From assembly GCA_014873095.1 (NCBI GenBank), contig CP050848.1:4151850-4215849 (forward strand): a DNA stretch of 64,000 bases, given 5' to 3'. The position numbers were made by a program, and so were the translations under genes. The stretch is from Planctomycetales bacterium ZRK34. Lineage in GTDB: Bacteria > Planctomycetota > Phycisphaerae > Phycisphaerales > Zrk34. The notes under the pieces were generated by a model. It was not told where the DNA came from. It ran no database searches and saw nothing but the letters and a program-made list of their open reading frames with translations. Below, piece after piece: positions 1-64,000 of this stretch (position 1 is its first letter; every line of letters begins with the position of its first letter).

Positions 1-1060
1 AGATACTGACGACCGCTGACCAATATTAGCCAATTTTGCCACCGCTTGCTCCATATCCAACAACATCGGGTCTGTATAGACATTCATTGTTAGGCGTGGA
101 TCGGTATGACGCATCAACTTCACGGCCAAACGGAAGTCAACCCATGGCCAGATGGGTTCCAAACGTCTTCCGTAAGCATTTACGATCCGCCTGCCCCCGC
201 TCTGTGTCGTAATCAATACCAACTCGCTTAATGTCCCTTTTGAACGTTCGCAAAGTCGGTGCGTATTTGAACATCCGTCCCACACGCTCTGAGTCAAAAG
301 CCTTCAATGCGTCCAACAGATCAGGCGATATCGGCAATGGATCAGACCGCCTAGACTTTGTTTCGCTCGCTTGTGGCGTCAGCCACCCGCCATCTAGGTC
401 AACACAAGACCACTCCAGACGTTCAATCTCACTCCACCTCAAACCCGTCCTCACAGCTACGCGGTAGAACAACTGCCGCTCTGTACATGGCGTTAGACTC
501 AACAGCTTGTCGACTTCATCCGGGGATAATGCCCGGCTCACTTCCCGTTTATCACACTGTTCAGAAACCGATTCCATCCCAAGCAACGGATTTGCAATCA
601 ACATCCTCCGACGAACGGCCCAATTTAATAACGCGTTAATTCGTAATAAGAAAACATTACGAGTCCTCGCAGACCGCCCGCTTTCCAGTAGATCAGCAAG
701 CCACACCTCAACCTTCCCATAATCAATATCCGCCAAACACCTCGCCCCTATACCGTCTGCAATTTTTTCAATTACCCTCACAGACTCATCGACATGAGCT
801 GGACTGTTACGCTTGCCAACCTGATATGCCCTATACGCCGCAATCACTTCACCGATCGGTTTATGGCTCGCTTTAGCCGATTCTACCTGCCTTCTATCAA
901 CCCACCCTTCACGTATTGCCATTGCCTCACGCTCATAACGACTCAAGGTCACATACGCTTCACCCTCTGTCGCACCACCCAAACGCGTCCACCACTTCCC
1001 ATCTGCATCCTTGAACCGCACCCACCATCCGTCTCTGTCTTTACGCTGAAAAGGCTTCAT
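1..1060 (-). pseudogene. Tyrosine recombinase (phage integrase), frameshifted, runs off the window edge
   Basis: This is a site-specific recombinase of the tyrosine family. Reading from 1060 leftwards, an N-terminal SAM-like core-binding region is followed by the catalytic domain: TGLRWSEIERL carries the first catalytic Arg, ETKSRRSDPLPI the beta-hairpin Lys, and CLRKTFGTHLA the second Arg box, where the usual His two residues before the Arg is replaced. The frame then meets a TGA at 137-139. Reading on in a shifted frame (about 136 to 1) restores an unmistakable C-terminus, VKLMRHTDPRLTMNVYTDP, with the last catalytic His and the nucleophilic Tyr. The gene is therefore whole in content but broken by a 1-2 base indel near 137-142, or by a sequencing error. 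Its start overlaps the stop of the HTH gene at 1057-1060, as in an integration module. The family call is firm; functionality is doubtful. Confidence 0.88.
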
Positions 1061-1296
1061 AGCTCACCTACTCTGCTAACTTGATCGTTTATCCAGCTAT
1101 CAACGACCGGCTTGAAGTACCTCACCTGGCCCCCAACCTTCAGCCGCCCAGGTATCCTCCCCTGCCTCGCCAACCGATCTACCGTTGATCTTGATACGCC
1201 CAACACCTGCGCCAACTCAACGACCCCGTAGAAACGTGACTCCACCGCTTGAACTACTGGCGCCGGCTGTACAGCTTGTTCCTGCTCGCGATGCAT
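1057..1296 (-). CDS. Excisionase-like helix-turn-helix DNA-binding protein
   Basis: The product is 79 aa, starting at the ATG complementary to 1294-1296. Residues 22-75 form a MerR/AlpA-type winged helix: YGVVELAQVLGVSRSTVDRL is the HTH, and GRIPGRLKVGGQVRYFKP with DSWI is the wing and final helix typical of excisionases and small phage regulators. Its stop overlaps the integrase start by four bases (ATGA on the minus strand), so the two form a xis-int style module. The open frame continues upstream without a stop, but that part lies antisense to the tape-measure fragment and is low-complexity, so I take the inner ATG. Its expected role is controlling recombination direction or integrase expression; this is inferred from family and position. 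Confidence 0.72.
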   Translation of the reverse strand: MHREQEQAVQPAPVVQAVESRFYGVVELAQVLGVSRSTVDRLARQGRIPGRLKVGGQVRYFKPVVDSWINDQVSRVGEL

Positions 1297-1846
1297 CCTC
1301 CGACGTTCTGACCTACTCAACCGCAACATCGATCGGCAGCGCGACGCCACGCTGGCGGCGCGTGAGCAGGAACGCCAGCAGCAGCGCAACCAGGCCAAGC
1401 AACAGCACGAGGCGACTCTCGCGCAGATCGGTTCGGAGGCCGACGCGAGTCTCAAAGCCATCGACACCGAGGCCGCGGCCAAGCGTAAGGCGACCGAGGA
1501 CGCGCTCAAGCAGGCGCGCGACGAGTTCCAGAAGGCCGTCGAAGAAGCGCGGCAGAAGCGCAAGGCCAAGGAGGCCGCAGGTCCCGACGGTCTCGAAGGT
1601 CCGGACAGCATTCTCGATAAGGCCCGGCGCGCGCTCGCGGGGCTTGGCGACATCGGCGACACGATCAAGGAGCAGGCCGACAAGATCGGCGTGCGCGGCA
1701 CGTTCAATGCGAGCCCCGCCAGCCTGCTCGGTCTGCAAACGACCGGCAAGACGCAGGAGCGCATTGCCAAGGCGGCCGAAGACACGGCGAAGAACACCAA
1801 GCGCATCGAGCAGGCGATCAACAACCACGCAATCGCCTTCGCATAG
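1253..1846 (+). pseudogene. Phage tail tape-measure protein, C-terminal fragment
   Basis: The forward frame ending at the TAG at 1844-1846 encodes a long, highly charged coiled coil rich in A, E, K, Q and R (REQERQQQRNQAKQQHEA), then a short globular end (RGTFNASPASLLGLQTT) and a tail with TAKNTKRIEQA. This pattern is typical of the last part of tailed-phage tape-measure proteins, where the GTFNA block precedes a T-x-x-NT-x-R/K coil. The frame is open from 1253 but has no ATG, and recognisable coding begins only around 1310, close to the 5' end of the oppositely oriented HTH gene. The thousand or so residues expected before it are missing, so this is a truncated remnant. The next gene is also phage-derived, which supports the reading. 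Confidence 0.7.
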
Positions 1847-1881
1847 CCCCCGGCCCCGGCCTCGGAAGTTGGGACAACGAC

Positions 1882-3132
1882 ATGGCAGTCACGGTTCAAG
1901 AGCGATACGGCCGACGGCTCAGCGATGAAAGCGCTGAACTGCTGTATCTCATCCGTGGCACCAGCGACGATGCGGTCGCTCGATCATCGCTGTCCGCCGC
2001 CGCGCCGGTGACGCACGACGGGCTGCCGATCTCGAACATCGAGGTCGAAGAACTCGAAGGCCTCGACGCCTACCTGGGCACCGTGCAGTATGCGCCGCCC
2101 GACTTCGAGCCGCCGGCCGAGCCGTCGTTTTCCTTCGACACCTCCGGCGGCACGCAGCACATCACGCAATCACTCGGGACGGTCGGCATGTATCCGGCTC
2201 CGGGTGGCAACGCGCCCAACTTCGGCGGCGCGATCGGCGTCACGCAGGACAGCGTCGAAGGCGTGGACATCACCATCCCCGTTTACACCTTCTCTGAGAC
2301 ACACTACCTATCCGCGGGCACCGTCACCAACGCCTACAAGGGCACGCTGTTCAACCTGACCGGCAAGGTCAATTCCGGCGGCTTCAAAGGCCTGGCTGCG
2401 GGTGAGTGCCTGTTCCTGGGCGCATCGGGATCGCAGCGCGGTGTCGGCGAGGACTGGGAGATCACCTTCCGCTTCGCGGGCAGCCCGAACAAGACGGGCC
2501 TGCACCGATCCGGCTCCAGCGCCCTGGCCGGCGTCCTGCACCATCTCGGCGTCCACCTCGGCAACAAGCTCGGCGGCTACGAACCGGCCGGCGGGTTCGA
2601 GGCCGTCACGCTGGCGCACCTGTGCGAACGGGCGTACCCGTTCCCCGCGACCGAATTGGCCGTGCCGCGCCCGCAGCTTGTCCGCGACTTGTCATCGTTC
2701 GTGCAGGAGAAGCGCCGCGAGGCGCACTGGAAGAACACCCTCGCCGGCGGCAAATACCCGCACCTGTGCGCCATGGGCGGCGAGCTGAAGGAGGCATGCG
2801 GCGACGGCCTTCGCCTCATCCACATCAACCGCCCGCTCGACGAATCGATCGCCTCGCTGAAAAAGCGGTCCGCCAGGTCCAACGATTGGCTGCGCATCAC
2901 CGATGAGCAGGCCGAGGCAGTCCAGCGGTGGTTGTGGGAGCGGAAGGCCGCGCTCCTCGAAGGCGTCGACCACCTGACCGTCGAGTTCGACGACCTGCTT
3001 TCCAACCCGGCCGAGCAGGTCGAACGGATCATCCAGTATCTGAATCTGACACCGAGCGAGGATCAGATTGCCCGTGCGATCGGTCATGTCGCTACTGCCC
3101 CATGCGACGCGGAGGCTGTGGCTGCTGCATGA
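1882..3132 (+). CDS. Chimeric protein: phage structural N-terminus fused to a sulfotransferase
   Basis: The 416-aa frame has two unrelated halves. Residues 1-207 resemble a phage virion or tail protein (acidic, many G/S/T, segments such as VYTFSETHYLSAGTVTNAY and GASGSQRGVGEDWEITFRF). From about residue 206 the protein becomes a PAPS-dependent sulfotransferase: LHRSGSSALAGVLHHLG is the 5'-phosphosulfate-binding P-loop normally found at the extreme N-terminus. NRPLDESIASLKKR and VEFDDLLSNPAEQVERIIQYL match the 3'-phosphate-binding region and the family's C-terminal helix. The join falls at GGCCTG (2497-2502), which suits both partners, so a microhomology deletion is likely. The stop overlaps the next start (ATGA at 3129-3132), placing it first in the glycan cassette. 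Whether the chimera folds or acts is unknown. Confidence 0.72.
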   Translation: MAVTVQERYGRRLSDESAELLYLIRGTSDDAVARSSLSAAAPVTHDGLPISNIEVEELEGLDAYLGTVQYAPPDFEPPAEPSFSFDTSGGTQHITQSLGTVGMYPAPGGNAPNFGGAIGVTQDSVEGVDITIPVYTFSETHYLSAGTVTNAYKGTLFNLTGKVNSGGFKGLAAGECLFLGASGSQRGVGEDWEITFRFAGSPNKTGLHRSGSSALAGVLHHLGVHLGNKLGGYEPAGGFEAVTLAHLCERAYPFPATELAVPRPQLVRDLSSFVQEKRREAHWKNTLAGGKYPHLCAMGGELKEACGDGLRLIHINRPLDESIASLKKRSARSNDWLRITDEQAEAVQRWLWERKAALLEGVDHLTVEFDDLLSNPAEQVERIIQYLNLTPSEDQIARAIGHVATAPCDAEAVAAA

Positions 3133-3854
3133 ATCGCTTCTTCGACCAATTCCCGGCCTTCTATGCCAGCCCGGTTTCGGCACACCCGAACCGACTGCAT
3201 CAGCGATACCGCGCCATCATCGAGCCGAATCGAGCCGCGCTGGCCGGCGCGAAGGTTCTGGACATCGGGGCCCACGACGGGCGTTGGTCGTTTGCGGCAC
3301 TGCATGCCGGTGCCGAGCACGTCACGATGATCGAGCCGCGACCGTCCGCCATGACAATGGCTCGAACGCGCTTCGCGGAGTATTCGGTGCCATGTAACCG
3401 CTTCACGATCATCCAGGAGGACGTATCACATCTCGCGGGCTGGATCGCTGGGCAACGATTCGACGTGGTTCTATTGCTTGGATTCCTCTACCACACTGGC
3501 GATCACTTGCGACTGATGGAGGCGATCAACGCATCTGACCCCTCAATCGTCGTGATAGACAGCGAGATCGTTGATGACGCCGAAGCTGTGATCCGCTACC
3601 GCGTGGAGCAGGATCAGGACGAACGATGCGCTTTTGCCTGCGGCCAGAGTGTCATCACCGGCACGCCCAGCGCGGGGATGATCGACATGATGCTGACGCA
3701 CTGCGGCTTTCGGGTCTTCAGATTCAACTGGTCGCGGCGATGCGATGACTGGCAGGCTGTAGGAGATTACCAACAGCACCTGCGGATGACGGTGACGGGT
3801 CGGCGGGAACGACATCAATTGGCGCAAACCTGCAATGGAGGAAGGCAAGCTTGA
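3129..3854 (+). CDS. SAM-dependent methyltransferase
   Basis: The product is 241 aa from the ATG that overlaps the upstream stop by four bases; an in-frame upstream extension from 2928 lies inside the sulfotransferase and is ignored. VLDIGAHDGRWSFAALHAG is motif I of class I Rossmann methyltransferases (D-I-G-A-x-D-G) and MIEPRP holds the acidic ribose-binding residue of motif II. FDVVLLLGFLYHTGDH is motif IV, and the family usually continues as here with GFRVFRF near the C-terminus. The closest type by appearance is the group that methylates sugars or small glycosides, with DUF1698-like features. It sits between a sulfotransferase and a pyruvyl transferase with overlapping ends, so it most likely decorates a surface glycan. 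The substrate cannot be told. Confidence 0.78.
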   Translation: MNRFFDQFPAFYASPVSAHPNRLHQRYRAIIEPNRAALAGAKVLDIGAHDGRWSFAALHAGAEHVTMIEPRPSAMTMARTRFAEYSVPCNRFTIIQEDVSHLAGWIAGQRFDVVLLLGFLYHTGDHLRLMEAINASDPSIVVIDSEIVDDAEAVIRYRVEQDQDERCAFACGQSVITGTPSAGMIDMMLTHCGFRVFRFNWSRRCDDWQAVGDYQQHLRMTVTGRRERHQLAQTCNGGRQA

Positions 3855-4798
3855 AGTATGCGCTGCTGACATACTCGACGACCAACCTCGGCGACGACAT
3901 CCAGTCGCTGGCCGCCGCTCAGTTCCTGCCCCGTGTGGACACCCTGCTCGACCGCGATCACCTCGACGAGTACGGCGCTGGCATTCCCACGGCTTTGATC
4001 TGCAACGGCTGGTGGGCGCATCGCCCCACGACTTGGCCGCCGCCGCCGGAAGTTCGGCCGTTTCTGATCTCGATGCACATCCGTCAGCACGGTCCGTCGC
4101 TAGAACGGTTCACATCGCCAGACCTGCGCCGGTTCTACGAACGCCACGGTCCTGTGGGATGCCGGGATGAGTACACACTCCAGCGGCTACAGAGCGCCGG
4201 CGTGCCGGCGTATTTTTCTGGCTGCCTGACGTTGACGTTCCCCCGATACGACGGCCCGCGGAGCAATCGCATCGTCTTCGCCGACCCATTCGGCCCCGGC
4301 GACTTCTCGCGCACCTGCGCCCACGTCGGGGATCAATGGTGGCGCTCCGTGCCCGAAGTCATCCGCCGCGACGCGATCATCGTTACCCATCATGTGGAAA
4401 CGTCGTGCTCCAAACACCAGCGCCTCGCTCGCGCCAGGGCGCTGTTGGACACCTACCGCCAGGCCCGGCTTGTCATCACCAATCGCCTTCACGCGGCGCT
4501 GCCCTGCGTGGCGATGGGGACACCCGTCGTGCTGATCGAGCCGCGATACGAGCCGTCGCGTCTCAGCGGCCTCGATCACCTGTTCAGTATGCACAATCGC
4601 GCCGACGCCGTCGCCGGCCGATGGGACATTGATTGGTGCGACCCGCGTACACGATCCGTCGACATCGAGCCGCTGCGTCGCGATCTCATCGAACGCTGCA
4701 CGAGATACGTCAACACGTTCACGGAGGAACACGCGACATGCTCCACGTCGCCGCAGCCACAGACCGCAGCTACTGGCTCCACCTGCCCACGCTGCTGA
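3851..4798 (+). CDS. Polysaccharide pyruvyl transferase family protein
   Basis: This 315-aa protein begins at a TTG whose GGAGG-like ribosome site lies at 3837-3842, overlapping the methyltransferase stop. The family hallmarks are the N-terminal STTNLGDDIQSLAAAQFL (nucleotide-like fold, G-D/N-x-x-Q), the middle GPVGCRDEYTLQRLQSAGV, where the conserved R-D/E marks the donor site, and LVITNRLHAALPCVAMGTPV, the N/D-R-x-H motif that is nearly invariant. Members ketalise sugars with pyruvate from PEP, or act as glycan-modifying enzymes of that fold. The last 20 residues are low-complexity and overlap the next gene by 61 bp, so the true C-terminus is probably degraded or simply unstructured. Operon position points to surface or capsule glycan modification. 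Confidence 0.85.
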   Translation: MKYALLTYSTTNLGDDIQSLAAAQFLPRVDTLLDRDHLDEYGAGIPTALICNGWWAHRPTTWPPPPEVRPFLISMHIRQHGPSLERFTSPDLRRFYERHGPVGCRDEYTLQRLQSAGVPAYFSGCLTLTFPRYDGPRSNRIVFADPFGPGDFSRTCAHVGDQWWRSVPEVIRRDAIIVTHHVETSCSKHQRLARARALLDTYRQARLVITNRLHAALPCVAMGTPVVLIEPRYEPSRLSGLDHLFSMHNRADAVAGRWDIDWCDPRTRSVDIEPLRRDLIERCTRYVNTFTEEHATCSTSPQPQTAATGSTCPRC

Positions 4799-6219
4799 AC
4801 TCGATCGTCGCCCATACCCGCCAGCCGGTCACGGCGCACGTCCTGGTCCGCGATGTCCCCGAGGCGGCCGAATGGGCACGGCGCAATTCCAGGGGTGCGC
4901 TGCGCATCAATGTGATCGACACTACGGGATTCATGGACGGTGTGCGTCTGTACCTCGGTCGCCATATCACCCGCGCGACGATGGATCGTCTGATGCTGCC
5001 CGATCTGCTGCCGACGGTGGACCGTGCGGTCTACCTCGACATCGATACGCTCGTGCTGACCGATCTAAACGACCTCTATCGACGCGACGCCGGTCCAACC
5101 GGCCTGCTCGCCCGGCCGTCCGAACACCCGGGGTTCACCACCGTCAGCCGGGCGCTGCAATCCTGGCGGCACGACAACCTCGATCGCATCCTGCCACTGA
5201 TCGACCCCGACTGGCCCGGCTTCAACGCTGGCGTCATGCTGATGGACCTCGCGCGCCTGCGCGAATGTGGCTTCGTGGAACAGACAACGCGCTGGGTGCG
5301 CGACTTCGGCGTCAACGATCAGGTCGCCTGTGCCATCTACGCCCGGGGCGAGTTTGCCCACCTCGATCCCACGTGGAACGTCTTTGTCGGTAAAGACCAC
5401 GAACGCACCACGCCTTGGAACATTCTCCACTGGGCCGGCGTGAAGAAGCCGTGGTCGCCGGATGTGGCGCTGCACGAACTGTGGCGGCAGTACGGCCTCG
5501 GCCCGATCGCGCAGCCCACGATTTTACGAACGCCTGTTCCGGGAGTGTCGCTCGTCACGGCATGTATGAACCGCCATGATCACCTGCGCCAGACGCTGCC
5601 GACCTGGCTCAACAAAGGCTTCGCCGAGGTCGTCGTTCTCGACTGGTCAAGCATGCCGCCGGTGCGCGACATCGTGGAAGACCATCAGGACGGCACAATC
5701 GTGTACGTCGAACTCGTCGAGCCACAGGGGTACTTCCACCAGGCCAAGAGTAAGAACCTGAAGATGCGGCTGGCGCGTAACCCGCTGATCTGCATGATGG
5801 ATAGCGACGTGCAGATTCTGGCGGATGACTTTCTCGCACGACATCCGATGGGTGATCGCATGTTCTACGCCCAAGGTGGCGCGAACCTCGGCGGCAGCGG
5901 GCTGTTCTGGCGCTCCGACTGGGATTGCTTCGGCGGGTGCAACGAAGGCATGGTCGGATGGGGCCATGAGGATTCGGACCTGCACCACCGGATGGAAGAT
6001 GCTGGCTGGCGCTGGAATAAGCTGCTCACCGACACCGTGCGCCACATCGACCACGACCACGACGACCGCACGCGCAACTTTGCTGCCGAGCACCGCGATC
6101 GCCATCAGACATTGAGGACCAACAAGCTGATCGCCCAGCAGTCGTGCCAATGGCACCAAGAACGATTCAACGTCCGCATTCATCGCCCTGGCCAGATACC
6201 AGACGAGCGCATCGTATAA
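4738..6219 (+). CDS. Two-domain glycosyltransferase (GT8-like plus galactosyltransferase-C-like)
   Basis: I start this 493-aa protein at ATG 4738, 11 bases after a GGAGG (4722-4726), rather than at an earlier in-frame ATG. Residues about 1-250 are a GT8-type retaining transferase: VYLDIDTLVLTDLNDLY contains the metal-binding DxD, FNAGVMLMDLARLRE is the conserved acceptor-side block, and ILHWAGVKKPW is the H-x-x-G-x-K-P-W motif. Residues about 265-490 are a GT2/GT7C-like inverting domain: VSLVTACMNRHDHLRQTLP, CMMDSDVQI with a DSD metal site, and GWGHEDSDLHHRMEDAGWR, equivalent to the W-G-x-E-D-x-D-L motif of galactosyltransferases. The fusion suggests two successive sugar additions. It closes the glycan cassette. 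Confidence 0.86.
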   Translation: MLHVAAATDRSYWLHLPTLLNSIVAHTRQPVTAHVLVRDVPEAAEWARRNSRGALRINVIDTTGFMDGVRLYLGRHITRATMDRLMLPDLLPTVDRAVYLDIDTLVLTDLNDLYRRDAGPTGLLARPSEHPGFTTVSRALQSWRHDNLDRILPLIDPDWPGFNAGVMLMDLARLRECGFVEQTTRWVRDFGVNDQVACAIYARGEFAHLDPTWNVFVGKDHERTTPWNILHWAGVKKPWSPDVALHELWRQYGLGPIAQPTILRTPVPGVSLVTACMNRHDHLRQTLPTWLNKGFAEVVVLDWSSMPPVRDIVEDHQDGTIVYVELVEPQGYFHQAKSKNLKMRLARNPLICMMDSDVQILADDFLARHPMGDRMFYAQGGANLGGSGLFWRSDWDCFGGCNEGMVGWGHEDSDLHHRMEDAGWRWNKLLTDTVRHIDHDHDDRTRNFAAEHRDRHQTLRTNKLIAQQSCQWHQERFNVRIHRPGQIPDERIV

Positions 6220-6352
6220 GCGAAGCTACAGCCGGCGCTTGTTTCCGCTGATCCGACGCGCACTGCGTTTGGCTCATTCCGGCGTGTTGCTCAACCTGGC
6301 GGATTACGGTTAAGCTTCAGTCGCATGACCTCGTTGCACTGGGGTATTCGCC

Positions 6353-8155
6353 ATGAGCTACCGTTCCGAGCCGGCCGCAACAACCATATCAAAGCTCAAT
6401 AGCCAGTACTTCTTGCCTGCGATCCAGCGCGAGTATGTCTGGAAGTCAGAGCAGATTGTTCAACTCTTTGATTCCATCATGCGGCGATACCCGATCGGGT
6501 CGTTCTTGTTTTGGGAACTCGACTCTGAGAATCGCGACAAGTGGGAAGCGTACAAGTTCCTGGAACACGGCAAACAGGGTGGAAGCCACAATGAAGCCGC
6601 GACGACGGACGGCGTTCGCAACCTTACTCTCATCCTCGATGGTCAGCAGCGACTGACATCGCTGTTGATCGGCCTCCGCGGCTTCTACACGATCAAGAAG
6701 AAATACAAGCGTTGGGATGATCCGTCGGCGTGGGTCAAGCAGCGCCTGCATATTGATCTGCTCAAGGACCCGGTTGATCCCGATGAAGACGGGATGGATG
6801 TCGAGGCTGGCCTCTATTACCACTTTGCCTTCTTGTCCGATCCCAAACAGGCGGACGATAATCGGTATTGGTTCCGAGTCGGCCAAATCCTTGATGTGGA
6901 GGGTGAAGATAAGCTCGAAGATTTCATCGACGAAGAGGAAGAGCGTCTGCCCGAGACGGTGACCAAGGCCAACATCAAGACGTTCCGACGAAATCTTCGG
7001 CGGCTTTATGAGGCCATCTTCAAGGATGAGGTCATCGCCTTCTACACTGAACGTGACCAGAACTACGACCGCGTCCTGGACATCTTCGTGCGCGCCAACG
7101 AGGGCGGCACCAAACTGAGCAAGTCTGACCTGCTCTTGTCCATGGTCACGTCCAAATGGGGGGAGATGAATGCTCGCGAGGAGATATATGGGTTCGTGGA
7201 TCGGTTGAACGAAGAGCTGACCCGCCGCAACAGCTTTGACAAGGATTTCATCATGAAATCCTGCTTGGTGCTCAGCGACTTACCCATCGCCTATCGCGTC
7301 CAGAACTTCAACAATCGGAATCTCGGAAAGATTCAACAGTCTTGGCCCAACATCAAGTCGGCGATCGAACGTGGCGTGGACCTCGCCAACAGCTTCGGGA
7401 TTGACCGTGACAACCTGACCAGTGCCAATGCGCTGATCCCCATGATTTACTACCTACATCAGCGACCCGGCCTGACACTGCGCGGAACCACAGGTTTCGA
7501 GGTACGCAATGCCGGGAACTGTCGGCGATGGTTGATCGCTTCGCTGCTCAATCAGGTATTCGGCGGTGCATCTGACAACATCCTGCGTGACATGCGGACC
7601 GAGCTTCAATCGCACGCCGAGCGCGACTCGGACTTTCCCGGGCCCGAATTGAATCGTGTGATTGCGAAGGCTGGGCGAACCGCATCCTTTGACGACTATG
7701 CCATCGAGAATGTGCTTGACCTCACATACGGACGCCAACTTACCTTCCTCGCGCTGACCTTGCTATACGATGAGAACGGCTGGGGCACGATTCCGCACCA
7801 GATGGACCACCTGTTCCCGCGTGCGATGTTCCGTGACAAGGCGTTGGAGGGCATCGGAATCGATACGGCAACGCGGTGGAAATGGCAGAGGCTGAGCAAC
7901 CGGTTGGCCAACTTGGCATTGCTGATGTCGTCGGAGAACCAAGGTAAGTCGGACCAGCCGTTTCATGAATGGCTGGCGACGCGCGACACCAGCTTTCTGC
8001 AGCGTCACTTGATCCCGCAGGAACCACGCCTGTGGCGGATTGAGAACTTCCCGGAATTCATTGAGGCCCGCGAGGAACTCATCAAGGTGCGTCTAAGGAC
8101 CATCGCCGGAACACCCGCAATAGAACCCGAGCCGGAACCAGAGTTGGCCGATTGA
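6353..8155 (+). CDS. DUF262 and HNH-like (DUF1524) domain protein, candidate type IV restriction enzyme
   Basis: This is a 600-aa protein. The N-terminal DUF262 (GmrS-like, ParB/Srx fold) shows FLPAIQREYVWKSEQIVQLF and the signature LILDGQQRLTSLLIGL, where DGQQR binds nucleotide and is needed for NTP-driven cleavage in studied relatives. The C-terminal region (about 480-560) reads HQMDHLFPRAMF and then NRLANLALLMSSENQGK, the H...N...N/K arrangement of DUF1524 HNH nucleases. GmrSD, SspE and similar proteins with this pair of domains attack modified or phage DNA. It stands alone, with no Ssp, BREX or methylase neighbour visible in the window, in an accessory stretch next to prophage remains. 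A standalone anti-phage nuclease is the best guess. The domain call is strong; the role is inferred. Confidence 0.82.
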   Translation: MSYRSEPAATTISKLNSQYFLPAIQREYVWKSEQIVQLFDSIMRRYPIGSFLFWELDSENRDKWEAYKFLEHGKQGGSHNEAATTDGVRNLTLILDGQQRLTSLLIGLRGFYTIKKKYKRWDDPSAWVKQRLHIDLLKDPVDPDEDGMDVEAGLYYHFAFLSDPKQADDNRYWFRVGQILDVEGEDKLEDFIDEEEERLPETVTKANIKTFRRNLRRLYEAIFKDEVIAFYTERDQNYDRVLDIFVRANEGGTKLSKSDLLLSMVTSKWGEMNAREEIYGFVDRLNEELTRRNSFDKDFIMKSCLVLSDLPIAYRVQNFNNRNLGKIQQSWPNIKSAIERGVDLANSFGIDRDNLTSANALIPMIYYLHQRPGLTLRGTTGFEVRNAGNCRRWLIASLLNQVFGGASDNILRDMRTELQSHAERDSDFPGPELNRVIAKAGRTASFDDYAIENVLDLTYGRQLTFLALTLLYDENGWGTIPHQMDHLFPRAMFRDKALEGIGIDTATRWKWQRLSNRLANLALLMSSENQGKSDQPFHEWLATRDTSFLQRHLIPQEPRLWRIENFPEFIEAREELIKVRLRTIAGTPAIEPEPEPELAD

Positions 8156-8174
8156 GGCCAGATCAGATCCCCGT

Positions 8175-8290
8175 TTAAGCTCCGTGGCCGTCGACATTGA
8201 GCAGCCGCGTCTTCATTCGAAAGTAAGTCGACCGCGAACATCCTGTCGAGGTCACGAAGCGGCGCACCCGCTCCCGTTCGGAGCTGATCG
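8175..8290 (-). pseudogene. Possible C-terminal fragment of a helix-turn-helix protein
   Basis: On the minus strand, the last 35 or so codons before a stop at about 8175 read as plausible protein (RRFVTSTGCSRSTYFRMK, then a short basic tail). The TG-x-S-R-x-T-Y-F-R pattern looks like the recognition helix of small HTH proteins. Upstream in this frame (above about 8290) the sequence is just the antisense of the kinase fragment. If real, it is the surviving 3' end of a gene cut at the same breakpoint as the kinase. The evidence is only motif-like, so treat it as tentative. Confidence 0.25.
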
Positions 8291-8607
8291 ACGAGTCATT
8301 TGCCGTCGACCCGCAAACCTTCACCGCGGGCGAAATGCGCCTGATCGCTCGACCAGTCGATGGCGAGCGGATCGAAGTCGTCGTGACGGACAATGGCATG
8401 GGTCTATCGGCCGAGGAACTTGACGAGGTCAGGCGATTCGAGCCCGGCGGTACATCGAAGAAGACGCACGGCACGGGCTTCGGCTTGCCGATCGCCAAGC
8501 GGAAGATCGAGGACCACGGGGGCTCGCTGGCCATCGACAGCGAAGAGGACAAAGGCACGACTGTGACGATCACCTTGCCGGTGGAGGCCGGAGGAGGCGG
8601 TGAATGA
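8227..8607 (+). pseudogene. Histidine kinase, C-terminal ATPase (HATPase_c) fragment
   Basis: The frame is open from 8227. Recognisable homology starts near 8320, with an ATG at 8335. VVVTDNGMGLSAEEL is the N/G1 box of GHKL ATPases (D-x-G-x-G), THGTGFGLPIAKRKIEDHGG is the G2 box (G-T-G-x-G-L) with the following helix, and GTTVTITLP is the closing strand. The N-box that supplies Asn/Mg contacts, the dimerisation/phosphoacceptor His domain and any sensor are all missing, so the protein cannot be a working kinase alone. Its stop overlaps the response regulator start (ATGA at 8604-8607), showing that the pair was once a normal kinase-regulator operon. Confidence 0.8.
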
Positions 8608-9731
8608 CGTACCACGCACTCGTTGTCGACGACAACCCGGATGTGCTCGAGGATGTGCAAGACCGGCTCGAATTGATCGGTCATTCGTACGATTGCGCGA
8701 CCTGTCTGCAGAGCGCCCGCAACCATCTGGCCAAGAACGGCTATTCGTACATCCTGCTGGACCTGGAGATTCCCGTTCGGTACGGCCGGCCGTCCCGCAT
8801 ACCGAATGGCCAGAATCTGCTCCGCGAAATCCGGAGGATGAAAGGTTTCGAGCATATCCCAATCATCGTGATGACTTCCCACGGCCACGACAGTCCCGAC
8901 TTTGCGGTCGAAGTCCTGCGAGGAAACGGTGCGATCGACTACGTGAAGAAGCCCTTCGCCGACAACGGCCACACCTTGGAGAAGGCGATCCAGGATGGTC
9001 TGACGGCCAGCGGGCGAGCCCGCCCCGGCGCAGCTAAGCGATCTGGCGCGACGAAGGAAGAACCACCGCACCCGTTCGAGTGCGGCGAGTTGGTGTTCTT
9101 CAAAGACCGGGTGGAACTGTGCGAAGTGAAAATCTGCGGTGGCCCTGAAAGCGGCATGATCCGCCGCATCCTCGACGCGCTGCGGCAGACGAACACCCAC
9201 GGGCGCTACGTCCGCTACGCCGGGGCCGAGCTTGCGAAGCTGGTCGGATGCGAGCGGGGCCAGAACGGCATTGCTGAAGCCGTGCGGGATTTCCGCGACC
9301 AGGTATGCATGGTGATGCTCAGCGAGGCGAACATCAAGATGGATCGCCTGCACGACATCATCCTGAACGACCGCCGCTACGGCTACCGCCTGTCGGCGAA
9401 GATCACTGTGCGTGACGCAGATGACCCCCAAAATGAACCCCAACGCGGGAACGGTGACGTAGTAAATGAACCCCTAAATGACATAGTAAGTGACGGCGTT
9501 GACGTAGAAAACACCCCCCGCCAGCAATGGGCATTGGATCGGATGCGGGCCGATGGCGAGTTCCGCAAGACTGACCTCGTGAGCCAGTTCAAATGCTCGG
9601 TAACGACGGCCGAGCGAGATCTGCGTGACCTGCGCCGCCAAGGCGCGGTCGAGTTTGTCGGCCCCGCAAGAACGGGATTCTGGCGACTGTCGGTGGGGGC
9701 ACGGGCAGAAGCCGGAAACGTGAGACTTTGA
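8604..9731 (+). CDS. Response regulator with receiver domain and two winged-helix regions
   Basis: This is a 375-aa protein. Residues 1-130 form a receiver domain: VVDDNPD supplies the acidic pocket, LLDLEIP the phospho-acceptor Asp, VMTSHGH the switch Thr/Ser, and YVKKPF the conserved Lys-Pro. A central part (about 175-285) ends in RRYGYRLSAKI, the beta-hairpin signature of OmpR-type winged helices. A short linker with repeated NEP units follows, then a C-terminal DeoR/MarR-like HTH (FRKTDLVSQFKCSVTTAERDL, with GFWRL as wing). Two DNA-binding regions after one receiver is uncommon. The partner kinase immediately upstream is truncated, so the regulator is now orphaned or driven by a distant kinase. 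Its target is unknown. Confidence 0.78.
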   Translation: MTYHALVVDDNPDVLEDVQDRLELIGHSYDCATCLQSARNHLAKNGYSYILLDLEIPVRYGRPSRIPNGQNLLREIRRMKGFEHIPIIVMTSHGHDSPDFAVEVLRGNGAIDYVKKPFADNGHTLEKAIQDGLTASGRARPGAAKRSGATKEEPPHPFECGELVFFKDRVELCEVKICGGPESGMIRRILDALRQTNTHGRYVRYAGAELAKLVGCERGQNGIAEAVRDFRDQVCMVMLSEANIKMDRLHDIILNDRRYGYRLSAKITVRDADDPQNEPQRGNGDVVNEPLNDIVSDGVDVENTPRQQWALDRMRADGEFRKTDLVSQFKCSVTTAERDLRDLRRQGAVEFVGPARTGFWRLSVGARAEAGNVRL

Positions 9732-9781
9732 GACTGAGCTTTCTATCTCGTTGTCTTGCGGCAGATTATGTCGGGCGATAC

Positions 9782-9809
9782 GGTCTCACCGCTCCATATA
9801 CGTGAGACC
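9782..9809. repeat. Perfect 8-bp inverted repeat after the response regulator gene
   Basis: GGTCTCAC (9782-9789) and GTGAGACC (9802-9809) are perfect complements around a 12-base spacer, 50 bp past the regulator stop. A further GTGAGAC occurs at the gene end (about 9720). There is no T-run after it, so a regulator binding site is as likely as a terminator. Confidence 0.4.
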
Positions 9810-9841
9810 ACATCGCCACGGTGAGTGCGTTCACCGATGAA

Positions 9842-9976
9842 TCACGCCGTGGTTCGCCAAAGCTCGTTTATCTTGAGGATATACGGCTCTGGCGGGTGCA
9901 GGAACGTCGCAACGTAGGGCTGGACGGCCATGCCCGGTTCAAGGTTCGGACAGTCGCCCCGATTTTTCTGGTTCAA
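9842..9976 (-). CDS. Small hypothetical ORF or gene remnant, 44 aa
   Basis: The minus frame from a TTG at 9974-9976 to a TGA at 9842-9844 gives a compositionally ordinary protein with PGMAVQPYVATFLHPPEPYI and ending NELWRTTA. It is too short for routine gene finding and has no clear ribosome site. Its amino-acid make-up (balanced hydrophobics, few Arg/Ser runs) is unlike the spurious frames in this GC-rich DNA, which makes me think it is coding or the end of a decayed gene. I do not recognise the family. The rest of 9732-10043 holds only the inverted repeat and terminator listed separately. Confidence 0.3.
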   Translation of the reverse strand: MNQKNRGDCPNLEPGMAVQPYVATFLHPPEPYILKINELWRTTA

Positions 9977-9990
9977 TCCATGTTATGAAA

Positions 9991-10017
9991 AGGCCCGCTC
10001 GGGTTGCGAGCGGGCCT
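9991..10017 (-). terminator. Strong hairpin terminator
   Basis: An 11-bp perfect stem (AGGCCCGCTCG, 9991-10001, with its complement 10007-10017) surrounds a GGTTG loop. On the minus strand the hairpin is followed by TTTTCATAAC, a better U-tract than the plus side offers (TGTTCGTTTCG). It therefore probably ends the minus-strand PEP-CTERM fragment at 10044, and may act both ways. Confidence 0.75.
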
Positions 10018-10043
10018 TGTTCGTTTCGTGATGTGATGATGAC

Positions 10044-10190
10044 TCAGCGGCGGCGGCGAAGCGTCAGCAGACCGGCGGCGGTGAGCAGGGCGAAACTGGT
10101 CGACTCGGGCACGGCGGTGAGCATCGAGCCGGCGGCGTAGCGGCTGTTGTGATCGAGCACCGCCCAGACCTCGTTCGCTTCGGTGTCGGG
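10044..10190 (-). pseudogene. PEP-CTERM protein, C-terminal stub
   Basis: The last 45 or so codons on the minus strand encode ANEVWAVLDHNSRYAAGS followed by AVPESTSFALLTAAGLLTL and a RRRR end. That is a sorting tail of the PEP-CTERM type (V-P-E-x, hydrophobic helix, basic cluster), recognised by exosortases in biofilm- and polysaccharide-associated exported proteins. Further upstream the frame turns into the antisense of the next gene fragment, and no signal peptide is present. The gene has therefore lost its 5' part at a breakpoint near 10190. The downstream terminator at 9991-10017 is retained. Confidence 0.62.
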
Positions 10191-10194
10191 CTCA

Positions 10195-10667
10195 CTGAAC
10201 CGATCGGGCGGCCGGTCGCGGTGAGTTGGCCTGATGGGTTGCACGCCCAGGCGATCACCACGCCGACCAGCAGCAAGCCGCGCATCACCATCACGCGCGT
10301 CGATGGCGATGTTTTTGACATCGTCGACTTCAGCTTCAAGTTGCTGGCCGACACCAGCGGCGCCGGCGCGTCCCTCGAAGTCACCCCCAAACTCAACGGC
10401 GAAGACGCCTTCAACGATCCGGTTTACTTTGAAGCCACCGGTTACCACAGCAAGCCGTTTTCCTACAACCGCACGCCGACCTATCTCGGTCAGAGCACAG
10501 CCCTGCTCAAGGGCTACGACACCTACGTCATCACGCTTTATGTCGACTATGGGCTGACCTCGCTGACAGTCGAAGGGGCGGCAACGTCCGTGCCGGAACC
10601 CGCCGCGCTGACCGTCATGATTTTCGGAGCGGTCGCGATGATTCGGCCCCGACGCCGCGCGGCGTGA
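10195..10667 (+). pseudogene. PEP-CTERM protein lacking its N-terminus
   Basis: The plus-strand frame ending at 10667 encodes about 155 residues of beta-rich, exported-looking sequence (TITRVDGDVFDIVDFSFKLL and YDTYVITLYVDYGLTSLTVE) and a textbook tail VPEPAALTVMIFGAVAMI followed by RPRRRAA. A start codon exists at 10149, but the first residues from it are antisense to the neighbouring PEP-CTERM stub and no signal peptide is encoded, so the original start is gone. Both fragments therefore point outwards from a shared breakpoint at about 10190-10200. It may be a remnant of an extracellular carbohydrate-associated protein; the exact family is not recognisable. Confidence 0.65.
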
Positions 10668-10735
10668 GTGCGGCATGTCGTCTGTCGTCGTGAAATACTC
10701 GTATCAGCCCGGGCCTTGTGGGCCGGTTGACCGGG

Positions 10736-10764
10736 TTGCTCGTGCGCGCCAATGCCCCTACAAT
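10736..10764 (+). promoter_or_regulatory. Sigma-70-like promoter for the SulP transporter
   Basis: TTGCTC (10736-10741) and TACAAT (10759-10764) are separated by 17 bases, a good -35/-10 pair. This leaves a leader of roughly 125 bases before the transporter start. Confidence 0.45.
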
Positions 10765-10898
10765 TCGCCGCTTGTTTGCCCCGCCTTGAGTTGACGGCCC
10801 GCCGTCGAACGCACGGAACGTGGCCTGAATCGCAGCAAATAAACCGCACTCACCGATCGACGCTGTCGCGGCGCGATCCCTGCTTTTGTTGATTGACC

Positions 10899-12590
10899 AT
10901 GCTCAACTTCTTTCGTCGTCGTCCGCGTAATCTCAAAGATGATGTGCTTTCGGGCATCACCGTCGCCTTGGCGCTGGTGCCGGAGGCGGTCGCCTTTGCA
11001 TTCGTGGCCGGGGTCTCGCCGATCATCGGGCTTTACTCTGCGTTCTTTCTCGGATTGCTGACGGCGCTGCTCGGCGGGCGGCCGGGCATGATCAGCGGAG
11101 CCACCGGGGCGATGGCCGTCGTGGTCGTCACGCTCATCGCGCAGCACGGCATCGAGTACCTGTTTCCGACGGTCGTGCTGTGCGGGTTGATTCAGGTGGC
11201 CGTCGGGTTGGGCCGCCTCGGCATGCTCATTCGCATGGTGCCGCACTCGGTGATGCTCGGCTTCGTCAACGGCCTGGCGATTGTCATCCTCATGGCGCAG
11301 TTCGGCAGTTTCAAGGTGATCGGGGCCGACGGGATGTTGCACTTCATGAGCGGTCCGGCGCTGTGGTTGATGCTGGGGCTGGTCGCGTCGACGATGGCGA
11401 TTATCTGGCTGCTGCCGAAACTCACCTCGGCCGTGCCCGCCTCGCTGGCGGCGATTCTCTCGGTCACTCTCATCGCCGCGGGCGTGAATCATTACGCGCC
11501 GCAGTCGCTGGCCGCGCCGGGGCAGTCCAGCGTGGTGATCACCGTTAAAGACATGCTCGTGAATCAGTCGCAGTCGGCGGCGGTGCAGTCGGCCGCCGCA
11601 GCGCACGGCGCGTCGCTGGATGAAACACAGATCAACGAGGCGATCGCCGGGGTCGACGCCGAGCAGGTGGGCATCTCGGCAGGCCTGCCGCGTCCGTTCT
11701 TTCTGGATTACGTGATGCCCCCGCTGACCTGGGCGACGCTGTGGATCATCGGGCCTTATGCGCTGGTGCTGGCTGGTGTCGGGCTCATCGAATCGCTGAT
11801 GACGCTGACACTGATCGATGAAATCACCGAAACGCGCGGCCGGGGCAATCGTGAATGCATCGGGCAGGGCGTGGCGAACATCACCTGCGGACTGTTCGGC
11901 GGCATGGGCGGCTGCGCGATGATCGGTCAGTCGTTGATTAATGTGAACTCCGGCGGGCGCGGCCGCACCAGCGGGATCACCGCGGCGGTGTGCCTGCTGC
12001 TGTTTGTGTTGTTTCTGGCGCCTTGGATCGAGATGATTCCGATGGCGGCGCTGGTGGGGGTGATGTTCATGGTGGTCATCGGCACCTTCGAATGGGCGAC
12101 GCTGAAAATGTGGCGGCGCGTGCCGGCGGCGGACATGCTGGTGATGGTGCTCGTGGCGGGATACACCGTCGTGATGCACGATCTAGCGACGGCGGTCGTG
12201 CTCGGCGTGATCGTCTCGGCGCTGGTGTTTACCTGGCAGCACGCCACGCACGTGTTCGCCGACGTCAAGTTCAACGAGCACGGTTCAAAAATCTACCAGC
12301 TTCACGGTCCGCTGTTTTTCGCTTCGGTTCGATCCTTCTGCGACATGTTCGACCCCGCCGCCGACCCGGCCGACGTCGTGATCGATTTCTACTACTCACG
12401 CGTGTATGACCAGTCCGGCCTCGAAGCGATCAACGCCGTCGCCGAACGCTACGAGAAGGCGGGCAAGTGCCTGCACCTGACCCACCTGAGCCCCGAGTGC
12501 CGGCAGTTGCTTCACCGCGCCGGCGACCTGGTCGAAGTCAACCTTTCTGAAGACCCCCAGTACCACGTGGCCACCGAGCGCATGGGCTGA
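10899..12590 (+). CDS. SulP/SLC26 family anion transporter with STAS domain
   Basis: This is a 563-aa inner-membrane transporter. I use ATG 10899; a TTG two codons earlier is possible. The N-terminal half is a run of hydrophobic helices with the SulP signatures [36 protein letters not shown] (substrate-site region) and [31 protein letters not shown]-like features appear as [20 protein letters not shown]. The last 110 residues ([23 protein letters not shown] to VEVNLSED) are the cytoplasmic STAS domain. The family moves sulfate, bicarbonate, chloride or other anions, often with Na+ or H+. A large soluble insertion between helices (about 205-265) is longer than in many relatives. The gene stands alone with its own promoter. 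Substrate cannot be read from sequence. Confidence 0.93.
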
Positions 12591-12604
12591 ACACCACTTG
12601 CGGA

Positions 12605-13312
12605 TCAGTGATCGTCGTGTGACTCCGACTTCAGATACGACGCGAGTGTTTTGTCCGCTTTTTTGAGATCCGCGACGATCAGGTCGACGATGGCTTCGGC
12701 GCCTTGTTTATTCAGGTGGCTGATGTCGTCGGGTTTGGGGTTGAAAGCATAACTTGCTTCGGGGCCGATCTTGTTGTGGAAGGCGATGCTCGCGGTGTGC
12801 AGATCAATGAAGGGCACGTGCATCTCGGCGGCGACTTCTCCGGCCGCTTTGGCCCAGGGCGTCAGCGTCGAGGCGATGTGACCGCTTTCATCGAATCGCC
12901 GCCGCGTCAGCGAACTGATCACGATGGGCTGAGCGCCGATGCGGCGTGCCTCGTTGATGTAGATTTTGAGGTAGTCGCGATACGTCGTGGCCGGATCGGT
13001 CTCACGCTCGGGGCCTTTACCGGGCTGACCGTTGTGTCCGAACTGCATCAGAATGTAGTCGGGTTTGGCTTCGAGCACCGGCGGCAGGCGCTTCTCGTTG
13101 TAGAAACTTTTAGTGCTGCGCCCGCCCTTGGCGAAGTTGAGCACTTTCACCTGATCGTTAAAACGTCCGGGCAGGGCCTTGCCCCAGCCGGCCTGATTGG
13201 TGACGGTCGAATCACCGATCAACGCGACCGTGATCGGCTTGTCCTGCCCTCGCGCGGCAGTCAGTGTGAGTATCAACACGAACATCATCGCAACGCATGG
13301 CCAACATTTCAT
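12605..13312 (-). CDS. Secreted SGNH/GDSL hydrolase, rhamnogalacturonan acetylesterase-like
   Basis: The product is 235 aa from the ATG complementary to 13310-13312, which has a GGAG about ten bases before it; an earlier ATG would spoil the signal peptide (MKCWPCVAMMFVLILTLTAA). The SGNH blocks are all present. VALIGDSTVTNQAGWG is block I with the Ser nucleophile, FAKGGRSTKSF holds the Gly block, MQFGHNGQPG is the Asn block (G-H-N) and DDISHLNKQGAE carries the catalytic D-x-x-H. This arrangement matches carbohydrate esterase family 12-type deacetylases acting on pectic side chains. It is transcribed convergently with the SulP gene, 14 bp away. A role in removing acetyl groups from plant or algal polysaccharide fits the other degradative genes in the window. 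Confidence 0.88.
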   Translation of the reverse strand: MKCWPCVAMMFVLILTLTAARGQDKPITVALIGDSTVTNQAGWGKALPGRFNDQVKVLNFAKGGRSTKSFYNEKRLPPVLEAKPDYILMQFGHNGQPGKGPERETDPATTYRDYLKIYINEARRIGAQPIVISSLTRRRFDESGHIASTLTPWAKAAGEVAAEMHVPFIDLHTASIAFHNKIGPEASYAFNPKPDDISHLNKQGAEAIVDLIVADLKKADKTLASYLKSESHDDH

Positions 13313-13376
13313 CGAAAAGAATCTCCGTAAAGTGATGTTCTCCATCATATCAGGCTCGTCGTGTCGTCACAGTCGC

Positions 13377-13559
13377 CTACTCGCGCTCTGCCCACACGCG
13401 CGCCTCGCCGTCCTCATCGATGTCGACGTAAATCACATGTGGCCGACAGCACACCGGGCAGTCTTCGACATACGACTGCTCCGCCCCGCCCGAAAGATCA
13501 ATCGGCACGACGATTTCCTCCCCGCAACTGTCGCAGATGTAACTGGCTTCTGACTGCAT
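13377..13559 (-). CDS. CPXCG motif-containing cysteine-rich protein
   Basis: This is a 60-aa acidic protein with two zinc-knuckle pairs: YICDSCGEEI near the N-terminus and EDCPVCCRPHVIYV in the middle, followed by an acidic end (DIDEDGEARVWAERE). That is the layout of the small CPXCG family, where the second pair is usually C-P-x-C-G/C. The family is widespread in proteobacteria and planctomycetes and has no assigned function; the four cysteines probably bind one zinc. It is divergent from the giant dockerin protein with 180 bp between them. Gene recognition is secure, function unknown. Confidence 0.85.
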   Translation of the reverse strand: MQSEASYICDSCGEEIVVPIDLSGGAEQSYVEDCPVCCRPHVIYVDIDEDGEARVWAERE

Positions 13560-13739
13560 GATTCACCGGAAGATTCTACGCAGCCGATCACCGCCTCGGG
13601 GATCGCCGCAATTCTGCACCTGCTCTGCATTTCTATTGACCCGCTCACAGCGGCCGATTAGCTTGATCAACAGTTGCGGGGGCCGGGCGTGCCTTGTGGT
13701 TGATTCCGTGGTGTCCAACAATTTGTGAGGGCCTTTGTG

Positions 13740-16700
13740 ATGCGTTACCTGCCATGTCTCCACGTGAAGGCATTCATTGTCTGCTTGTGGATTGTTGGGT
13801 TATGTTCCTCTGCCTTCGCACAGACCGAGGCCTACTGGCTGAACCCGGTCAGCGGCAAGTGGTCCGAAGCGAGCAAGTGGTCAACCCCGGTCTATCCGAA
13901 TCGTGACTATCCGAATATGGGCGATGCCTACGACGTGACCATCGACGCCGCCGGCGCCGATTACACGATCACCATGGACATTGGGGCCACGCTCCATAGC
14001 CTGGTGGTCGATGCGCCGTCGCTGACGCTGAATACATTCTATTTGAGGGTCGGCAGTCCGGTGGAGATCCGAACCGCTCAACTCACGGTAGAGCACGGTG
14101 GGATGTCGGTCGACGGCGATTCGATCCTGCACGGTAATGTGACGTGGAACAACAACGGCATCATGGACGGTACTGGCACGACCTACATCGCAGACGACGC
14201 ATTGGTCAAGGCGTACGGTATGCGCGTGCGAGACCGCGATCTGGTCGTCGATGGTGAATTGCAGGTGCACAGCAAGGCTCTCGCCATGGATCGCGGCTCG
14301 CTGACGATTCAGAGCGGCGGCGTGTTGAAGACCTATGGTATCCAGTCGTATGGGACGCCGACCATCAACGTCCAGAACGGTACTACGAACTTCGGTCTGG
14401 TGAATATCGAACAGGCCGCCATCATCGGAGGTGACTTCGAAAACCATGGCGTGATCTACTGTGAAAACCACGGAGCCACTTTCTGGGGCAGTTCATTCTT
14501 AAATGATGGCCTGATGACCGGACGACTGAGCGTCGGGATCGGTTACACATTTGCAACCAACTATTCAGACACGGCTGATGCGGTGATCCGTGGCGGCAAT
14601 GTTCGATTCCGCAACAGAACCTTGGACTACGAAAGCAATATTTATGGCGTGATCGAAAATCCTGATTCGCTCTACATGGAACAGAATGTGATCTTTCATC
14701 GCGATCACGAGTTTTACTGTCCCGTCACGGGCAACATTGATGGTGAAGCCAACATCACGATCCACGGTGAGTTCACGCCCTGGACGCTCAGCGGCTCCGG
14801 AGCAACAACGCTGACCGACACGGCGGTGACCACATTCACATGGATGAAGCTCGGACGCGATATCGACAACCGCGGTCTGATGCAGTGGAACACCTCAAGC
14901 TACTCGGATTTCGACAATATCACGATGACAGATTGCACGTTGCATAATGACGCATCAGGCATCTTCGAGATAAACGCTGTAGGCCTCGGGGAAATTATCG
15001 ATGAGAGCGGCACTGGTCAGTTGGTCAACGACGGACTGATCACCAAGTCCGGCACAGGCGGGATCTACATCCGAACGCCGGTCACCAACAATGCGCAGAT
15101 TCTGGTGCAACAGGGAAAAATGTTCTTAGCCGGTGGGGGACATTACACAGGCAGTTACCAGGTCGATGAAGGGGTGCAACTGGGCTTCGGAGGCCAGGAG
15201 AAGACGACCGTGATCGACGACGGCCTAACTATCTCCGGCCCCGGGACCGTAGTCCTTTCGTGGGGGCAGATCGATGTAATGGGGGCTCTGGGCGTCGAAG
15301 GGCTACTGGACTTCGACTACGGTGTGATCAATCTGAATGCGGCCGTTTCGGCCTCGACAATTGGACTCGGCGTCACGAACCTCGGGTCGCGCATTCAGGG
15401 TGTCGTCAATGTGGAGCATGAGCAAACGTGGTCGCAGTTCACGATGCTCGGCGGGACGCTCGGCGGAACGCAGCCCCTGCATATCACACAAGAGATGCTT
15501 TGGCAGGGTGGAACCATTCTTAATACCAGCGGCATCATTATCGAACCGGGCGCCACCCTGCTGACCGGACAGGCTTCGTCGAGTGAGAATCAGCGAATTC
15601 TCACGGGTTTGATAGTCAATCACGGCGTATTGGATTCTTACGCCACGCCGTACATGGAGCACGGTCACCTGGTCAACGCCGCCGACGGATCAATCGTGCT
15701 TCATGGCATAGTCTACAGTCGGGAGGCTGACGACCTGATCGAAAACCACGGTGTCATCACCGCCTATGGCGGGACCATATCGGCCATTGTTGACAACTAC
15801 GGCGATCTAAACGTGGTCTCCAGCACGCTCAACCTGTCCCGTGGGACCAACTACAACCAAATCCAGGTCGCCGATGGCGCGACGCTGGCGTTCGCCGGGT
15901 CGTACACACAGGCTCCGGGGTCAGTCATTTCTGGCGCCGGTGGTGTATCTTTCGATGGCGGGACCCACGAACCCAATGACGCGTTCACGCTGACCGGCGC
16001 CTGGCAGGTACAAGGCAATGCGGGGGTTCACCTGCATCACACCTTCACACCGTCCAGTATCGATATACACAGCGGCACGCTATACAACGACGCACCGCAG
16101 AATTGGAACCAGTTGATGGTCTACGACACGTTGAGCAATGAGGAAGCGATCCACATCTGTGATTCGCTTCTGGTTCATGGTGGAGACCTGTTGGGCCTCG
16201 GCTCGTTTGAAATCGACACCGGTGCTGAGGCGACATTTGAATATAGTTGCTGGATCGGGCAGCAGTTCACCAACCATGGTCAAATCACCATGCACGGGCG
16301 GGCGTCGTACCCCACGCCGTATCTCGCCATCGATCAGACGACCGTTCACAACGCCTCCGACGGTGAAATTCTCTGGTCATATTCTTACGAGGTAATGGCT
16401 TCCGGGGAGGCGCGATGGATCAATGATGGCCGTATGGTCATGGCCGATACATATTACGCCAGTTGGCAGTCATTCGACATTGACATGGAAAACCATGGTG
16501 TGATCGATGTTGATAGTCCATATGTGGACTTTGAGCGGCGCTATCAGCAGTATGCAGGGTTATTGCACATCGGCGAGTCAAGCCGTGTCAGGGCGGTGAC
16601 ACTGGAAATCGACGGCGGCAGACTCGCCGGCAGTGGCGAGGTGGAAGGCGATGTGCAATTCGGCGGAACTGGACGATTGGAGCCGGGTGAGTCGGCTGGT

Positions 16701-17309
16701 AAATTCGATCTCGACGGCAATCTGTCGATCGTGTCTACAAATGCCGTCGTGGCGATCGAGATCGGCGGCAGGATGGCGGGATCTGAATATGACCAGGTGG
16801 CAATTACTGGAGATGTTGCCCTCGGCGGGAAGCTCGAACTGACGTTGGTTGATGAGTATGTGCCGACTGCCGGTGAAGTATTCAATGTCATCACCTATGA
16901 GGGTGGACGCAGCGGCAAATTCGCTTCGGTAGATACGTCAGCAGTGGGGCCGCTTGGAGATCTGACGCTTGCTGTACTGTATGACTATCTCTTTAATTTC
17001 GATGAGGCGGTCGTTGTTCGAGTGTCGCTGGTCGGCGATGCGAATGTCGATGACATCGTCGACATCGCCGACCTGACCCGTTTGTCGCAGAACTACGGTC
17101 GATCCGATTATGTGACCTGGGCCGATGGGGACTTCAACCAGGACGGCATTGTCGATATTGCCGACTTGACGCTGCTGAGTCAGCACTACGGGCAGGCGAT
17201 CGACATGGCGCAGGTATTGGCCCAGGTGACGCCGGCGCCGGGCGCGGCGGGGATGTTCATGGTGATCATGGCGGGTGCAAACTGGCGACGGCGTCGAGTG
17301 ACTCGTTAA
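13740..17309 (+). CDS. Giant secreted beta-repeat protein with dockerin and basic-ended C-terminal anchor
   Basis: The product is 1189 aa. I choose ATG 13740 because GAGGG (13727-13731) precedes it; earlier GTGs are in frame. It opens with a signal peptide (hydrophobic stretch to about residue 28, SSAFAQ cleavage) and then about 950 residues of repeated short strands, with recurrent ENHGVI, NDGLMTG and GTTYIAD-like turns, as in right-handed beta-helix or autotransporter-like passengers. Residues about 1095-1160 form a type I dockerin, with two loops GDANVDDIVDIADL and GDFNQDGIVDIADL spaced normally for Ca2+ binding. The end (PAPGAAGMFMVIMAGANW then RRRR) mimics a PEP-CTERM sorting tail without the PEP. 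It probably remains at the cell surface as an adhesin or scaffold partner. Confidence 0.83.
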   Translation: MRYLPCLHVKAFIVCLWIVGLCSSAFAQTEAYWLNPVSGKWSEASKWSTPVYPNRDYPNMGDAYDVTIDAAGADYTITMDIGATLHSLVVDAPSLTLNTFYLRVGSPVEIRTAQLTVEHGGMSVDGDSILHGNVTWNNNGIMDGTGTTYIADDALVKAYGMRVRDRDLVVDGELQVHSKALAMDRGSLTIQSGGVLKTYGIQSYGTPTINVQNGTTNFGLVNIEQAAIIGGDFENHGVIYCENHGATFWGSSFLNDGLMTGRLSVGIGYTFATNYSDTADAVIRGGNVRFRNRTLDYESNIYGVIENPDSLYMEQNVIFHRDHEFYCPVTGNIDGEANITIHGEFTPWTLSGSGATTLTDTAVTTFTWMKLGRDIDNRGLMQWNTSSYSDFDNITMTDCTLHNDASGIFEINAVGLGEIIDESGTGQLVNDGLITKSGTGGIYIRTPVTNNAQILVQQGKMFLAGGGHYTGSYQVDEGVQLGFGGQEKTTVIDDGLTISGPGTVVLSWGQIDVMGALGVEGLLDFDYGVINLNAAVSASTIGLGVTNLGSRIQGVVNVEHEQTWSQFTMLGGTLGGTQPLHITQEMLWQGGTILNTSGIIIEPGATLLTGQASSSENQRILTGLIVNHGVLDSYATPYMEHGHLVNAADGSIVLHGIVYSREADDLIENHGVITAYGGTISAIVDNYGDLNVVSSTLNLSRGTNYNQIQVADGATLAFAGSYTQAPGSVISGAGGVSFDGGTHEPNDAFTLTGAWQVQGNAGVHLHHTFTPSSIDIHSGTLYNDAPQNWNQLMVYDTLSNEEAIHICDSLLVHGGDLLGLGSFEIDTGAEATFEYSCWIGQQFTNHGQITMHGRASYPTPYLAIDQTTVHNASDGEILWSYSYEVMASGEARWINDGRMVMADTYYASWQSFDIDMENHGVIDVDSPYVDFERRYQQYAGLLHIGESSRVRAVTLEIDGGRLAGSGEVEGDVQFGGTGRLEPGESAGKFDLDGNLSIVSTNAVVAIEIGGRMAGSEYDQVAITGDVALGGKLELTLVDEYVPTAGEVFNVITYEGGRSGKFASVDTSAVGPLGDLTLAVLYDYLFNFDEAVVVRVSLVGDANVDDIVDIADLTRLSQNYGRSDYVTWADGDFNQDGIVDIADLTLLSQHYGQAIDMAQVLAQVTPAPGAAGMFMVIMAGANWRRRRVTR

Positions 17310-18154
17310 GCGGTTTCCTGCTGCTCGGGCAGGCGGTTCAATGCGAGGCCGGGTTGGATCAGCAGTTGGTAGACGGCGGCTCCGCCCAGTGCGCCGCCGA
17401 TGGGTGCGAGGATGTAGACGGTGAAGAATCCGCCGCGCGGGCCGGGGATGGCGACCTCGTCCCAGCCGGCAAACCATGCGAACAGGCGCGGCCCGAAGTC
17501 GCGGGCGGGGTTCAGACCGGCTTGCGTCAGCGGGGCGATCACCGAGATGATCACCGCCACCGCCAGGCCGATCATCACCGGCAGCAGGCGGTTGCCGGGG
17601 TTGTTGTGGTTGTGGGGATCGGTCACGGCAAAAACGAAAAATACGAGAAAAGCAGTTCCGATGGCTTCGCCGAGCATGGCCTGCCACGTGCTGACGCTGT
17701 GGGGCGACCAGTGCATGGCCTCGGCGACGGCGGGATTGGGGAAGTACTCACCGTAAACCATGGCGGACAGTTCGCTGCCGGGCTGGCCGCGCACAAGTTG
17801 ATGGGTGGCTTCGAAGTCGGCGATGACACCGCAGAAAAGACCGTACAGCACGGCGGCAGCGGCGAAGGCGCCGACGAGTTGCGCGAAGATGTACCACGGC
17901 GCCTGCGCGATCGGAAACTTGCGGAAGGCGACAAAGGCGAGAGTGACCGCGGGATTGATGTGGGCCCCGGACAGGGCGCTGGTGGCGTAGATGGCCAGGG
18001 CGATGGCGACGGCCCAGACGACGCCGACCTGCCAGATGCCGACCTGCGCCCCGGCGAGCACCGCTGCGTGTACGGACCCGACACCGAAGAACACGAGTAT
18101 GAACGTGCCGATGATTTCCGCCAGACATGCGTAAAGCATGGGGCGGCGGATCAT
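17306..18154 (-). CDS. MIP family aquaporin/glycerol facilitator
   Basis: This is a 282-aa membrane channel, started at the ATG complementary to 18152-18154; further upstream lies inside the regulator gene. Six helices and two half-helices are recognisable. The first NPA box is SGAHINPAVTLAF and the second is QAGLNPARDFGPRLFAW; an Asp right after NPAR is typical of glycerol facilitators rather than strict water channels. AEIIGTFILVFFGVGSV is the family's first helix. A longer extracellular loop between helices 3 and 4 (about residues 100-150) is present. The ATG overlaps the stop of the PadR-type regulator, so the two are one operon. Its stop overlaps the convergent giant gene's stop. Confidence 0.92.
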   Translation of the reverse strand: MIRRPMLYACLAEIIGTFILVFFGVGSVHAAVLAGAQVGIWQVGVVWAVAIALAIYATSALSGAHINPAVTLAFVAFRKFPIAQAPWYIFAQLVGAFAAAAVLYGLFCGVIADFEATHQLVRGQPGSELSAMVYGEYFPNPAVAEAMHWSPHSVSTWQAMLGEAIGTAFLVFFVFAVTDPHNHNNPGNRLLPVMIGLAVAVIISVIAPLTQAGLNPARDFGPRLFAWFAGWDEVAIPGPRGGFFTVYILAPIGGALGGAAVYQLLIQPGLALNRLPEQQETA

Positions 18155-18528
18155 GGCTGGGCATCTCTGCGGGCCTTGCGGAGCAGGTTGAGCAGTTCGT
18201 TGATGGCATCGCGGTAGATGCTGAGCGTGTCGCACCAGGTTTCGAGGCAGACCTTGCCGGGTTGGGTCAGCGTGAACACGCGCTTGGCCGGGCCGCTGTC
18301 GCCGGTTTCCCATGACGCGGTGACCAGTCCCTGTTCGGTCATCTCTTTCAACGCCCTGTAAACACCGGGCGGATCGGGGCGTGAATCGGCAAACATGCGC
18401 ATCTGCGCCAGGTGTTGAGCGATCTGGTAGCCGTGCGCTTCACCCTGCGCCAGAAAAGCCATGACGGCGGGGCGCAGCAGTTTCGGCAGTGATTTTCCGG
18501 TACAGGCGCAATCGGTCGGAGCGCTCAT
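18151..18528 (-). CDS. PadR family transcriptional regulator
   Basis: The product is 125 aa from the ATG complementary to 18526-18528, with GGAG ten bases before; a more upstream ATG would overlap the palindromic operator. PAVMAFLAQGEAHGYQIAQHL and GVYRALKEMTEQGLVTASW are the two halves of the PadR winged helix (L-x-x-G-x-x-H-G-Y and Y-R-x-L-x-x-M). KRVFTLTQPGKVCLETW is the wing and start of the dimerisation helix. An unusual Cys-x-Cys near the N-terminus (TDCACTGK) could bind a metal or sense redox. It is translationally coupled to the aquaglyceroporin gene and presumably represses it. Confidence 0.86.
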   Translation of the reverse strand: MSAPTDCACTGKSLPKLLRPAVMAFLAQGEAHGYQIAQHLAQMRMFADSRPDPPGVYRALKEMTEQGLVTASWETGDSGPAKRVFTLTQPGKVCLETWCDTLSIYRDAINELLNLLRKARRDAQP

Positions 18529-18545
18529 GGGGTGTTCTCCACAAG

Positions 18546-18564
18546 TAGTTGTTGAACACAACTA
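18546..18564 (-). promoter_or_regulatory. Perfect palindrome, likely PadR-regulator operator
   Basis: TAGTTGT (18546-18552), spacer TGAAC, then ACAACTA (18558-18564) make a perfect 7-bp dyad centred about 27 bases upstream of the regulator start. Position and symmetry fit autorepression of the regulator-aquaporin operon by a dimeric winged-helix protein. Confidence 0.6.
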
Positions 18565-18915
18565 TCATGGCTCGCATCATGTGTCAACGACATGCGCGTG
18601 GTTGGAGCCCGAGAGCGGACAGTCCGACGGTGGGGTGATTCCGCTTCGCGAGGCGATAGGGGATGGCCACGAGTTGGGGGTCGGGGCGACACCGGCAACA
18701 AGTTCGAGAGGGGGTGAATGTGATTGACATGCACGATCGGGGCGAGCCTATCGGGTCACGGAAGAACCCGCATGGCGTGATCGAAAACGCCCCTTCAGGC
18801 GGCGATGCCAGGCCTGATTGAATTGGGGGCGACGTCGTAGGGGGCCGACGATCATGTGATCGGCTCGTTTAGGATAAACACCCAAAGTCGACGGAAGCGT
18901 TCAAAAGGGCTTGTT
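18565..18915. other. Intergenic region without a recognisable gene
   Basis: This lies between the divergent padR-type operon and the hydrogenase operon. I see no convincing coding frame, RNA gene or terminator. An imperfect dyad around 18850-18870 (CCGACGATCATGTGATCGG) is the only local symmetry. Confidence 0.5.
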
Positions 18916-18931
18916 TGTGAATTATTTCACA
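18916..18931 (+). promoter_or_regulatory. CRP/FNR-family binding site upstream of hypF
   Basis: TGTGA (18916-18920), six bases (ATTATT), then TCACA (18927-18931) is a perfect match to the core half-sites bound by CRP-type regulators, and FNR relatives bind variants of it. It is centred about 56 bp before the hypF start, at a distance usual for activation. No regulator gene is in the window. Confidence 0.6.
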
Positions 18932-18933
18932 GA

Positions 18934-18962
18934 TACTCTGATCATGTCACGCGTACTCTGAT
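18934..18962 (+). promoter_or_regulatory. Direct repeat TACTCTGAT x2 before hypF
   Basis: TACTCTGAT occurs at 18934-18942 and 18954-18962, exactly 20 bases apart (about two helical turns), between the CRP/FNR-like site and the hypF start. Such phasing suits a regulator binding one DNA face, but the sites could also be chance. Confidence 0.35.
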
Positions 18963-18979
18963 GCAGGGGCCTGCGCGTG

Positions 18980-21397
18980 ATGGTTCGTGAACTCACCCGC
19001 ACGAGGCATCCGGTAGACTTGTCTGACACCCTGACCAATACGAGTCTGATTCGCCGCCGCTGGCGTCTGGCGGGGCAGGTGCAGGGCGTAGGGTTTCGCC
19101 CGTTCGTGTATCGTCTGGCCCGAGGGCTGGCGCTGGGCGGATTTGTTCGAAACGATGCGCACGGGGTGATCGTCGAAGTCGAGGGGCTGACGGATCGGGT
19201 CGATGGTTTCGCCGAGCGACTGATGACCGAGCGCCCGCCGCTGGCTGTGTATCAGCACGTCGAGATGGTCGAGGTCGAAGCACGCCGCGACGGGGCGGAG
19301 TTCGTGATCCAGCCGAGCCAGGGTGGTGATCCGGAAGCCGCGGTGACGGTCGACACCGCCTTGTGTGATGACTGCCGACGTGAACTGATGGACCCGAGCG
19401 ATCGGCGTCATCGATATGGTTTGATCAATTGCACCAATTGCGGGCCGCGCTTCTCGATTGTTCAGCGCGTGCCGTATGACCGACCCAATACATCCATGTC
19501 CGGGTTTGACATGTGCGAGCCCTGCCGGGGGCAGTACACCGAGCCGACGGACCGGCGTTTTCATGCCCAGCCGATCGCCTGCCACGACTGCGGCCCTCGG
19601 GTGCAGCTTGTCGATCGGCAGGGGCGGAGGCTGGCGGGTGATCCCTACGAGGTGGCGCGGCGACTGCTGCGAGCGGGTTGGATCGTGGCGGTTAAAGGCA
19701 TCGGCGGGTTTCACCTGGCGATGCGGGCCGACGACGAGGCGGCGGTCTGGCGGCTTCGCGGGGCCAAGCGTCGTGACAGCAAGCCGTTCGCGGTGATGGC
19801 TGCCAACCTCGACGAAGCTCGACGCCTGGTGCACCTGAGTGATCAGGGCGCGGCGATGTTGCAATCGCAGGCAGCGCCGATCGTGTTGGCTCGACGTCGG
19901 TCCGATGCACGCATCGCCGACTCGGTGGCGCCGGACACGCATCGGCTCGGGGTGATGCTGCCGTACACGCCGATTCAACATCTGCTATTCAACGACGGCG
20001 GTTCGACGATGTGCCCGCTGGTGATGACCAGCGCCAACGTCAGCGATGAACCGCTTGTGATCGACAACGACGATGCGCTGCGCCGGCTCGGCGGGATGTG
20101 CGATGCGATTCTGTGGCACGATCGCCCGATCGTGCGCTGCGTCGACGACTCGGTGTGCATCGACATGGGCGACACGCCGGCGCTGCCGATTCGCCGGGCA
20201 CGGGGGTATGTCCCGCAGGCGATCGAATTGCCGACGGTGTCGCCGGAAGCGGGGCTCTGCGTCGGCGGCGAACTCAAAAACACGATCGCGGTCGTGCGAC
20301 AGTCGCAGGCGATGTTGAGCCATCATCTGGGTGATCTGAAGCACCCGCTGGCGCTGGAGCACTTCAAGCAGGCAATCGAAGACATGCAGGATCTGTTCGG
20401 CGTCGAGCCGCGCTGGATCGCGCATGATCTTCACCCGCAGTACCTGAGCACCCTGCACGCGAAGATCATCGCTGAGCAGTATGGCCTGCCGCTGATCGGC
20501 GTGCAGCATCATCACGCGCATGCCGCGTCGGTGATGGCTGAACACGGCATAACGGGGCCGGTGCTGGCGATGGTCTGCGACGGCGTGGGCTACGGTGACG
20601 ACGGCCGCATGTGGGGCGGTGAGCTGATGGCCGCTGACCTGGTCGGCTATCGTCGTGTCGCATCACTGCGTGAGATGACGCTGCCCGGCGGCGATGCGGC
20701 GGCGCGCGACACGCGACGCTGCGGGCTGGCGCTGCTGCATCAGATATACGGCAACCGCTGCGGCGAGCAGCTTGTCACACGCAAACTGCTGCCGCGTGAT
20801 GAAGACCGGCGGATGCTGACCACGATGATCGATCGCAACGTGCGCTGCGTCGGCAGCAGCGCGATGGGGCGGTGGATCGACGGCATGGCGGCCCTGCTGG
20901 GTGTCTGTGAGACCAATCACCACGAGGCGCAGGCTGCGATGGCGCTGGAAGCGCTGGCGGCTGAGTGCACGGGTGATGACACCGCCGGACGCGCGGCGAT
21001 GTACCGCGTGGCGGAGCGCGAATCGCTCGACGGGCCGCGTCGAATCGATCTTTCACTGCTGACGAAGGTGCTGTTCGAACGCCGCGCCGCGGGTCAGAGC
21101 CCGGCGGAGTTGGCGGCGATGATGCACGACCAGCTCGCGCTGATCATGGCGGAAATCATCGAGCACGCTTCGGCGCGCACGGGCATCACGACCGCGGCGT
21201 TGTCCGGGGGCGTGTTCTGCAATCAGCGGTTGACCGATCGGCTGACATCGCACCTGACCGAGCGAGGCCTGCGCGTGTTGCGACATGCGACCGTGCCGCC
21301 GACCGACGGCGGATTGGCCCTGGGCCAGGCGGCGATCGCTTCGGCGCGTCTGGCGGCCGGAACGACCTGTGAGCAAGGAGCTGCGTCATGTGTCTAG
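18980..21397 (+). CDS. hypF: [NiFe] hydrogenase maturation carbamoyltransferase HypF
   Basis: HypF makes the thiocarboxamide precursor of the active-site cyanide ligands from carbamoyl phosphate and transfers it to HypE. The 805-aa protein has the canonical order. An acylphosphatase domain comes first (LAGQVQGVGFRPFVYRLARG, about residue 30). Two zinc-finger pairs follow (CDDCRREL with CTNCGPRF; CEPCRGQY with CHDCGP), then a YrdC-like domain (GWIVAVKGIGGFHLAMRADD and RDSKPFAVMA). Last is a Kae1-like carbamoyltransferase domain (GVQHHHAHAASVMAEHG and ALSGGVFCNQRL). I start at ATG 18980; a GTG immediately before it is equivalent. It heads the 18-gene hydrogenase run and overlaps hypC by ten bases. 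Confidence 0.97.
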   Translation: MVRELTRTRHPVDLSDTLTNTSLIRRRWRLAGQVQGVGFRPFVYRLARGLALGGFVRNDAHGVIVEVEGLTDRVDGFAERLMTERPPLAVYQHVEMVEVEARRDGAEFVIQPSQGGDPEAAVTVDTALCDDCRRELMDPSDRRHRYGLINCTNCGPRFSIVQRVPYDRPNTSMSGFDMCEPCRGQYTEPTDRRFHAQPIACHDCGPRVQLVDRQGRRLAGDPYEVARRLLRAGWIVAVKGIGGFHLAMRADDEAAVWRLRGAKRRDSKPFAVMAANLDEARRLVHLSDQGAAMLQSQAAPIVLARRRSDARIADSVAPDTHRLGVMLPYTPIQHLLFNDGGSTMCPLVMTSANVSDEPLVIDNDDALRRLGGMCDAILWHDRPIVRCVDDSVCIDMGDTPALPIRRARGYVPQAIELPTVSPEAGLCVGGELKNTIAVVRQSQAMLSHHLGDLKHPLALEHFKQAIEDMQDLFGVEPRWIAHDLHPQYLSTLHAKIIAEQYGLPLIGVQHHHAHAASVMAEHGITGPVLAMVCDGVGYGDDGRMWGGELMAADLVGYRRVASLREMTLPGGDAAARDTRRCGLALLHQIYGNRCGEQLVTRKLLPRDEDRRMLTTMIDRNVRCVGSSAMGRWIDGMAALLGVCETNHHEAQAAMALEALAAECTGDDTAGRAAMYRVAERESLDGPRRIDLSLLTKVLFERRAAGQSPAELAAMMHDQLALIMAEIIEHASARTGITTAALSGGVFCNQRLTDRLTSHLTERGLRVLRHATVPPTDGGLALGQAAIASARLAAGTTCEQGAASCV

Positions 21398-21627
21398 CTG
21401 TGCCGGCAAAACTGATCGAGTGTGAAGCCGACGAAGCGGTGGCGGATCTGCACGGCAACCGTGTGAAGATCAGCACGCTGCTGGTGCCGCAGGTGCAGAC
21501 CGGCGACTGGGTGTTGATTCACGCGGGTTTTGCGATTCAGAAGCTCGAGTCGGATCAGGCCGAGGCGACGTTCGCCGTGCTTGAAGATTTGAACAAACAC
21601 TTGGACGAGCCCGTGCCGGGCGTATGA
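21388..21627 (+). CDS. hypC: Hydrogenase maturation chaperone HypC
   Basis: HypC is a 79-aa protein that carries the Fe(CN)2CO unit with HypD and delivers it to the immature large subunit. The strictly conserved N-terminus MCLAVPAKLIE is intact; the Cys at position 2 is the essential ligand after Met removal. The beta-barrel follows (VKISTLLVPQVQTGDWVLIHAGFAIQ). The gene overlaps hypF and is followed 18 bases later by hypD. There is only one HypC in the window although two hydrogenases are encoded, so it probably serves both. Confidence 0.97.
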   Translation: MCLAVPAKLIECEADEAVADLHGNRVKISTLLVPQVQTGDWVLIHAGFAIQKLESDQAEATFAVLEDLNKHLDEPVPGV

Positions 21628-21645
21628 CGAGTTCGGAGTACTGAC

Positions 21646-22767
21646 GTGACCGTACGGATGGACATGGTGACAGAAGCGCTAAAGCGGCTGCGTGAAGCGG
21701 CGGCGGCGATCGATCGCCCCGTCAAATTCATGGAAGTCTGCGGCACGCACACCATGAGCGCCTTCCGCACGGGGCTGCACAGCCTGATGCCGGACAACGT
21801 GCAACTGCTCAGCGGCCCCGGCTGCCCGGTCTGCGTCACCGCCCAGGGCGACATCGATCAACTTATCGAACTGGCAGCCGACCGTGATGTGACGGTCTGC
21901 ACCTACGGCGACATGATGCGCGTGCCGGGTCAGCGCGGTTCGCTGGCGGCGGCCCGGGCTGAGGGCGCTGATGTGCGCGTCGTGTACAGCATCATGGACG
22001 CGGTGCGATACGCCGCCGAACATCACGGGCGGCAGGTCGTGTTCGCGGCGGTCGGTTTCGAAACGACGGCCCCGTCGACAGCGGCGGCGGTTCTCGAAGC
22101 CGAGCGACAGAATCTCGACAACTTCTCCGTGCTCGCGACGCACAAGCGCGTGCTGCCGGCGATGAAGGCACTGCTCGAAAGTGGGAAGGTGGAGGTCGAC
22201 GGTTTCCTCTGCCCGGGGCATGTGTCGGTCATCATCGGGTCCGAGCCGTACCGCATGATCGTGGACGACTATCACAAGCCGTGCGTGATCGGCGGGTTTG
22301 AAGATGTGTTGATGGCGGTGGCGCTGGCGGCGCTGACCGAGCAGATTCGCGATGGGGCCACGGCGCTGGTGAACCTGTACCCGCAGGCGGTGACGCGGCG
22401 CGGCAACATCGTGGCGCAGCGGCTGATCGAGACGATCTACGAGCCGGCGGACACACGCTGGCGCGGGCTCGGTGTGATTCCGCAGAGCGGGCTGGTGTTG
22501 AAGCCAAGTTATCAAACGTTTGATGCGGCACGCCGGTTTGAGCTTTCGACGCCGGAGGATCACGATCCGCGCGGGTGTTTGTGCGGGCAGGTGATCACCG
22601 GCCGCAAGACCCCGCACGAGTGCAAGCTGTTCGCCCGGGTCTGCACGCCGATTCATCCGATCGGGCCTTGCATGGTCAGTTCCGAGGGCACGTGTCAGGC
22701 ATGGTTCAAGTACAACCGCGGCGGTCTGCACCCTACGCCGCTGACTACCGGAGCGACGCGCCAATGA
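21646..22767 (+). CDS. hypD: Hydrogenase maturation protein HypD
   Basis: HypD is the [4Fe-4S] scaffold on which the Fe(CN)2CO group is assembled. This 373-aa protein starts at GTG with GGAG eight bases before. Key signatures are MEVCGTHTMSAFRTGL (catalytic Cys), LSGPGCPVCVTAQGDID (G-P-G-C-P-V-C), and FAAVGFETTAPSTA (G-F-E-T-T). The C-terminal cluster cysteines come next: DPRGCLCGQVITGRKTPHEC, FARVCTPIHPIGPCMVSSEG and CQAW. All the usual blocks are present and the length is normal. Its stop overlaps the hypE start (ATGA). Confidence 0.97.
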   Translation: MTVRMDMVTEALKRLREAAAAIDRPVKFMEVCGTHTMSAFRTGLHSLMPDNVQLLSGPGCPVCVTAQGDIDQLIELAADRDVTVCTYGDMMRVPGQRGSLAAARAEGADVRVVYSIMDAVRYAAEHHGRQVVFAAVGFETTAPSTAAAVLEAERQNLDNFSVLATHKRVLPAMKALLESGKVEVDGFLCPGHVSVIIGSEPYRMIVDDYHKPCVIGGFEDVLMAVALAALTEQIRDGATALVNLYPQAVTRRGNIVAQRLIETIYEPADTRWRGLGVIPQSGLVLKPSYQTFDAARRFELSTPEDHDPRGCLCGQVITGRKTPHECKLFARVCTPIHPIGPCMVSSEGTCQAWFKYNRGGLHPTPLTTGATRQ

Positions 22768-23828
22768 TCCGTGACGATCATCAAGCCGGTCCGACCCTGA
22801 CTTCGCCCCGCAGCAACGGTGCACGCATCAGTCTTGCGCACGGCGGCGGCGGGCAACTCACCGACGAACTGATCGGCGGGCTCGTGCTGCCGCGCCTCGG
22901 CAATGGGTTGCTCAACGAACTGCTCGACAGCGCGGTGCTCCCGCTGGATGCTCAGCATCGGCTGGCGCTGACGATCGATGCGTATGTGGTCACGCCGTGG
23001 CGCTTCGCCGGCGGCGACATCGGCCGCCTGGCTGTCAGCGGCACGGTCAACGATCTGTCGGTGGCGGGGGCCAAACCGCTGGGGCTGGCGTTGAGCATGA
23101 TTCTCGCCGAGGGCCTGCCGCAGCGTGATCTGGATGTGGTGCTCGCGTCGGTGGCGCAGGCGTCAAGCGAAGCGGGCGTACCCGTGGTCACCGGCGACAC
23201 CAAGGTCGTCGGGCACGGACAGGCCGACGGCATCTACCTGATCACTGCGGGCGTCGGCGTGGTGCCGACCGATCGCCGACTTCACCCCGACAGCATCAAG
23301 GCCGGCGACGCGTTGATCATCAACGGCCCGATCGGCGAGCACGGTCTGACCGTGATGCTGGCTCGCGAGATGCCCGAAATCGACAGCGTGCTGCGAAGCG
23401 ATGTGGCTCCGCTGAATCATCTGATCAATCGCGTGATGACCCGCCACGGCGGCGGCGTGCACTTCATGCGTGACGCCACCCGCAGCGGGCTGGCCGGCCT
23501 CGCGGCCGACCTCGCCAAGCAGAGCGGGCGTCACATCACGCTCGACGAAGCGGTCATTCCCGTCCGCCCCGAGGCCCGCCACGCGGCGGACATGCTCGGG
23601 CTTGATCCGTTAGAAGTCGCCAATGAAGGCAAAGTAGTGATCGTTGCCGACCGCAACCAGGCCGATCAGATCGTCGCCACGATGCGCGAGCACGAGCTCG
23701 GCAAACAGGCGTGCGTGATCGGGTGGGTCGGCGACGACGGCGACGGAATTTGCGAACTGAACACGTTGATCGGCGGTCGCCGCATCATCCAGAAACCCTA
23801 TGGCGAGCAATTGCCACGTATCTGTTAA
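22764..23828 (+). CDS. hypE: Hydrogenase maturation protein HypE
   Basis: HypE dehydrates the thiocarboxamide on its own C-terminal cysteine to the thiocyanate used for the CN ligands. The 354-aa protein starts at the ATG overlapping the hypD stop. It shows the AIR synthase/PurM fold: SLAHGGGGQLTDELI near the N-terminus, LTIDAYVVTPWRFAGGDIG and GTVNDLSVAGAKPLGLALSM for ATP and metal binding, and VPVVTGDTKVV. The terminal PRIC is exactly the essential C-terminus found in characterised HypE proteins. A 43-base gap follows before the nickel/cobalt transporter. Confidence 0.97.
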   Translation: MIRDDHQAGPTLTSPRSNGARISLAHGGGGQLTDELIGGLVLPRLGNGLLNELLDSAVLPLDAQHRLALTIDAYVVTPWRFAGGDIGRLAVSGTVNDLSVAGAKPLGLALSMILAEGLPQRDLDVVLASVAQASSEAGVPVVTGDTKVVGHGQADGIYLITAGVGVVPTDRRLHPDSIKAGDALIINGPIGEHGLTVMLAREMPEIDSVLRSDVAPLNHLINRVMTRHGGGVHFMRDATRSGLAGLAADLAKQSGRHITLDEAVIPVRPEARHAADMLGLDPLEVANEGKVVIVADRNQADQIVATMREHELGKQACVIGWVGDDGDGICELNTLIGGRRIIQKPYGEQLPRIC

Positions 23829-23871
23829 GTCTTTCGGTCGTTGTGAAGTAGACATTTTTAGGAGGCCTTAC

Positions 23872-24789
23872 ATGCATTTGGGCAACAACGTCGTCACACC
23901 GGAATGCGCAGTCTTCGGACTGGGCATGGCCGCACTCGGCTTGGGCGCCGGGGTGGTCATGGCTCGGCGCACCGGCAAGGTCAATCCGTTGCGTTACGGC
24001 GCGGCGACCTCGCTGGTGTTTGCGCTGCAGATGTTCAACCTTCCCGTGATGCCGCAGGCCAGCGGCCACATGATCGGCGGCTTTCTGCTGGCCAACTGGT
24101 TCGGCCCCGGCTGGGGTCTGATCGGCATGGCGCTGCTGTTGTCTGTGCAGAGCGTGTTCTACGCCGACGGCGGGTTGACCGTGCTCGGGCTGAACATTCT
24201 GACGATGGGCGTGGCGCCCTGCCTGATCGCGTATCCGCTGTGGAAGCGGTGGTGCGGCCAGGCGACCGGCGCGGCGCGCTGGGCGTCACTGGCGGCCGGT
24301 GCATGGGCATCGGTCATGCTGGCGGCGGTGATCTGCACCGCGGCGGTGTTCAGCGTGGCCAGCGCGCAGCAGCAGCCGGGTTCGGTCATCGGCATGATGT
24401 TCGGTGTGCACGCGATCATCGGTGTGATCGAAGCGGCGCTGACGGTGGCTGTGATGGCGCTGGTGGAAAAGACCAAACCGATGGGCGCGATCAGCGGCGC
24501 CGCGGGTGTGACGGCGACGTCACTGGTCGTGGCGCTGGCGGCCTTCTTCGGCGCCAGCCCCTGGCCGGACGGGCTTGAGTTCAGTCTCGAACGCTGCGGC
24601 ATCGCGCCGCTGGCGTCGAGCTTCGTCGAGTCGATCGAGCAGTGGCAGGCGTCGCTGGCGATCTGGCCGGACTATTCCAGCGTGACCGGGGCGCTGATGG
24701 GCGTGGTGATTCTGTTGTCGATCGCGGCGCTTGCGGCTCGCGTGTTGGGCCCGCAACGTGACGTTTCACTGAAAGCGAGGTTTGCATGA
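23872..24789 (+). CDS. CbiM-type nickel/cobalt transporter with PDGLE domain
   Basis: This is a 305-aa membrane protein with a strong AGGAGG site (23860-23865). MHLGNNVVTPECAVFGLGMA is a CbiM-like N-terminus; in this family an N-terminal Met-x-His/Leu motif helps bind the metal. QMFNLPVMPQASGHMIGGFL is the conserved core loop with its His. WPDGLEFSLER near residue 230 is the PDGLE segment, usually a separate CbiN-like domain, here fused. It is the substrate-binding unit of ECF-type Ni/Co importers; no EcfT or ATPase partner (CbiQ/CbiO) is in the window. Being inside the hydrogenase run, nickel supply for the active site is the natural reading. Confidence 0.82.
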   Translation: MHLGNNVVTPECAVFGLGMAALGLGAGVVMARRTGKVNPLRYGAATSLVFALQMFNLPVMPQASGHMIGGFLLANWFGPGWGLIGMALLLSVQSVFYADGGLTVLGLNILTMGVAPCLIAYPLWKRWCGQATGAARWASLAAGAWASVMLAAVICTAAVFSVASAQQQPGSVIGMMFGVHAIIGVIEAALTVAVMALVEKTKPMGAISGAAGVTATSLVVALAAFFGASPWPDGLEFSLERCGIAPLASSFVESIEQWQASLAIWPDYSSVTGALMGVVILLSIAALAARVLGPQRDVSLKARFA

Positions 24790-25286
24790 TACTGGCCATG
24801 GACACCCCGATGGCTCCGCCGTCGGACGACAAGCGGTGGAAAATCGTCGAAGCGACGATCCGCCGCAACGGCGCCGCCGATCACTCGTTGATCGAGGTGC
24901 TGCACACCGTGCAACAGGCATTCGGCTATCTCGACGACCCGTCGCTGAAGTTCGTCGCATCGCAGCTTCGCCTGCCGCTGGCGAAGGTGTACGGCGTGGC
25001 GACGTTCTACCACTTCTTCCAGCTCAAGCCGCAGGGCGAACACACCTGCGTCGTGTGCATGGGCACCGCCTGCTACATCAAGGGCGCCAACAAGCTCATG
25101 GCCATGGCCAAGCAAAAGCACGACCTCGAAGACGGCGGCACCACCCCCGACGGCAAGGTCTCCCTGCTGACCGCCCGTTGCCTGGGCTCCTGCTCGCTGG
25201 CTCCGGCGGTGGTCTACGACGGCGATGTCGCCGGCCGCGTCGAAGAAGATCAAATGCACGCTCGTTTTGAGGAGTGGAAAAAGTGA
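24786..25286 (+). CDS. hoxE: Bidirectional hydrogenase diaphorase subunit HoxE
   Basis: This is a 166-aa NuoE-like [2Fe-2S] thioredoxin-fold protein. The N-terminal helical part ([20 protein letters not shown]) and [14 protein letters not shown] are typical. The cluster ligands are in [14 protein letters not shown] and [14 protein letters not shown] (C-x4-C ... C-x3-C). It starts at an ATG overlapping the transporter stop and is coupled to hoxF by another overlap. HoxE of group 3d enzymes bridges the diaphorase to external electron carriers, so its presence marks the five-subunit form of the enzyme. Confidence 0.92.
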
Positions 25287-26929
25287 CCCCCGAAGAACTC
25301 ACCCAAATGCGCGATCAGACGCGCCAGAAGAAGTCTGACTGCAAGCACTGCGTCAATGTCTGCACCGCCGCGGGTTGTCTTTCGCTCCGCAGCGATCAAC
25401 TCAAGGACGCCATCGACAAGGCCGTGCACCACGCCGGCCGCCAGGATGAAGTCACCGTCAAGAGCGTGGGCTGCATGGGCCTGTGCTCGGGCGGCCCGCT
25501 GGTCTCGGTTGAGTCCGGCGACGACGAAGTGATGTATCACGATGTCAAGCCCGAAGACGCCGGCGAGCTCGTTCAGAGTCTGGACACCGAGCCGGTCAAG
25601 CGGCTGCAGTGCCCCAGCGATATGCCGTTCTTCACGCAGCAGACCAAGATCGTGCTGGAAAACTCCGGCAAGATCGACCCCGAACTGCTCGAAGACTACA
25701 TCGCCAACGACGGCTACGCCGCGCTGACCAAGGCGCTGACGGAAATGTCGCCGGAAGATGTGATCAAGGAAGTGCAGACCTCGGGCCTGCGCGGTCGCGG
25801 CGGCGGTGGCTACCCGACCGGCCTGAAATGGTCGACGGTCGCCAAGTCGCCCGGTCAGAAGAAGTACGTGATCTGCAACGCCGACGAAGGCGACCCCGGC
25901 GCGTTCATGGACCGCAGCGTGCTGGAGTCCGATCCGCACCGCGTGCTCGAAGGCATGGCGCTGGCCGCCTACGCCGTCGGCGCCGATGCCGGCTACATCT
26001 ATGTTCGTGCTGAATACCCGCTGGCGATCGCCCGCCTCAAGCGAGCCATCCGCCAGGCGGAGCGTGCCGGCCTGCTCGGGGCGCACATCGGCGGCTCGAC
26101 CTTCCGATTCATGATCGAACTCCGTCTCGGCGCCGGCGCGTTTGTCTGCGGCGAAGAGACAGCCCTGATCGCTTCGGTCGAAGGCAAGCGCGGCCAGCCG
26201 CGCCCTCGTCCGCCATACCCGGCGCAGCGCGGCCTGTGGGGTTGCCCGACGCTGATCAACAACGTCGAAACCTTCGCCAACATCGCCCCGATCGTTCGCA
26301 ACGGCGGCGACTGGTTCGCCTCGATCGGCACCGAAAAGGCCAAGGGCACCAAGGTCTTCGCCCTGGCCGGCAAGATCAACAACACCGGTCTGATCGAAGT
26401 GCCGATGGGCATCAGCCTTCGCGAGATCGTCGAAAACATCGGCGGCGGCGTGCCCGATGGCAAGCAGTTCAAGGCGGTGCAGACCGGCGGCCCCAGCGGC
26501 GGGTGCATCCCAATCGATCACCTGGACATGCCCGTCGAGTACGACACGCTCAAGCAGCTCGGGTCCATCATGGGCTCCGGCGGCATGATCATCATGGATG
26601 AAACGTCGAACATGGTCGACGTGGCTCGCTACTTCATGGAGTTCTGCATGAGCGAGTCGTGCGGCAAGTGCGTGCCGTGCCGCGTCGGCACCTGGCAGAT
26701 GCACGAACTGCTGACCAAGATCATCGCCGGCGAGGCCGCACCCAAAGACCTCGACCTGCTCAAGGAACTCTGTGAAGTCGTGCAGAACACCTCGCTGTGC
26801 GGATTGGGCATGACCTCGCCCAATCCCGTGCTCAGCACGCTACGTTACTTCGAACACGAATATCTGGAACGACTGAACACCAACGGCCACGGCGCCACCG
26901 CCGAAGCCGCCTCGACGGAGGGTGCATGA
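25283..26929 (+). CDS. hoxF: Bidirectional hydrogenase NADH-binding subunit HoxF
   Basis: HoxF binds FMN and NAD(H). I start this 548-aa protein at GTG 25283, eight bases after GGAG, overlapping the hoxE stop. An N-terminal second thioredoxin-like [2Fe-2S] domain is present ([29 protein letters not shown]), as in cyanobacterial HoxF. The NuoF core follows: [16 protein letters not shown] is the NAD-binding glycine loop, [18 protein letters not shown] the FMN site, and [20 protein letters not shown] a core block. The [4Fe-4S] motif [14 protein letters not shown] with NTSLCGLG lies near the C-terminus. Both NuoE-like and NuoF domains in one chain, plus a separate HoxE, match group 3d. Confidence 0.95.
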
Positions 26930-27657
26930 ATATGTCTACACTCGCCACACCGCAAGTGATTACCCTGCAGATCGACGGCCAGGACGTCAGCGCCCGCGCC
27001 GATGAATCGATCCTCGATGTCGCCCGTGAAAACGGCATCGACATTCCCACCATGTGTCATCTCGACGGCTTGGACCCGGTCGGCGCCTGCCGCCTGTGTC
27101 TGATCGAGATCGAAGGCACGCCCAAGCTGCTGCCGGCGTGTATGACCTACGCCGAAGAAGGCATGCGGGTTTTGACCGACTCGCCGCGGCTTCAGAAGTA
27201 CCGCCGCACGATTCTCGAACTGATCTTCGCCGAGCGCAATCACGTGTGTTCGGTCTGCGTCAGCAACGGCCACTGCGAACTGCAGAACATGGCCGTCAAG
27301 CTCGGCGTGTCGCACGTGACCGTCGCGTATCGCTATCCGAAAATGGAAGTCGATTCGTCGCACGATCGCTTCCGCCTCGATCACAACCGCTGCATCCTCT
27401 GCACCCGCTGCGTGCGTGTGTGCGACGCCGTCGAAGGCGCCCACACCAAGGACGTGATGGGCCGCGGCGTGCTGTCGGCGATCATTCACGATCTGAACGA
27501 GCCCTGGGGCGATTCTGACACGTGCACCAGTTGCGGCAAGTGCGTGCATGTCTGCCCGACCGGCGCGCTGGTTGAAAAGGGCACCGCCAGCAGCGAGATG
27601 GCCAAACGTACGCAATTCCTTCCTTATCTGACTCGTATGCGGGAGCACCATTCATGA
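26926..27657 (+). CDS. hoxU: Bidirectional hydrogenase iron-sulfur subunit HoxU
   Basis: The product is 243 aa, starting at ATG 26926 after GGAGG and overlapping the hoxF stop. It is a short NuoG-like electron relay: a plant-type [2Fe-2S] domain ([22 protein letters not shown], broken by a final Cys in LLPAC), and a Cys-rich N3-type site ([15 protein letters not shown]). Two [4Fe-4S] pairs follow, [11 protein letters not shown] and [16 protein letters not shown]. There is no molybdopterin-like domain, which separates it from true NuoG. It wires the HoxF flavin to the HoxY cluster. The following gene overlaps by four bases. Confidence 0.95.
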
Positions 27658-28199
27658 GCAGTGAAACAGCCAAACCCAAAGTCGCCACGATCTGGCTGGA
27701 CGGTTGCTCCGGATGCCACATGTCGTTGCTTGACACCGACGAGCGTCTGGTCGACCTGGTCAACGCCGTCGACGTGATCTATTCACCGATCGTGGACCCC
27801 AAGCAGTTTCCCGAAGACGTGACGGTCACGCTCGTCGAGGGCGCCGTGTCCAGCGAGCACGACCGCGAGATGGCGTTGATCATCCGCAAGAATTCCAAGC
27901 TGGTGGTGTCGCTGGGCGATTGCGCCGTGACGGGTAATGTTCCGGCGATGCGCAATGCGTTCAAGACCACGGAGCTGTTGGACCGTGCCTACAAGGAAAA
28001 CGCCGCGCACAACGCCAAGCACCCGACGGTCGGCCTGTCGCCCCTGATCGAAAAGGCGCAGCCGCTTCACGCGGTGATCGACGTCGATCTGTTTCTGCCG
28101 GGCTGTCCGCCGCCGGCCGATGCGATCTTCACGCTGATCACCGACATTCTCGCCGGGCGCGAGACCCAAGTGACCGAGTTGACCCGATTCGGCCGGTAA
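27654..28199 (+). CDS. hoxY: Bidirectional hydrogenase small subunit HoxY
   Basis: HoxY is the [NiFe] small subunit, 181 aa, holding the single proximal [4Fe-4S] cluster. WLDGCSGCHMSLLDTDERL supplies the first two Cys, SLGDCAVTGNVPAMRN the third and DLFLPGCPPPADAIF the fourth. No extra ferredoxin-like domain or signal peptide is present, so it is cytoplasmic. Length and motif layout fit group 3d enzymes rather than the longer 3b small subunit encoded downstream at 32206. Confidence 0.96.
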   Translation: MSSETAKPKVATIWLDGCSGCHMSLLDTDERLVDLVNAVDVIYSPIVDPKQFPEDVTVTLVEGAVSSEHDREMALIIRKNSKLVVSLGDCAVTGNVPAMRNAFKTTELLDRAYKENAAHNAKHPTVGLSPLIEKAQPLHAVIDVDLFLPGCPPPADAIFTLITDILAGRETQVTELTRFGR

Positions 28200-28227
28200 C
28201 GCGGCCCCGAGATAAAGAGCATTAAAC

Positions 28228-29649
28228 ATGGCACAACAAATCAAGATAGAACCGGTGACCCGCATCGAGGGTCACGCCAAAATCACCCTCACGCTCGGCG
28301 ACGACGGTAAAGTCAACGACGCGATGTTTCACGTGACCCAGTTCCGCGGGTTTGAAAAGTTCGTCGAGGGCCGGCCGCTTACGGAAATGCCCTCGATCAC
28401 CGCGCGCATCTGCGGCATCTGCCCGGTCTCGCACCTGATGGCCTCGGCTAAGGCGTGCGACGATCTGCTGTCGGTCGAGATTCCGCCGACGGCCGTGAAG
28501 CTTCGCCGCCTGATGAACCTGGCGCAGTTCACTCAGAGCCACGCGCTGAGCTTCTTCCACCTGTCGAGCCCCGATCTGTTGCTGGGTTTCGATGCCGACC
28601 CCGCGACGCGCAACGTCGTCGGCCTCGTCCGCAAGCACCCGCAGCGCGCCGCCGACGGCATCAAGCTGCGCAAGTTCGGACAGCGCGCCATCGAACTGCT
28701 CGGCGGCAAGCGCGTTCACCCGGCCTGGCTGGTGCCCGGCGGTGTGAACAAGGCCCTGGACCCGGCGGCCCGCGAGGAAATTCTCGCCGGCATCCCCCAG
28801 GCCCTGGACATCGCCCGACGGACCGTTGAGTTCTTCAAGACGATCGTCGATCAGTTCCACCATGAGATCGATTGCTTCGGCAACTTCCCGACGATGTTCG
28901 CCGGGCTCGTGGCCCCGCACGATCTGTGGGAACACTACGACGGGACGTTCCGCTTCATCGATTCCGACGGCATCGATGTCGTCGAGCTCAACGAGCCGCG
29001 CGAGTATCAGCGCTACATCGGCGAAGCGGTCGAGGAGTTCTCATACCTCAAGAGCCCGTATTACAAGCCGATGGGCTATCCCGACGGCATCTACCGCGTC
29101 GGTCCGCTGGCGCGTGTGAACATCTGCAAGGGCTTCGGCACGCCGCTGGCCGACGAGGAACTGGCCGAGTTCCGCCAGCGGGCGGGCAATCCCGCGCTGT
29201 CGAGCTTCCACTTCCACTGGGCGCGTCTGCTGGAGACCCTGCACGCGGTCGAGCAGATTCAGCGGATTCTGGAAGCCCCCGACATCCTCGACAAGCAGGT
29301 CCGCGCCCGGGCCAGACCCAACCGCCTGGAAGGCGTGGGCATCTCCGAGGCGCCGCGCGGCTCGCTGATTCACCACTACAAGATCGATGAGGACGGCCGC
29401 ATGGTCTGGGCCAACCTCATCATCGCCACCGGACATAACAACCTGTCGATCAACCGCGGTGTCCTGCAGGTCGCCAAGGAATATGTCGACGGGACCAAGC
29501 TCAAGGAAGGCATGCTTAACCGCGTGGAAGCGGTGGTCCGCACCTACGATCCATGCCTGAGTTGTTCGACCCATGCACTGGGCCAGATGGCCATGAAGAT
29601 CGAGCTGACGGACCGTGAAGGTCAGGTGCTCGATGTGCTTAAGCGCTGA
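28228..29649 (+). CDS. hoxH: Bidirectional [NiFe] hydrogenase large subunit HoxH (group 3d)
   Basis: This is the 473-aa catalytic subunit. The L1 motif [19 protein letters not shown] (Cys 62 and 65) and the L2 motif [13 protein letters not shown] (Cys 443 and 446) supply the four thiolates to the Ni-Fe site. The 24 residues after His 449 form the extension removed by the protease encoded next. The N-terminus [17 protein letters not shown] is the conserved R-x-E-G-H. Sequence around L2 (D-P-C-L-S-C-x-T-H-A-L-G-Q) is of the HoxH/group 3d style. With HoxEFUY upstream this is a soluble NAD-linked bidirectional hydrogenase that can release H2 from NADH or take it up. Confidence 0.97.
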
Positions 29650-30142
29650 GCAGAGGCTCGACAATCCGACCCTGCTGATCATCGGCTACGGCAACACGCT
29701 GCGGCGCGATGACGGGGTCGGTGTCGAAGCGGCCCGCTGGGCCGGCGAGCATCTGGCGCGCCCTGGTGTGCGTATTTTTGAGTCGCATCAACTGGTGCCC
29801 GAAATGGCTGAGGATATCGCCTGCGCCGATCGCGTCGTGTTCATCGATGCGTCGGTCGCTGGTCTGGGCGTCGGCAAAGGGCGTGCGCCGGGCGAGGTCG
29901 TGCATGAAGTGATCAAGCCGGCCGATGAGTCCGATCCGTCACTGGGTCATCACATCACGCCGCAGGTTCTGCTGGCGATGGCGTCGGCGATTTTCGGCGG
30001 GTGCCCCGAGGCGGAGCTGTTCACCGTGGTCGGCAGTGACTTCGATCACGGCTCGGGACTCAGCGAGCCGGTTGCCCGTGGATTATCACGCCTGCAGGAG
30101 TTGCTGCGGGCTCACACACTGACCGAAAGGAGCTGCCCATGA
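29633..30142 (+). CDS. hoxW: Hydrogenase maturation endopeptidase for HoxH
   Basis: The product is 169 aa, from the ATG inside the hoxH end (overlap 17 bp); a GTG six codons earlier is possible. It removes the HoxH C-terminal peptide after nickel insertion. GYGNTLRRDDGVG is the N-terminal motif, with the first acidic Ni ligand in FESHQLVPEM and the second in VVFIDASVAG; SLGHHITPQVLL contains the His. These three ligands define the HyaD/HoxW peptidases. Its position right after hoxH and the separate protease gene behind hydA imply that each serves its own large subunit. Confidence 0.92.
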   Translation: MCLSAEQRLDNPTLLIIGYGNTLRRDDGVGVEAARWAGEHLARPGVRIFESHQLVPEMAEDIACADRVVFIDASVAGLGVGKGRAPGEVVHEVIKPADESDPSLGHHITPQVLLAMASAIFGGCPEAELFTVVGSDFDHGSGLSEPVARGLSRLQELLRAHTLTERSCP

Positions 30143-31326
30143 GTGACGTGAAGTCCGTGGCGGAGCAGCGATGGTTTTTACCGAAATCATCGCTCGGGGA
30201 CCTGGTCAGAAAGCTGTGTGAGCAGGGGTATACCGTCATCGCGCCGGTCCGGCGCGACGGCGTGATCACGATACTGCCGATCACCGAAGCGGCGGACATC
30301 GCCCGCGGCGTCGCCGACGAACAGGACGGCGGTCACTACCGTCTGCACGACGATCCCGAAGACAAGTACTTCCGCTATTCGGTCGGTCCCGATGGGCCCA
30401 AACGGTACTTTTTCCCGCCGCGTCAGAAGTTGTTTACGATGCACGTGGCAGGCGATCGCTTCGAGATGGACACCGTCGGCCCCGAGCCGCCGAAGTACGC
30501 CTTCATCGGGGTGCGCCCGTGCGACCTGGCGGCGATCGCCGTGCAGGATCGCGTGTTCGGCATCGCCAGCGATCAAAGCACCTTCCGCTGCGAGACCGAG
30601 ACGTACTACCAGCAGACGCGCCTGCAATCGCTGTTGATCGCCGTCAACTGCACCCGCCCCGGCGGCACGTGCTTCTGCGATTCGCAGAACACCGGCCCCG
30701 AAGTGACCGAGCATCATCTGTTCGACGTGGCCATGACCGAGCTGCGCGGCGGATTCGTCATGCGCGTCGGTAGCGACAAGGGACGCGCCCTGATCGACGA
30801 ATTGCCGGTGCGCGAGCCCAACGAAGCGGAACTCGAACTCGAAGAGTTGCGCCTGATCCGGGCGCGTGAGCACATGGGCCGATCGCTCGACCCGCAGCAG
30901 GCGCGCGATGCACTGGCCAAGGCGGTCGAGCATCCCCGCTGGGACGAGGTCGCCGAGCGCTGCCTGTCGTGCGGCAATTGCACGATGGTCTGCCCGACGT
31001 GTTTCTGCTCGACAGTGACCGACTCCAGCGACCTGGCATCGAACAAGGTCACGCGCCACCGTCAATGGGAATCGTGTCACACGCTGGCGTTCACCTACGT
31101 GACCAGCGGGCCGTCGCGCAACAACACGCGTTCGCGCTATCGGCAATGGCTGCGTCACAAGCTGAGCACGTGGTACGAGCAGTTCGGTTCCAGCGGGTGC
31201 GTCGGCTGCGGGCGATGCATCACGTGGTGCCCGGTCGGCATCGACCTCACCGAGGAGGCGGCCATCATCGCCGCTGACCGAACGCTCACGACCACGCACC
31301 GCTCCGAAAGCGAGGTGTGCTCATGA
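30139..31326 (+). CDS. hydB: Group 3b hydrogenase beta subunit, 4Fe-4S protein
   Basis: This is a 395-aa iron-sulfur protein of the sulfhydrogenase beta / anaerobic sulfite reductase A type. The N-terminal two-thirds include [17 protein letters not shown] and [15 protein letters not shown], conserved Cys blocks of the family. The C-terminal third carries two ferredoxin-like [4Fe-4S] motifs: [16 protein letters not shown] and [16 protein letters not shown]. In Pyrococcus-type enzymes this subunit links the NADP-reducing gamma subunit with the hydrogenase dimer. The start overlaps the hoxW stop by four bases, so the group 3b genes continue the same transcript as the group 3d genes. Confidence 0.9.
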
Positions 31327-32204
31327 TCACTTCCGCTTCAAACGTTGCACGCGCCGAGCCGATCTGCGGCATGGACGCCTGGCTGCCCGTGCCGGCTCGC
31401 ATCGAGCACATCGACCAGGAAAACTTCAACACGTACACCTTCCGCCTGCGCATCATCGATGATGCGATTCGCCGAATGTACCGCTGGGCGCCGGGGCAGT
31501 TCAACATGCTCTACGTGCCGGGGGTCGGCGAGGCGGCGATTTCGATCAGCTCCGATCCTGATGAGCCGCGCGTGCTCGAGCACACCGTGCGCGTCGTCGG
31601 ATCGGTCACGCGAGGCATCCTCGACACCGGCGTCGGCGGCGTCATCGGCCTGCGCGGTCCGTTCGGCGTGGGTTGGCCCGTCGGCAACGAAATCGAGGGC
31701 AAAGACATCGTGATGGTCTGCGGCGGGATCGGCCTGGCGCCGATGCGCCCGATGGTCTACTACCTCATGAAAAACCGCGATCGCTATCGGCGGGTGATTC
31801 TGCTGTTTGGCTGCCGCACGCCGGAAGATCGCATCTACATCGAAGAACTCGCCGAGTGGGAAGCCGACGGGCGGATCGATCTGCTGGTCACCGTCGATAA
31901 CGCCAGCGGCGATTGGGCCGGACCGGTCGGCGTCGTGACCAACCTGCTGCGGCGCGTGAAGGTGAATGCGAATCAGTCGGCCGTGCTGGTGTGCGGACCG
32001 CGGGTGTTGAACCGTGCGGCGGCGTGGCAGTTTCTTCAGTTGCACGTGCCGCGGTCGCATGTGTTTGTCAGTCTCGAACGGAATATGAACTGCGGGTTCG
32101 GCCGCTGCGGCCATTGCCAGTATGGCGCGAAGTTCGTCTGCCGCGATGGCCCGGTCTTCCGATTCTCCGACATCGCGGACATCTTCGCGAAGGAGGAAAT
32201 CTGA
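31323..32204 (+). CDS. hydG: Group 3b hydrogenase gamma subunit, FAD/NAD(P)-binding
   Basis: This is a 293-aa flavoprotein of the ferredoxin-NADP reductase superfamily. [20 protein letters not shown] is the FAD-binding block (R-x-Y-S/T region shifted to A-I-S-I as in sulfhydrogenase gamma subunits), and [18 protein letters not shown] is the NAD(P) phosphate loop. The end has a [2Fe-2S] site with C-x4-C-x2-C spacing ([20 protein letters not shown]). It accepts electrons from NAD(P)H or delivers them to it. The ATG overlaps the hydB stop (ATGA), and hydD follows after one base. Confidence 0.93.
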
Positions 32205-32205
32205 C

Positions 32206-32997
32206 ATGACTGATACTGCAAAACCCAAACTGGCTGTGTACAAGTTTTCGAGTTGCGACGGGTGTCAGCTTTCACTGCTGAATCTCGAAGATGAGCTGTT
32301 AGACCTCGTCGGGGCTGTCGAAATCGCCTACTTCCTGGAAGCGAGGCGCAAGACGTTGCCGCCGCCTTACGACATCGGGCTCGTCGAGGGCTCGATATCG
32401 ACGCCCGAGGAAGAGCAGCGCATCCACCAGATTCGCCGCGACTGTAAATACCTCGTGGCCATCGGCGCCTGCGCCACCTCCGGCGGCATCCAGGCTCTGC
32501 GCAACTGGGCGCGCCTCGACGACTACGCCGAGGCGGTCTACGCCAAACCGGAATACCTGCACACCCTCGAAACCGCCACGCCCGTCGCGGCGCATGTGTT
32601 TGTCGATTTCGAGCTGCGCGGCTGCCCGGTCAACGCCCAGCAACTGCTCGAGTTGATCTGCGCCAAGTTGATCGGCCGCAAGCCGAACATCGCCACGCAC
32701 AGCGTCTGCATCGAGTGCAAGCGCCTCGGTTATCCGTGCGTGATGGTGTCCGCCTCCAAGCCATGCCTCGGCCCGATCACCAACGCCGGCTGCGGCGCGC
32801 TGTGCCCAAGCTGCGGGCGCGCCTGCTACGGATGCTTTGGCCCGATGGAACAGCCGAACATCGCCAGCCTCGGCGATCATCTGATGCAGGATCAACACGT
32901 CGACGCCCGAGGCATGAAGCGCATGCTCCGGTCGTTCAACGGCTACCTCGAACCCTTCAAACAGGCGAGCGATCACTATGAACGACTCGAATCCTGA
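32206..32997 (+). CDS. hydD: Group 3b hydrogenase small subunit
   Basis: This is a 263-aa [NiFe] small subunit started at ATG 32206, ten bases after AGGAGG (32191-32196); an earlier in-frame start lies within hydG. The proximal cluster ligands are KFSSCDGCQLSLLNLE, AIGACATSGGIQALRNWA and ELRGCPVNAQQLLEL. A Cys-rich C-terminal stretch (VCIECKRLGYPCVM, KPCLGPITNAGCGALCPSC, GRACYGCFGP) supplies medial and distal [4Fe-4S] clusters, as in the sulfhydrogenase delta subunit. There is no twin-arginine signal, so the enzyme is cytoplasmic. Confidence 0.95.
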   Translation: MTDTAKPKLAVYKFSSCDGCQLSLLNLEDELLDLVGAVEIAYFLEARRKTLPPPYDIGLVEGSISTPEEEQRIHQIRRDCKYLVAIGACATSGGIQALRNWARLDDYAEAVYAKPEYLHTLETATPVAAHVFVDFELRGCPVNAQQLLELICAKLIGRKPNIATHSVCIECKRLGYPCVMVSASKPCLGPITNAGCGALCPSCGRACYGCFGPMEQPNIASLGDHLMQDQHVDARGMKRMLRSFNGYLEPFKQASDHYERLES

Positions 32998-34324
32998 CAA
33001 CACGACTCGGACCATCCGCGTCGGCGCGCTGGCGCGCGTGGAAGGCGAGGGCGCATTGCACCTGGTGATGCGCGGTTCCGACGTGGAAAAAGTGCAACTG
33101 GAAATCTACGAGCCACCGCGCTTTTACGAGGCCTTTCTGCGCGGCCGTGACTATACCGAAGTGCCCGACATCACCGCGCGCATCTGCGGCATCTGTCCCG
33201 TCGCCTATCAGACCGCCTCGTGTTACGCGCTGGAAAAAGCGATGGGCGTGTACCATCGCGTCGTCGAAGCGCCGGGCATTCAGGCGATGCGCGACCTGAT
33301 CTATTGCGGCGAGTGGATCGAATCGCATGTGCTGCACATGTTCATGCTCCACCTACCGGACTTTCTCGGCTACGAAAGCGCGATCAGCATGGCCGGCGAT
33401 CATGGTCCAACCGTGCAGCGCGCCCTGCGCATCAAAAAGCTCGGCAACAGCATCGTGTCGCTGCTCGGCGGCAGGGCGGTGCATCCGGTCGGACTCTGCG
33501 TCGGCGGGTTTCACCGTCTGCCGGAAGCCTCGGCCGTGGCTGAACTGCTGCCCGAGGTCGAAGCCTGCTGTGACGACATGGTCGAGTTGACGCTCTTTCT
33601 CGCGGAGAACGTCGAGTTTCCCGATCTGGACCGCGACTACGAATTCGTCGCGCTGTGCCCCGAAGATGGGTACCCGATGAACCTAGGCCGGATCAAGTCC
33701 AACAAGGGGCTCGACGTCGAGCAGGACGCCTTCGGCGAGATGGTGGTCGAGCAGCATGTGGCGCATTCGACCGCGCTGCACTCGATCCTCAAAGGTCGCG
33801 GCGCCTACATGGTCGGCCCGCTGGCGCGCTTGAACCTGTGTTACGAACAGCTTCACCCGCGCGCCGCCGAGCTGGTGCCGAAGATCGTCAAGGCGATCGG
33901 AAAGAAACTGCCGTGGCGGAACAATTTCCTGTCGCTGCTGGCCCGTGGGCTGGAGACCGTGCACGCGCTGGCGCTGGCGGCGGACCTGATGCGTAACTAC
34001 AAACGCCCGGCCCAGTGCCGCATTCCGATCACGCACCGCGCCGGCCACGGCGGCCATGGCACCGAAGCCCCGCGCGGTGTCTGCTGGCATGAATACGACG
34101 TCGCCGAAGATGGCTCGATCACGCGCGCCCACATCATGCCGCCGACCGCTCAGAATCAAATCACCATCGAGGAGGACCTCGCCGAGTTCGCCCGCCGCGT
34201 CACCGATCTGCCCGATGAGGAAGCGGCGCTGAAGTGCGAACACCTGATCCGCAATTACGATCCGTGCATCAGTTGCTCGGTGCATTTCCTGAAGTTCGCT
34301 CGTACGTGGGAGACCGCCTCATGA
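32978..34324 (+). CDS. hydA: Group 3b [NiFe] hydrogenase large subunit
   Basis: This is the 448-aa catalytic subunit of the NADP-coupled, sulfhydrogenase-type enzyme. L1 is [20 protein letters not shown] (Cys 70, 73) and L2 is DPCISCSVHFLKF (Cys 430, 433). A 12-residue extension follows His 436 for removal by the next gene's product. N-terminal VGALARVEGEGALHL and internal GRAVHPVGLCVGGFHRLP are characteristic. The gene overlaps hydD by 20 bp. Group 3b enzymes balance NADPH with H2, and some reduce polysulfide; which applies here cannot be told. A second complete large subunit so close to HoxH is the notable point. Confidence 0.96.
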   Translation: MNDSNPDNTTRTIRVGALARVEGEGALHLVMRGSDVEKVQLEIYEPPRFYEAFLRGRDYTEVPDITARICGICPVAYQTASCYALEKAMGVYHRVVEAPGIQAMRDLIYCGEWIESHVLHMFMLHLPDFLGYESAISMAGDHGPTVQRALRIKKLGNSIVSLLGGRAVHPVGLCVGGFHRLPEASAVAELLPEVEACCDDMVELTLFLAENVEFPDLDRDYEFVALCPEDGYPMNLGRIKSNKGLDVEQDAFGEMVVEQHVAHSTALHSILKGRGAYMVGPLARLNLCYEQLHPRAAELVPKIVKAIGKKLPWRNNFLSLLARGLETVHALALAADLMRNYKRPAQCRIPITHRAGHGGHGTEAPRGVCWHEYDVAEDGSITRAHIMPPTAQNQITIEEDLAEFARRVTDLPDEEAALKCEHLIRNYDPCISCSVHFLKFARTWETAS

Positions 34325-34827
34325 TTGCATCTGTTTCACCGATTCTCGTGGCTTCGTGCGGCAACGTCATGGCGACCGATGACGGGTTCGGCCCAGCGGT
34401 CATCGCGGCGCTGCAGCAACACAATCTTCCCGGGGTTCAGGCGATCAATCTCGACATCCGCCCCGCGGCGTTGCTGGATTACCTGGCCGATCGCAAGGCG
34501 TTGATCCTCGTCGACGCGGCGCTGTCGCCCGACTGCCGCGCCGGGCAATTGCTGGATATGGATTGGCACGACCCGCAGCGCCCGCCGCTGGTCGACGATG
34601 ACGCGCTGAGCACGCACGGCCTGTCGATCAGCAGCCAGCTTGAACTGGCGGCACGCCTGCGTCTGGCGCCGAAAACCGTCCGACTGATCGCCGCCACCAT
34701 CGGCTCGGTTGAACACGGCCCGTGCATCGGCGAAATGGTTCGCGATCTGATTAAACCCGCCGTCCACGTGATCGCGGGCCACGCGCTTAAATGGATGGAT
34801 GACCTTGGAGGCAAGCCGCATGCATGA
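34321..34827 (+). CDS. Hydrogenase maturation endopeptidase for the group 3b large subunit
   Basis: The product is 168 aa from the ATG overlapping the hydA stop; the frame's upstream extension lies within hydA. SCGNVMATDDGFGPAVI is the G-N-x4-D-D-G-x-G motif, INLDIRPAAL holds the first acidic nickel ligand and LILVDAALSPD the second; TIGSVEHGP provides the usual His region. It belongs to the HycI/HybD peptidase family, but its sequence is clearly different from the HoxW-type protease at 29633. That fits each peptidase having its own substrate. It overlaps hypA by eight bases. Confidence 0.88.
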   Translation: MIASVSPILVASCGNVMATDDGFGPAVIAALQQHNLPGVQAINLDIRPAALLDYLADRKALILVDAALSPDCRAGQLLDMDWHDPQRPPLVDDDALSTHGLSISSQLELAARLRLAPKTVRLIAATIGSVEHGPCIGEMVRDLIKPAVHVIAGHALKWMDDLGGKPHA

Positions 34828-35194
34828 GTTGTCGATCGCCAATGAGTTGCTTAATGTCGTGAACGAAAACACGCCGCCGGGCGCGCGCGTCGTGTCGCTG
34901 AGCGTGCAGGCAGGAGCCATGCAGGCGATCGACGCCGACGCGCTGCAGTTCGCCTGGCAGGCCGTGACGCAAGACGATTCCCTCGAAGGATCGCGCCTCG
35001 AAGTGGAACTGCTGCCCTGGCGGCTCGAGTGCGATCAATGCGATCGGGTGTGGGAATCGCCCGAAGCCTTCGAGCCCTGCACCTGCGGCAACGTACGCCC
35101 CAAAGTCACCGGCAGCGATGAACTGCTCCTGGTCTCGCTCGATGTCGAGCAGCCCGGCGAGCCGACCGAATCCCTGAATCATTCACAGGCCTAG
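34820..35194 (+). CDS. hypA: Hydrogenase nickel incorporation protein HypA
   Basis: HypA delivers nickel to the large subunit together with HypB. This 124-aa protein starts with the invariant MHEL, whose N-terminal Met/His2 bind Ni, so I place the start at 34820 rather than at the upstream in-frame ATG. The zinc site is LECDQCDRVW with EPCTCGNVRP, that is C-x2-C and C-x-C rather than two C-x2-C pairs. The gene overlaps the protease gene. Position at the 3' end with hypB splits the hyp set around the structural genes. Confidence 0.92.
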   Translation: MHELSIANELLNVVNENTPPGARVVSLSVQAGAMQAIDADALQFAWQAVTQDDSLEGSRLEVELLPWRLECDQCDRVWESPEAFEPCTCGNVRPKVTGSDELLLVSLDVEQPGEPTESLNHSQA

Positions 35195-35213
35195 AGAGCC
35201 TACGGAGTTGACC

Positions 35214-35870
35214 ATGAAAATCCCCGTCGTCAAGAAAGTCCTCAAGCTCAACGATGAAGTGGCGCAGATGAATCGCCGCCGGCTGAAAAAGTCCGGCGTG
35301 TTCTCCATCGAGCTGATCGGCTCGCCCGGCAGCGGCAAGACCGCGCTGATCGAACGCACGCTCGACAAACTCGCCGGCCAGATGAACGTCGGCGTGGCCG
35401 TCGGCGATCTGGCGACCAGCTACGACGCCGAGCGCATCGGTAAGTGGACCGAACACGTCGTGCAGATCAACACCGGCCGCGGGTGCCACCTCGACGCCAA
35501 CCAGGTCATGCGCGCCATGCGTCGCCTGCCGCTGGATGAGATGGACCTGATGATCGTCGAGAACGTCGGCAACATCATCTGCCCGGCCAACTGGGACCTG
35601 GGCCTCGACGCCAAGGTCGCGCTGTTCACCGCCTCCGAAGGCGATGACAAGCCGATCAAGCACCCGCCGATCGTCTGCTCGGCCGACGTGATCGTGCTGA
35701 ACAAGGTCGACCTGCTGCCGCACGTTGAGTTCGACGTCGAGCGGTTCACCAACGACATCCGCACGCTGAACCCCGATGTGCCGATCGTACAAACCGCCGC
35801 GACGCGCGGGCAGGTGTGCGAATTCGTCGAGTGGATCGCCGCTCAGATGATGCCGCAGGCGACGGCCTGA
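35214..35870 (+). CDS. hypB: Hydrogenase nickel incorporation GTPase HypB
   Basis: This is a 218-aa SIMIBI GTPase. IELIGSPGSGKTALIERTL is the P-loop, GDLATSYDAERI the switch I region with the metal-binding Asp, INTGRGCHLDANQV the conserved Cys-His nickel site, and ENVGNIICPANWDLG and VLNKVDLLPH the G3 and G4 motifs. There is no His-rich nickel-storage stretch at the N-terminus, and the N-terminal C-x2-C nickel motif of some HypBs is absent. I choose ATG 35214 over a TTG two codons earlier, since GGAG is seven bases upstream. It ends the operon, and its tail overlaps the convergent DGC gene by 28 bp. Confidence 0.94.
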   Translation: MKIPVVKKVLKLNDEVAQMNRRRLKKSGVFSIELIGSPGSGKTALIERTLDKLAGQMNVGVAVGDLATSYDAERIGKWTEHVVQINTGRGCHLDANQVMRAMRRLPLDEMDLMIVENVGNIICPANWDLGLDAKVALFTASEGDDKPIKHPPIVCSADVIVLNKVDLLPHVEFDVERFTNDIRTLNPDVPIVQTAATRGQVCEFVEWIAAQMMPQATA

Positions 35871-36241
35871 TCCATCCGGTTATCAATGTCCTGCATGATG
35901 CGATCGATCAGCGCGTCGAGATCGACGTGCTCGATATCGATGTGGTTTTTTCGCAGGCCGAGATCGTGCAGGCGAATGTGGCGGTCGATCGGCAGATCGC
36001 GCAGCGCGAAGATGCCGAGACCGCACTCGATCGGACAGCCGTCGATGACCCAGACCCGGCGGTTGTGAATCTTGCGGAGGAAGGGGGCCTTGCCCGCGCC
36101 GACGCCGGCGAGGCATGACATCTCCGCGAGGCCGCGCCGGTCCAGTTCGCGCGCCAGCTTCCATGTCAGTTCCGCCGCGTCGGATCTTCCGGCACAGGCG
36201 AAGACCACGGGCAACGTATTCGGTTCACGGGTCTGGATCAC
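35843..36241 (-). CDS. DGC-domain putative zinc-binding protein
   Basis: The product is 132 aa. VVFACAGRSDAAELTWKLAR and EMSCLAGVGAGK are the first two Cys blocks, and VWVIDGCPIECGLGIF carries the family's D-G-C-P signature. DGC proteins (PF08859 style) have conserved cysteines thought to bind zinc; their job is unknown. The usual C-terminal region is present but acidic (NHIDIEHVDLDALIDRIM). It faces hypB and is divergent from the RIC gene, with 170 bp between. Confidence 0.82.
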   Translation of the reverse strand: MIQTREPNTLPVVFACAGRSDAAELTWKLARELDRRGLAEMSCLAGVGAGKAPFLRKIHNRRVWVIDGCPIECGLGIFALRDLPIDRHIRLHDLGLRKNHIDIEHVDLDALIDRIMQDIDNRMDQAVACGII

Positions 36242-36273
36242 AGGTCACCTCGTAAATTTCCTTTCCGATGGGC

Positions 36274-36301
36274 TTGACCGGGAGCAGGGTAGGGCTATGC
36301 T
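36274..36301 (+). promoter_or_regulatory. Sigma-70-like promoter for the RIC gene
   Basis: TTGACC (36274-36279) and TATGCT (36296-36301) are separated by 16 bases, about 110 bp before the RIC start codon. It is the best match in the divergent region. Confidence 0.45.
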
Positions 36302-36411
36302 TACACAAAATCAAATATGTGCATCAAGATATCCACAATTTGGCTTTCTGCCTTGTTTCAACAGGTGAGCCGTGGCGTCACGATGCACGCGGCCAACTCA
36401 AGGAGCCCATC

Positions 36412-37128
36412 ATGGCAACCACACTGAATTCTCACGCGACCGTCGGCGAACTGGTCACTGAACGTCCGCAACGCAGCCGGGTGTTCGAGCGCCTCGGCAT
36501 TGATTACTGCTGTGGCGGGAAGAAGTCGCTGGCGGAAGTTTGCGCGGCCAAGGGGTATGAAGCCGACCAGGTGCTCAGCCTGATTGAAGAATCGGACGCC
36601 TCGCAATCGACGATCGTCATCGACGCCGCCACCATGGCGCTGACCGAACTCTGCGACCACATCGAGCAGACCCATCACGCCTACCTGAAGACGGAATTGC
36701 CGCGCCTCGACGCCATGACACACAAGGTCGCCGCCGTGCACGGCGCTGATGAGCCGCGCCTCGTCGAGTTGCGCGAGACGTTCATCCGATTCCGAGATGA
36801 ACTGATGATGCACATGCAGAAGGAAGAGCACGTGCTGTTTCCGATCATCCGGTCGATGGAATCCGGCGATCTATCCGCCGGAGCGCATTGCGGCTCGGTG
36901 GCGAATCCGATCGCACAGATGGAAGCTGAACATGACGATGCCGGCGAGGCGCTCGAGGCCTTTCGCCGTTTGACCGATGCCTACACGCCGCCGGCGTGGG
37001 CCTGCAACACGTTCCGGGCGACCTACGATGCGTTGGCGCAACTGGAGCGCGATATGCACCAGCACGTGCACAAGGAAAACAACGTGCTATTCCCCCGCGC
37101 GATCAAACTCGAGCGGCAGGGCGGTTAA
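36412..37128 (+). CDS. ric: Iron-sulfur cluster repair di-iron protein RIC (ScdA/YtfE)
   Basis: This is a 238-aa protein, start supported by AGGAG (36401-36405). The N-terminal ScdA_N domain has the motif GIDYCCGGKKSLAEVC with its tandem Cys. The C-terminal hemerythrin-like domain supplies His and Glu ligands for a di-iron site: HIEQTHHAYLKTELPRL, HMQKEEHVLFPII, EAEHDDAGEALEAFRRL and HQHVHKENNVLFPRA. The protein repairs Fe-S clusters after nitric oxide or peroxide damage. Next to two Fe-S-rich hydrogenases this is sensible, although it has its own promoter and is not part of their transcript. Confidence 0.93.
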   Translation: MATTLNSHATVGELVTERPQRSRVFERLGIDYCCGGKKSLAEVCAAKGYEADQVLSLIEESDASQSTIVIDAATMALTELCDHIEQTHHAYLKTELPRLDAMTHKVAAVHGADEPRLVELRETFIRFRDELMMHMQKEEHVLFPIIRSMESGDLSAGAHCGSVANPIAQMEAEHDDAGEALEAFRRLTDAYTPPAWACNTFRATYDALAQLERDMHQHVHKENNVLFPRAIKLERQGG

Positions 37129-37141
37129 ATGGTGAAATGAT

Positions 37142-37921
37142 TTACGCGGCGTTGCGGCGGCGCTTGATCATGAGCAGCGACATCATCGCCAGGCCGGCCG
37201 GCAGGGCGGTGGGCGTGGGGATCTGCAGGCCGATGACGAGGTTCGGATCGCCGTTGTCGGTGGTGAACTGCAGGCCGTAAAGCGTCTGGCCGGCGGTCAG
37301 GCCCAGGTCGCTGGCTCTGAGCACGGTCCCCATCAGGTTCTGATTCAACGGGCTGGGATCGGAGCTGCGCTGGAAGCTGATGTTGTGGCCGGTATCGCCG
37401 AAGATCAGATTCTGATTGACGGTGTAGGTCGAGCCGAGCGATGGAGCGTTGATGTTGTTGTCGAGCAGCGCGCGGAAAGACCACGAGTCGGTCTGGCCGG
37501 AGTCGCCGACTTCGAAGACGGCTGCAACGGGTGCATTGGCATCGACCACCTGGATGGGTGTGTCGAAGAGCACATTCACCGAAGCGCTGTTTGCTTTGCC
37601 GGTGGTGGGGTCCAGGTCGTTGAAGACTTCGTCGACGTTGGTCGGGTAGGCGCCGCCGGTTGAGCCGCCTTTGAAATAGCCGCTGTTGTTGCCGCTGACA
37701 TTAAACGAATCGACCACGGCGACGATCTCGTCGCTGAACAGCACGCCGGTGCTCGTCGTCAGGCTCAGCAGCGTGCTGACATCGTCGAGCACCGGACCCG
37801 CGGGGCTGGTCGTCACATCGGTGATCTTTACAGCGGATTGGACAGGCCCGGCGATGCCCAGCAACGCAACCGTCGCCAGCATGACGCCGAGACCACAACG
37901 TGTGTAACTTGTCAGTTTCAT
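37142..37921 (-). CDS. Exported protein with PEP-CTERM-like tail, function unknown
   Basis: This is a 259-aa protein with a signal peptide (MKLTSYTRCGLGVMLATVAL through GPVQSA), a beta-rich body low in charge (FNVSGNNSGYFKGGSTGGAY) and a C-terminal end PTPTALPAGLAMMSLLMI then KRRRNAA. This is a PEP-CTERM variant in which PTPTALP replaces PEP; planctomycetes use it often. The body has no family I recognise. It is convergent with the RIC gene, 13 bp from its stop, and lies downstream of the PhoD-like gene on the same strand. Confidence 0.75.
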   Translation of the reverse strand: MKLTSYTRCGLGVMLATVALLGIAGPVQSAVKITDVTTSPAGPVLDDVSTLLSLTTSTGVLFSDEIVAVVDSFNVSGNNSGYFKGGSTGGAYPTNVDEVFNDLDPTTGKANSASVNVLFDTPIQVVDANAPVAAVFEVGDSGQTDSWSFRALLDNNINAPSLGSTYTVNQNLIFGDTGHNISFQRSSDPSPLNQNLMGTVLRASDLGLTAGQTLYGLQFTTDNGDPNLVIGLQIPTPTALPAGLAMMSLLMIKRRRNAA

Positions 37922-37997
37922 TCGACCCTCTCCATAACTGGTGTTTGCCGTGGCTTTTCAGCATACCCGCTGGACAAAACCACCGTCAAGGAGAATT

Positions 37998-40556
37998 TCA
38001 GGTCGCCCCGGTGGTTGTGTCCGGCTTCAGGTCGGCCTGTGTGACCCACTTGTCCGTCTCCGGGTCGCCGAGTTTGACGGTGTAAGTCCCGCTTTCAAAG
38101 ACCCATGGGCGAACCCGCGATTCGGTCAGGCGGATGGCGTAAACCAACTCGCCCGTCGCCTGATCCGTCACCATCAGCACCGGTTCTGTCACGCCGTCGA
38201 TCGAAATTTCCGGCAGGCGGCCGACGATCTTGCGGGCATAGTTGTCGGCGACATCAACCACGACCGGCCAGCCCGGCAGTTGTGCATTCGGTCGCGTCGG
38301 ATCGACGCCGAAGGCCCACGACTCGATGCTGATCTTCCGACTCGGCTTGTCGAAGCGCACGATGCCGAGGCCCGACCCGCGATCGATCATCAGCTGGTGT
38401 GTGCTGTCCTTGCGCGGCTCGACGCGTCCGTTGTACACCGCCATCACGGTCATGCGATTGCCGCAACTGTCGTTAAAGTCGCCGGTGTTTTCCGGGGCGC
38501 CGGGCGCGCGATTCGCCCCGGGCTCAAGCGGCTCAAACCAGCGGGTATATCCGACATTGACCGCCGGGCCGATGAAGCTGATCGGGCCGTCGCGGTGATC
38601 ATCGATGCCGTAGTGCACCACGGCGCCGAGGTGCTGATCGCCGCAGATGTGCATCGCGTGGGCTTTGCGGATCAGTCGCAGGGCGTGATCGCGCGGCGTC
38701 TGCGGCCAGCCGTTGGAATCGAAATCGGAGACCAGGCGCTTGTGGTCCATGCCGTGCGTGGTCGCCATGCCGGTGAAGGCGGTCTGTGAGATGACCGCTT
38801 TGATGTCCGCCCCGCGCCAGTCGGCAGCCCAGTGTTCGAGAAACTTGTGCTGGCGATCGCCCAGCAGCACCGCGCCGGGAACATCCGCCGACTTGGGGTC
38901 GAACTTTTTATCCGTCACATGGTCCGCCCGCGGGCCGCGCGGCGGGACGGTTCCACGCGGGCCCGTTTTGAACATGCGATCGGCGATGACCGCGAAGCTG
39001 ATGCGCCCCCAGCGCAGCGGGCCGTAGTACACGCTGATGTTCTGATCGATGGAGGTCGGGTCGAAGGCGTCAGGGTGGTGGGCCGTCTGGCAGCGGTGTA
39101 CGACGTTGACCCATCGCGGGTCCATCACGTAGCCGCCGGTGGCGAAGTTGGTTCCCTCGGCGGCGTGACCGCCTTCGCCCCAGATGTTGCCCTGGTACAC
39201 ATCGTGATCATCCGGCAGGCTGATGCTCGGCCGGTCGCGCATGAGCTGCCGCCAGGTCCATCCGTGGAAGTACCACTTGCGCAGGTAGTCGACCATCGCC
39301 GCGTCGACCGGCTTGCGGATGATGCCGTACCCGCCGGTCGATTCGTAAAACTGATCACCGACGAACGCGAGCAGGTCCGGCTTCAGGCTCGCCATGTGCT
39401 CGACATATTCGGCATTCGGAAACGCCGCGTGGATGTTGCACGACACATTGCCGACGGTGATGGTGGCTTGGTCGACCGGGTCGCGCCGGATGACGCCGGT
39501 CCATTCGTGGATGCTGGTGCGACCATTGGTGTCGGCCAGCACATAGACCAGGCGGTAGGGTGTGTCGGTGGTGTCGTCCCAGTCTTCGATGCGGAAAGCC
39601 GCGACGCGCGCGTCGGCATCAATCGGCGCTTCGGCGATTTTCTCCCACTTGCCGCCGCGCTTGATCTGCAGGTCGACCGGTCTGTTGTTGCGCTCGCCGA
39701 GCGGCGCCATCTGCGCGGTCATCTTCATGACACGATCCGTCAGCGTGTACTGGCTGAACATGATCGGGCCGAAAACCTGATCGTCGTGTGATTCGAGTTT
39801 GTCGCCCGCAGCGCGCCAGTCGGCGAAGGCGAACAGCCCGAGCCCGGCGAGATTCGGGTTGTCTTTGCGGCGGCGGCCCGGCCTCACGAGATTGTTCACC
39901 AGGCAGATGTTGCCCGGCAGGCGCGACCCCGGAATGGTTCGCTTGATCTGACCGAGCTGCGTGCCGTCGGGGTCTTCAGCTGCGAGCGCGATGGTGTAGT
40001 TGTCATCGTCAGCGGGTTTCGCATTCAAATGCAGCACGATCGCGCGGCGATCCGTGTCGATCGTGCCCGGCTGCGACGATTTCATCACGTCGATGAACAA
40101 CCGCCCGTCGGCGGTGAAACCCGCATCAATGCCGATGTGGTAGGTGAGGCTGTTGCGGTACTCATACTGCTCGCCGTGCACGCCGATTCGGAAACCCGCC
40201 GAGCCTTTGCCTTTGCTCAGCGGTTGATTATTCGGTCGACTGATCGCCACGCTCATCGTGATCGACCCGCGTTGCTCGCCGATCTGCCGCGTCAGCAGGT
40301 GGACATTCGCCCCGGGCCTGGAGTTGACACACGTTAACTTGCCGCCGGCGACGCGCCAGTCCTGCAACGGGTTGGTCCAGTATTCCGGGCCCGCCCAGAT
40401 GCGGTCCGGCGTGATGTCGAACACGCTGGCGAAGGCGTTGGGCTCACCACTTGCCGCCGCCCGCGCCTTGGCCGCCGGGGTGACCAGACATGCCGAGGCG
40501 CCGACCGCGGCGGCTTCGATGAATTGACGTCGACTCGGGGCAGGGCGATCCGTCAT
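37998..40556 (-). CDS. Exported PhoD-like phosphatase
   Basis: The product is 852 aa from the ATG complementary to 40554-40556 (GGAG eight bases upstream). It opens with a twin-arginine signal, SRRQFIEAAAVGASACLVT. About 300 residues of N-terminal beta-sandwich-like sequence precede the metallophosphatase core: FVGDQFYESTGG (D for metal), SLPDDHDVYQGNIWGEGG (the D-D-H-D-V of PhoD), SQTAFTGM and HAMHICGDQHLGAVVHYG (G-D-x-H). This matches the planctomycete PhoD-like family of Tat-exported phosphodiesterases or alkaline phosphatases, metal-dependent and periplasmic. Nearby genes give no clue to the substrate. Confidence 0.87.
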   Translation of the reverse strand: MTDRPAPSRRQFIEAAAVGASACLVTPAAKARAAASGEPNAFASVFDITPDRIWAGPEYWTNPLQDWRVAGGKLTCVNSRPGANVHLLTRQIGEQRGSITMSVAISRPNNQPLSKGKGSAGFRIGVHGEQYEYRNSLTYHIGIDAGFTADGRLFIDVMKSSQPGTIDTDRRAIVLHLNAKPADDDNYTIALAAEDPDGTQLGQIKRTIPGSRLPGNICLVNNLVRPGRRRKDNPNLAGLGLFAFADWRAAGDKLESHDDQVFGPIMFSQYTLTDRVMKMTAQMAPLGERNNRPVDLQIKRGGKWEKIAEAPIDADARVAAFRIEDWDDTTDTPYRLVYVLADTNGRTSIHEWTGVIRRDPVDQATITVGNVSCNIHAAFPNAEYVEHMASLKPDLLAFVGDQFYESTGGYGIIRKPVDAAMVDYLRKWYFHGWTWRQLMRDRPSISLPDDHDVYQGNIWGEGGHAAEGTNFATGGYVMDPRWVNVVHRCQTAHHPDAFDPTSIDQNISVYYGPLRWGRISFAVIADRMFKTGPRGTVPPRGPRADHVTDKKFDPKSADVPGAVLLGDRQHKFLEHWAADWRGADIKAVISQTAFTGMATTHGMDHKRLVSDFDSNGWPQTPRDHALRLIRKAHAMHICGDQHLGAVVHYGIDDHRDGPISFIGPAVNVGYTRWFEPLEPGANRAPGAPENTGDFNDSCGNRMTVMAVYNGRVEPRKDSTHQLMIDRGSGLGIVRFDKPSRKISIESWAFGVDPTRPNAQLPGWPVVVDVADNYARKIVGRLPEISIDGVTEPVLMVTDQATGELVYAIRLTESRVRPWVFESGTYTVKLGDPETDKWVTQADLKPDTTTGAT

Positions 40557-40622
40557 GACAAACTCCAGCAAAGATGTACACGGCTATGTGATGAATCACT
40601 ATACAGCCGCCGGATCGTGATG

Positions 40623-41306
40623 TCAGAACAGCATGTCCGGGTCTTTGCCCATGGGCTTGATCAACTGCGGTCCGTCGTTGGCCGGTGAGTTCACCTGCGT
40701 CGACACCGCCACAGCTTCGAGCAGATCATCATCGCAAGGGCGCAGCCTCTTCGCCGCCGCGAGGATGTCATCACCCAACCAGTCGGCGACTTCATCGGCT
40801 TGCAGGATGACCGGCATGCGGTTGTGAATCGGGCGCATCAGTTCGTTGGGTTCGGTGGTGATGATGGTGAATGTGTCCAGCGATTGGCGGTCGGGGCCGG
40901 TCCACGATTCCCACAGCCCGGCGAATGCGAGCGGCTCGCCGTCGCGTCGATGAATGTAGTACGGCTGCTTGCCGCGTCCCTGCTTCTGCCACTCGTAAAA
41001 ACCGTCGGCCGGGATTGCGCACCGCCGATGTTGATACGCCTCGCGAAAGGCCGGCTTGGCGGCGATCGTTTCCGCCCGCGCGTTGATCAGCCGATTGCCG
41101 ATCGCCGGATCATCCGCCCAGCGCGGCGTCAGTCCCCATCGCATCGAGCGCAACACGCGCTTGCCGCCTGCATCGTTCACGACCACCGGCGCCCACTGCA
41201 TCGGCGCGATGTTGTAGCGCGGGGTCAACCCACCGAACACATCGATCAACCCGTACACCGCTGCCAGGTATGCTTCCCGTGATCTGAGCGCATAGCGTCC
41301 ACACAT
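40623..41306 (-). CDS. SRAP (YedK/HMCES) abasic-site shielding protein
   Basis: The product is 227 aa. The catalytic Cys is residue 2 (MCGRYALRS), forming a thiazolidine with abasic sites in single-stranded DNA. NIAPMQWAPVV and MRWGLTPRWADD, RLINARAETIAAKPAFREA (with the conserved N-A-R-x-E) and PIHNRMPVIL (active-site His) complete the set, and RRCAIPADGFYEWQ is the signature E-W. The family protects replication forks at abasic DNA and is often found with SOS genes, though none are nearby here. Normal length. Confidence 0.95.
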   Translation of the reverse strand: MCGRYALRSREAYLAAVYGLIDVFGGLTPRYNIAPMQWAPVVVNDAGGKRVLRSMRWGLTPRWADDPAIGNRLINARAETIAAKPAFREAYQHRRCAIPADGFYEWQKQGRGKQPYYIHRRDGEPLAFAGLWESWTGPDRQSLDTFTIITTEPNELMRPIHNRMPVILQADEVADWLGDDILAAAKRLRPCDDDLLEAVAVSTQVNSPANDGPQLIKPMGKDPDMLF

Positions 41307-41408
41307 GAACCACAGAATATCGCGGCCGGCGTCAGGTTGCGATCCCGCGTTGAAACATGAGGGTTGCAGGTCGCAAACTGATCGCGGAATTGCAGGCGGA
41401 ATGACCGC

Positions 41409-43700
41409 CTATCGCCGCTGATTTGCCAGCATCGTCAGGTTGGTGATCAGGGCCTGGGCCGACTCGGTGGAGTATCCGAACACCCCCCAGATGGGTTGTC
41501 CGAGCATGCCGGCGGAAAGGTCTTCCGAGGAAATGATGATGCGCGGCTCGCCGTCGAAATTGAACGACAATAGCCGCGGCATGGTGATGTCGCCCATTCG
41601 CAGCAGCGTATAGACCCGGTAATGCACCGTTGATGTATCGATGCCCCCGATGTCTTGGCCCGTGATGATCGGCGACTTCAATGAGATCGGGCGCAGTCGC
41701 TGCTGCGGGTAGATCTGATGCAGCGCATCAACGATCGACTCGGTGAACACCCCGCGTCCGCCGGCGTTTTCGAAGAGGATGATGCCGCCGCGATCGACGT
41801 GCTTGCGGATCGCTTGCAGTTGGGCATCGGTCAACGTCACCGCATCCGTGCCGACCACATGAACCAGGCCGGCGTCCGTGCTGCCGATCGATGCGAGGTC
41901 TGTCGTGTTGACATTGACGCCGGCGATCCCGGCGTTGTGCATGACATTGGATTGCACTTCCCATGCGGCGGGCTCGGGGTTCCAGTTGCCGTTGTATTGA
42001 GCACGGGTCACTGTGACCTGGCCGAGAGCGTCGCCTTTTCTGCGCAGTTTTGGAACGAAGTGTTCGGCGAGACGCAAACGAGCGTGTCCCTTTTCGGTGG
42101 CATAGTAGTAAGCGTTGACCATGAACTGCCACGGGGTCGGGTCCGTGTGCGCGTCGGACTGAAACACCCACGACGCATCGCCGCGACCCAGGTGGACCGC
42201 CAGATGACGCACGCCGTTGTGGAGCGTGGTCGCGCCGATGCGGCTGGGCCCGATCGGAAAAACCACATTGGCGAGCTCATCATCCGAATCGATCGGCGCA
42301 TAGTCATACAAGGGGTACAGTCGCTTCATCATGGCCTGGATGGACTCGGTGAATCGGCGGTCGCCGCGGTCGGCGGTGGTCACGAGCAATCCGCCGAGGT
42401 CGATGTAGCGTTTGACCTTCGCCTCTTGCTCCGGCGTCAGCTCGACCGCTTCATGACCGGCCAGGTAGAGGATCGGCGCTTCGAGCCAGACTTCGGGCTC
42501 GGCTGTGATCGGTAAAACCTGCCAGTTCATCTCCTGCTCGACCGTGTCCGAAACCCATCGCGCGAGGTGGGCGACATCGGCCGGGCGGTTGTTCCAATGG
42601 GCGCCCGGCAGTTCGAGTTTGTTCATGAACACCGGAACGCGGCCTCGTGTCAGAAACAACAGCGCGAATGATGAATCGACGACGCCTTTGGAATAGGCCG
42701 AAGCGCCGGGCGTCGCAAACCCGTGCTCCGGTGTTGTCATCATGATGATGACCTGTGCCCCGGCTTTGAACCAATCCTTGCCGCCGAAGTATTTGCGACC
42801 GCTGGCGAGACCGACGCGCTCGGTGCCGTACAGGTGATACCCGAGAAAGGACTTGTCGCGGCCGGGTTTGTCCCGGTCGGGTTGCCAATGCTTTTCGAAA
42901 TAGGTGATGCCGTTGTTGATGCGTGTTTGTATGGGGTAATCGAGGAGTTTACCCGGTGATTGAAATGCTTGAGCGTGATGGAAGTCGCGGAAAATATACA
43001 TCGCGGTCAGGCCCGCCGCGGTCATCGCCACGGTGCCCTCGGGATCACCCGAAGCGCGATACGGCCATGATCCATCGGTCAGTTGCGTGCCTTCGAAGTG
43101 TCGTTGCAATCCCTCCCAGGCCTCGTTGGGTATCGGATAACCTCGCTTGGCCGCTTCCCAGAGTCCCAGCAGGCCATATTGCGTTCGGCTGTTGGACCAT
43201 CCTTCGACCCCCGGCCCATAGCTGAACGCCTTGGCTTTGCCGGGGATGGTCGATTGCTTTAAGCAGGTCAACAGAAACCCCAGATCCTTCCGCATCTCAT
43301 CCTGAAAACTGTCGGGCAGTTGATTCCATACGTGAATGCGCAGTGCGCAGACATACGTGCCGCGGACGGGAAAGGACTTCAGCGCCCTGATCGCCCGCGC
43401 CACCTGGGGGTGCTGATAGCTCTGGCCCGAGGCGAGCAGGGCGTATGTGGCCAGCGCGCTCATGCCGCCGTACTGCATGCCGAAGTTGTGGTGGCCGGTA
43501 TCTTCCGGGGCCTTGCGGTCCCAGTGTCCCTGATCATTCTGCGTTTTGTAGAGGTATGCGACGAGTTGGTCGATGGTTTGGCGGACTTGTTCGTCGGTCA
43601 CGGCTTGAGCATTCGCGGTCGTGCGGACTCCGGCAAACGCCATGAACAACCACGCTGCGAGAAAGGGCAATGCATGTATCGAGCAGTTCCGGTGCAACAT
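41409..43700 (-). CDS. DUF4159 protein with squalene-hopene cyclase-like repeat region
   Basis: The product is 763 aa, started at the ATG complementary to 43698-43700 because a signal peptide (ALPFLAAWLFMAFAGV) follows at once. Residues about 40-400 form alpha-alpha toroid repeats typical of the prenyltransferase/squalene oxidase fold (QNDQGHWDRKAPEDTGHHN, NSRTQYGLLGLWEAAKRG, QLTDGSWPY). The latter part has two DUF4159-like units: ILYLAGHEAVELTPEQEAKV with LLVTTADRGDRRFTESI, and VHVVGTDAVTLTDAQLQAIR with ILFENAGGRGVFTESIVDAL. DUF4159 proteins are common in planctomycetes and accompany MoxR/DUF58 or polysaccharide loci; function unknown. It is the last gene of the minus-strand run that begins with the sigma factor. 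Confidence 0.82.
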   Translation of the reverse strand: MLHRNCSIHALPFLAAWLFMAFAGVRTTANAQAVTDEQVRQTIDQLVAYLYKTQNDQGHWDRKAPEDTGHHNFGMQYGGMSALATYALLASGQSYQHPQVARAIRALKSFPVRGTYVCALRIHVWNQLPDSFQDEMRKDLGFLLTCLKQSTIPGKAKAFSYGPGVEGWSNSRTQYGLLGLWEAAKRGYPIPNEAWEGLQRHFEGTQLTDGSWPYRASGDPEGTVAMTAAGLTAMYIFRDFHHAQAFQSPGKLLDYPIQTRINNGITYFEKHWQPDRDKPGRDKSFLGYHLYGTERVGLASGRKYFGGKDWFKAGAQVIIMMTTPEHGFATPGASAYSKGVVDSSFALLFLTRGRVPVFMNKLELPGAHWNNRPADVAHLARWVSDTVEQEMNWQVLPITAEPEVWLEAPILYLAGHEAVELTPEQEAKVKRYIDLGGLLVTTADRGDRRFTESIQAMMKRLYPLYDYAPIDSDDELANVVFPIGPSRIGATTLHNGVRHLAVHLGRGDASWVFQSDAHTDPTPWQFMVNAYYYATEKGHARLRLAEHFVPKLRRKGDALGQVTVTRAQYNGNWNPEPAAWEVQSNVMHNAGIAGVNVNTTDLASIGSTDAGLVHVVGTDAVTLTDAQLQAIRKHVDRGGIILFENAGGRGVFTESIVDALHQIYPQQRLRPISLKSPIITGQDIGGIDTSTVHYRVYTLLRMGDITMPRLLSFNFDGEPRIIISSEDLSAGMLGQPIWGVFGYSTESAQALITNLTMLANQRR

Positions 43701-43776
43701 ATCGGATACCTGTCCGGGCGGAGGAATCGCGGGTTGAGCGGATGGTTCACATCCGCGGTGTGGATCGCCGGTGGCT

Positions 43777-44487
43777 TCAATACCAGTACGACACCGTCGC
43801 ATAGGTGAAACGGTGAGCCAGGTCATGGCCTTCGATCCATTGGACGCTGCCGTCGAGCATGGCGTGATGCGAACCGAGCACCTCGTCGCCGTCGACATAC
43901 AGGTGATTGGCGCCCCAGCGGATTGACGATTTGCCTGTGACGAAGCTGCCGACGGGGTATTGCCGATTCAGGTCGGTCCATATCCACGGCACGACCGGTC
44001 GATCCGACAGTCGCAGTGCGAACACGGGATTGGGTGTGTCGGGCGCGACCTGGTTTTTGATGGAGGCGTTCAGCTTTGGCCGGCCGGCAAAACCGAAGTA
44101 CCCGATGACGACGTTGCCGTTGTAGAGATCGATCCAGAACTCGTCGGCGTTCCATGTGTCGTTGGTGGGGGAGTAGAACGATTCACGGTGGAGGCCGAAG
44201 CTTTCGCCGAACCAGTCGCGTTTGGATGGCTTTACGAAATACGGTCGCCCTTCGCCGCCGTCGACCTCGTTGATTTCGATCGTGCCCATGTTGGGGATAT
44301 TGCCGAACAGATCGGTCGCCGCTGTGAACGAAGCCGTTGTGAGCATGCGCACCTGGACGCCGCATTTGGTCTCTTTGGCGATCTGCACCGATCGACGAAT
44401 CGACGGGATGAGTATCGCCACCAACGCAACAATGATTGAAACGACCACGATTAATTCGACGAGCGTAAAACCCGGTCGATGACGCAT
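43777..44487 (-). CDS. Prepilin-type exported protein (type II secretion/pseudopilin-like)
   Basis: The product is 236 aa from the ATG complementary to 44485-44487, preceded by AGGA. RHRPGFTLVELIVVVSIIVA is a classic prepilin leader: cleavage after Gly, N-methyl-Phe, Glu at +5, hydrophobic helix. The body contains DEFWIDLYNGNVVIGYFGFA and a tail with HHAMLDGSVQWIEGHDLAHR; a HxxxxDGSVQW motif is usual in planctomycete prepilin-like proteins (the H-x9-DG type). Many such proteins occur per genome and are probably secreted or part of surface fibres. It lies between the sulfatase and DUF4159 genes in the sigma-led run. Confidence 0.88.
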   Translation of the reverse strand: MRHRPGFTLVELIVVVSIIVALVAILIPSIRRSVQIAKETKCGVQVRMLTTASFTAATDLFGNIPNMGTIEINEVDGGEGRPYFVKPSKRDWFGESFGLHRESFYSPTNDTWNADEFWIDLYNGNVVIGYFGFAGRPKLNASIKNQVAPDTPNPVFALRLSDRPVVPWIWTDLNRQYPVGSFVTGKSSIRWGANHLYVDGDEVLGSHHAMLDGSVQWIEGHDLAHRFTYATVSYWY

Positions 44488-44767
44488 GGCGATGAGTCCT
44501 TGTGCATGAATGAACAGAGTGAACAGACATCGCTTGAATCCAATGGGTCGTTCGCCGGTTACAGCGAACGGCCACATGCAGGCGGGAAGGCGGGCCCGTG
44601 CATCAAGGCGCGAGCTTGTGGGACGGATCGTTGCTCGGGTTCATCGCGTGCGGGGCCTGCAACCGGTTTGCGTACGATGATCGCTGGATGCACCACATGC
44701 GTCGGAGCATCTTGCACCTGAGTTCCTGTGATTGCGAAGTTGTCGAGAACGCGGTCCGGCTGGTGGC

Positions 44768-46249
44768 TCAGTAATCCTCGCCGTTCAGGCTGTTGACGAC
44801 TGAGGCCCGCCACTGCTCGAAAGCCGCTTCCATGGTTTTGACACGATCGGGATGATCCGCAGCCAGGTCGTGCTCTTCCAACGGGTCTTCAGCCAGGTTG
44901 TACAGTTCGACCGTGATGGTCTTGGCGCGGCGTGCCTTGTTTCGATACAGCTTCCAGGGCCAGTCGGTCCAGGCGCCGGTTCCACCACGTTTGCCGGCGA
45001 ACAGGTCGGCAGGATATTGGCCGTGTTTGCCGGCGTTTTTCCACACTTCCCGTAATTTCTGGAAGGACTTGTCGTCGATGTCATCGGCGTCGCGCCCCTG
45101 ATCCTGACCGCGCTTGAGTGTGGTCAGAACCTCCTGGCTGTTCATCCGATGCCCGGGCGTGCCGTAGACCCAGAAACCCATGGGTTGCGGGCGAGCGGAC
45201 ATGCTTCCTTCAAGGACGGGGATCAGACTCATGCCGTCCATCGGGCGCGTGTGCTGCGACTTGAGGCCGGCGATTTCGAGAAACGTCGGATAGAAGTCGA
45301 GCGTGCTACACGGCACATCGATGACGCGATGCCCGGGATAACGTGCGGGCCATTCGAGCAGGCCGGGCACACGGAGCCCGCCTTCGTAGAGAGAGCCTTT
45401 TTTGCCGCGGCCGCCGGTGGACTTCTTTTCCGTGCCGCCGTTGTCGCTGATGTACCAGAGGATCGTGTTGTCACGGATGCCCATCTCGCGGATCGAATCG
45501 CGCAGTTTGCCGAACGCATGATCCATGCCGGTGATTTCACACAGCCAGCCGATGTTGCCGCCTTTGTCCTTGGGCGGTTCATTCGGATAGAGCGCACGCA
45601 GTTCATCGGTGCCCTGATAAGGCGAGTGGGGCGAGCCGAACCAGATGAAACACATGAACGGTTTGTCGGTTTGGGACTGGCGTTTTATGAAGTCGATCGC
45701 CGCGTCGACGGTGGCCATCGAGCCTTCGCCCTGGGTCTGGACGACGGTTCCGTTGTGGCTGAACAGCGGATCGTTTTCGTAGAAGTTTGGAGAGGAATAC
45801 CACTCGTCAAAACCGAAAGCCGAGGGGTTGGTATTGTCACCTTTGAAGACGGAGCCGACGTGCCACTTGCCGAAGTGGGAGGTCACGTAACCGGCCCGCT
45901 TCATTTCCTGTGCGATGCTGATTTCCTTGGGGTTGATCGGCAGCCCCGGAACGAAAATCCCGTAGCGGTTGGGATGTCTGCCGGTGAGGATGCTGCCGCG
46001 CGTGGGCGAGCAACTCGGCGCCGCCGAATAGAAATGATCGAACCGGATCGCTTCGGCGGCCATGCGATCGAAGTTGGGGGTCTTGAGCCTGGGGTGGCCG
46101 TAGTACCCCATGTCGCCCCAGCCCTGATCGTCGGCCATGACCAGGACGATGTTTGGCAACCGCCTGGCGGGCTCGGCGCTCTGGGCCGAACGCCAGGTAA
46201 ACGGTACAAGCACGACGCCCAGCAGGAATATCGTCAATAGCTGTTTCAC
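44768..46249 (-). CDS. Secreted formylglycine-dependent sulfatase
   Basis: The product is 493 aa from a GTG complementary to 46247-46249, so that a signal peptide (QLLTIFLLGVVLVPFTW) is first; an ATG 14 codons earlier is the alternative. VMADDQGWGDMGYYG gives the two metal-binding Asp, and SAAPSCSPTRGSILTGRHPN is the C-x-P-x-R motif whose Cys (residue 80) is oxidised to formylglycine. HFGKWHVG and WYISDNGGTEKK (D-N for Ca2+) are further active-site blocks. It removes sulfate from a polysaccharide or glycosaminoglycan. The gene follows the FecR-LamG gene, so it may be part of an ECF-controlled sulfated-glycan response. A formylglycine-generating enzyme must be encoded elsewhere. Confidence 0.93.
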   Translation of the reverse strand: MKQLLTIFLLGVVLVPFTWRSAQSAEPARRLPNIVLVMADDQGWGDMGYYGHPRLKTPNFDRMAAEAIRFDHFYSAAPSCSPTRGSILTGRHPNRYGIFVPGLPINPKEISIAQEMKRAGYVTSHFGKWHVGSVFKGDNTNPSAFGFDEWYSSPNFYENDPLFSHNGTVVQTQGEGSMATVDAAIDFIKRQSQTDKPFMCFIWFGSPHSPYQGTDELRALYPNEPPKDKGGNIGWLCEITGMDHAFGKLRDSIREMGIRDNTILWYISDNGGTEKKSTGGRGKKGSLYEGGLRVPGLLEWPARYPGHRVIDVPCSTLDFYPTFLEIAGLKSQHTRPMDGMSLIPVLEGSMSARPQPMGFWVYGTPGHRMNSQEVLTTLKRGQDQGRDADDIDDKSFQKLREVWKNAGKHGQYPADLFAGKRGGTGAWTDWPWKLYRNKARRAKTITVELYNLAEDPLEEHDLAADHPDRVKTMEAAFEQWRASVVNSLNGEDY

Positions 46250-46407
46250 AGATACATCTCGCTTTGTTGCTTGAAGGGGGAACGCAACCACGCATCGGCG
46301 GCCGCTTGACCAGTTGTGCAGACGTTTAAAACTCGAAATCTGATGGGACTGTTCCTTTGCTGTGGCCGATGCATTCGGCCGGTCCGGTCAGTGGGCATTT
46401 CATCGGA

Positions 46408-47874
46408 TCATGGCGACCGCGTCGCGCCCTGGATCAAGACGCCGATCTGTGATTCGGTCAGCGCGGTGTCGAAGACGTACAACTCGTCGATTTCACCAGC
46501 GAATGAGCTGTTGCTCGTTTCGTCGATGTGCTGGCCGATGACGATCGGGCGGGATGCCGGATCAGACACGAGCGTGTTCAACCTCGGGGCCATCTTCTCT
46601 TCGACGAGAGCGCCGTCGATGAATATCTGGGTGTTCTTATCGCGGACGACGACGGCAAGGTGGTGCCATCGACCGTCGGCGAGATCCTGCCCGCCGCGGA
46701 TGTCGCTGCCCACCTGCACGCTGCCCTTGGCGTTGTTGATCAGCAGCGAGACCTGCCATGCATGAGTCGCCGACATCTTGCCCCACCCGATCAGCGGCAT
46801 CTTGGCCTTGATGCTGTCTGCCACAGGGTCGATACGAACCCAGCACGCCACGCTGCGATCCCGAGCGCCTTCGACGCCGGGAACGAGGGTTCTGAGCGCA
46901 TCGCGGTTTCCGTTAAATCTCAACGCATCGCCGAAGCGACCGGCCACGCGCTGCGGATCGCCCTGAAATTCGATGGAAGCGGTCGAAGCATTAAACCTGC
47001 CGCGCTTGCGATCGAAAGGAAGGTACAGCAGGATGCTCTCGGCAAGAGCGGGGTTGACCCCGGTTTCAACCACGTCGGCCATGACGCCGGCGGCGCTGAT
47101 CGCCACGGATCGTCCAGCAAGCAAACGCTGACCTCGTCCCTGAGGGTTGAACACTTCGACCTCGCCCTCATCCACGAAGACCTCCGCCAACCCGTCAACA
47201 CCCACGGAAATGTGAAACACGGTGCCAAGGTCGACCACCCGCACGCCGTTGGGCAGATGGACGGTGAATCCCTTCAAGCCCGGCGGGCATCGGAATCGGG
47301 CTGAGCCCAACTCAAGCGATGCGTTCATCGGATTTCGCATGTGCATCCGCGTTGGGCCGTCCAGTTCGATGCCCACACGGTTGGTCAGCAGGATCTCCGC
47401 GCGCCCGCCGGCCAGTTCGTAACGCCCGGCGGGGTACTCGCCGCCTGCGTAGGTGAAGCTGTCGTCAACGATCAGTTCGCCGGTGGATTCGATAATCGTC
47501 GCGACCGGTGATGTTGATCGTGGCGAGATGTTCTGCTCCGACTGCGAGATGATCAGAAAATAGATCGCGACCGCCGTCGCCAGGATCGCCACGGCCGCGG
47601 CGATGCGCCAGGCCGCAGGCAATCGAAGCACACGAGTCGGCGCAGTGGCATCACGGCTGACGGACTTCGCCGATGATTCGTCGACGACCGGTTCCTTGAA
47701 GTCATCCGAGGTAAACGCCAGTTGATCGACCAGGCTCGATTGAAAACTCGCCAGCGCGATAAATCGCCGTGTATTTTCATGGTCGGCTTTCAACCACGCT
47801 GAAAGCGCCGCGGCATCGGCATCGCTGATTGAACCGTCGAAATAGGCTTCGATGAGCCGGTCGCACTCGTTCAT
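46408..47874 (-). CDS. FecR-type anti-sigma protein with C-terminal LamG domain
   Basis: This 488-aa protein begins with a cytoplasmic anti-sigma-like segment (ECDRLIEAYFDGSISDADAA), then one transmembrane helix (WRIAAAVAILATAVAIYFLI, about 90-110). The periplasmic FecR domain follows (ATIIESTGELIVDDSFTYAG, PNGVRVVDLGTVFHISVG and FVDEGEVEVFNPQG). Its last 200 residues are a concanavalin-like LamG domain (ADGRWHHLAVVVRDKNTQIF and AGEIDELYVFDTALTESQIG), a carbohydrate- or protein-binding fold. Replacing a TonB receptor by a fused LamG sensor is typical of planctomycetes. The start overlaps the sigma gene stop (ATGA), so the pair are coupled and FecR most likely restrains the sigma factor. Confidence 0.88.
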   Translation of the reverse strand: MNECDRLIEAYFDGSISDADAAALSAWLKADHENTRRFIALASFQSSLVDQLAFTSDDFKEPVVDESSAKSVSRDATAPTRVLRLPAAWRIAAAVAILATAVAIYFLIISQSEQNISPRSTSPVATIIESTGELIVDDSFTYAGGEYPAGRYELAGGRAEILLTNRVGIELDGPTRMHMRNPMNASLELGSARFRCPPGLKGFTVHLPNGVRVVDLGTVFHISVGVDGLAEVFVDEGEVEVFNPQGRGQRLLAGRSVAISAAGVMADVVETGVNPALAESILLYLPFDRKRGRFNASTASIEFQGDPQRVAGRFGDALRFNGNRDALRTLVPGVEGARDRSVACWVRIDPVADSIKAKMPLIGWGKMSATHAWQVSLLINNAKGSVQVGSDIRGGQDLADGRWHHLAVVVRDKNTQIFIDGALVEEKMAPRLNTLVSDPASRPIVIGQHIDETSNSSFAGEIDELYVFDTALTESQIGVLIQGATRSP

Positions 47875-48407
47875 GGCGCCACCTCATCGATCTGTGTCTT
47901 TTGAGAGATGCATCGAAGCAGTTGCTTCCGCACGCGCGAGATCGTCTTGTCCACGACGTTGGGCGTCGTGGCGAATTTCACCGCGATGTCTTTTGAGCGT
48001 GCCGACTTGTAATACTTCAGGCGAAGCATTTCCTTGCCGCGGTCATTGAGCCCCTCCATGCATTCGACCAGCGCCTCGGCGATCTCCACGTGTTTGTCCG
48101 CAAACTCGGCGGCGGCATCTGAAAGCGAGGCGAGCAGATCAGCATCGAACACCACCCGGCAGCGCTGCTGATCGCGGTACCAGTGAAGTATCTCGTTGCG
48201 TGCGATCCCGATGACCCATGTTGTGAACGTGGATGATTCGGGGTCGTAGCGATCACGGATCTCGAATGCGGTCATCGCCACACGCTGAACCACGTCTTCA
48301 GCTTCATGGAAGCGCGGCAGCGAGGCCATCACGAAAGCGCCCAGGGCTCTTTGCGACCTCGCCCAGTTCGCGGCAAATTCCCGGTCTGTTAAGGTTCTGC
48401 GTTCCAT
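47871..48407 (-). CDS. ECF-type RNA polymerase sigma factor (planctomycete family)
   Basis: The product is 178 aa. Region 2 is FHEAEDVVQRVAMTAFEIRD with STFTTWVIGIARNEILHWYRD (the W-x-x-x-I-A-R-N signature of region 2.4 to 3), and region 4 is LNDRGKEMLRLKYYKSARSK through VVDKTISRVRKQLLRCI. It is of the group linked to FecR-like proteins in Planctomycetota, Verrucomicrobia and Lentisphaerae. It is translationally coupled to the FecR-LamG gene. Its upstream region and first codons recur in inverted orientation at 48654-48794, upstream of the PEP-CTERM gene. The target genes cannot be read from sequence but probably include its own operon. Confidence 0.92.
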   Translation of the reverse strand: MERRTLTDREFAANWARSQRALGAFVMASLPRFHEAEDVVQRVAMTAFEIRDRYDPESSTFTTWVIGIARNEILHWYRDQQRCRVVFDADLLASLSDAAAEFADKHVEIAEALVECMEGLNDRGKEMLRLKYYKSARSKDIAVKFATTPNVVDKTISRVRKQLLRCISQKTQIDEVAP

Positions 48408-48431
48408 GCGGTGTTGTACCTGCTGGTTGCT

Positions 48432-48485
48432 TCAAGCGTTGATTCCCGAAGTGGCGCAATTCTGACGCGTTCGGCACAAAAAAAA
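48432..48485 (-). promoter_or_regulatory. Conserved element, copy 1, upstream of the sigma factor gene
   Basis: Read on the minus strand from 48485, a run of T is followed by GCCGAACGCGTCAGAATTGC and on to TTGA, ending 24 bases before the sigma ATG. The 44-base core differs from copy 2 (48654-48704, plus strand) at five positions only. It is the likely promoter or operator of the sigma operon; which bases are contacted is unknown. Confidence 0.65.
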
Positions 48486-48653
48486 CAACTCACGGCATGC
48501 CCGTAAGCGCCGGCTGGTCATGGCCATCACAGTATCCTCACCACGCACCTGTACGACAATTACATCATGACGCCTCGGCCCCAAGCGCCGCCTGAGTCCG
48601 TCGGGTTCGACATGCGTACCGAAATGCGGTTGGCGAGTATCGCGCCAGTGAAA

Positions 48654-48704
48654 TTTTTTTGCCGAGCGGGTCAGAATTGCGCCGCTTCGGGAATGAACGA
48701 TTGA
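48654..48704 (+). promoter_or_regulatory. Conserved element, copy 2, upstream of the PEP-CTERM gene
   Basis: The same element as copy 1 with 39 of 44 core bases identical, in the opposite genomic orientation: a T-run (48654-48660), GCCGAGCGGGTCAGAATTGC, CTTCGGGAAT and TTGA. An ATG lies 24 bases after it, as in copy 1, and this opens the short sigma-like frame at 48729. It could drive the PEP-CTERM gene by the same sigma factor. Confidence 0.65.
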
Positions 48705-48728
48705 GGAGCCCTATAGGCAGATCGCCCG

Positions 48729-48794
48729 ATGGAACGTAAAGCCTTAACCGGCAGTGAGTTTTCCGCGAGTTGGGCGTGCTCGCATAAAGCCTGA
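48729..48794 (+). pseudogene. Duplicate of the sigma factor N-terminus, 21 codons then stop
   Basis: The frame MERKALTGSEFSASWACSHK plus one Ala matches the sigma factor's first 21 residues (MERRTLTDREFAANWARSQR, then A) at 11 of 21 positions, and at 48 of 63 bases. It then ends with TGA and TAG. Beyond this no sigma sequence remains, and the PEP-CTERM gene begins 26 bases later. Either a second sigma gene was deleted, or the segment survives as a 21-residue leader peptide in the PEP-CTERM transcript. Confidence 0.6.
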
Positions 48795-48820
48795 TAGCCC
48801 CATTTTGGAGGAACTTGTCG

Positions 48821-49618
48821 ATGAAATTCCAACACACACTTCTGATGGCTGCGGCTGTTGCCCTGATTGGCGGTTCGGTTGTGCAGGCGGCATTGATCGT
48901 CGATTTCGGCGGCACCGAATATGTCTCCGCAAACCAGGTCATGCAGGCCGGCGGATTCGACATCAACGGCGATCCGCTGGCGTTGTACCCGACGACCGAC
49001 TACAACACCGCGGCCACCAGCGCCGTGTTTCACGGACAGCAGGAAGCGTCCGCCGGCAACCAGAATCTCGTCGGCCAGGACGGCGGCGGCGATCGCCTGA
49101 TCTATAAGTGTGACAACGCCGCCTCGCTCACCGCGTTGACGCTGTGGACCTCGGACAACTTCCTGGGCGCCGCGGCGGGCGGGCCCGTCGATCTGCTCTC
49201 AGCATCTGACACCGTGTCGTTCAATGTCGTCACCTATGCCCAGATCAACACCGTGCGACTGGTCGTTCGGATTGCTGATGATTACTACATATCATCGCAG
49301 GCGTTCACAGCCGGGACCGGAACCATGGACGTCGATCCCACCGCCCTGAGTTGGTTCACGTATGATCCGGCCGCCGCGCTGGTCTATTCCAGTGGGAGCG
49401 CGGCGAGTATTGTTTCCGGCGGGGTGATCTCCGGCGTCACTGAAGTCGGCTTCTACGTTGCCCGCACGGATGCCGACGGCACCAGCGGAAACGCCCTGCG
49501 GCTGAACTCCTTCGAAGTGGACGCGACGCCGTCGTCGGTTGTGATCCCCGAGCCTGCCACGCTGGCCATGTTCTGCCTGGGGGCCATCGGCCTGGGCACT
49601 CGTCGCAAGAAACTGTGA
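48821..49618 (+). CDS. PEP-CTERM exported protein
   Basis: This is a 265-aa protein with GGAGG (48807-48811) ahead of ATG 48821. It has a signal peptide (LLMAAAVALIGGSVVQA), a beta-rich body (LTALTLWTSDNFLGAAAGGP, INTVRLVVRIADDYYISSQA) and the standard tail VIPEPATLAMFCLGAIGLGT then RRKKL. Such proteins are exported, processed by an exosortase and often linked to extracellular polymer. The body has no recognised family; many planctomycete paralogues share its form. The upstream region carries the duplicated sigma promoter and N-terminus, suggesting co-regulation with the sigma/FecR-LamG system. Confidence 0.86.
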   Translation: MKFQHTLLMAAAVALIGGSVVQAALIVDFGGTEYVSANQVMQAGGFDINGDPLALYPTTDYNTAATSAVFHGQQEASAGNQNLVGQDGGGDRLIYKCDNAASLTALTLWTSDNFLGAAAGGPVDLLSASDTVSFNVVTYAQINTVRLVVRIADDYYISSQAFTAGTGTMDVDPTALSWFTYDPAAALVYSSGSAASIVSGGVISGVTEVGFYVARTDADGTSGNALRLNSFEVDATPSSVVIPEPATLAMFCLGAIGLGTRRKKL

Positions 49619-49703
49619 CCGAAGGTGCTCCGCTTCAATAATTCATTTCGCCGGGATGGGATCAACAACAACTTGTGTTGCGTGATTGGTTGATCGTTAC
49701 GAC

Positions 49704-49915
49704 ATGCAAGTGGGCGTTGCAGGACTCGAACAGGTGGCAAAAACACGAGAAATACGCCAGGTTCTGACCGATGCGGCGCAAACTGCGGCGCACCCGGCGC
49801 CGAGTTCCCCACTGTGGTCGCTGTGGACCATGACTTGGCCCGGGTGATCGAGGCATGGTCGACTTTGCCCGAGGCGATCAAGCGGGGAATCGTGGCGATG
49901 GTGGTAATTGCTTGA
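49704..49915 (+). pseudogene. Integrase C-terminal tail overlapping a tRNA-derived attachment sequence
   Basis: Two plus-strand frames together read VGVAGLEQVAKTREIRQVLT, DAAQTAAHPAP and then, after a one-base shift near 49826, DLARVIEAWSTLPEAIKRGI with VAMVVIA and a stop (49913-49915). This is the end of planctomycete phage integrases, whose last exon-like segment crosses the attachment site in a tRNA. At 49711-49735 the DNA matches the antisense 3' end of tRNA-Val at 52916 in 21 of 25 bases (TGGGCG..., CAGGACTCGAAC). The catalytic domain is missing, so this is a decayed remnant of an integration event. Confidence 0.55.
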
Positions 49916-49998
49916 CGGTCGCAGGCGAGCGAAAACAATATGCCTGCCGGTTTGAAGTCCGTTCCCTCGGGCGGCCGGCAACTGAGCTTTTGCGTTAG

Positions 49999-50265
49999 AT
50001 GGCCTCAATCACCACCATCGATGATCTTTCCCCGGAAACCGACGCAGCCGTTCGCGCTGCGGTGGCAACCGAATTTCCCGATCGCGATGCACGCATACGA
50101 CTGTGTGCGGACGACCCCAAGCGACAAGTCATTCGAGCATTTCTTCCACTGCCAAAGCTGAAGCCGTCACCGTACGTCATTTACGCGGTAGATCGAAGCG
50201 CTCATGCTGTAGAGCGACTCAAAGGCGATGTCGCTGAGCCGTACAGGATTCCCCACTACAAATGA
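49999..50265 (+). CDS. Small hypothetical protein, 88 aa
   Basis: ATG 49999 opens a frame with balanced composition: DDLSPETDAAVRAAVATEFP, DRDARIRLCADDPKRQVIRA and SPYVIYAVDRSAHAVERLKG. No motif or membrane segment is seen and I do not recognise a family; the second half looks like a compact beta-strand-helix unit. No strong ribosome site precedes it. It sits between an integrase remnant and an IS3 remnant, so it may be a survivor or a fragment of mobile DNA cargo. Confidence 0.45.
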   Translation: MASITTIDDLSPETDAAVRAAVATEFPDRDARIRLCADDPKRQVIRAFLPLPKLKPSPYVIYAVDRSAHAVERLKGDVAEPYRIPHYK

Positions 50266-50509
50266 CCAGCCATCTCACCAACGGATGCAGTTGACCTGCG
50301 ACGCACGCTCACATCGGGTCCACTGTCCTGGCTACCACTCGAACTCTTCCACTGTCGGTATCTGGGTGAAGCTGATCCGAGTCGGGGCCGAGTGTTGTGT
50401 GCCGATCTGGTGTCGACAACGGCAAATAGTCCGGCCAATGATGGGTCAGGCTTGGTCGAGCCGGAGGTGAGGTCGATGGGCGGGCTGTTCGATTGGCCGG
50501 CGGTGACCG

Positions 50510-50640
50510 GTGAGAGATGATAGATACGACCGTGCGGCGCCGTCGCTCGGGGCTGATCAGTTTGGGCGCGCCGCCTCCTTAAGGATCAGCATGTCCAACG
50601 CCTGGTCCGCATGACGCAGCTTCGACACGATCTGTTCCGG
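50510..50640 (-). mobile_element. IS3-family transposase remnant with internal deletion
   Basis: On the minus strand from 50640, PEQIVSKLR matches the N-terminus of IS3 OrfA. It is joined directly to ADQALDMLILKEAARPN, the C-terminus of OrfA, with the HTH and leucine-zipper part missing. In a shifted frame KLISPERRRRTV follows, the usual start of OrfB after OrfA's end. No inverted repeats or OrfB catalytic DDE region remain. The flanks 50266-50509 and 50641-50865 show no gene I can support. Confidence 0.62.
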
Positions 50641-50865
50641 TATGGGGACTACCCCTTGCGCCCACCGTTCGTGGGGAAGTCCAGGTGAGTTGACGCGTCC
50701 CTCGCCACCGGATAGCTTTTTCATGTCTTTTGTGTGTCGACGTCTGGCCCGGCGGAGGCGTCGTCCACACATACAGTACCCCATTCGGACTGGGCAAGTC
50801 GCCATGACGTGCATGACTTGCGTCCATTGGGCCCTCCCACACTCCGCCGCACAACACGGTGTTCC

Positions 50866-52473
50866 ATGTCTATTCCCAATCCCAGCCATGTATTCGGTTG
50901 CCTCGCCGTCCTCTTCGTTCTGTAGTTTGCCCATCATGCGAGTGCAGACTTCCCCGCCCTCGATGTCGGATCATTCGACCAGAACGCGGCATCGCTGAAG
51001 ACCATTGGCGCCCTCCCCGACAATCGTAGCTATACCGTTGTCTCCCTGGACCATCCCACGGCTCTGTCGCCGGAGCAACTGACCGGCAAGCAGGCCGCCC
51101 TGGGCTCGGCGTGGTTGAGCGAAGGCCGATTCCTCATGCGACTGGACGAAGCGGGTCTCCGCAACTACCTCCAGCATGATCACGCCGCGATGACCACGTT
51201 CTTCAGCCGCGTCGTCGAGAACTCCGACCAGATGTCCGCCAAGTCTCTCACGTTTTCCGGCAGGGTTGCCGAACAGGATCGACACGGCGTCCGCGACCTG
51301 GTGATCGTCGCCGATGACGCCGGGCTGTTTGATACGCTCAGTGGGATGGGCCAATGCGGCGTGGCGTTGATCGCGCCGACCGACCCGCAAGCCGTGGCCA
51401 GCGCCAAGCCGGGCGACTCCATCGAATTCAACGTGGAACTGTTCGGCCTTCTCGACGCCTACAGCAACCTCATCCCTGAGATCCAAACCGCCAAGCCGAT
51501 GACGGTGCACGCGGTTTTCACAAGCGGCGACAAGCCCATCGCCCGCGCCACAGCAGAGGTCAAGCAGTACCCCGCCGTGATTCGCCACAGGCGTCCGAGC
51601 ATGTCCTTCGTGGCTGCCTGGGCACAGAATGCGACCTATGACTATCGCAAACACCAGTTCACCTTCATGATCGGCCGCCATGGCGCGACCCCCGCCACGC
51701 TGGCCGCAGGCCCGATCCCGCCGGATGCCTCCGCAACATTCCTTGTGGTCGATCCCGAAGCGCGCGCCGTTGAACTGGCGCAGGAAAAGCAGGCGCGTCA
51801 CGAGGCTGCCGTACAGGCCCGTGAAGAAGCCAGCGCCCAACGCAAAGCGGAAGTCGCCGAACAGAACCGTGAGTTCTACGCCAAGAAAGCCGAAGACCGC
51901 GCCAAGGCCGTCGAAGCCAACAAACCGCGTCAGGCCAAGTGGGACACCATCTCCATCTGCGTATGGGTGCTGAGCATTCTCGCCATCGGTCTTCACGCTT
52001 ACTCGTGGTTTGGCCGCTTGCATCCATCCTGGCATCTTCCCCCCGATCAGACGCTGCCCACGCTTCGCAGCATGATCGCCATCGGTTGGTCCGGCTACTT
52101 CCTCTACCGCGCCGCTGGGGTGTGGGGCACCGTTGACGCGCCCATCATCGACACGTGGTTTCTCTGCGGCGTCGGTGGCGTGGTGGCCATGCTCCTGACC
52201 CCCATGACGCAGAACTTCTTCCACACCACCCAGCAGGAGCGCACCTACAACGCCGTGCATGATGCGGTCAGTCAGGCCGTGGGCACGTGGGACTGGGTGA
52301 TTCGCCTGATCGCGCGATGGATTCTTGCCCCGCTGATCATCGGCGGGCTGCTGTGCCCCTTCCTCTGGGCCGGCATGGTCGTCCGCGCCGCATGGATTGC
52401 CTGGTCCATGTCCCGCAAGGCCCGCGTCCATCCTGAAAATGACGACATGGCCCCGGGTGTTGATATGCAGTGA
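50866..52473 (+). pseudogene. Exported/membrane protein of unknown function, amber codon in signal peptide
   Basis: The frame starting at ATG 50866 encodes a signal peptide (MSIPNPSHVFGCLAVLFVL), then a TAG at 50923-50925, then continues in the same frame with FAHHASA (a signal-peptidase-like site) and mature sequence ADFPALDVGSFDQNAASLKT to a stop at 52473. So one nonsense codon interrupts an otherwise intact gene of about 535 codons. The body has an extracytoplasmic part, an alpha-helical charged segment (AQEKQARHEAAVQAREEASA, about 250-310), and four or so C-terminal hydrophobic helices from DTISICVWVLSILAIGLHAY on. I recognise no family. A downstream TTG could restart translation at 51115 but would lack the signal peptide. 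Confidence 0.68.
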
Positions 52474-52577
52474 CGATGATCGGACGCTTCCGGAAGCGTT
52501 GTGGCATGGTTGTCACGGTGGTCGTGCGGGATCAGGCCGGTGTCATAGGGGTTCGTGGCCAGCGTCTCGAAGACGTA

Positions 52578-52706
52578 CTGCGGCTCATCACCGCCAAGCA
52601 CCACGACGGCTTTGCGATGTATCCGACGAAGGCCCGCCAATGGAACATCGTCGCATCCTCGCCGTACGGCAAGGATGCGATCGGTCCGCTGGCCAAAGGA
52701 AATGAC
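52578..52706 (+). pseudogene. GH29 alpha-L-fucosidase fragment
   Basis: Within an open frame running 52470-52880, residues RLITAKHHDGFAMYPTKARQ and WNIVASSPYGKDAIGPLAKG are a clear piece of a GH29 fucosidase (the T-A-K-H-H-D-G-F block that lines the active site). The protein before and after it is not fucosidase-like, and the full enzyme is about 400-500 residues long, so only some 40 remain. The frame's end (TDEIDGLVTAKYKGVTAQIA and an acidic tail) may belong to another decayed gene. Confidence 0.6.
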
Positions 52707-52886
52707 ATGATCAACATAGTCGATCATGTATGGATAGGGAGTTTGAAGTCTGAAAGAACAGCGATGACCGATGAAATCGATGGGCTCGTTACCGCCAAGT
52801 ACAAAGGCGTCACAGCTCAAATTGCGGTTGAAGACTTGGAAGTGGTCGAAGGCCCCGATGAAGATGAAGTTGGCGAGTAAACCACA

Positions 52887-52910
52887 AGCCCCCGCCATCT
52901 GGCGGGGGCT
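52887..52910 (-). terminator. Hairpin terminator after tRNA-Val
   Basis: A perfect 10-bp stem, AGCCCCCGCC (52887-52896) and GGCGGGGGCT (52901-52910), with a four-base loop, lies just 3' of the tRNA on the minus strand. The tract after it (TGTGG) is not T-rich. Confidence 0.6.
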
Positions 52911-52915
52911 GTTAA

Positions 52916-52989
52916 TGGGCGATACAGGACTCGAACCTGTAACCCCCTGCGTGTAAAGCAGGTGCTCTAGCCAATTGAGCTAATCGCCC
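52916..52989 (-). tRNA. tRNA-Val (anticodon TAC)
   Basis: On the minus strand 52989 to 52916 folds as a full cloverleaf of 74 bases. Acceptor GGGCGAT pairs with ATCGCCC plus discriminator A. The D arm is GCTC/GAGC, the anticodon arm CCTGC-TTTACAC-GCAGG with TAC at positions 34-36, and the T arm ACAGG-TTCGAGT-CCTGT. CCA is not encoded. It is the integration site type used by phage elements; a partial copy of its 3' end lies at 49711-49735. Confidence 0.97.
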
Positions 52990-52994
52990 GGACG

Positions 52995-53020
52995 GTAGGT
53001 CAGGCCGGGGCCTGACCTAC
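52995..53020 (-). terminator. Hairpin between lpd and tRNA-Val
   Basis: GTAGGTCAGG (52995-53004) pairs perfectly with CCTGACCTAC (53011-53020). It lies eight bases past the lpd stop and just before the tRNA 5' end on the same strand. With no T-run it may be a terminator of modest strength or a processing hairpin. Confidence 0.5.
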
Positions 53021-53027
53021 TCGGATT

Positions 53028-54449
53028 TTAGCGACCTTTGCGGGCGATGTAATGGGGGCTGTGGCCGTAGTAGAGTTCGGCGGCTTCCATGAAGGTTTCG
53101 CTGGTGGTCGGGTGCGGGTGGATCGTCGAGGCGACGTCTTCGGCGGTGGCGGCCATCTCGATGGCGAGCGTGGCGCCGGCGATCAGGTCACCCGCGCTGA
53201 TGCCGACGATGCCGACGCCGAGGATGCGATCGGTGTGGGGGTCGACGATGAGCTTGGTCAGACCGTCGGGGCGATCCAGCGTGACGGCGCGACCCGAAGC
53301 GGCCCAGGGGAACTTGGTGATCTTGTGATCGATGCCGCGGTTCAGACAGTCGGCTTCGGTCAGACCGGTCCAGGCGAGCTCGGGGTCGGTGAACACGACC
53401 GCGGGGATGGCGGCCGGATCATACGCGGCGGGCTCGCCGGCCATGGCGTTGATAGCGGTCTTGGCTTCGAAGGTCGCCTTGTGGGCGAGGCCCGGTTCGC
53501 CGGCGACATCGCCGATGGCATAGATGTTCGGCTCGCCGGTGCAGCGACGGGAATCGACTTCGATGAAGCCGCGCTCGGTGACTTTGACGTTGAGATTTTC
53601 CAGGCCCAGGTGTTGCGAGTTGGGCGCGCGGCCGACGGTCACGAGCACGCGATCGTAAGTGCGTTCCTCATTGAGATCAGCGCTGAGCAGCTTGACCTTG
53701 ACGTTGCTCTTGCCGGGTTTGACCTCGGAGACGCGCGTGTCGGTGAGGATCGACTCGACACGGGCCTTGAAGCTCTTGGCGAGCACTTCGGACAGATCCT
53801 TGTCGGCCCCGGGAAGGATGTTCGACAGCATTTCAACGACGGTGACCTTCGACCCCAGCGCCTGATAGACGGTGCCGAGCTCGAGGCCGATGTATCCGCC
53901 GCCGACGACCAGCAGCTTCTTGGGGATGTCCGGCAGGTCGAGCGCTTCGGTCGAGGTCATCACACGATCCGAACCGACGTCGAAAACCTTCGGCATGGCG
54001 GGGCGCGACCCGGTGGCGATCAGGGCGAAGTCGAACTCGACTTTCTTGGTCTTGCCGTTTTCGTCGGAGACGGTCAGCGACTTGTTGTCGTTGAACGCGG
54101 CGCGGCCCTGCATGAACTTGACCTTGTGCTGCTTGGCCATCGCGCCGAGCCCGCTGGTCAGCTTGGTGACGACCTTGTCCTTGAACTTGCGCAGCTTGTC
54201 GAGATCGAACTTGGGTTCGGAGAAAGTTACGCCCCAGTTGGCCGCTTCCTTGGTCTCTTCGATCACGCGGGCCACGTGCAGCAGCGCCTTGGACGGGATG
54301 CACCCGACGTAGAGGCAGACGCCGCCGGGGTTGGCGCGCTGATCGATGAGGGTGACGTCGAAACCCTGATGCGCGGCGTTGAAGGCTGCGGGATATCCGC
54401 CGGGGCCGGCGCCGATGATGACGAGACGTTTGCCGTTGGAGTCTGACAC
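53028..54449 (-). CDS. lpd: Dihydrolipoyl dehydrogenase (E3)
   Basis: E3 reoxidises the lipoyl group of the pyruvate dehydrogenase complex, passing electrons through FAD to NAD+. The 473-aa protein starts at GTG complementary to 54447-54449, with AAGGAAG upstream. LVIIGAGPGGYPAAFNAA is the FAD dinucleotide fold, GGVCLYVGCIPSKALLHVA holds the redox-active Cys pair (C-x4-C), VVGGGYIGLELGTVYQALG the NAD fold, YAIGDVAGEPGLAHKA the FAD ribityl motif. HPHPTTSETFMEAA contributes the catalytic His-x4-Glu of the dimer interface. It is last of the three PDH genes and is followed by a hairpin. Confidence 0.97.
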   Translation of the reverse strand: MSDSNGKRLVIIGAGPGGYPAAFNAAHQGFDVTLIDQRANPGGVCLYVGCIPSKALLHVARVIEETKEAANWGVTFSEPKFDLDKLRKFKDKVVTKLTSGLGAMAKQHKVKFMQGRAAFNDNKSLTVSDENGKTKKVEFDFALIATGSRPAMPKVFDVGSDRVMTSTEALDLPDIPKKLLVVGGGYIGLELGTVYQALGSKVTVVEMLSNILPGADKDLSEVLAKSFKARVESILTDTRVSEVKPGKSNVKVKLLSADLNEERTYDRVLVTVGRAPNSQHLGLENLNVKVTERGFIEVDSRRCTGEPNIYAIGDVAGEPGLAHKATFEAKTAINAMAGEPAAYDPAAIPAVVFTDPELAWTGLTEADCLNRGIDHKITKFPWAASGRAVTLDRPDGLTKLIVDPHTDRILGVGIVGISAGDLIAGATLAIEMAATAEDVASTIHPHPTTSETFMEAAELYYGHSPHYIARKGR

Positions 54450-54514
54450 GGGGCAACTTCCTTGTTTGGATAAGACACGCCGCAAGCGGCGTCGCTAAAC
54501 AGTGTGGTTAAACC

Positions 54515-55798
54515 TTACATCGCCATCAACAGCGGGTTTTCGACCGCGTCGATGATCCAGCGCAGGCAGCGGGCGCCGTCGGCGCCGTCGACGAGGCGGT
54601 GGTCGAAGCTCAATGACAGCGGAGCCATCAGGCGCGGGACGAACTGCTTGCCGTCCCAGACGGGCTCGTTGACGGCCCGGCCCATGCCGAAGATGGCGAC
54701 CTGCGGGGTGTTCACGATCGGCGTGAAGAAACCCGTGCCGATGGAGCCGAGGTTGGTGATGGTGAACGTGCCGCCGGACATATCATCGGGCAACAGCTTG
54801 CCGTCGCGGGCCTTCTTCGAAATCTCGGTCAGTTCGACGGCGAGTTCGATGATGTTTTTCTGATCGACATCACGCAGCACCGGCACGACCAGGCCGCGCG
54901 GCGTGTCGGCGGCGCAGCCGAGGTGGTACACGTTGTGGTACTCGATCTCGGCGGTTTCCATGTCGAGCGAGGCGTTGAGCGTGGGGAACTGCTTCAGCGC
55001 GGCGGCGGTGATCTTCATGAACATCGCCGTGATCGTCAGCTTGCCGCCGGCGGCTTCGGCCTTGCGCTTGAACTTCTGGCGGAGGGCTTCGAGGTCGGTC
55101 ACGTCGGCCTTGTCGAAGATGGTCACGTGCGGGACTTCATTCCAGCAACGGGCCATGTGGGCGGCGGTGACCTTGCGGACCTTGCTCATCGGCTCGCGCT
55201 GCACGGCGGGTTTGGCGGCGCTGCCGGATGCGGCGGTCTTGCTTCCGGGTGTGCCCTGCGTGCGTGCGAAGTGTTTGACATCGTCGACGCTGATGCGACC
55301 ACCGGGGCCGGAGCCTTCGACCAGCGAGACGTCGATGCCGATCTCGCGGGCAAACTGGCGAACCGACGGAGCGGCGGGAACCGGCGCGCCGCGCGGGGCG
55401 GCGGGTTTTGACGGGGTCGATGGCGCGGGCGGGGCGGGCTTTTCTTCGGGGGTGGAAGAAGGCGCCGCTTCGCGGCTGCCGCTAACGGGGTCTTCCTTTT
55501 TGGCGGGAGCCTCTTCCTTCTTGGCGGGTTTTTCCTCGGCCTTGCCGTCACCGCCGGCGGCGGAATCATCGACGGTCAGCACCACGTGGCCGACGTTGAT
55601 GGTCTCGCCTTTCTTGACGTTGACCGCGGTGACCTTCCCCGCGACCGTCGACGGAATCTCCATCACGGCCTTGTCGGTTTCGGCTTCGAGGACGGGCTGA
55701 TCCGCAGCGATCACGTCGCCGACGTTGACCAGCACGTCGACGATGTCGGCGGACTTCACATTCTCGCCCAGGTCGGGCAGCTTGAACTCAACGGCCAT
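54515..55798 (-). CDS. aceF: Dihydrolipoamide acetyltransferase (E2)
   Basis: The product is 427 aa. One lipoyl domain comes first (residues 1-80, with ETDKAVMEIPS holding the lipoylated Lys 43), then an Ala/Pro/Lys-rich linker, a peripheral-subunit-binding domain (VRQFAREIGIDVSLVEGSGP, about 145-180) and the catalytic domain ending LSLSFDHRLVDGADGARCL, whose D-H-R-x-x-D-G motif contains the active-site His. It makes acetyl-CoA and forms the core of the complex. Only one lipoyl domain is present, fewer than in enterobacterial E2. It lies between the genes for E1 and E3 on the same strand. Confidence 0.96.
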   Translation of the reverse strand: MAVEFKLPDLGENVKSADIVDVLVNVGDVIAADQPVLEAETDKAVMEIPSTVAGKVTAVNVKKGETINVGHVVLTVDDSAAGGDGKAEEKPAKKEEAPAKKEDPVSGSREAAPSSTPEEKPAPPAPSTPSKPAAPRGAPVPAAPSVRQFAREIGIDVSLVEGSGPGGRISVDDVKHFARTQGTPGSKTAASGSAAKPAVQREPMSKVRKVTAAHMARCWNEVPHVTIFDKADVTDLEALRQKFKRKAEAAGGKLTITAMFMKITAAALKQFPTLNASLDMETAEIEYHNVYHLGCAADTPRGLVVPVLRDVDQKNIIELAVELTEISKKARDGKLLPDDMSGGTFTITNLGSIGTGFFTPIVNTPQVAIFGMGRAVNEPVWDGKQFVPRLMAPLSLSFDHRLVDGADGARCLRWIIDAVENPLLMAM

Positions 55799-55816
55799 TT
55801 CCGGTGCTTCCTTAGA

Positions 55817-58516
55817 TCAGGCGTAAAGCGGATTGGGTTTATCAGGATTAATGCCCAGGTCCGCGATCGCCTGGGCGGGGATGGACTTGTCGATCTTGCC
55901 TTCGCGGGCCAGCGCGGTCAGCGTGGCCAGCGTCACGTAGCGGGCGTCGACTTCGAAGTGATCACGCAGCGCTTCGCGCGACTCGCTGCGGCCGAACCCG
56001 TCGGTGCCCAGCGAATAGATGCCGCCGGGTACCCACTTGCTCACCGAGTCCGGCAGCGCCTTCATGTAGTCGCTGGACGCGACGACCGGACCATTGGGCC
56101 CGTCGAAACACTCGGTCACATACGGCACGCGCTGTTCGTCGTTCGGGTGCAGCATGTTGTACTGCTCGCACTCGAGGGCTTCGCGGCGCAGCTCCGTGTA
56201 GCTGGTCACCGACCACACATCCGCTTCGACGTCGTACTTCTCGGCGAGAATCTTCTGAGCGTCGAGCACGCAGTTCATGATCGAGCCGGAGCCCAGCAGG
56301 GTGGCGCGGTGCTTGCCCTTGGTGCTGCCGCCGCCGGGAGCGGACTTCACCTTGTACGCGCCCTTGAGGATGCCTTCGTCGCAGCCCTCGGGCTTGGCGG
56401 GGTGGGTGTACGATTCGTTGCCGACGGACATGTAGTAGAAGATGTCTTCGTTTTCGTAATACATCCGCTTGATGCCGTCGCGGACGATCACGCCGATCTC
56501 GTAGGCGAAGCTCGGATCGTAGCAACGGATGTTCGGCACGATGGAAAACAGCAGGTGGCTCTGGCCGTCTTCGTGCTGCAGGCCCTCGCCGTTGAGCGTG
56601 GTGCGACCGGCGGTGCCGCCGACCATGAACCCGCGCGTCCGCATGTCGCCGGCACACCAGACCAGGTCGCCGATGCGCTGGAACCCGAACATCGAGTAGT
56701 ACACGTAGAACGGAATCATCGGCTGCTGATGCGCCGCGTGGGAAGTGCCCGCGGCGATCAGGTCGCACATGGCGCCGGCTTCGTTGATGCCTTCTTCGAG
56801 GATCTGGCCGTCGGTGGCTTCCTTGTAGTAGGCGATCGAGTCGCGGTCGACCGGCTCGTAGAGCTGGCCGACGTGCGAGTAGATGCCGACCATCGGGAAC
56901 AGGCCGTCCATGCCGAACGTGCGCGCCTCATCGGGGATGATCGGCACGATGTACTTGCCCAGCGACTTGTCACGCAGCAGCTTCTGCAGGATGCGGACGA
57001 AAGCCATGGTCGTGGCGATGTCGCGATCGCCGGTGCCTTCGTCAAACTGCGTGAAAGCCGAGTCGTCGGGTTTTTCCCAGTTGCAGGTCGTGACGCGCCG
57101 CGTGGGGACGTGGCCGCCCTGGGCATTGAGCCGCTCGCGGATGTACTGCATTTCGATCGAGTCGTCGGCCGGCTTGTAGAACGGCACCTTGCCCACCTGC
57201 TCGTCGGTCAGCGGAATGTCGAAACGATCGCGGAAGGCGAGCATTTCCTTTTCGTTGAGCTTCTTCTGCTGGTGGGTGATGTTCTTGCCTTCGCCGGCTT
57301 CGCCCGTGCCGTAGCCCTTGATGGTCTTGGCGAGGATGACCGTGGGGGCGCCTTCGTGCTCGGAGGCCGACTTGAAAGCGGTGTAGACCTTGCGGGGGTC
57401 GTGCCCGCCGAGTCGCAGGTGCCACAGTTCGTTGTCGGAAAGGTGCTCGACCATCTTGGCGAGCTGTTCATTGACGCCGAACACTTTCTCGCGGATGTAC
57501 TTGCCGCCTTCGACGCGCAGCTTCTGGTACTGGCCGTCGACCATTTCTTCGAGGCGGTTGGCCAGCAGGGCGTCGTGGTCGGCTTCGAACAGCGGATCCC
57601 AGTCGCTGCCCCAGAGGACCTTGATGACGTTCCAGCCGGCGCCGCGGAAGGTGGCTTCGAGTTCCTGAATGATTTTCGAGTTGCCGCGGACCGGGCCGTC
57701 GAGGCGCTGCAGGTTGCAGTTGACGACCCAGATGAGGTTGTCGATCTTCTCGCGGGCGGCCAGGGAGATCGCGCCGAGGGTTTCCGGCTCGTCGGATTCA
57801 CCGTCGCCGACGAAGGCCCAGACCTTGGCGCCCTTGTAGTCGCGGATGCCGCGGTCATCGAGGTAGCGCATGAACCGGGCGCGGTAGATCGACATGATCG
57901 GCCCAAGGCCCATCGAAACGGTGGGGTATTCCCAGAAGTCGGGCATCAGCCACGGGTGGGGATAGCTGGACAGCCCGCCGCCGATGCCGGCCCGCAGCTC
58001 GCGGCGGAAGTTTTCGAGGTGGCTTTCGTTGAGGCGACCTTCGACGAAGGCGCGGGAGTAGTTGCCGGGGGCCGAGTGACCCTGGAAGTAGATCGCATCG
58101 CCGCCGCAGGCGTGATCCTTGCCGCGGAAGAAGTGGTTGTAGCCGACTTCGTAGAGCGTGGCGAGCGAGGCGTAGGAGCTGATATGCCCGCCGGGGGCGG
58201 CCGGATCGCGGTTGGCGCGGACGACCATCGCCATGGCGTTCCAGCGGATGATGCTCTTGATGCGGCGTTCGATTTTCAGATCGCCGGGGTAGGGCGGCTG
58301 GCGGTGGGCCGGGATCGTGTTCATGTAGGGCGTCTGGCTGGTGACCGGCAGGACGACACCCTTTTTCTGGGCGTGGATCTGCAGGTTGCGCAGAAGCTGC
58401 TTGACGAAGTCGGGGCCCTGGGCGTGGAGGACATCTTCGAGGGATTCCAGCCAGTCGTGGGTCTGCTGGGCCAGCACGGCGGGGTCCTGCGGGGTCTGGC
58501 CGAGATACGTGCTCAT
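55817..58516 (-). CDS. aceE: Pyruvate dehydrogenase E1, homodimeric type
   Basis: This 899-aa protein is of the AceE (single-chain, homodimeric) type, not the alpha/beta type. I start at the ATG complementary to 58514-58516, with AAGGA upstream. VVRANRDPAAPGGHISSYAS, HACGGDAIYFQGHSAPGNYS, VWAFVGDGESDEPETLGAI (the G-D-G-x-N-type ThDP-binding motif, with E and D replacing the last residues) and LIWVVNCNLQRLDGPVRGNS mark the ThDP half. GHVPTRRVTT and EGLQHEDGQSHL mark the pyrimidine half. It decarboxylates pyruvate and reductively acetylates lipoyl-E2. The gene leads the aceE-aceF-lpd operon, with 18 and 65-bp gaps. Confidence 0.97.
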   Translation of the reverse strand: MSTYLGQTPQDPAVLAQQTHDWLESLEDVLHAQGPDFVKQLLRNLQIHAQKKGVVLPVTSQTPYMNTIPAHRQPPYPGDLKIERRIKSIIRWNAMAMVVRANRDPAAPGGHISSYASLATLYEVGYNHFFRGKDHACGGDAIYFQGHSAPGNYSRAFVEGRLNESHLENFRRELRAGIGGGLSSYPHPWLMPDFWEYPTVSMGLGPIMSIYRARFMRYLDDRGIRDYKGAKVWAFVGDGESDEPETLGAISLAAREKIDNLIWVVNCNLQRLDGPVRGNSKIIQELEATFRGAGWNVIKVLWGSDWDPLFEADHDALLANRLEEMVDGQYQKLRVEGGKYIREKVFGVNEQLAKMVEHLSDNELWHLRLGGHDPRKVYTAFKSASEHEGAPTVILAKTIKGYGTGEAGEGKNITHQQKKLNEKEMLAFRDRFDIPLTDEQVGKVPFYKPADDSIEMQYIRERLNAQGGHVPTRRVTTCNWEKPDDSAFTQFDEGTGDRDIATTMAFVRILQKLLRDKSLGKYIVPIIPDEARTFGMDGLFPMVGIYSHVGQLYEPVDRDSIAYYKEATDGQILEEGINEAGAMCDLIAAGTSHAAHQQPMIPFYVYYSMFGFQRIGDLVWCAGDMRTRGFMVGGTAGRTTLNGEGLQHEDGQSHLLFSIVPNIRCYDPSFAYEIGVIVRDGIKRMYYENEDIFYYMSVGNESYTHPAKPEGCDEGILKGAYKVKSAPGGGSTKGKHRATLLGSGSIMNCVLDAQKILAEKYDVEADVWSVTSYTELRREALECEQYNMLHPNDEQRVPYVTECFDGPNGPVVASSDYMKALPDSVSKWVPGGIYSLGTDGFGRSESREALRDHFEVDARYVTLATLTALAREGKIDKSIPAQAIADLGINPDKPNPLYA

Positions 58517-58924
58517 GGTTCGAGTCCTTGGTCTGTTTGCTGCGTTCCGCTGCGGGGCTGTTCGGAATCGACGAAGCCGGGGGCCGGATCGGACGCCGCC
58601 GAGGGGGCGGGTCGAACTCTCAGGCGACGGTGCCTTGCGGGGTTCTTCCGAACGACGGAGCGGGGATATCCTCAAAAAACAACGATCGCGCTGACCATCA
58701 TAAGCCCATCTGCCGTGAAAGTCACAGCCGCGGAGGCGATTGCGGAAGCGTCGCCGGTGGCGCTTCGGGGCCCGGCCTGCGTACGGGCAACAGGCAGATC
58801 AGCCGCCAAGCCATGAGTTTAGCGGATTGGCCGCCGACTGCCAACGACCCGATCAACCAAATTGACTAGGGGCGACTGGGGACGTGTGTTTTTCGTGAAA
58901 CGGGGTTTTACCCGGCGACACGGG
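58517..58924. other. Upstream region of aceE, no gene seen
   Basis: This stretch probably holds the aceE promoter on the minus strand. The plus-strand frames here are antisense-like or low-complexity and I do not support any as a gene. Confidence 0.5.
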
Positions 58925-59217
58925 TGTGCGCGCCGGCAGCGTTTTTGTTGCGGCAGGGCGGGGGCGCGCACAAAGGCGTCGGCGAACATGCTCGCGTGTG
59001 CGCACAGGGCGGACGGGGGTGGACAGATTGTGCGCATGAATCTGACGGACGACGCGGTGATGCGCATGAACGTTGCGCGGGGGTTGTCAGCGTGTGCGCA
59101 CCGGCGCGGTCGAAAGACGCCTCTGTGCGCGGCGGGATGTGAAAACCCCCGATATCGGCGTGATATCGGGGGCTTGGAGGGGTTTTGCAAAAAGCGTGTT
59201 TTTGTCACGCTGTGCGC
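58925..59217. repeat. Cluster of TGTGCGC heptamers
   Basis: TGTGCGC occurs in the forward orientation at 58925, 58997, 59029, 59093, 59124 and 59211, and inverted (GCGCACA) at 58966. The copy at 58997-59006 is a full palindrome TGTGCGCACA, and several copies continue as TGCGCATGAA (59031, 59061). Spacing is irregular (31-87 bases). The region lies between convergent-to-divergent flanks (aceE upstream side, end of the esterase gene) and contains no supportable gene. Its role is unknown. Confidence 0.5.
59146..59172 (-). terminator. Terminator of the sialate O-acetylesterase gene
   Basis: CCCCCGATATC (59146-59156), a five-base loop and GATATCGGGGG (59162-59172) form a perfect 11-bp stem. On the minus strand it is followed by TTTTCAC, and it lies 46 bases past the esterase stop. 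Confidence 0.8.
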
Positions 59218-61392
59218 TCAGTTGGCCGGTCGGACGAAGATGCGCAGACGCTTGTAGGCGTATGACCCGGCGTTGCCGTTGAAGGTCCAGTCGCGGGTCT
59301 TGCCCTCGGAATTGCCGATGCCGAGGTCGGCCCCGGAGCCGGCTTTCCAGTTGTTGAACGCCATGATGGTCTGCTTGGCGGGGTAGTTGTGAATCTGCAT
59401 GCAGCCGTAACCGTCGCGCGGCTCGGCGGGCTGATCGCCGGTGTCGTAGACGGCGTTGTCGGCGCCGGGGACGGCTTTGACGTTTGGGGTGCCGTAGTTG
59501 TTGGGCCAGAATTCGATGTTGCCGGGGAGGTTGGCACCGGCCTTGATCGAGTCGACATTGGAGGAGACGGTCATCGCGTCGACCTTTTGGGCGAAGAACG
59601 CGCCGCTGGCGGCCGTCGGCACGCCGAGCTTCGAAGCGTCATCGGTGAAGGCCTTCATCGAGACCCACACGTATCTGGCGGCGTCGTTGCCGGGCTGCAG
59701 TTCCAACAGGTAGGCCACGCGGTCAAACTTGCCGGCGGCTTTGGCGTTGTCCTGCGTGTAGCTGATATTCGGCAGCTTGGCGAGATCGACGTCGTACACG
59801 AGCTTGTAGCCCGCCGCGTCGTCGATCTGCGAAAGGAAGTCCGGCTTGGGGACTTCACCGGCGCGGAAGGCGCTGGTCGGCAGGCCGGCCCCGTTGACGA
59901 GGTTGGGCTCGGCGAGCTTGTGCCAGGCGAAACGCATGGCGGCGGGTTTTTTGACCTTCGGGCTGGTGAGGATGACCGAGTCGCCGTCGATCTTCGCGTC
60001 GGCGGTCTGCCAGCCGGCGCCTTCGCCGATGATCTGGAAGTAGGGGCCGGGCTTGCCGTCGCGCCACGTGAGCCCGCCGGCGGTGTTGTCGAAGGTGATG
60101 CGGAGGCTGTCGCCTTCGATCTTCATGGCTTTGAAGGTCGGGCCGGAGTCGACCACATCTTCACGGCCGTAGGTGCGATGCAGGGCGAGTCGCGCCAGTC
60201 GATCGCCGACGTCCTGCTTGTTCGGCGGGTGGATATTGTTGAGGGTCGCGATGTCATTGATGACGACCATGCCGGTGTTCGGAATCTGCTCGCAGGCGGC
60301 CTGGGCTTCCCAGAATTCCGCCAGAACATGCGGCGGCTCGTTGCCATACTGATACGGCGCGATCTGCACGTAGTAGTACGGGAAGTCGCCGATGCCCCAG
60401 AGCTTTCGCCAGCCTTCGACCAGGGCCTTGGTCTTTTCGTAGTACATCATGCCTTCACCATGGTTGGACTCGCCCTGGTACCAGATCGCGCCGCGCATCG
60501 AGTAGCCGACCAGGGCGTGGATCATGCCGTTGTAGAGCATGGTGGGGTCCTGGTGGTTGGTCGACTGCTTCAGATCATCGGGAAACGCCGGCATCGGCGC
60601 GACAGCCTGATTGCTTTTGAGCGCCTTCTCCGCGGAGTCGATCCACTGATTGGCCTTGGCGATGTAATCCTCAATACCTTTGCGGTAGGCGGGGTTGGTC
60701 GGGGTGCGCTTGTTGATCCATTCGACGTACCACTTCAGCGCCGGAACCATCTCGAAGCCCACCGGCGGTGTCCACGGCTCGATGCGCGTCCCGCCCCACG
60801 AGCTGTTGATCAACCCGATCGGGACATTCAGCTCCTTGCGCAGCTTCACGGCCATGAAATACCCGGCAGCGGTGAAATTGCCGGCGGTGTCAGGCGAACA
60901 GACCTGCCAGGGGGCGCTGATGTCCTCACGCGGCGAGGGCGAAGGCACCCGCGGGATTTTGATGTGGCGAATCTGATCGTCGGTGGCGGCGGCGATCTCC
61001 GCCTGGGCGTTGTTGCTTCGGTTGACGGTCCATTCCATGTTTGACTGACCCGAGCAGAGCCAGACTTCGCCGACGAGCACATCGTTGATCGTGATCTTGC
61101 CGCTGGGGCTGACGATGCTCAACGTCAGCGGGCCGCCGGCTTCGCGCTTGGGCAGGGCGACTTTCCACTGGCCGTCCTGGTTCGCGGTGGTTTTGACCGT
61201 GTCGTCGCCGAGCGTGACTTCGACCATTTCGCCGGGATCGGCCCAGCCCCAGACGGCGATGGGCATCTGCCGCTGCAGGACCATGTGGTCATTAAAAAAG
61301 CCCGGCAGCTTCACAGCTCCGAGCGTCATCGTACACAGGCAGGCGACAAGCGCCATCGCCGCCATGATCGGTGCGAATGGTTTGCGTTGCAT
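59218..61392 (-). CDS. Secreted sialate O-acetylesterase-like protein
   Basis: The product is 724 aa with a signal peptide (MAAMALVACLCTMTLGA), then an N-terminal beta domain (FFNDHMVLQRQMPIAVWGWA). The SGNH-type esterase core follows: VWLCSGQSNMEWTVNRSN (Ser nucleophile), INSSWGGTRIEPWTP (Gly block) and GAIWYQGESNHGEGMMY (Q-G-E-S-N). KQDVGDRLARLAL follows the family's catalytic end. A further 200 residues at the C-terminus (from about 520) form an extra beta-rich domain not needed for catalysis. Such enzymes remove acetyl groups from sialic acid or from plant xylan. It adds to the polysaccharide-degrading profile. Confidence 0.9.
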   Translation of the reverse strand: MQRKPFAPIMAAMALVACLCTMTLGAVKLPGFFNDHMVLQRQMPIAVWGWADPGEMVEVTLGDDTVKTTANQDGQWKVALPKREAGGPLTLSIVSPSGKITINDVLVGEVWLCSGQSNMEWTVNRSNNAQAEIAAATDDQIRHIKIPRVPSPSPREDISAPWQVCSPDTAGNFTAAGYFMAVKLRKELNVPIGLINSSWGGTRIEPWTPPVGFEMVPALKWYVEWINKRTPTNPAYRKGIEDYIAKANQWIDSAEKALKSNQAVAPMPAFPDDLKQSTNHQDPTMLYNGMIHALVGYSMRGAIWYQGESNHGEGMMYYEKTKALVEGWRKLWGIGDFPYYYVQIAPYQYGNEPPHVLAEFWEAQAACEQIPNTGMVVINDIATLNNIHPPNKQDVGDRLARLALHRTYGREDVVDSGPTFKAMKIEGDSLRITFDNTAGGLTWRDGKPGPYFQIIGEGAGWQTADAKIDGDSVILTSPKVKKPAAMRFAWHKLAEPNLVNGAGLPTSAFRAGEVPKPDFLSQIDDAAGYKLVYDVDLAKLPNISYTQDNAKAAGKFDRVAYLLELQPGNDAARYVWVSMKAFTDDASKLGVPTAASGAFFAQKVDAMTVSSNVDSIKAGANLPGNIEFWPNNYGTPNVKAVPGADNAVYDTGDQPAEPRDGYGCMQIHNYPAKQTIMAFNNWKAGSGADLGIGNSEGKTRDWTFNGNAGSYAYKRLRIFVRPAN

Positions 61393-61435
61393 GACAAACT
61401 CCGTATCAGAAGGAGGCCTCAGAACATTTCAGATC

Positions 61436-61593
61436 AACCACCAAGGCACAAAGGGCACCAAGACAAAACTGTTGACGGGATCAACAGGATGACAAGGATG
61501 AAGTCAGATGCTTTTGATCTGGTTGATCCTGTTCATCCTGTCAACAATTCTTCTCTGTGTTTTCTTCTTGCTGTCCTTTGTGCCTTGGTGGTT
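61436..61593. repeat. Foldback interspersed repeat (MITE/REP-like)
   Basis: A 19-bp perfect terminal inverted repeat, AACCACCAAGGCACAAAGG at 61436-61454 and its complement at 61575-61593, encloses inner imperfect inverted arms: TGTTGACGGGATCAACAGG (from 61470) pairs with the complement of a segment around 61522-61552, about 20 of 23 bases. The whole 158 bases can fold into one long hairpin. The CACCAAGGCACAAAGG motif is a repeat seen in many environmental bacteria. It lies between rpiA's end and the esterase start. Confidence 0.75.
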
Positions 61594-61606
61594 CAGTGGC
61601 TTCGAA

Positions 61607-62302
61607 TCACGCCCCGGGCGGGTAGACGGTTACGCCGTCGTCGGTGCCGACGTAGACGCGCTCGGCCATGTCCAGAAACAGGCCGTGCTCGACGACGCCG
61701 GGCAGGGCTTCGAGCCGCCGCGCCAGCTCGTGCGGCAGATCAACGATATCAACGTGAAGATCGATGATGTGATTGCCTTCGTCGGTCACGTAAGGCTTGT
61801 CCGGCGCATCAGCCCGCATGCGAAGCTTCGGGTTCAACTCCCACCGCTGCAGCTTCACCATGATCGGCGCCGCTCCGAATTGGATCACCTCGATGGGCAC
61901 GGGAAATCCGCCCAGCGGGGTGGCCTGCTTCTGCGCATCGGTGATGATCAGCAGGCGGTCCGACGCCGCGGCCACGATCTTTTCACGCAGCAGGGCGCCG
62001 CCGCCGCCTTTGATGAGGTTGCGGTTTTCATCGAAGCGGTCGGCCCCGTCGATGGTGATGTCAACATGCGGCTGCTGATCCAGGTCCGTCAGCGGAATGC
62101 CCACCTCGCGGGCGAGTTTCTCGGAATTGCGCGAGGTCGGAATGCCGGTGATCGACAGGCCTTCGTCTTTGACGAGGCGGCCGATTTCAGTGATGGCGTA
62201 GGCGGCGGTCGACCCGCTGCCGAGCCCGACGATCATGCCGTCGCGCAACTCGGCGACAGCGGCGATCGCGGCTTTGTGCTTTTGTTGTTCAACTTCCGTC
62301 AC
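61607..62302 (-). CDS. rpiA: Ribose-5-phosphate isomerase A
   Basis: RpiA interconverts ribose 5-phosphate and ribulose 5-phosphate in the pentose phosphate pathway. The 231-aa protein starts at GTG complementary to 62300-62302 (AAGGGAA upstream); an ATG 17 codons earlier lacks a ribosome site. Motifs: MIVGLGSGSTAAYAITEIGR is the phosphate-binding loop, VDITIDGADRFDENRNLIKG holds the catalytic Asp pair, and GGGGALLREKIVAAASDRLL carries the key Lys and Glu. VELNPK-like features appear as RWELNPKLRMRA. A normal-length enzyme, monocistronic. Confidence 0.95.
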   Translation of the reverse strand: MTEVEQQKHKAAIAAVAELRDGMIVGLGSGSTAAYAITEIGRLVKDEGLSITGIPTSRNSEKLAREVGIPLTDLDQQPHVDITIDGADRFDENRNLIKGGGGALLREKIVAAASDRLLIITDAQKQATPLGGFPVPIEVIQFGAAPIMVKLQRWELNPKLRMRADAPDKPYVTDEGNHIIDLHVDIVDLPHELARRLEALPGVVEHGLFLDMAERVYVGTDDGVTVYPPGA

Positions 62303-62439
62303 GGGGCGTATTCCCTTCTGTGTAGCCTGGCGGTGGCTTGGTCGAAGGGACATTGTAATCACAACCGCGACGGCTCGCACCGGGCCGTGGAGAAGTTGAC
62401 GACAACAGGGCTGTGAGGCTCAATTGCAGCCGCCGCACC

Positions 62440-63861
62440 TCAGGCGACCGGTTCAAACACCTGCAGGTTGCTGATGATCGGCTCGGCTTGCCGCTCGGTG
62501 ATGTGCAGCCGCACCGCCGCGACCTCGATCGGCTTGATCCGCTCGATGCGTTTGTTGCCCACGGATTCGCCTTCGGCCAGCTTTTGCCAGGTGTCGGTCC
62601 CGGTGAGGCCTTCGAGGGTGTAACGACGCACCCGCTCGCCGTGGGTGATGTCTTCCTGGATGACGACCTGGTCGATGCGGCGGGGCGATGGCAACTTCAG
62701 CGTCACCGAATCCCCACGACCGGAAGTCTGACCGGCCGGCCGGCTGAATCGCTGGCGCAGCGCCTGCCCGAATTCCTGCATCCGTTTCATGTCCGGCTCG
62801 GGGACCTGGCCCTCGGGGTCGACGACGAGGCCGATGATGAAGTTGCTGTTGCGGCCGACCGACTGGTCGTACATCGTCATCAGTCGCTCGACGGACTCCT
62901 GGCTGTGATCATGGCCGGGGCGATACAGCCAGTCGTGGGCCTTGTGTCCGCGCAGGGGCACATCGACCATGCCCGGGGCCCACACGGTACCGTTGGCATC
63001 GCCGCCGTGCAGACATTTGCGCCATGACGGGGTGTTATGCGACACACCGCCGCCGCGCTGGCGACCGGGCATCGTCGACCAGCACGGATAACCGGCGTGG
63101 CCGGCCTCGTTGCCGATCCAGCGGATGTCCGACCGATCCGACGAGCTGTAAAAAATACTGTCGGGTTGATGCTTCTCGAAAATCGGCAACACATCCGGCC
63201 CGCCGGCCTTGGGGGTTTTGACTCCCGCGTCGTACCAGATCTGCACCAGCCGACCGTAGCGCGAGCAGATCTCTTCGGTTTGTTTTTCCGCGATGCGGTT
63301 GTACGCCGCCTGCTTGGCCGTGCCTTTGCCTTTGCCCCAGTCGACGTAGTGACCCCAGACCGTCTGGTATGCATTGCGATGCGTCGAGAAATACACGCCC
63401 GGCTCGATGCCCTGGTTGCGACACGATTCAACGAAGTCGCCGACGATGTCGCCCTTGCCCCCGCGCCAGGCGGCCTGCTTCAATCCATACGGATACAGAT
63501 CGCTCTGCCACTGCATGAACCCGTTGAAATGCGTGCCGGTGAAGACCGCATATTTAGCCCCGGCCGCTTTGGCCGCGGCGACCCACTGATCGGTGTCGAG
63601 CTTGGTCGGGTTATAGATCTTCGGGTCGAAGGTTTCTTTGACCAGGTTGTTTGGTGCATCGACGCCGGCGATGATCGGCATGTCCAGGTGATAGATCACG
63701 CCGAGCTCGCACTGTTGCCAGCGGACCTGCGCGGTGGTGGGCGTCGGCAGTTTGGTGGCATCACCGGCGGCGGCGAGCGCATGGCCCGGGCGCGAAGTCG
63801 AGCCCAGCAGGGCGGCAGCGGTGGTGGTGTGAAGCATCTGGCGTCGGGTCGGTTGGTACAT
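62440..63861 (-). CDS. GH29 alpha-L-fucosidase-like protein with discoidin-type C-terminus
   Basis: The product is 473 aa from the ATG complementary to 63859-63861. A twin-arginine-like leader (TRRQMLHTTTAAALLG) precedes the GH29 barrel: WQQCELGVIYHLDMPIIAGV, AKAAGAKYAVFTGTHFNGFM (usually H-H-D-G-F, here T-H-F-N-G-F), GIEPGVYFSTHRNAYQTVW, and LVQIWYDAGVKTPKAG, in which Asp is the nucleophile. Residues about 375-470 (SVTLKLPSPRRIDQVVIQED, LHITERQAEPIISNLQVFEP) look like an F5/8 type C or CBM32-type domain. The changed active-site block makes the substrate uncertain. Confidence 0.82.
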   Translation of the reverse strand: MYQPTRRQMLHTTTAAALLGSTSRPGHALAAAGDATKLPTPTTAQVRWQQCELGVIYHLDMPIIAGVDAPNNLVKETFDPKIYNPTKLDTDQWVAAAKAAGAKYAVFTGTHFNGFMQWQSDLYPYGLKQAAWRGGKGDIVGDFVESCRNQGIEPGVYFSTHRNAYQTVWGHYVDWGKGKGTAKQAAYNRIAEKQTEEICSRYGRLVQIWYDAGVKTPKAGGPDVLPIFEKHQPDSIFYSSSDRSDIRWIGNEAGHAGYPCWSTMPGRQRGGGVSHNTPSWRKCLHGGDANGTVWAPGMVDVPLRGHKAHDWLYRPGHDHSQESVERLMTMYDQSVGRNSNFIIGLVVDPEGQVPEPDMKRMQEFGQALRQRFSRPAGQTSGRGDSVTLKLPSPRRIDQVVIQEDITHGERVRRYTLEGLTGTDTWQKLAEGESVGNKRIERIKPIEVAAVRLHITERQAEPIISNLQVFEPVA

Positions 63862-63921
63862 CGTGTTGGGTCCTGAAAATACTTGAATTGCGTGGATGAA
63901 TCGTCGCCCCAGGGCCAACGA

Positions 63922-64000
63922 TCAATAGTAGGAGGGATTGCCTGATCCGCGGTTGACCCAGCCGGCGGGGTAGCTGGCCGCGTTGTACATCTGGTCGGTT
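63922..64000 (-). CDS. C-terminal end of a prepilin-like or exported protein (partial)
   Basis: Only the last 25 codons are in the window: the minus frame reads TDQMYNAASYPAGWVNRGSG NPSYY and stops at 63922-63924. The Gly/Ser/Tyr/Asn-rich ending looks like those of planctomycete prepilin-type proteins, but the piece is too short for a firm family call. Confidence 0.4.
   Translation of the reverse strand, partial: TDQMYNAASYPAGWVNRGSGNPSYY

Follow-up and report, generated by a model that had tools for sequence, protein, structure and literature searches.

An inverted duplicate of an ECF sigma-factor gene 5′ end, with its predicted promoter, upstream of a PEP-CTERM gene in Planctomycetales bacterium ZRK34

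Planctomycetes and their relatives can encode from dozens to more than 100 ECF sigma factors per organism. To our knowledge, almost no targets of planctomycete ECF sigma factors have been identified, and we know of no description of how the PEP-CTERM genes of these bacteria are controlled. The promoters of ECF sigma factors are typically marked by CGT in the -10 region and AAC in the -35 region, and these sigma factors are commonly autoregulated, although those of the Fec type usually are not (PMC8103513). Proteobacterial PEP-CTERM genes are under sigma-54/PrsK/PrsR control, exerted via a sigma-54 element (PMC1569441, PMC9850573), and include an RpoN-dependent case (PMC9850573). A search of the open-access literature yielded this proteobacterial route alone for the control of PEP-CTERM genes, and neither an ECF link for them nor a promoter motif for the gvs1 sigma factor family; since subscription journals were outside its scope, this absence is weak evidence.

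Here we analyse a 64-kb stretch of the ZRK34 genome (the window), in which a gvs1 sigma gene and a PEP-CTERM gene are transcribed divergently. The sequence-only reading of this DNA held that the promoter and first codons of the sigma gene had been duplicated in inverted orientation, placing the exported PEP-CTERM protein under the sigma factor's own promoter.

Gene content and the inverted repeat

The sigma factor scores 128.2 bits against NCBIfam TIGR02989 (cut-off 124.55), and PF04542 and PF08281, corresponding to sigma regions 2 and 4, are its only domains. Its stop codon is overlapped by 4 nt by the probable anti-sigma gene, the product of which has a membrane helix near residue 90, matches an anti-sigma model at E = 6.7e-5, below the cut-off, and matches PF04773 (FecR) at 18 bits, below the Pfam cut-off of 24, its conserved core being alignable with paralogues. 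The divergent PEP-CTERM gene has its own ribosome-binding site (GGAGG, 48807-48811) and encodes a protein with the C-terminal PEP motif, helix and basic end of an exosortase substrate (PF07589, 28.1 bits against a cut-off of 20.7; TIGR02595, 25.3 against 16), the signal peptide having been recognised by eye. The genome contains two exosortase genes as judged by matches to PF09721.

Table 1. Features of the locus (window coordinates)
Feature	Position	Strand	Description
Pseudopilin-like gene	43777-44577	-	N_methyl; possibly in the sigma operon
Sulfatase gene	44768-46291	-	Possibly in the sigma operon
Probable anti-sigma gene	46408-47874	-	Probably transmembrane: N-terminal part, membrane helix, FecR-like region, C-terminal LamG
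ECF sigma factor gene	47871-48407	-	TIGR02989 (gvs1), 178 aa
Copy 1 of inverted repeat	48345-48482	-	T-tract, promoter, leader, sigma codons 1-21
Predicted ECF-type promoter of sigma gene	48457-48487	-	TGTTTTTTTTG-TGCCGAAC-GCGTCAGAATTG, 16.2 bits; -10-like box 48457-48466
Predicted ECF-type promoter before PEP-CTERM gene	48650-48679	+	GAAATTTTTTT-GCCGAGC-GGGTCAGAATTG, 19.4 bits; -10-like box 48670-48679
Copy 2 of inverted repeat	48654-48791	+	T-tract, promoter, leader, 21-codon sigma remnant
Truncated sigma frame	48729-48797	+	MERKALTGSEFSASWACSHKA, then TGA TAG
PEP-CTERM gene	48821-49618	+	Exported protein, 265 aa, signal-peptide-like N-terminus

The two copies form an ungapped inverted repeat of 138 bp, identical at 104 positions and mismatched at 34 (75.4% identity, no indel). 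Read in the sense direction, both arms run from a T-tract through GTCAGAATTG and CGCCNCTTCGGGAAT into a decayed leader, an ATG and 21 codons. Their local alignment score is 108, compared with maxima of 39 for window stretches paired at random (about 300 pairs) and of 63 for the complete set of 4,186 pairings among the 5′ regions of 92 sigma genes of the genome, while copy 2 scores at most 29 against those of the 92 sigma genes other than its neighbour. These scores identify copy 2 as a duplicate of the 5′ end of the neighbouring sigma gene; the likeness is neither chance nor general family resemblance, and the proposed inverted duplication of promoter and first codons is real. The core was previously described as identical at 39 of 44 bases, a figure that needs correction, since the ranges 48432-48482 and 48654-48704 align without gaps at 45 of 51 positions. 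The ATG does lie 24 nt beyond this 51-bp stretch in both copies, and 48 of the 63 bases of the first 21 codons are identical as reported, but the residues agree at 12 of 21 positions rather than 11. Copy 1 runs on into the complete sigma gene, whereas in copy 2 the frame stops, as had been read; codon 21 is followed by TGA TAG and, 23 bases later, by the ATG of the PEP-CTERM gene; no trace of sigma sequence was found beyond 48791 on this side. A terminator-like hairpin is present directly upstream of the T-tract of each copy, outside the repeat (48488-48508, minus strand; 48629-48649, plus strand). Similar hairpins are fused to a few other sigma promoters (3893728, 2484681 and 719959), and a general coupling of terminator hairpin and T-tract was not detected, there being no enrichment over neighbouring offsets (p = 0.85).

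Copy 2 would be an old inverted duplicate, probably the remnant of a second, head-to-head sigma gene reduced to 21 codons. The simplest history is probably that of a head-to-head sigma pair, one member of which lost everything but its promoter and these codons, and the repeat would be equally well accounted for by a direct partial inverted duplication. In the related genus G005, one locus (G005:C33:12800-14500, L330) carries two full-length gvs1 sigma genes arranged head-to-head, each an inverted duplicate of the other, with the duplication extending into the following genes, and the three further head-to-head sigma pairs inspected in this genus lack such DNA similarity. Protein and DNA searches of 60 relatives found no orthologous locus. 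Elsewhere among the relatives, two gvs1 matches interrupted by one in-frame stop (G001:C25:19688-20185 and G008:C217:2220-2723) are possibly decaying sigma genes.

Between the two copies, 4 of 41 positions are mismatched from the T-tract to GGGAAT (the promoter core), 15 of 34 in the remaining 5′ leader and 15 of 63 in codons 1-21. The core is the best conserved part (4/41 against 30/97 elsewhere; Fisher p = 0.006, the segment ends having been picked partly post hoc), and for the portion of the promoter window inside the repeat, taken alone, the comparison is 3/26 against 31/112 (p = 0.065), so that the significance of core conservation is modest. The assertion that the noncoding element is better conserved than the coding part is accordingly borne out for the core but not for the rest of the leader. 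This pattern of mismatches would be expected if both promoters are under selection, the leaders have decayed and the intact sigma gene, at least, is constrained. If the conserved stretch acted instead as RNA or peptide, either as a structured leader or as a 21-codon regulatory leader peptide, this would account for 138 bp without an indel, for a frame that is intact to codon 21 and for the identity of the predicted first transcribed bases, CGCCNCTTCGGGAAT, at 14 of 15 positions. However, the leader folds no better than shuffled sequences (z = 0.47), an Rfam search of the leader gave no match, and the 21-codon frame, in which about 10 changes are nonsynonymous (49.7 sites) and 5 synonymous (13.3 sites), does not display clear constraint. 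We therefore regard such a role as highly improbable.

A promoter motif common to the gvs1 sigma genes

The gvs1 sigma model has 110 matches in the genome, and PEP-CTERM has 70. Unsupervised motif finding in the upstream regions of 92 of its gvs1 sigma genes recovered aaaatTTTTt and, after about 9 bases, TGT.aaatt, in agreement with a two-block model; the class motif thus consists of an A/T tract separated by a short spacer from a TGTnnAAATT-like box. Using a scoring model trained without the window locus, with the sigma genes scored by cross-validation, the median score was 13.3 bits for sigma genes, compared with 5.3 for 95 control genes (p = 7.6e-23) and 6.7 for the 69 other PEP-CTERM genes. 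None of the 95 controls and none of the 69 other PEP-CTERM genes scored as high as either copy, and within the window copy 2 is the best-scoring site and copy 1 the second. A third sigma-type site in the window (17615-17645, minus strand, 15.9 bits) has neither a sigma nor a PEP-CTERM gene behind it. The 1.01 Mb of sequence examined, which includes every main sigma and PEP-CTERM locus along with fifteen stretches of 20 kb, contains 23 sites of at least 18 bits, 18 of which precede sigma genes and one of which is copy 2, while the 300 kb of arbitrarily placed stretches contain none.

A search of the genome for the element, as had been suggested, gave a divided answer: the exact core, represented by the 25-mer GTCAGAATTGCGCCNCTTCGGGAAT, is confined to the two copies in 5.71 Mb when up to 3 mismatches are allowed, but the class motif recurs before sigma genes. 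In relatives, the motif is also present upstream of sigma genes of two related genera, G005 (p = 3e-9) and G003 (p = 2e-6, both against shuffles). The prediction that the element would precede many PEP-CTERM or sigma genes holds for the latter but not the former, copy 2 being the only strong match among 70 PEP-CTERM genes. Because the core fits a motif derived independently of this locus and copy 2 is unique in this respect, the best-supported reading places the exported protein under control of the promoter of the sigma factor itself.

The exact -10 box GTCAGAATTG is common to both copies, and the closest of 80 other sigma promoters agrees with it at 7 of 10 positions. The class -10 is TGT, with C in the first position in about 20% of cases; copy 1 has CGTCAG and copy 2 GGTCAG, both CGT-like as in ECF promoters. 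On the -35 side, the A/T tract AAAATTTTT stands where AAC is expected, and this departure from the usual ECF box counts against our preferred explanation. Taken together, the class motif and a -10 box private to this pair suggest that both copies are recognised by this sigma factor, and the sigma gene would be autoregulated via the copy 1 promoter. A single motif across about 90 paralogous sigma genes is also what a master regulator would give, and the gvs1 sigma genes might all be controlled by another shared regulator or another sigma factor, in which case the PEP-CTERM gene would be co-regulated with its neighbour and not by it. We consider this unlikely, given that autoregulation is common among ECF sigma factors (PMC8103513), that the TGT/CGT box, correctly spaced from the upstream tract, resembles an ECF -10, and that the exact -10 sequence is private to the two copies.

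Promoter copy and operon position at PEP-CTERM genes

On the same strand and within 5 kb downstream of a gvs1 sigma gene we located 21 of the 70 PEP-CTERM genes, where 3.1 were expected and the maximum in 300 shifts was 10. Distances of about 1.3-1.7 kb, which correspond to one anti-sigma gene, are the most frequent. In 91 of 92 cases, the gene that overlaps or adjoins the gvs1 sigma gene downstream encodes a membrane helix in its initial portion; the anti-sigma-like proteins examined have a common FecR-like core and varied C-terminal domains. A PEP-CTERM gene situated in an apparent sigma operon needs no sigma-type promoter of its own. Since the PEP-CTERM gene of the window is divergent, it lacks this operon link, and copy 2 stands in its place. 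We rejected the possibility that PEP-CTERM genes as a group are under the class promoter, as the enrichment of sigma-type sites before them is only marginal (p = 0.026) and is explained at least partly by operon position. Genus G005 shows this operon arrangement only weakly (4 cases where 1.6 were expected), so the gene-order rule may hold in some lineages only.

A consensus scan of 48400-48820 found no convincing sigma-70-like promoter, and there is no sigma-54 -24/-12 site with up to 3 mismatches on the plus strand of 48500-48820, which points to copy 2 as the probable origin of PEP-CTERM transcription. From copy 2 to the PEP-CTERM ATG, the transcript would have a leader of about 140 nt containing a short frame and two stops, which counts against this explanation, and there may be a promoter nearer the gene. 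Copy 2 could be a dead relic, its promoter weak or silent, with the PEP-CTERM gene expressed from another promoter within 48690-48820; in favour of this, the repeat runs into 21 sigma codons and then stops, the leader is decayed past the core (15/34 mismatches) and an intact counterpart exists in the head-to-head inverted pair of G005. This is nevertheless improbable in our judgement, because the promoter core is the best-kept part of the repeat, copy 2 outscores copy 1 (19.4 against 16.2 bits) and the consensus scan found no promoter between the copy 2 core and the PEP-CTERM gene.

Sigma-type sites away from sigma genes were also observed outside the window. The strongest in the 1.01 Mb examined (4930170; L100, about 3623; 22.8 bits) points in the direction opposite to a gvs1 sigma gene, and the gene behind it encodes an exported C-type lectin/PA14 protein ending in VIPLPGAGMMGFAMMLGMASVKRFRRRS (VPLPG, helix, KRFRRRS), an end that looks exosortase-type and has no match among the NCBIfam/Pfam sorting models. 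A 19.0-bit site at 784141, likewise facing away from a sigma gene, precedes a gene for an exported esterase-like protein. In this region (784060-784206, L102), the sigma gene (22.4 bits) and the divergent esterase-like gene appear to use one and the same palindromic A/T tract as their -35, so that the promoter may be bidirectional. Opposite-strand scores upstream of sigma genes are higher where the neighbour is divergent (p = 0.002), a comparison in which the palindromic A/T tract inflates matches, and for the number of opposite-strand sites of at least 14 bits the result is not significant.

The proposed circuit and known systems

We think it likely that copy 2 is a duplicate of the sigma-gene 5′ end that keeps the PEP-CTERM gene under the sigma promoter; with the sigma promoter copied before the divergent gene, both genes are probably switched on together. 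By analogy with known ECF systems, the LamG/FecR-like protein would release the sigma factor. RNA polymerase carrying the sigma factor would start leftward from the promoter at 48457-48487, expressing the sigma and anti-sigma genes and perhaps those for the sulfatase and pseudopilin, and rightward from that at 48650-48679, expressing the exosortase substrate, which would be sorted by an exosortase, predicted from the two PF09721 genes. The duplicated promoter would thereby replace the operon link that is usual for sigma-linked PEP-CTERM genes in this genome. More tentatively, and with somewhat less than even confidence, we envisage the gvs1 sigma/anti-sigma pairs of this lineage as a large array of parallel surface-signalling circuits with exosortase-sorted surface proteins as outputs, usually third in the operon, and with a second promoter copy where this order is broken; under this wider reading the lectin/PA14 protein would be a second example of coupling by promoter copy, one without visible duplication.

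The locus provides a testable sigma-target pair, in which two promoter copies differ at known positions, and the genome provides a class promoter together with a gene-order rule (sigma factor, transmembrane anti-sigma, exosortase substrate). If this is correct, sequence alone could suffice to match C-terminal sensor domains to the surface proteins under their control.

Among described systems, the locus resembles the autoregulated ECF sigma factors in that its sigma gene overlaps a downstream gene for a transmembrane anti-sigma-like protein, and in having one sigma-type promoter before the sigma gene and a second before a divergent gene for an exported protein. It differs in the origin of the second site, an inverted copy of the sigma 5′ end that retains 21 codons, in that the -35 is an A/T tract and not AAC, and in that there are about 110 paralogues in one genome, most with the class promoter. 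As in FecI/FecR cell-surface signalling, the sigma gene precedes that for a membrane protein with a FecR-like region, but here the FecR match is below the Pfam cut-off (18 against 24 bits) and the C-terminus is LamG. With the sigma-54/PrsK/PrsR system it has in common a cis element upstream of an exosortase-substrate gene, whereas there is no -24/-12 site on the strand of this gene, and the element is ECF-type and found mainly before sigma genes. The circuit is of a known kind, and its unusual part is the duplicated promoter with sigma codons still attached.
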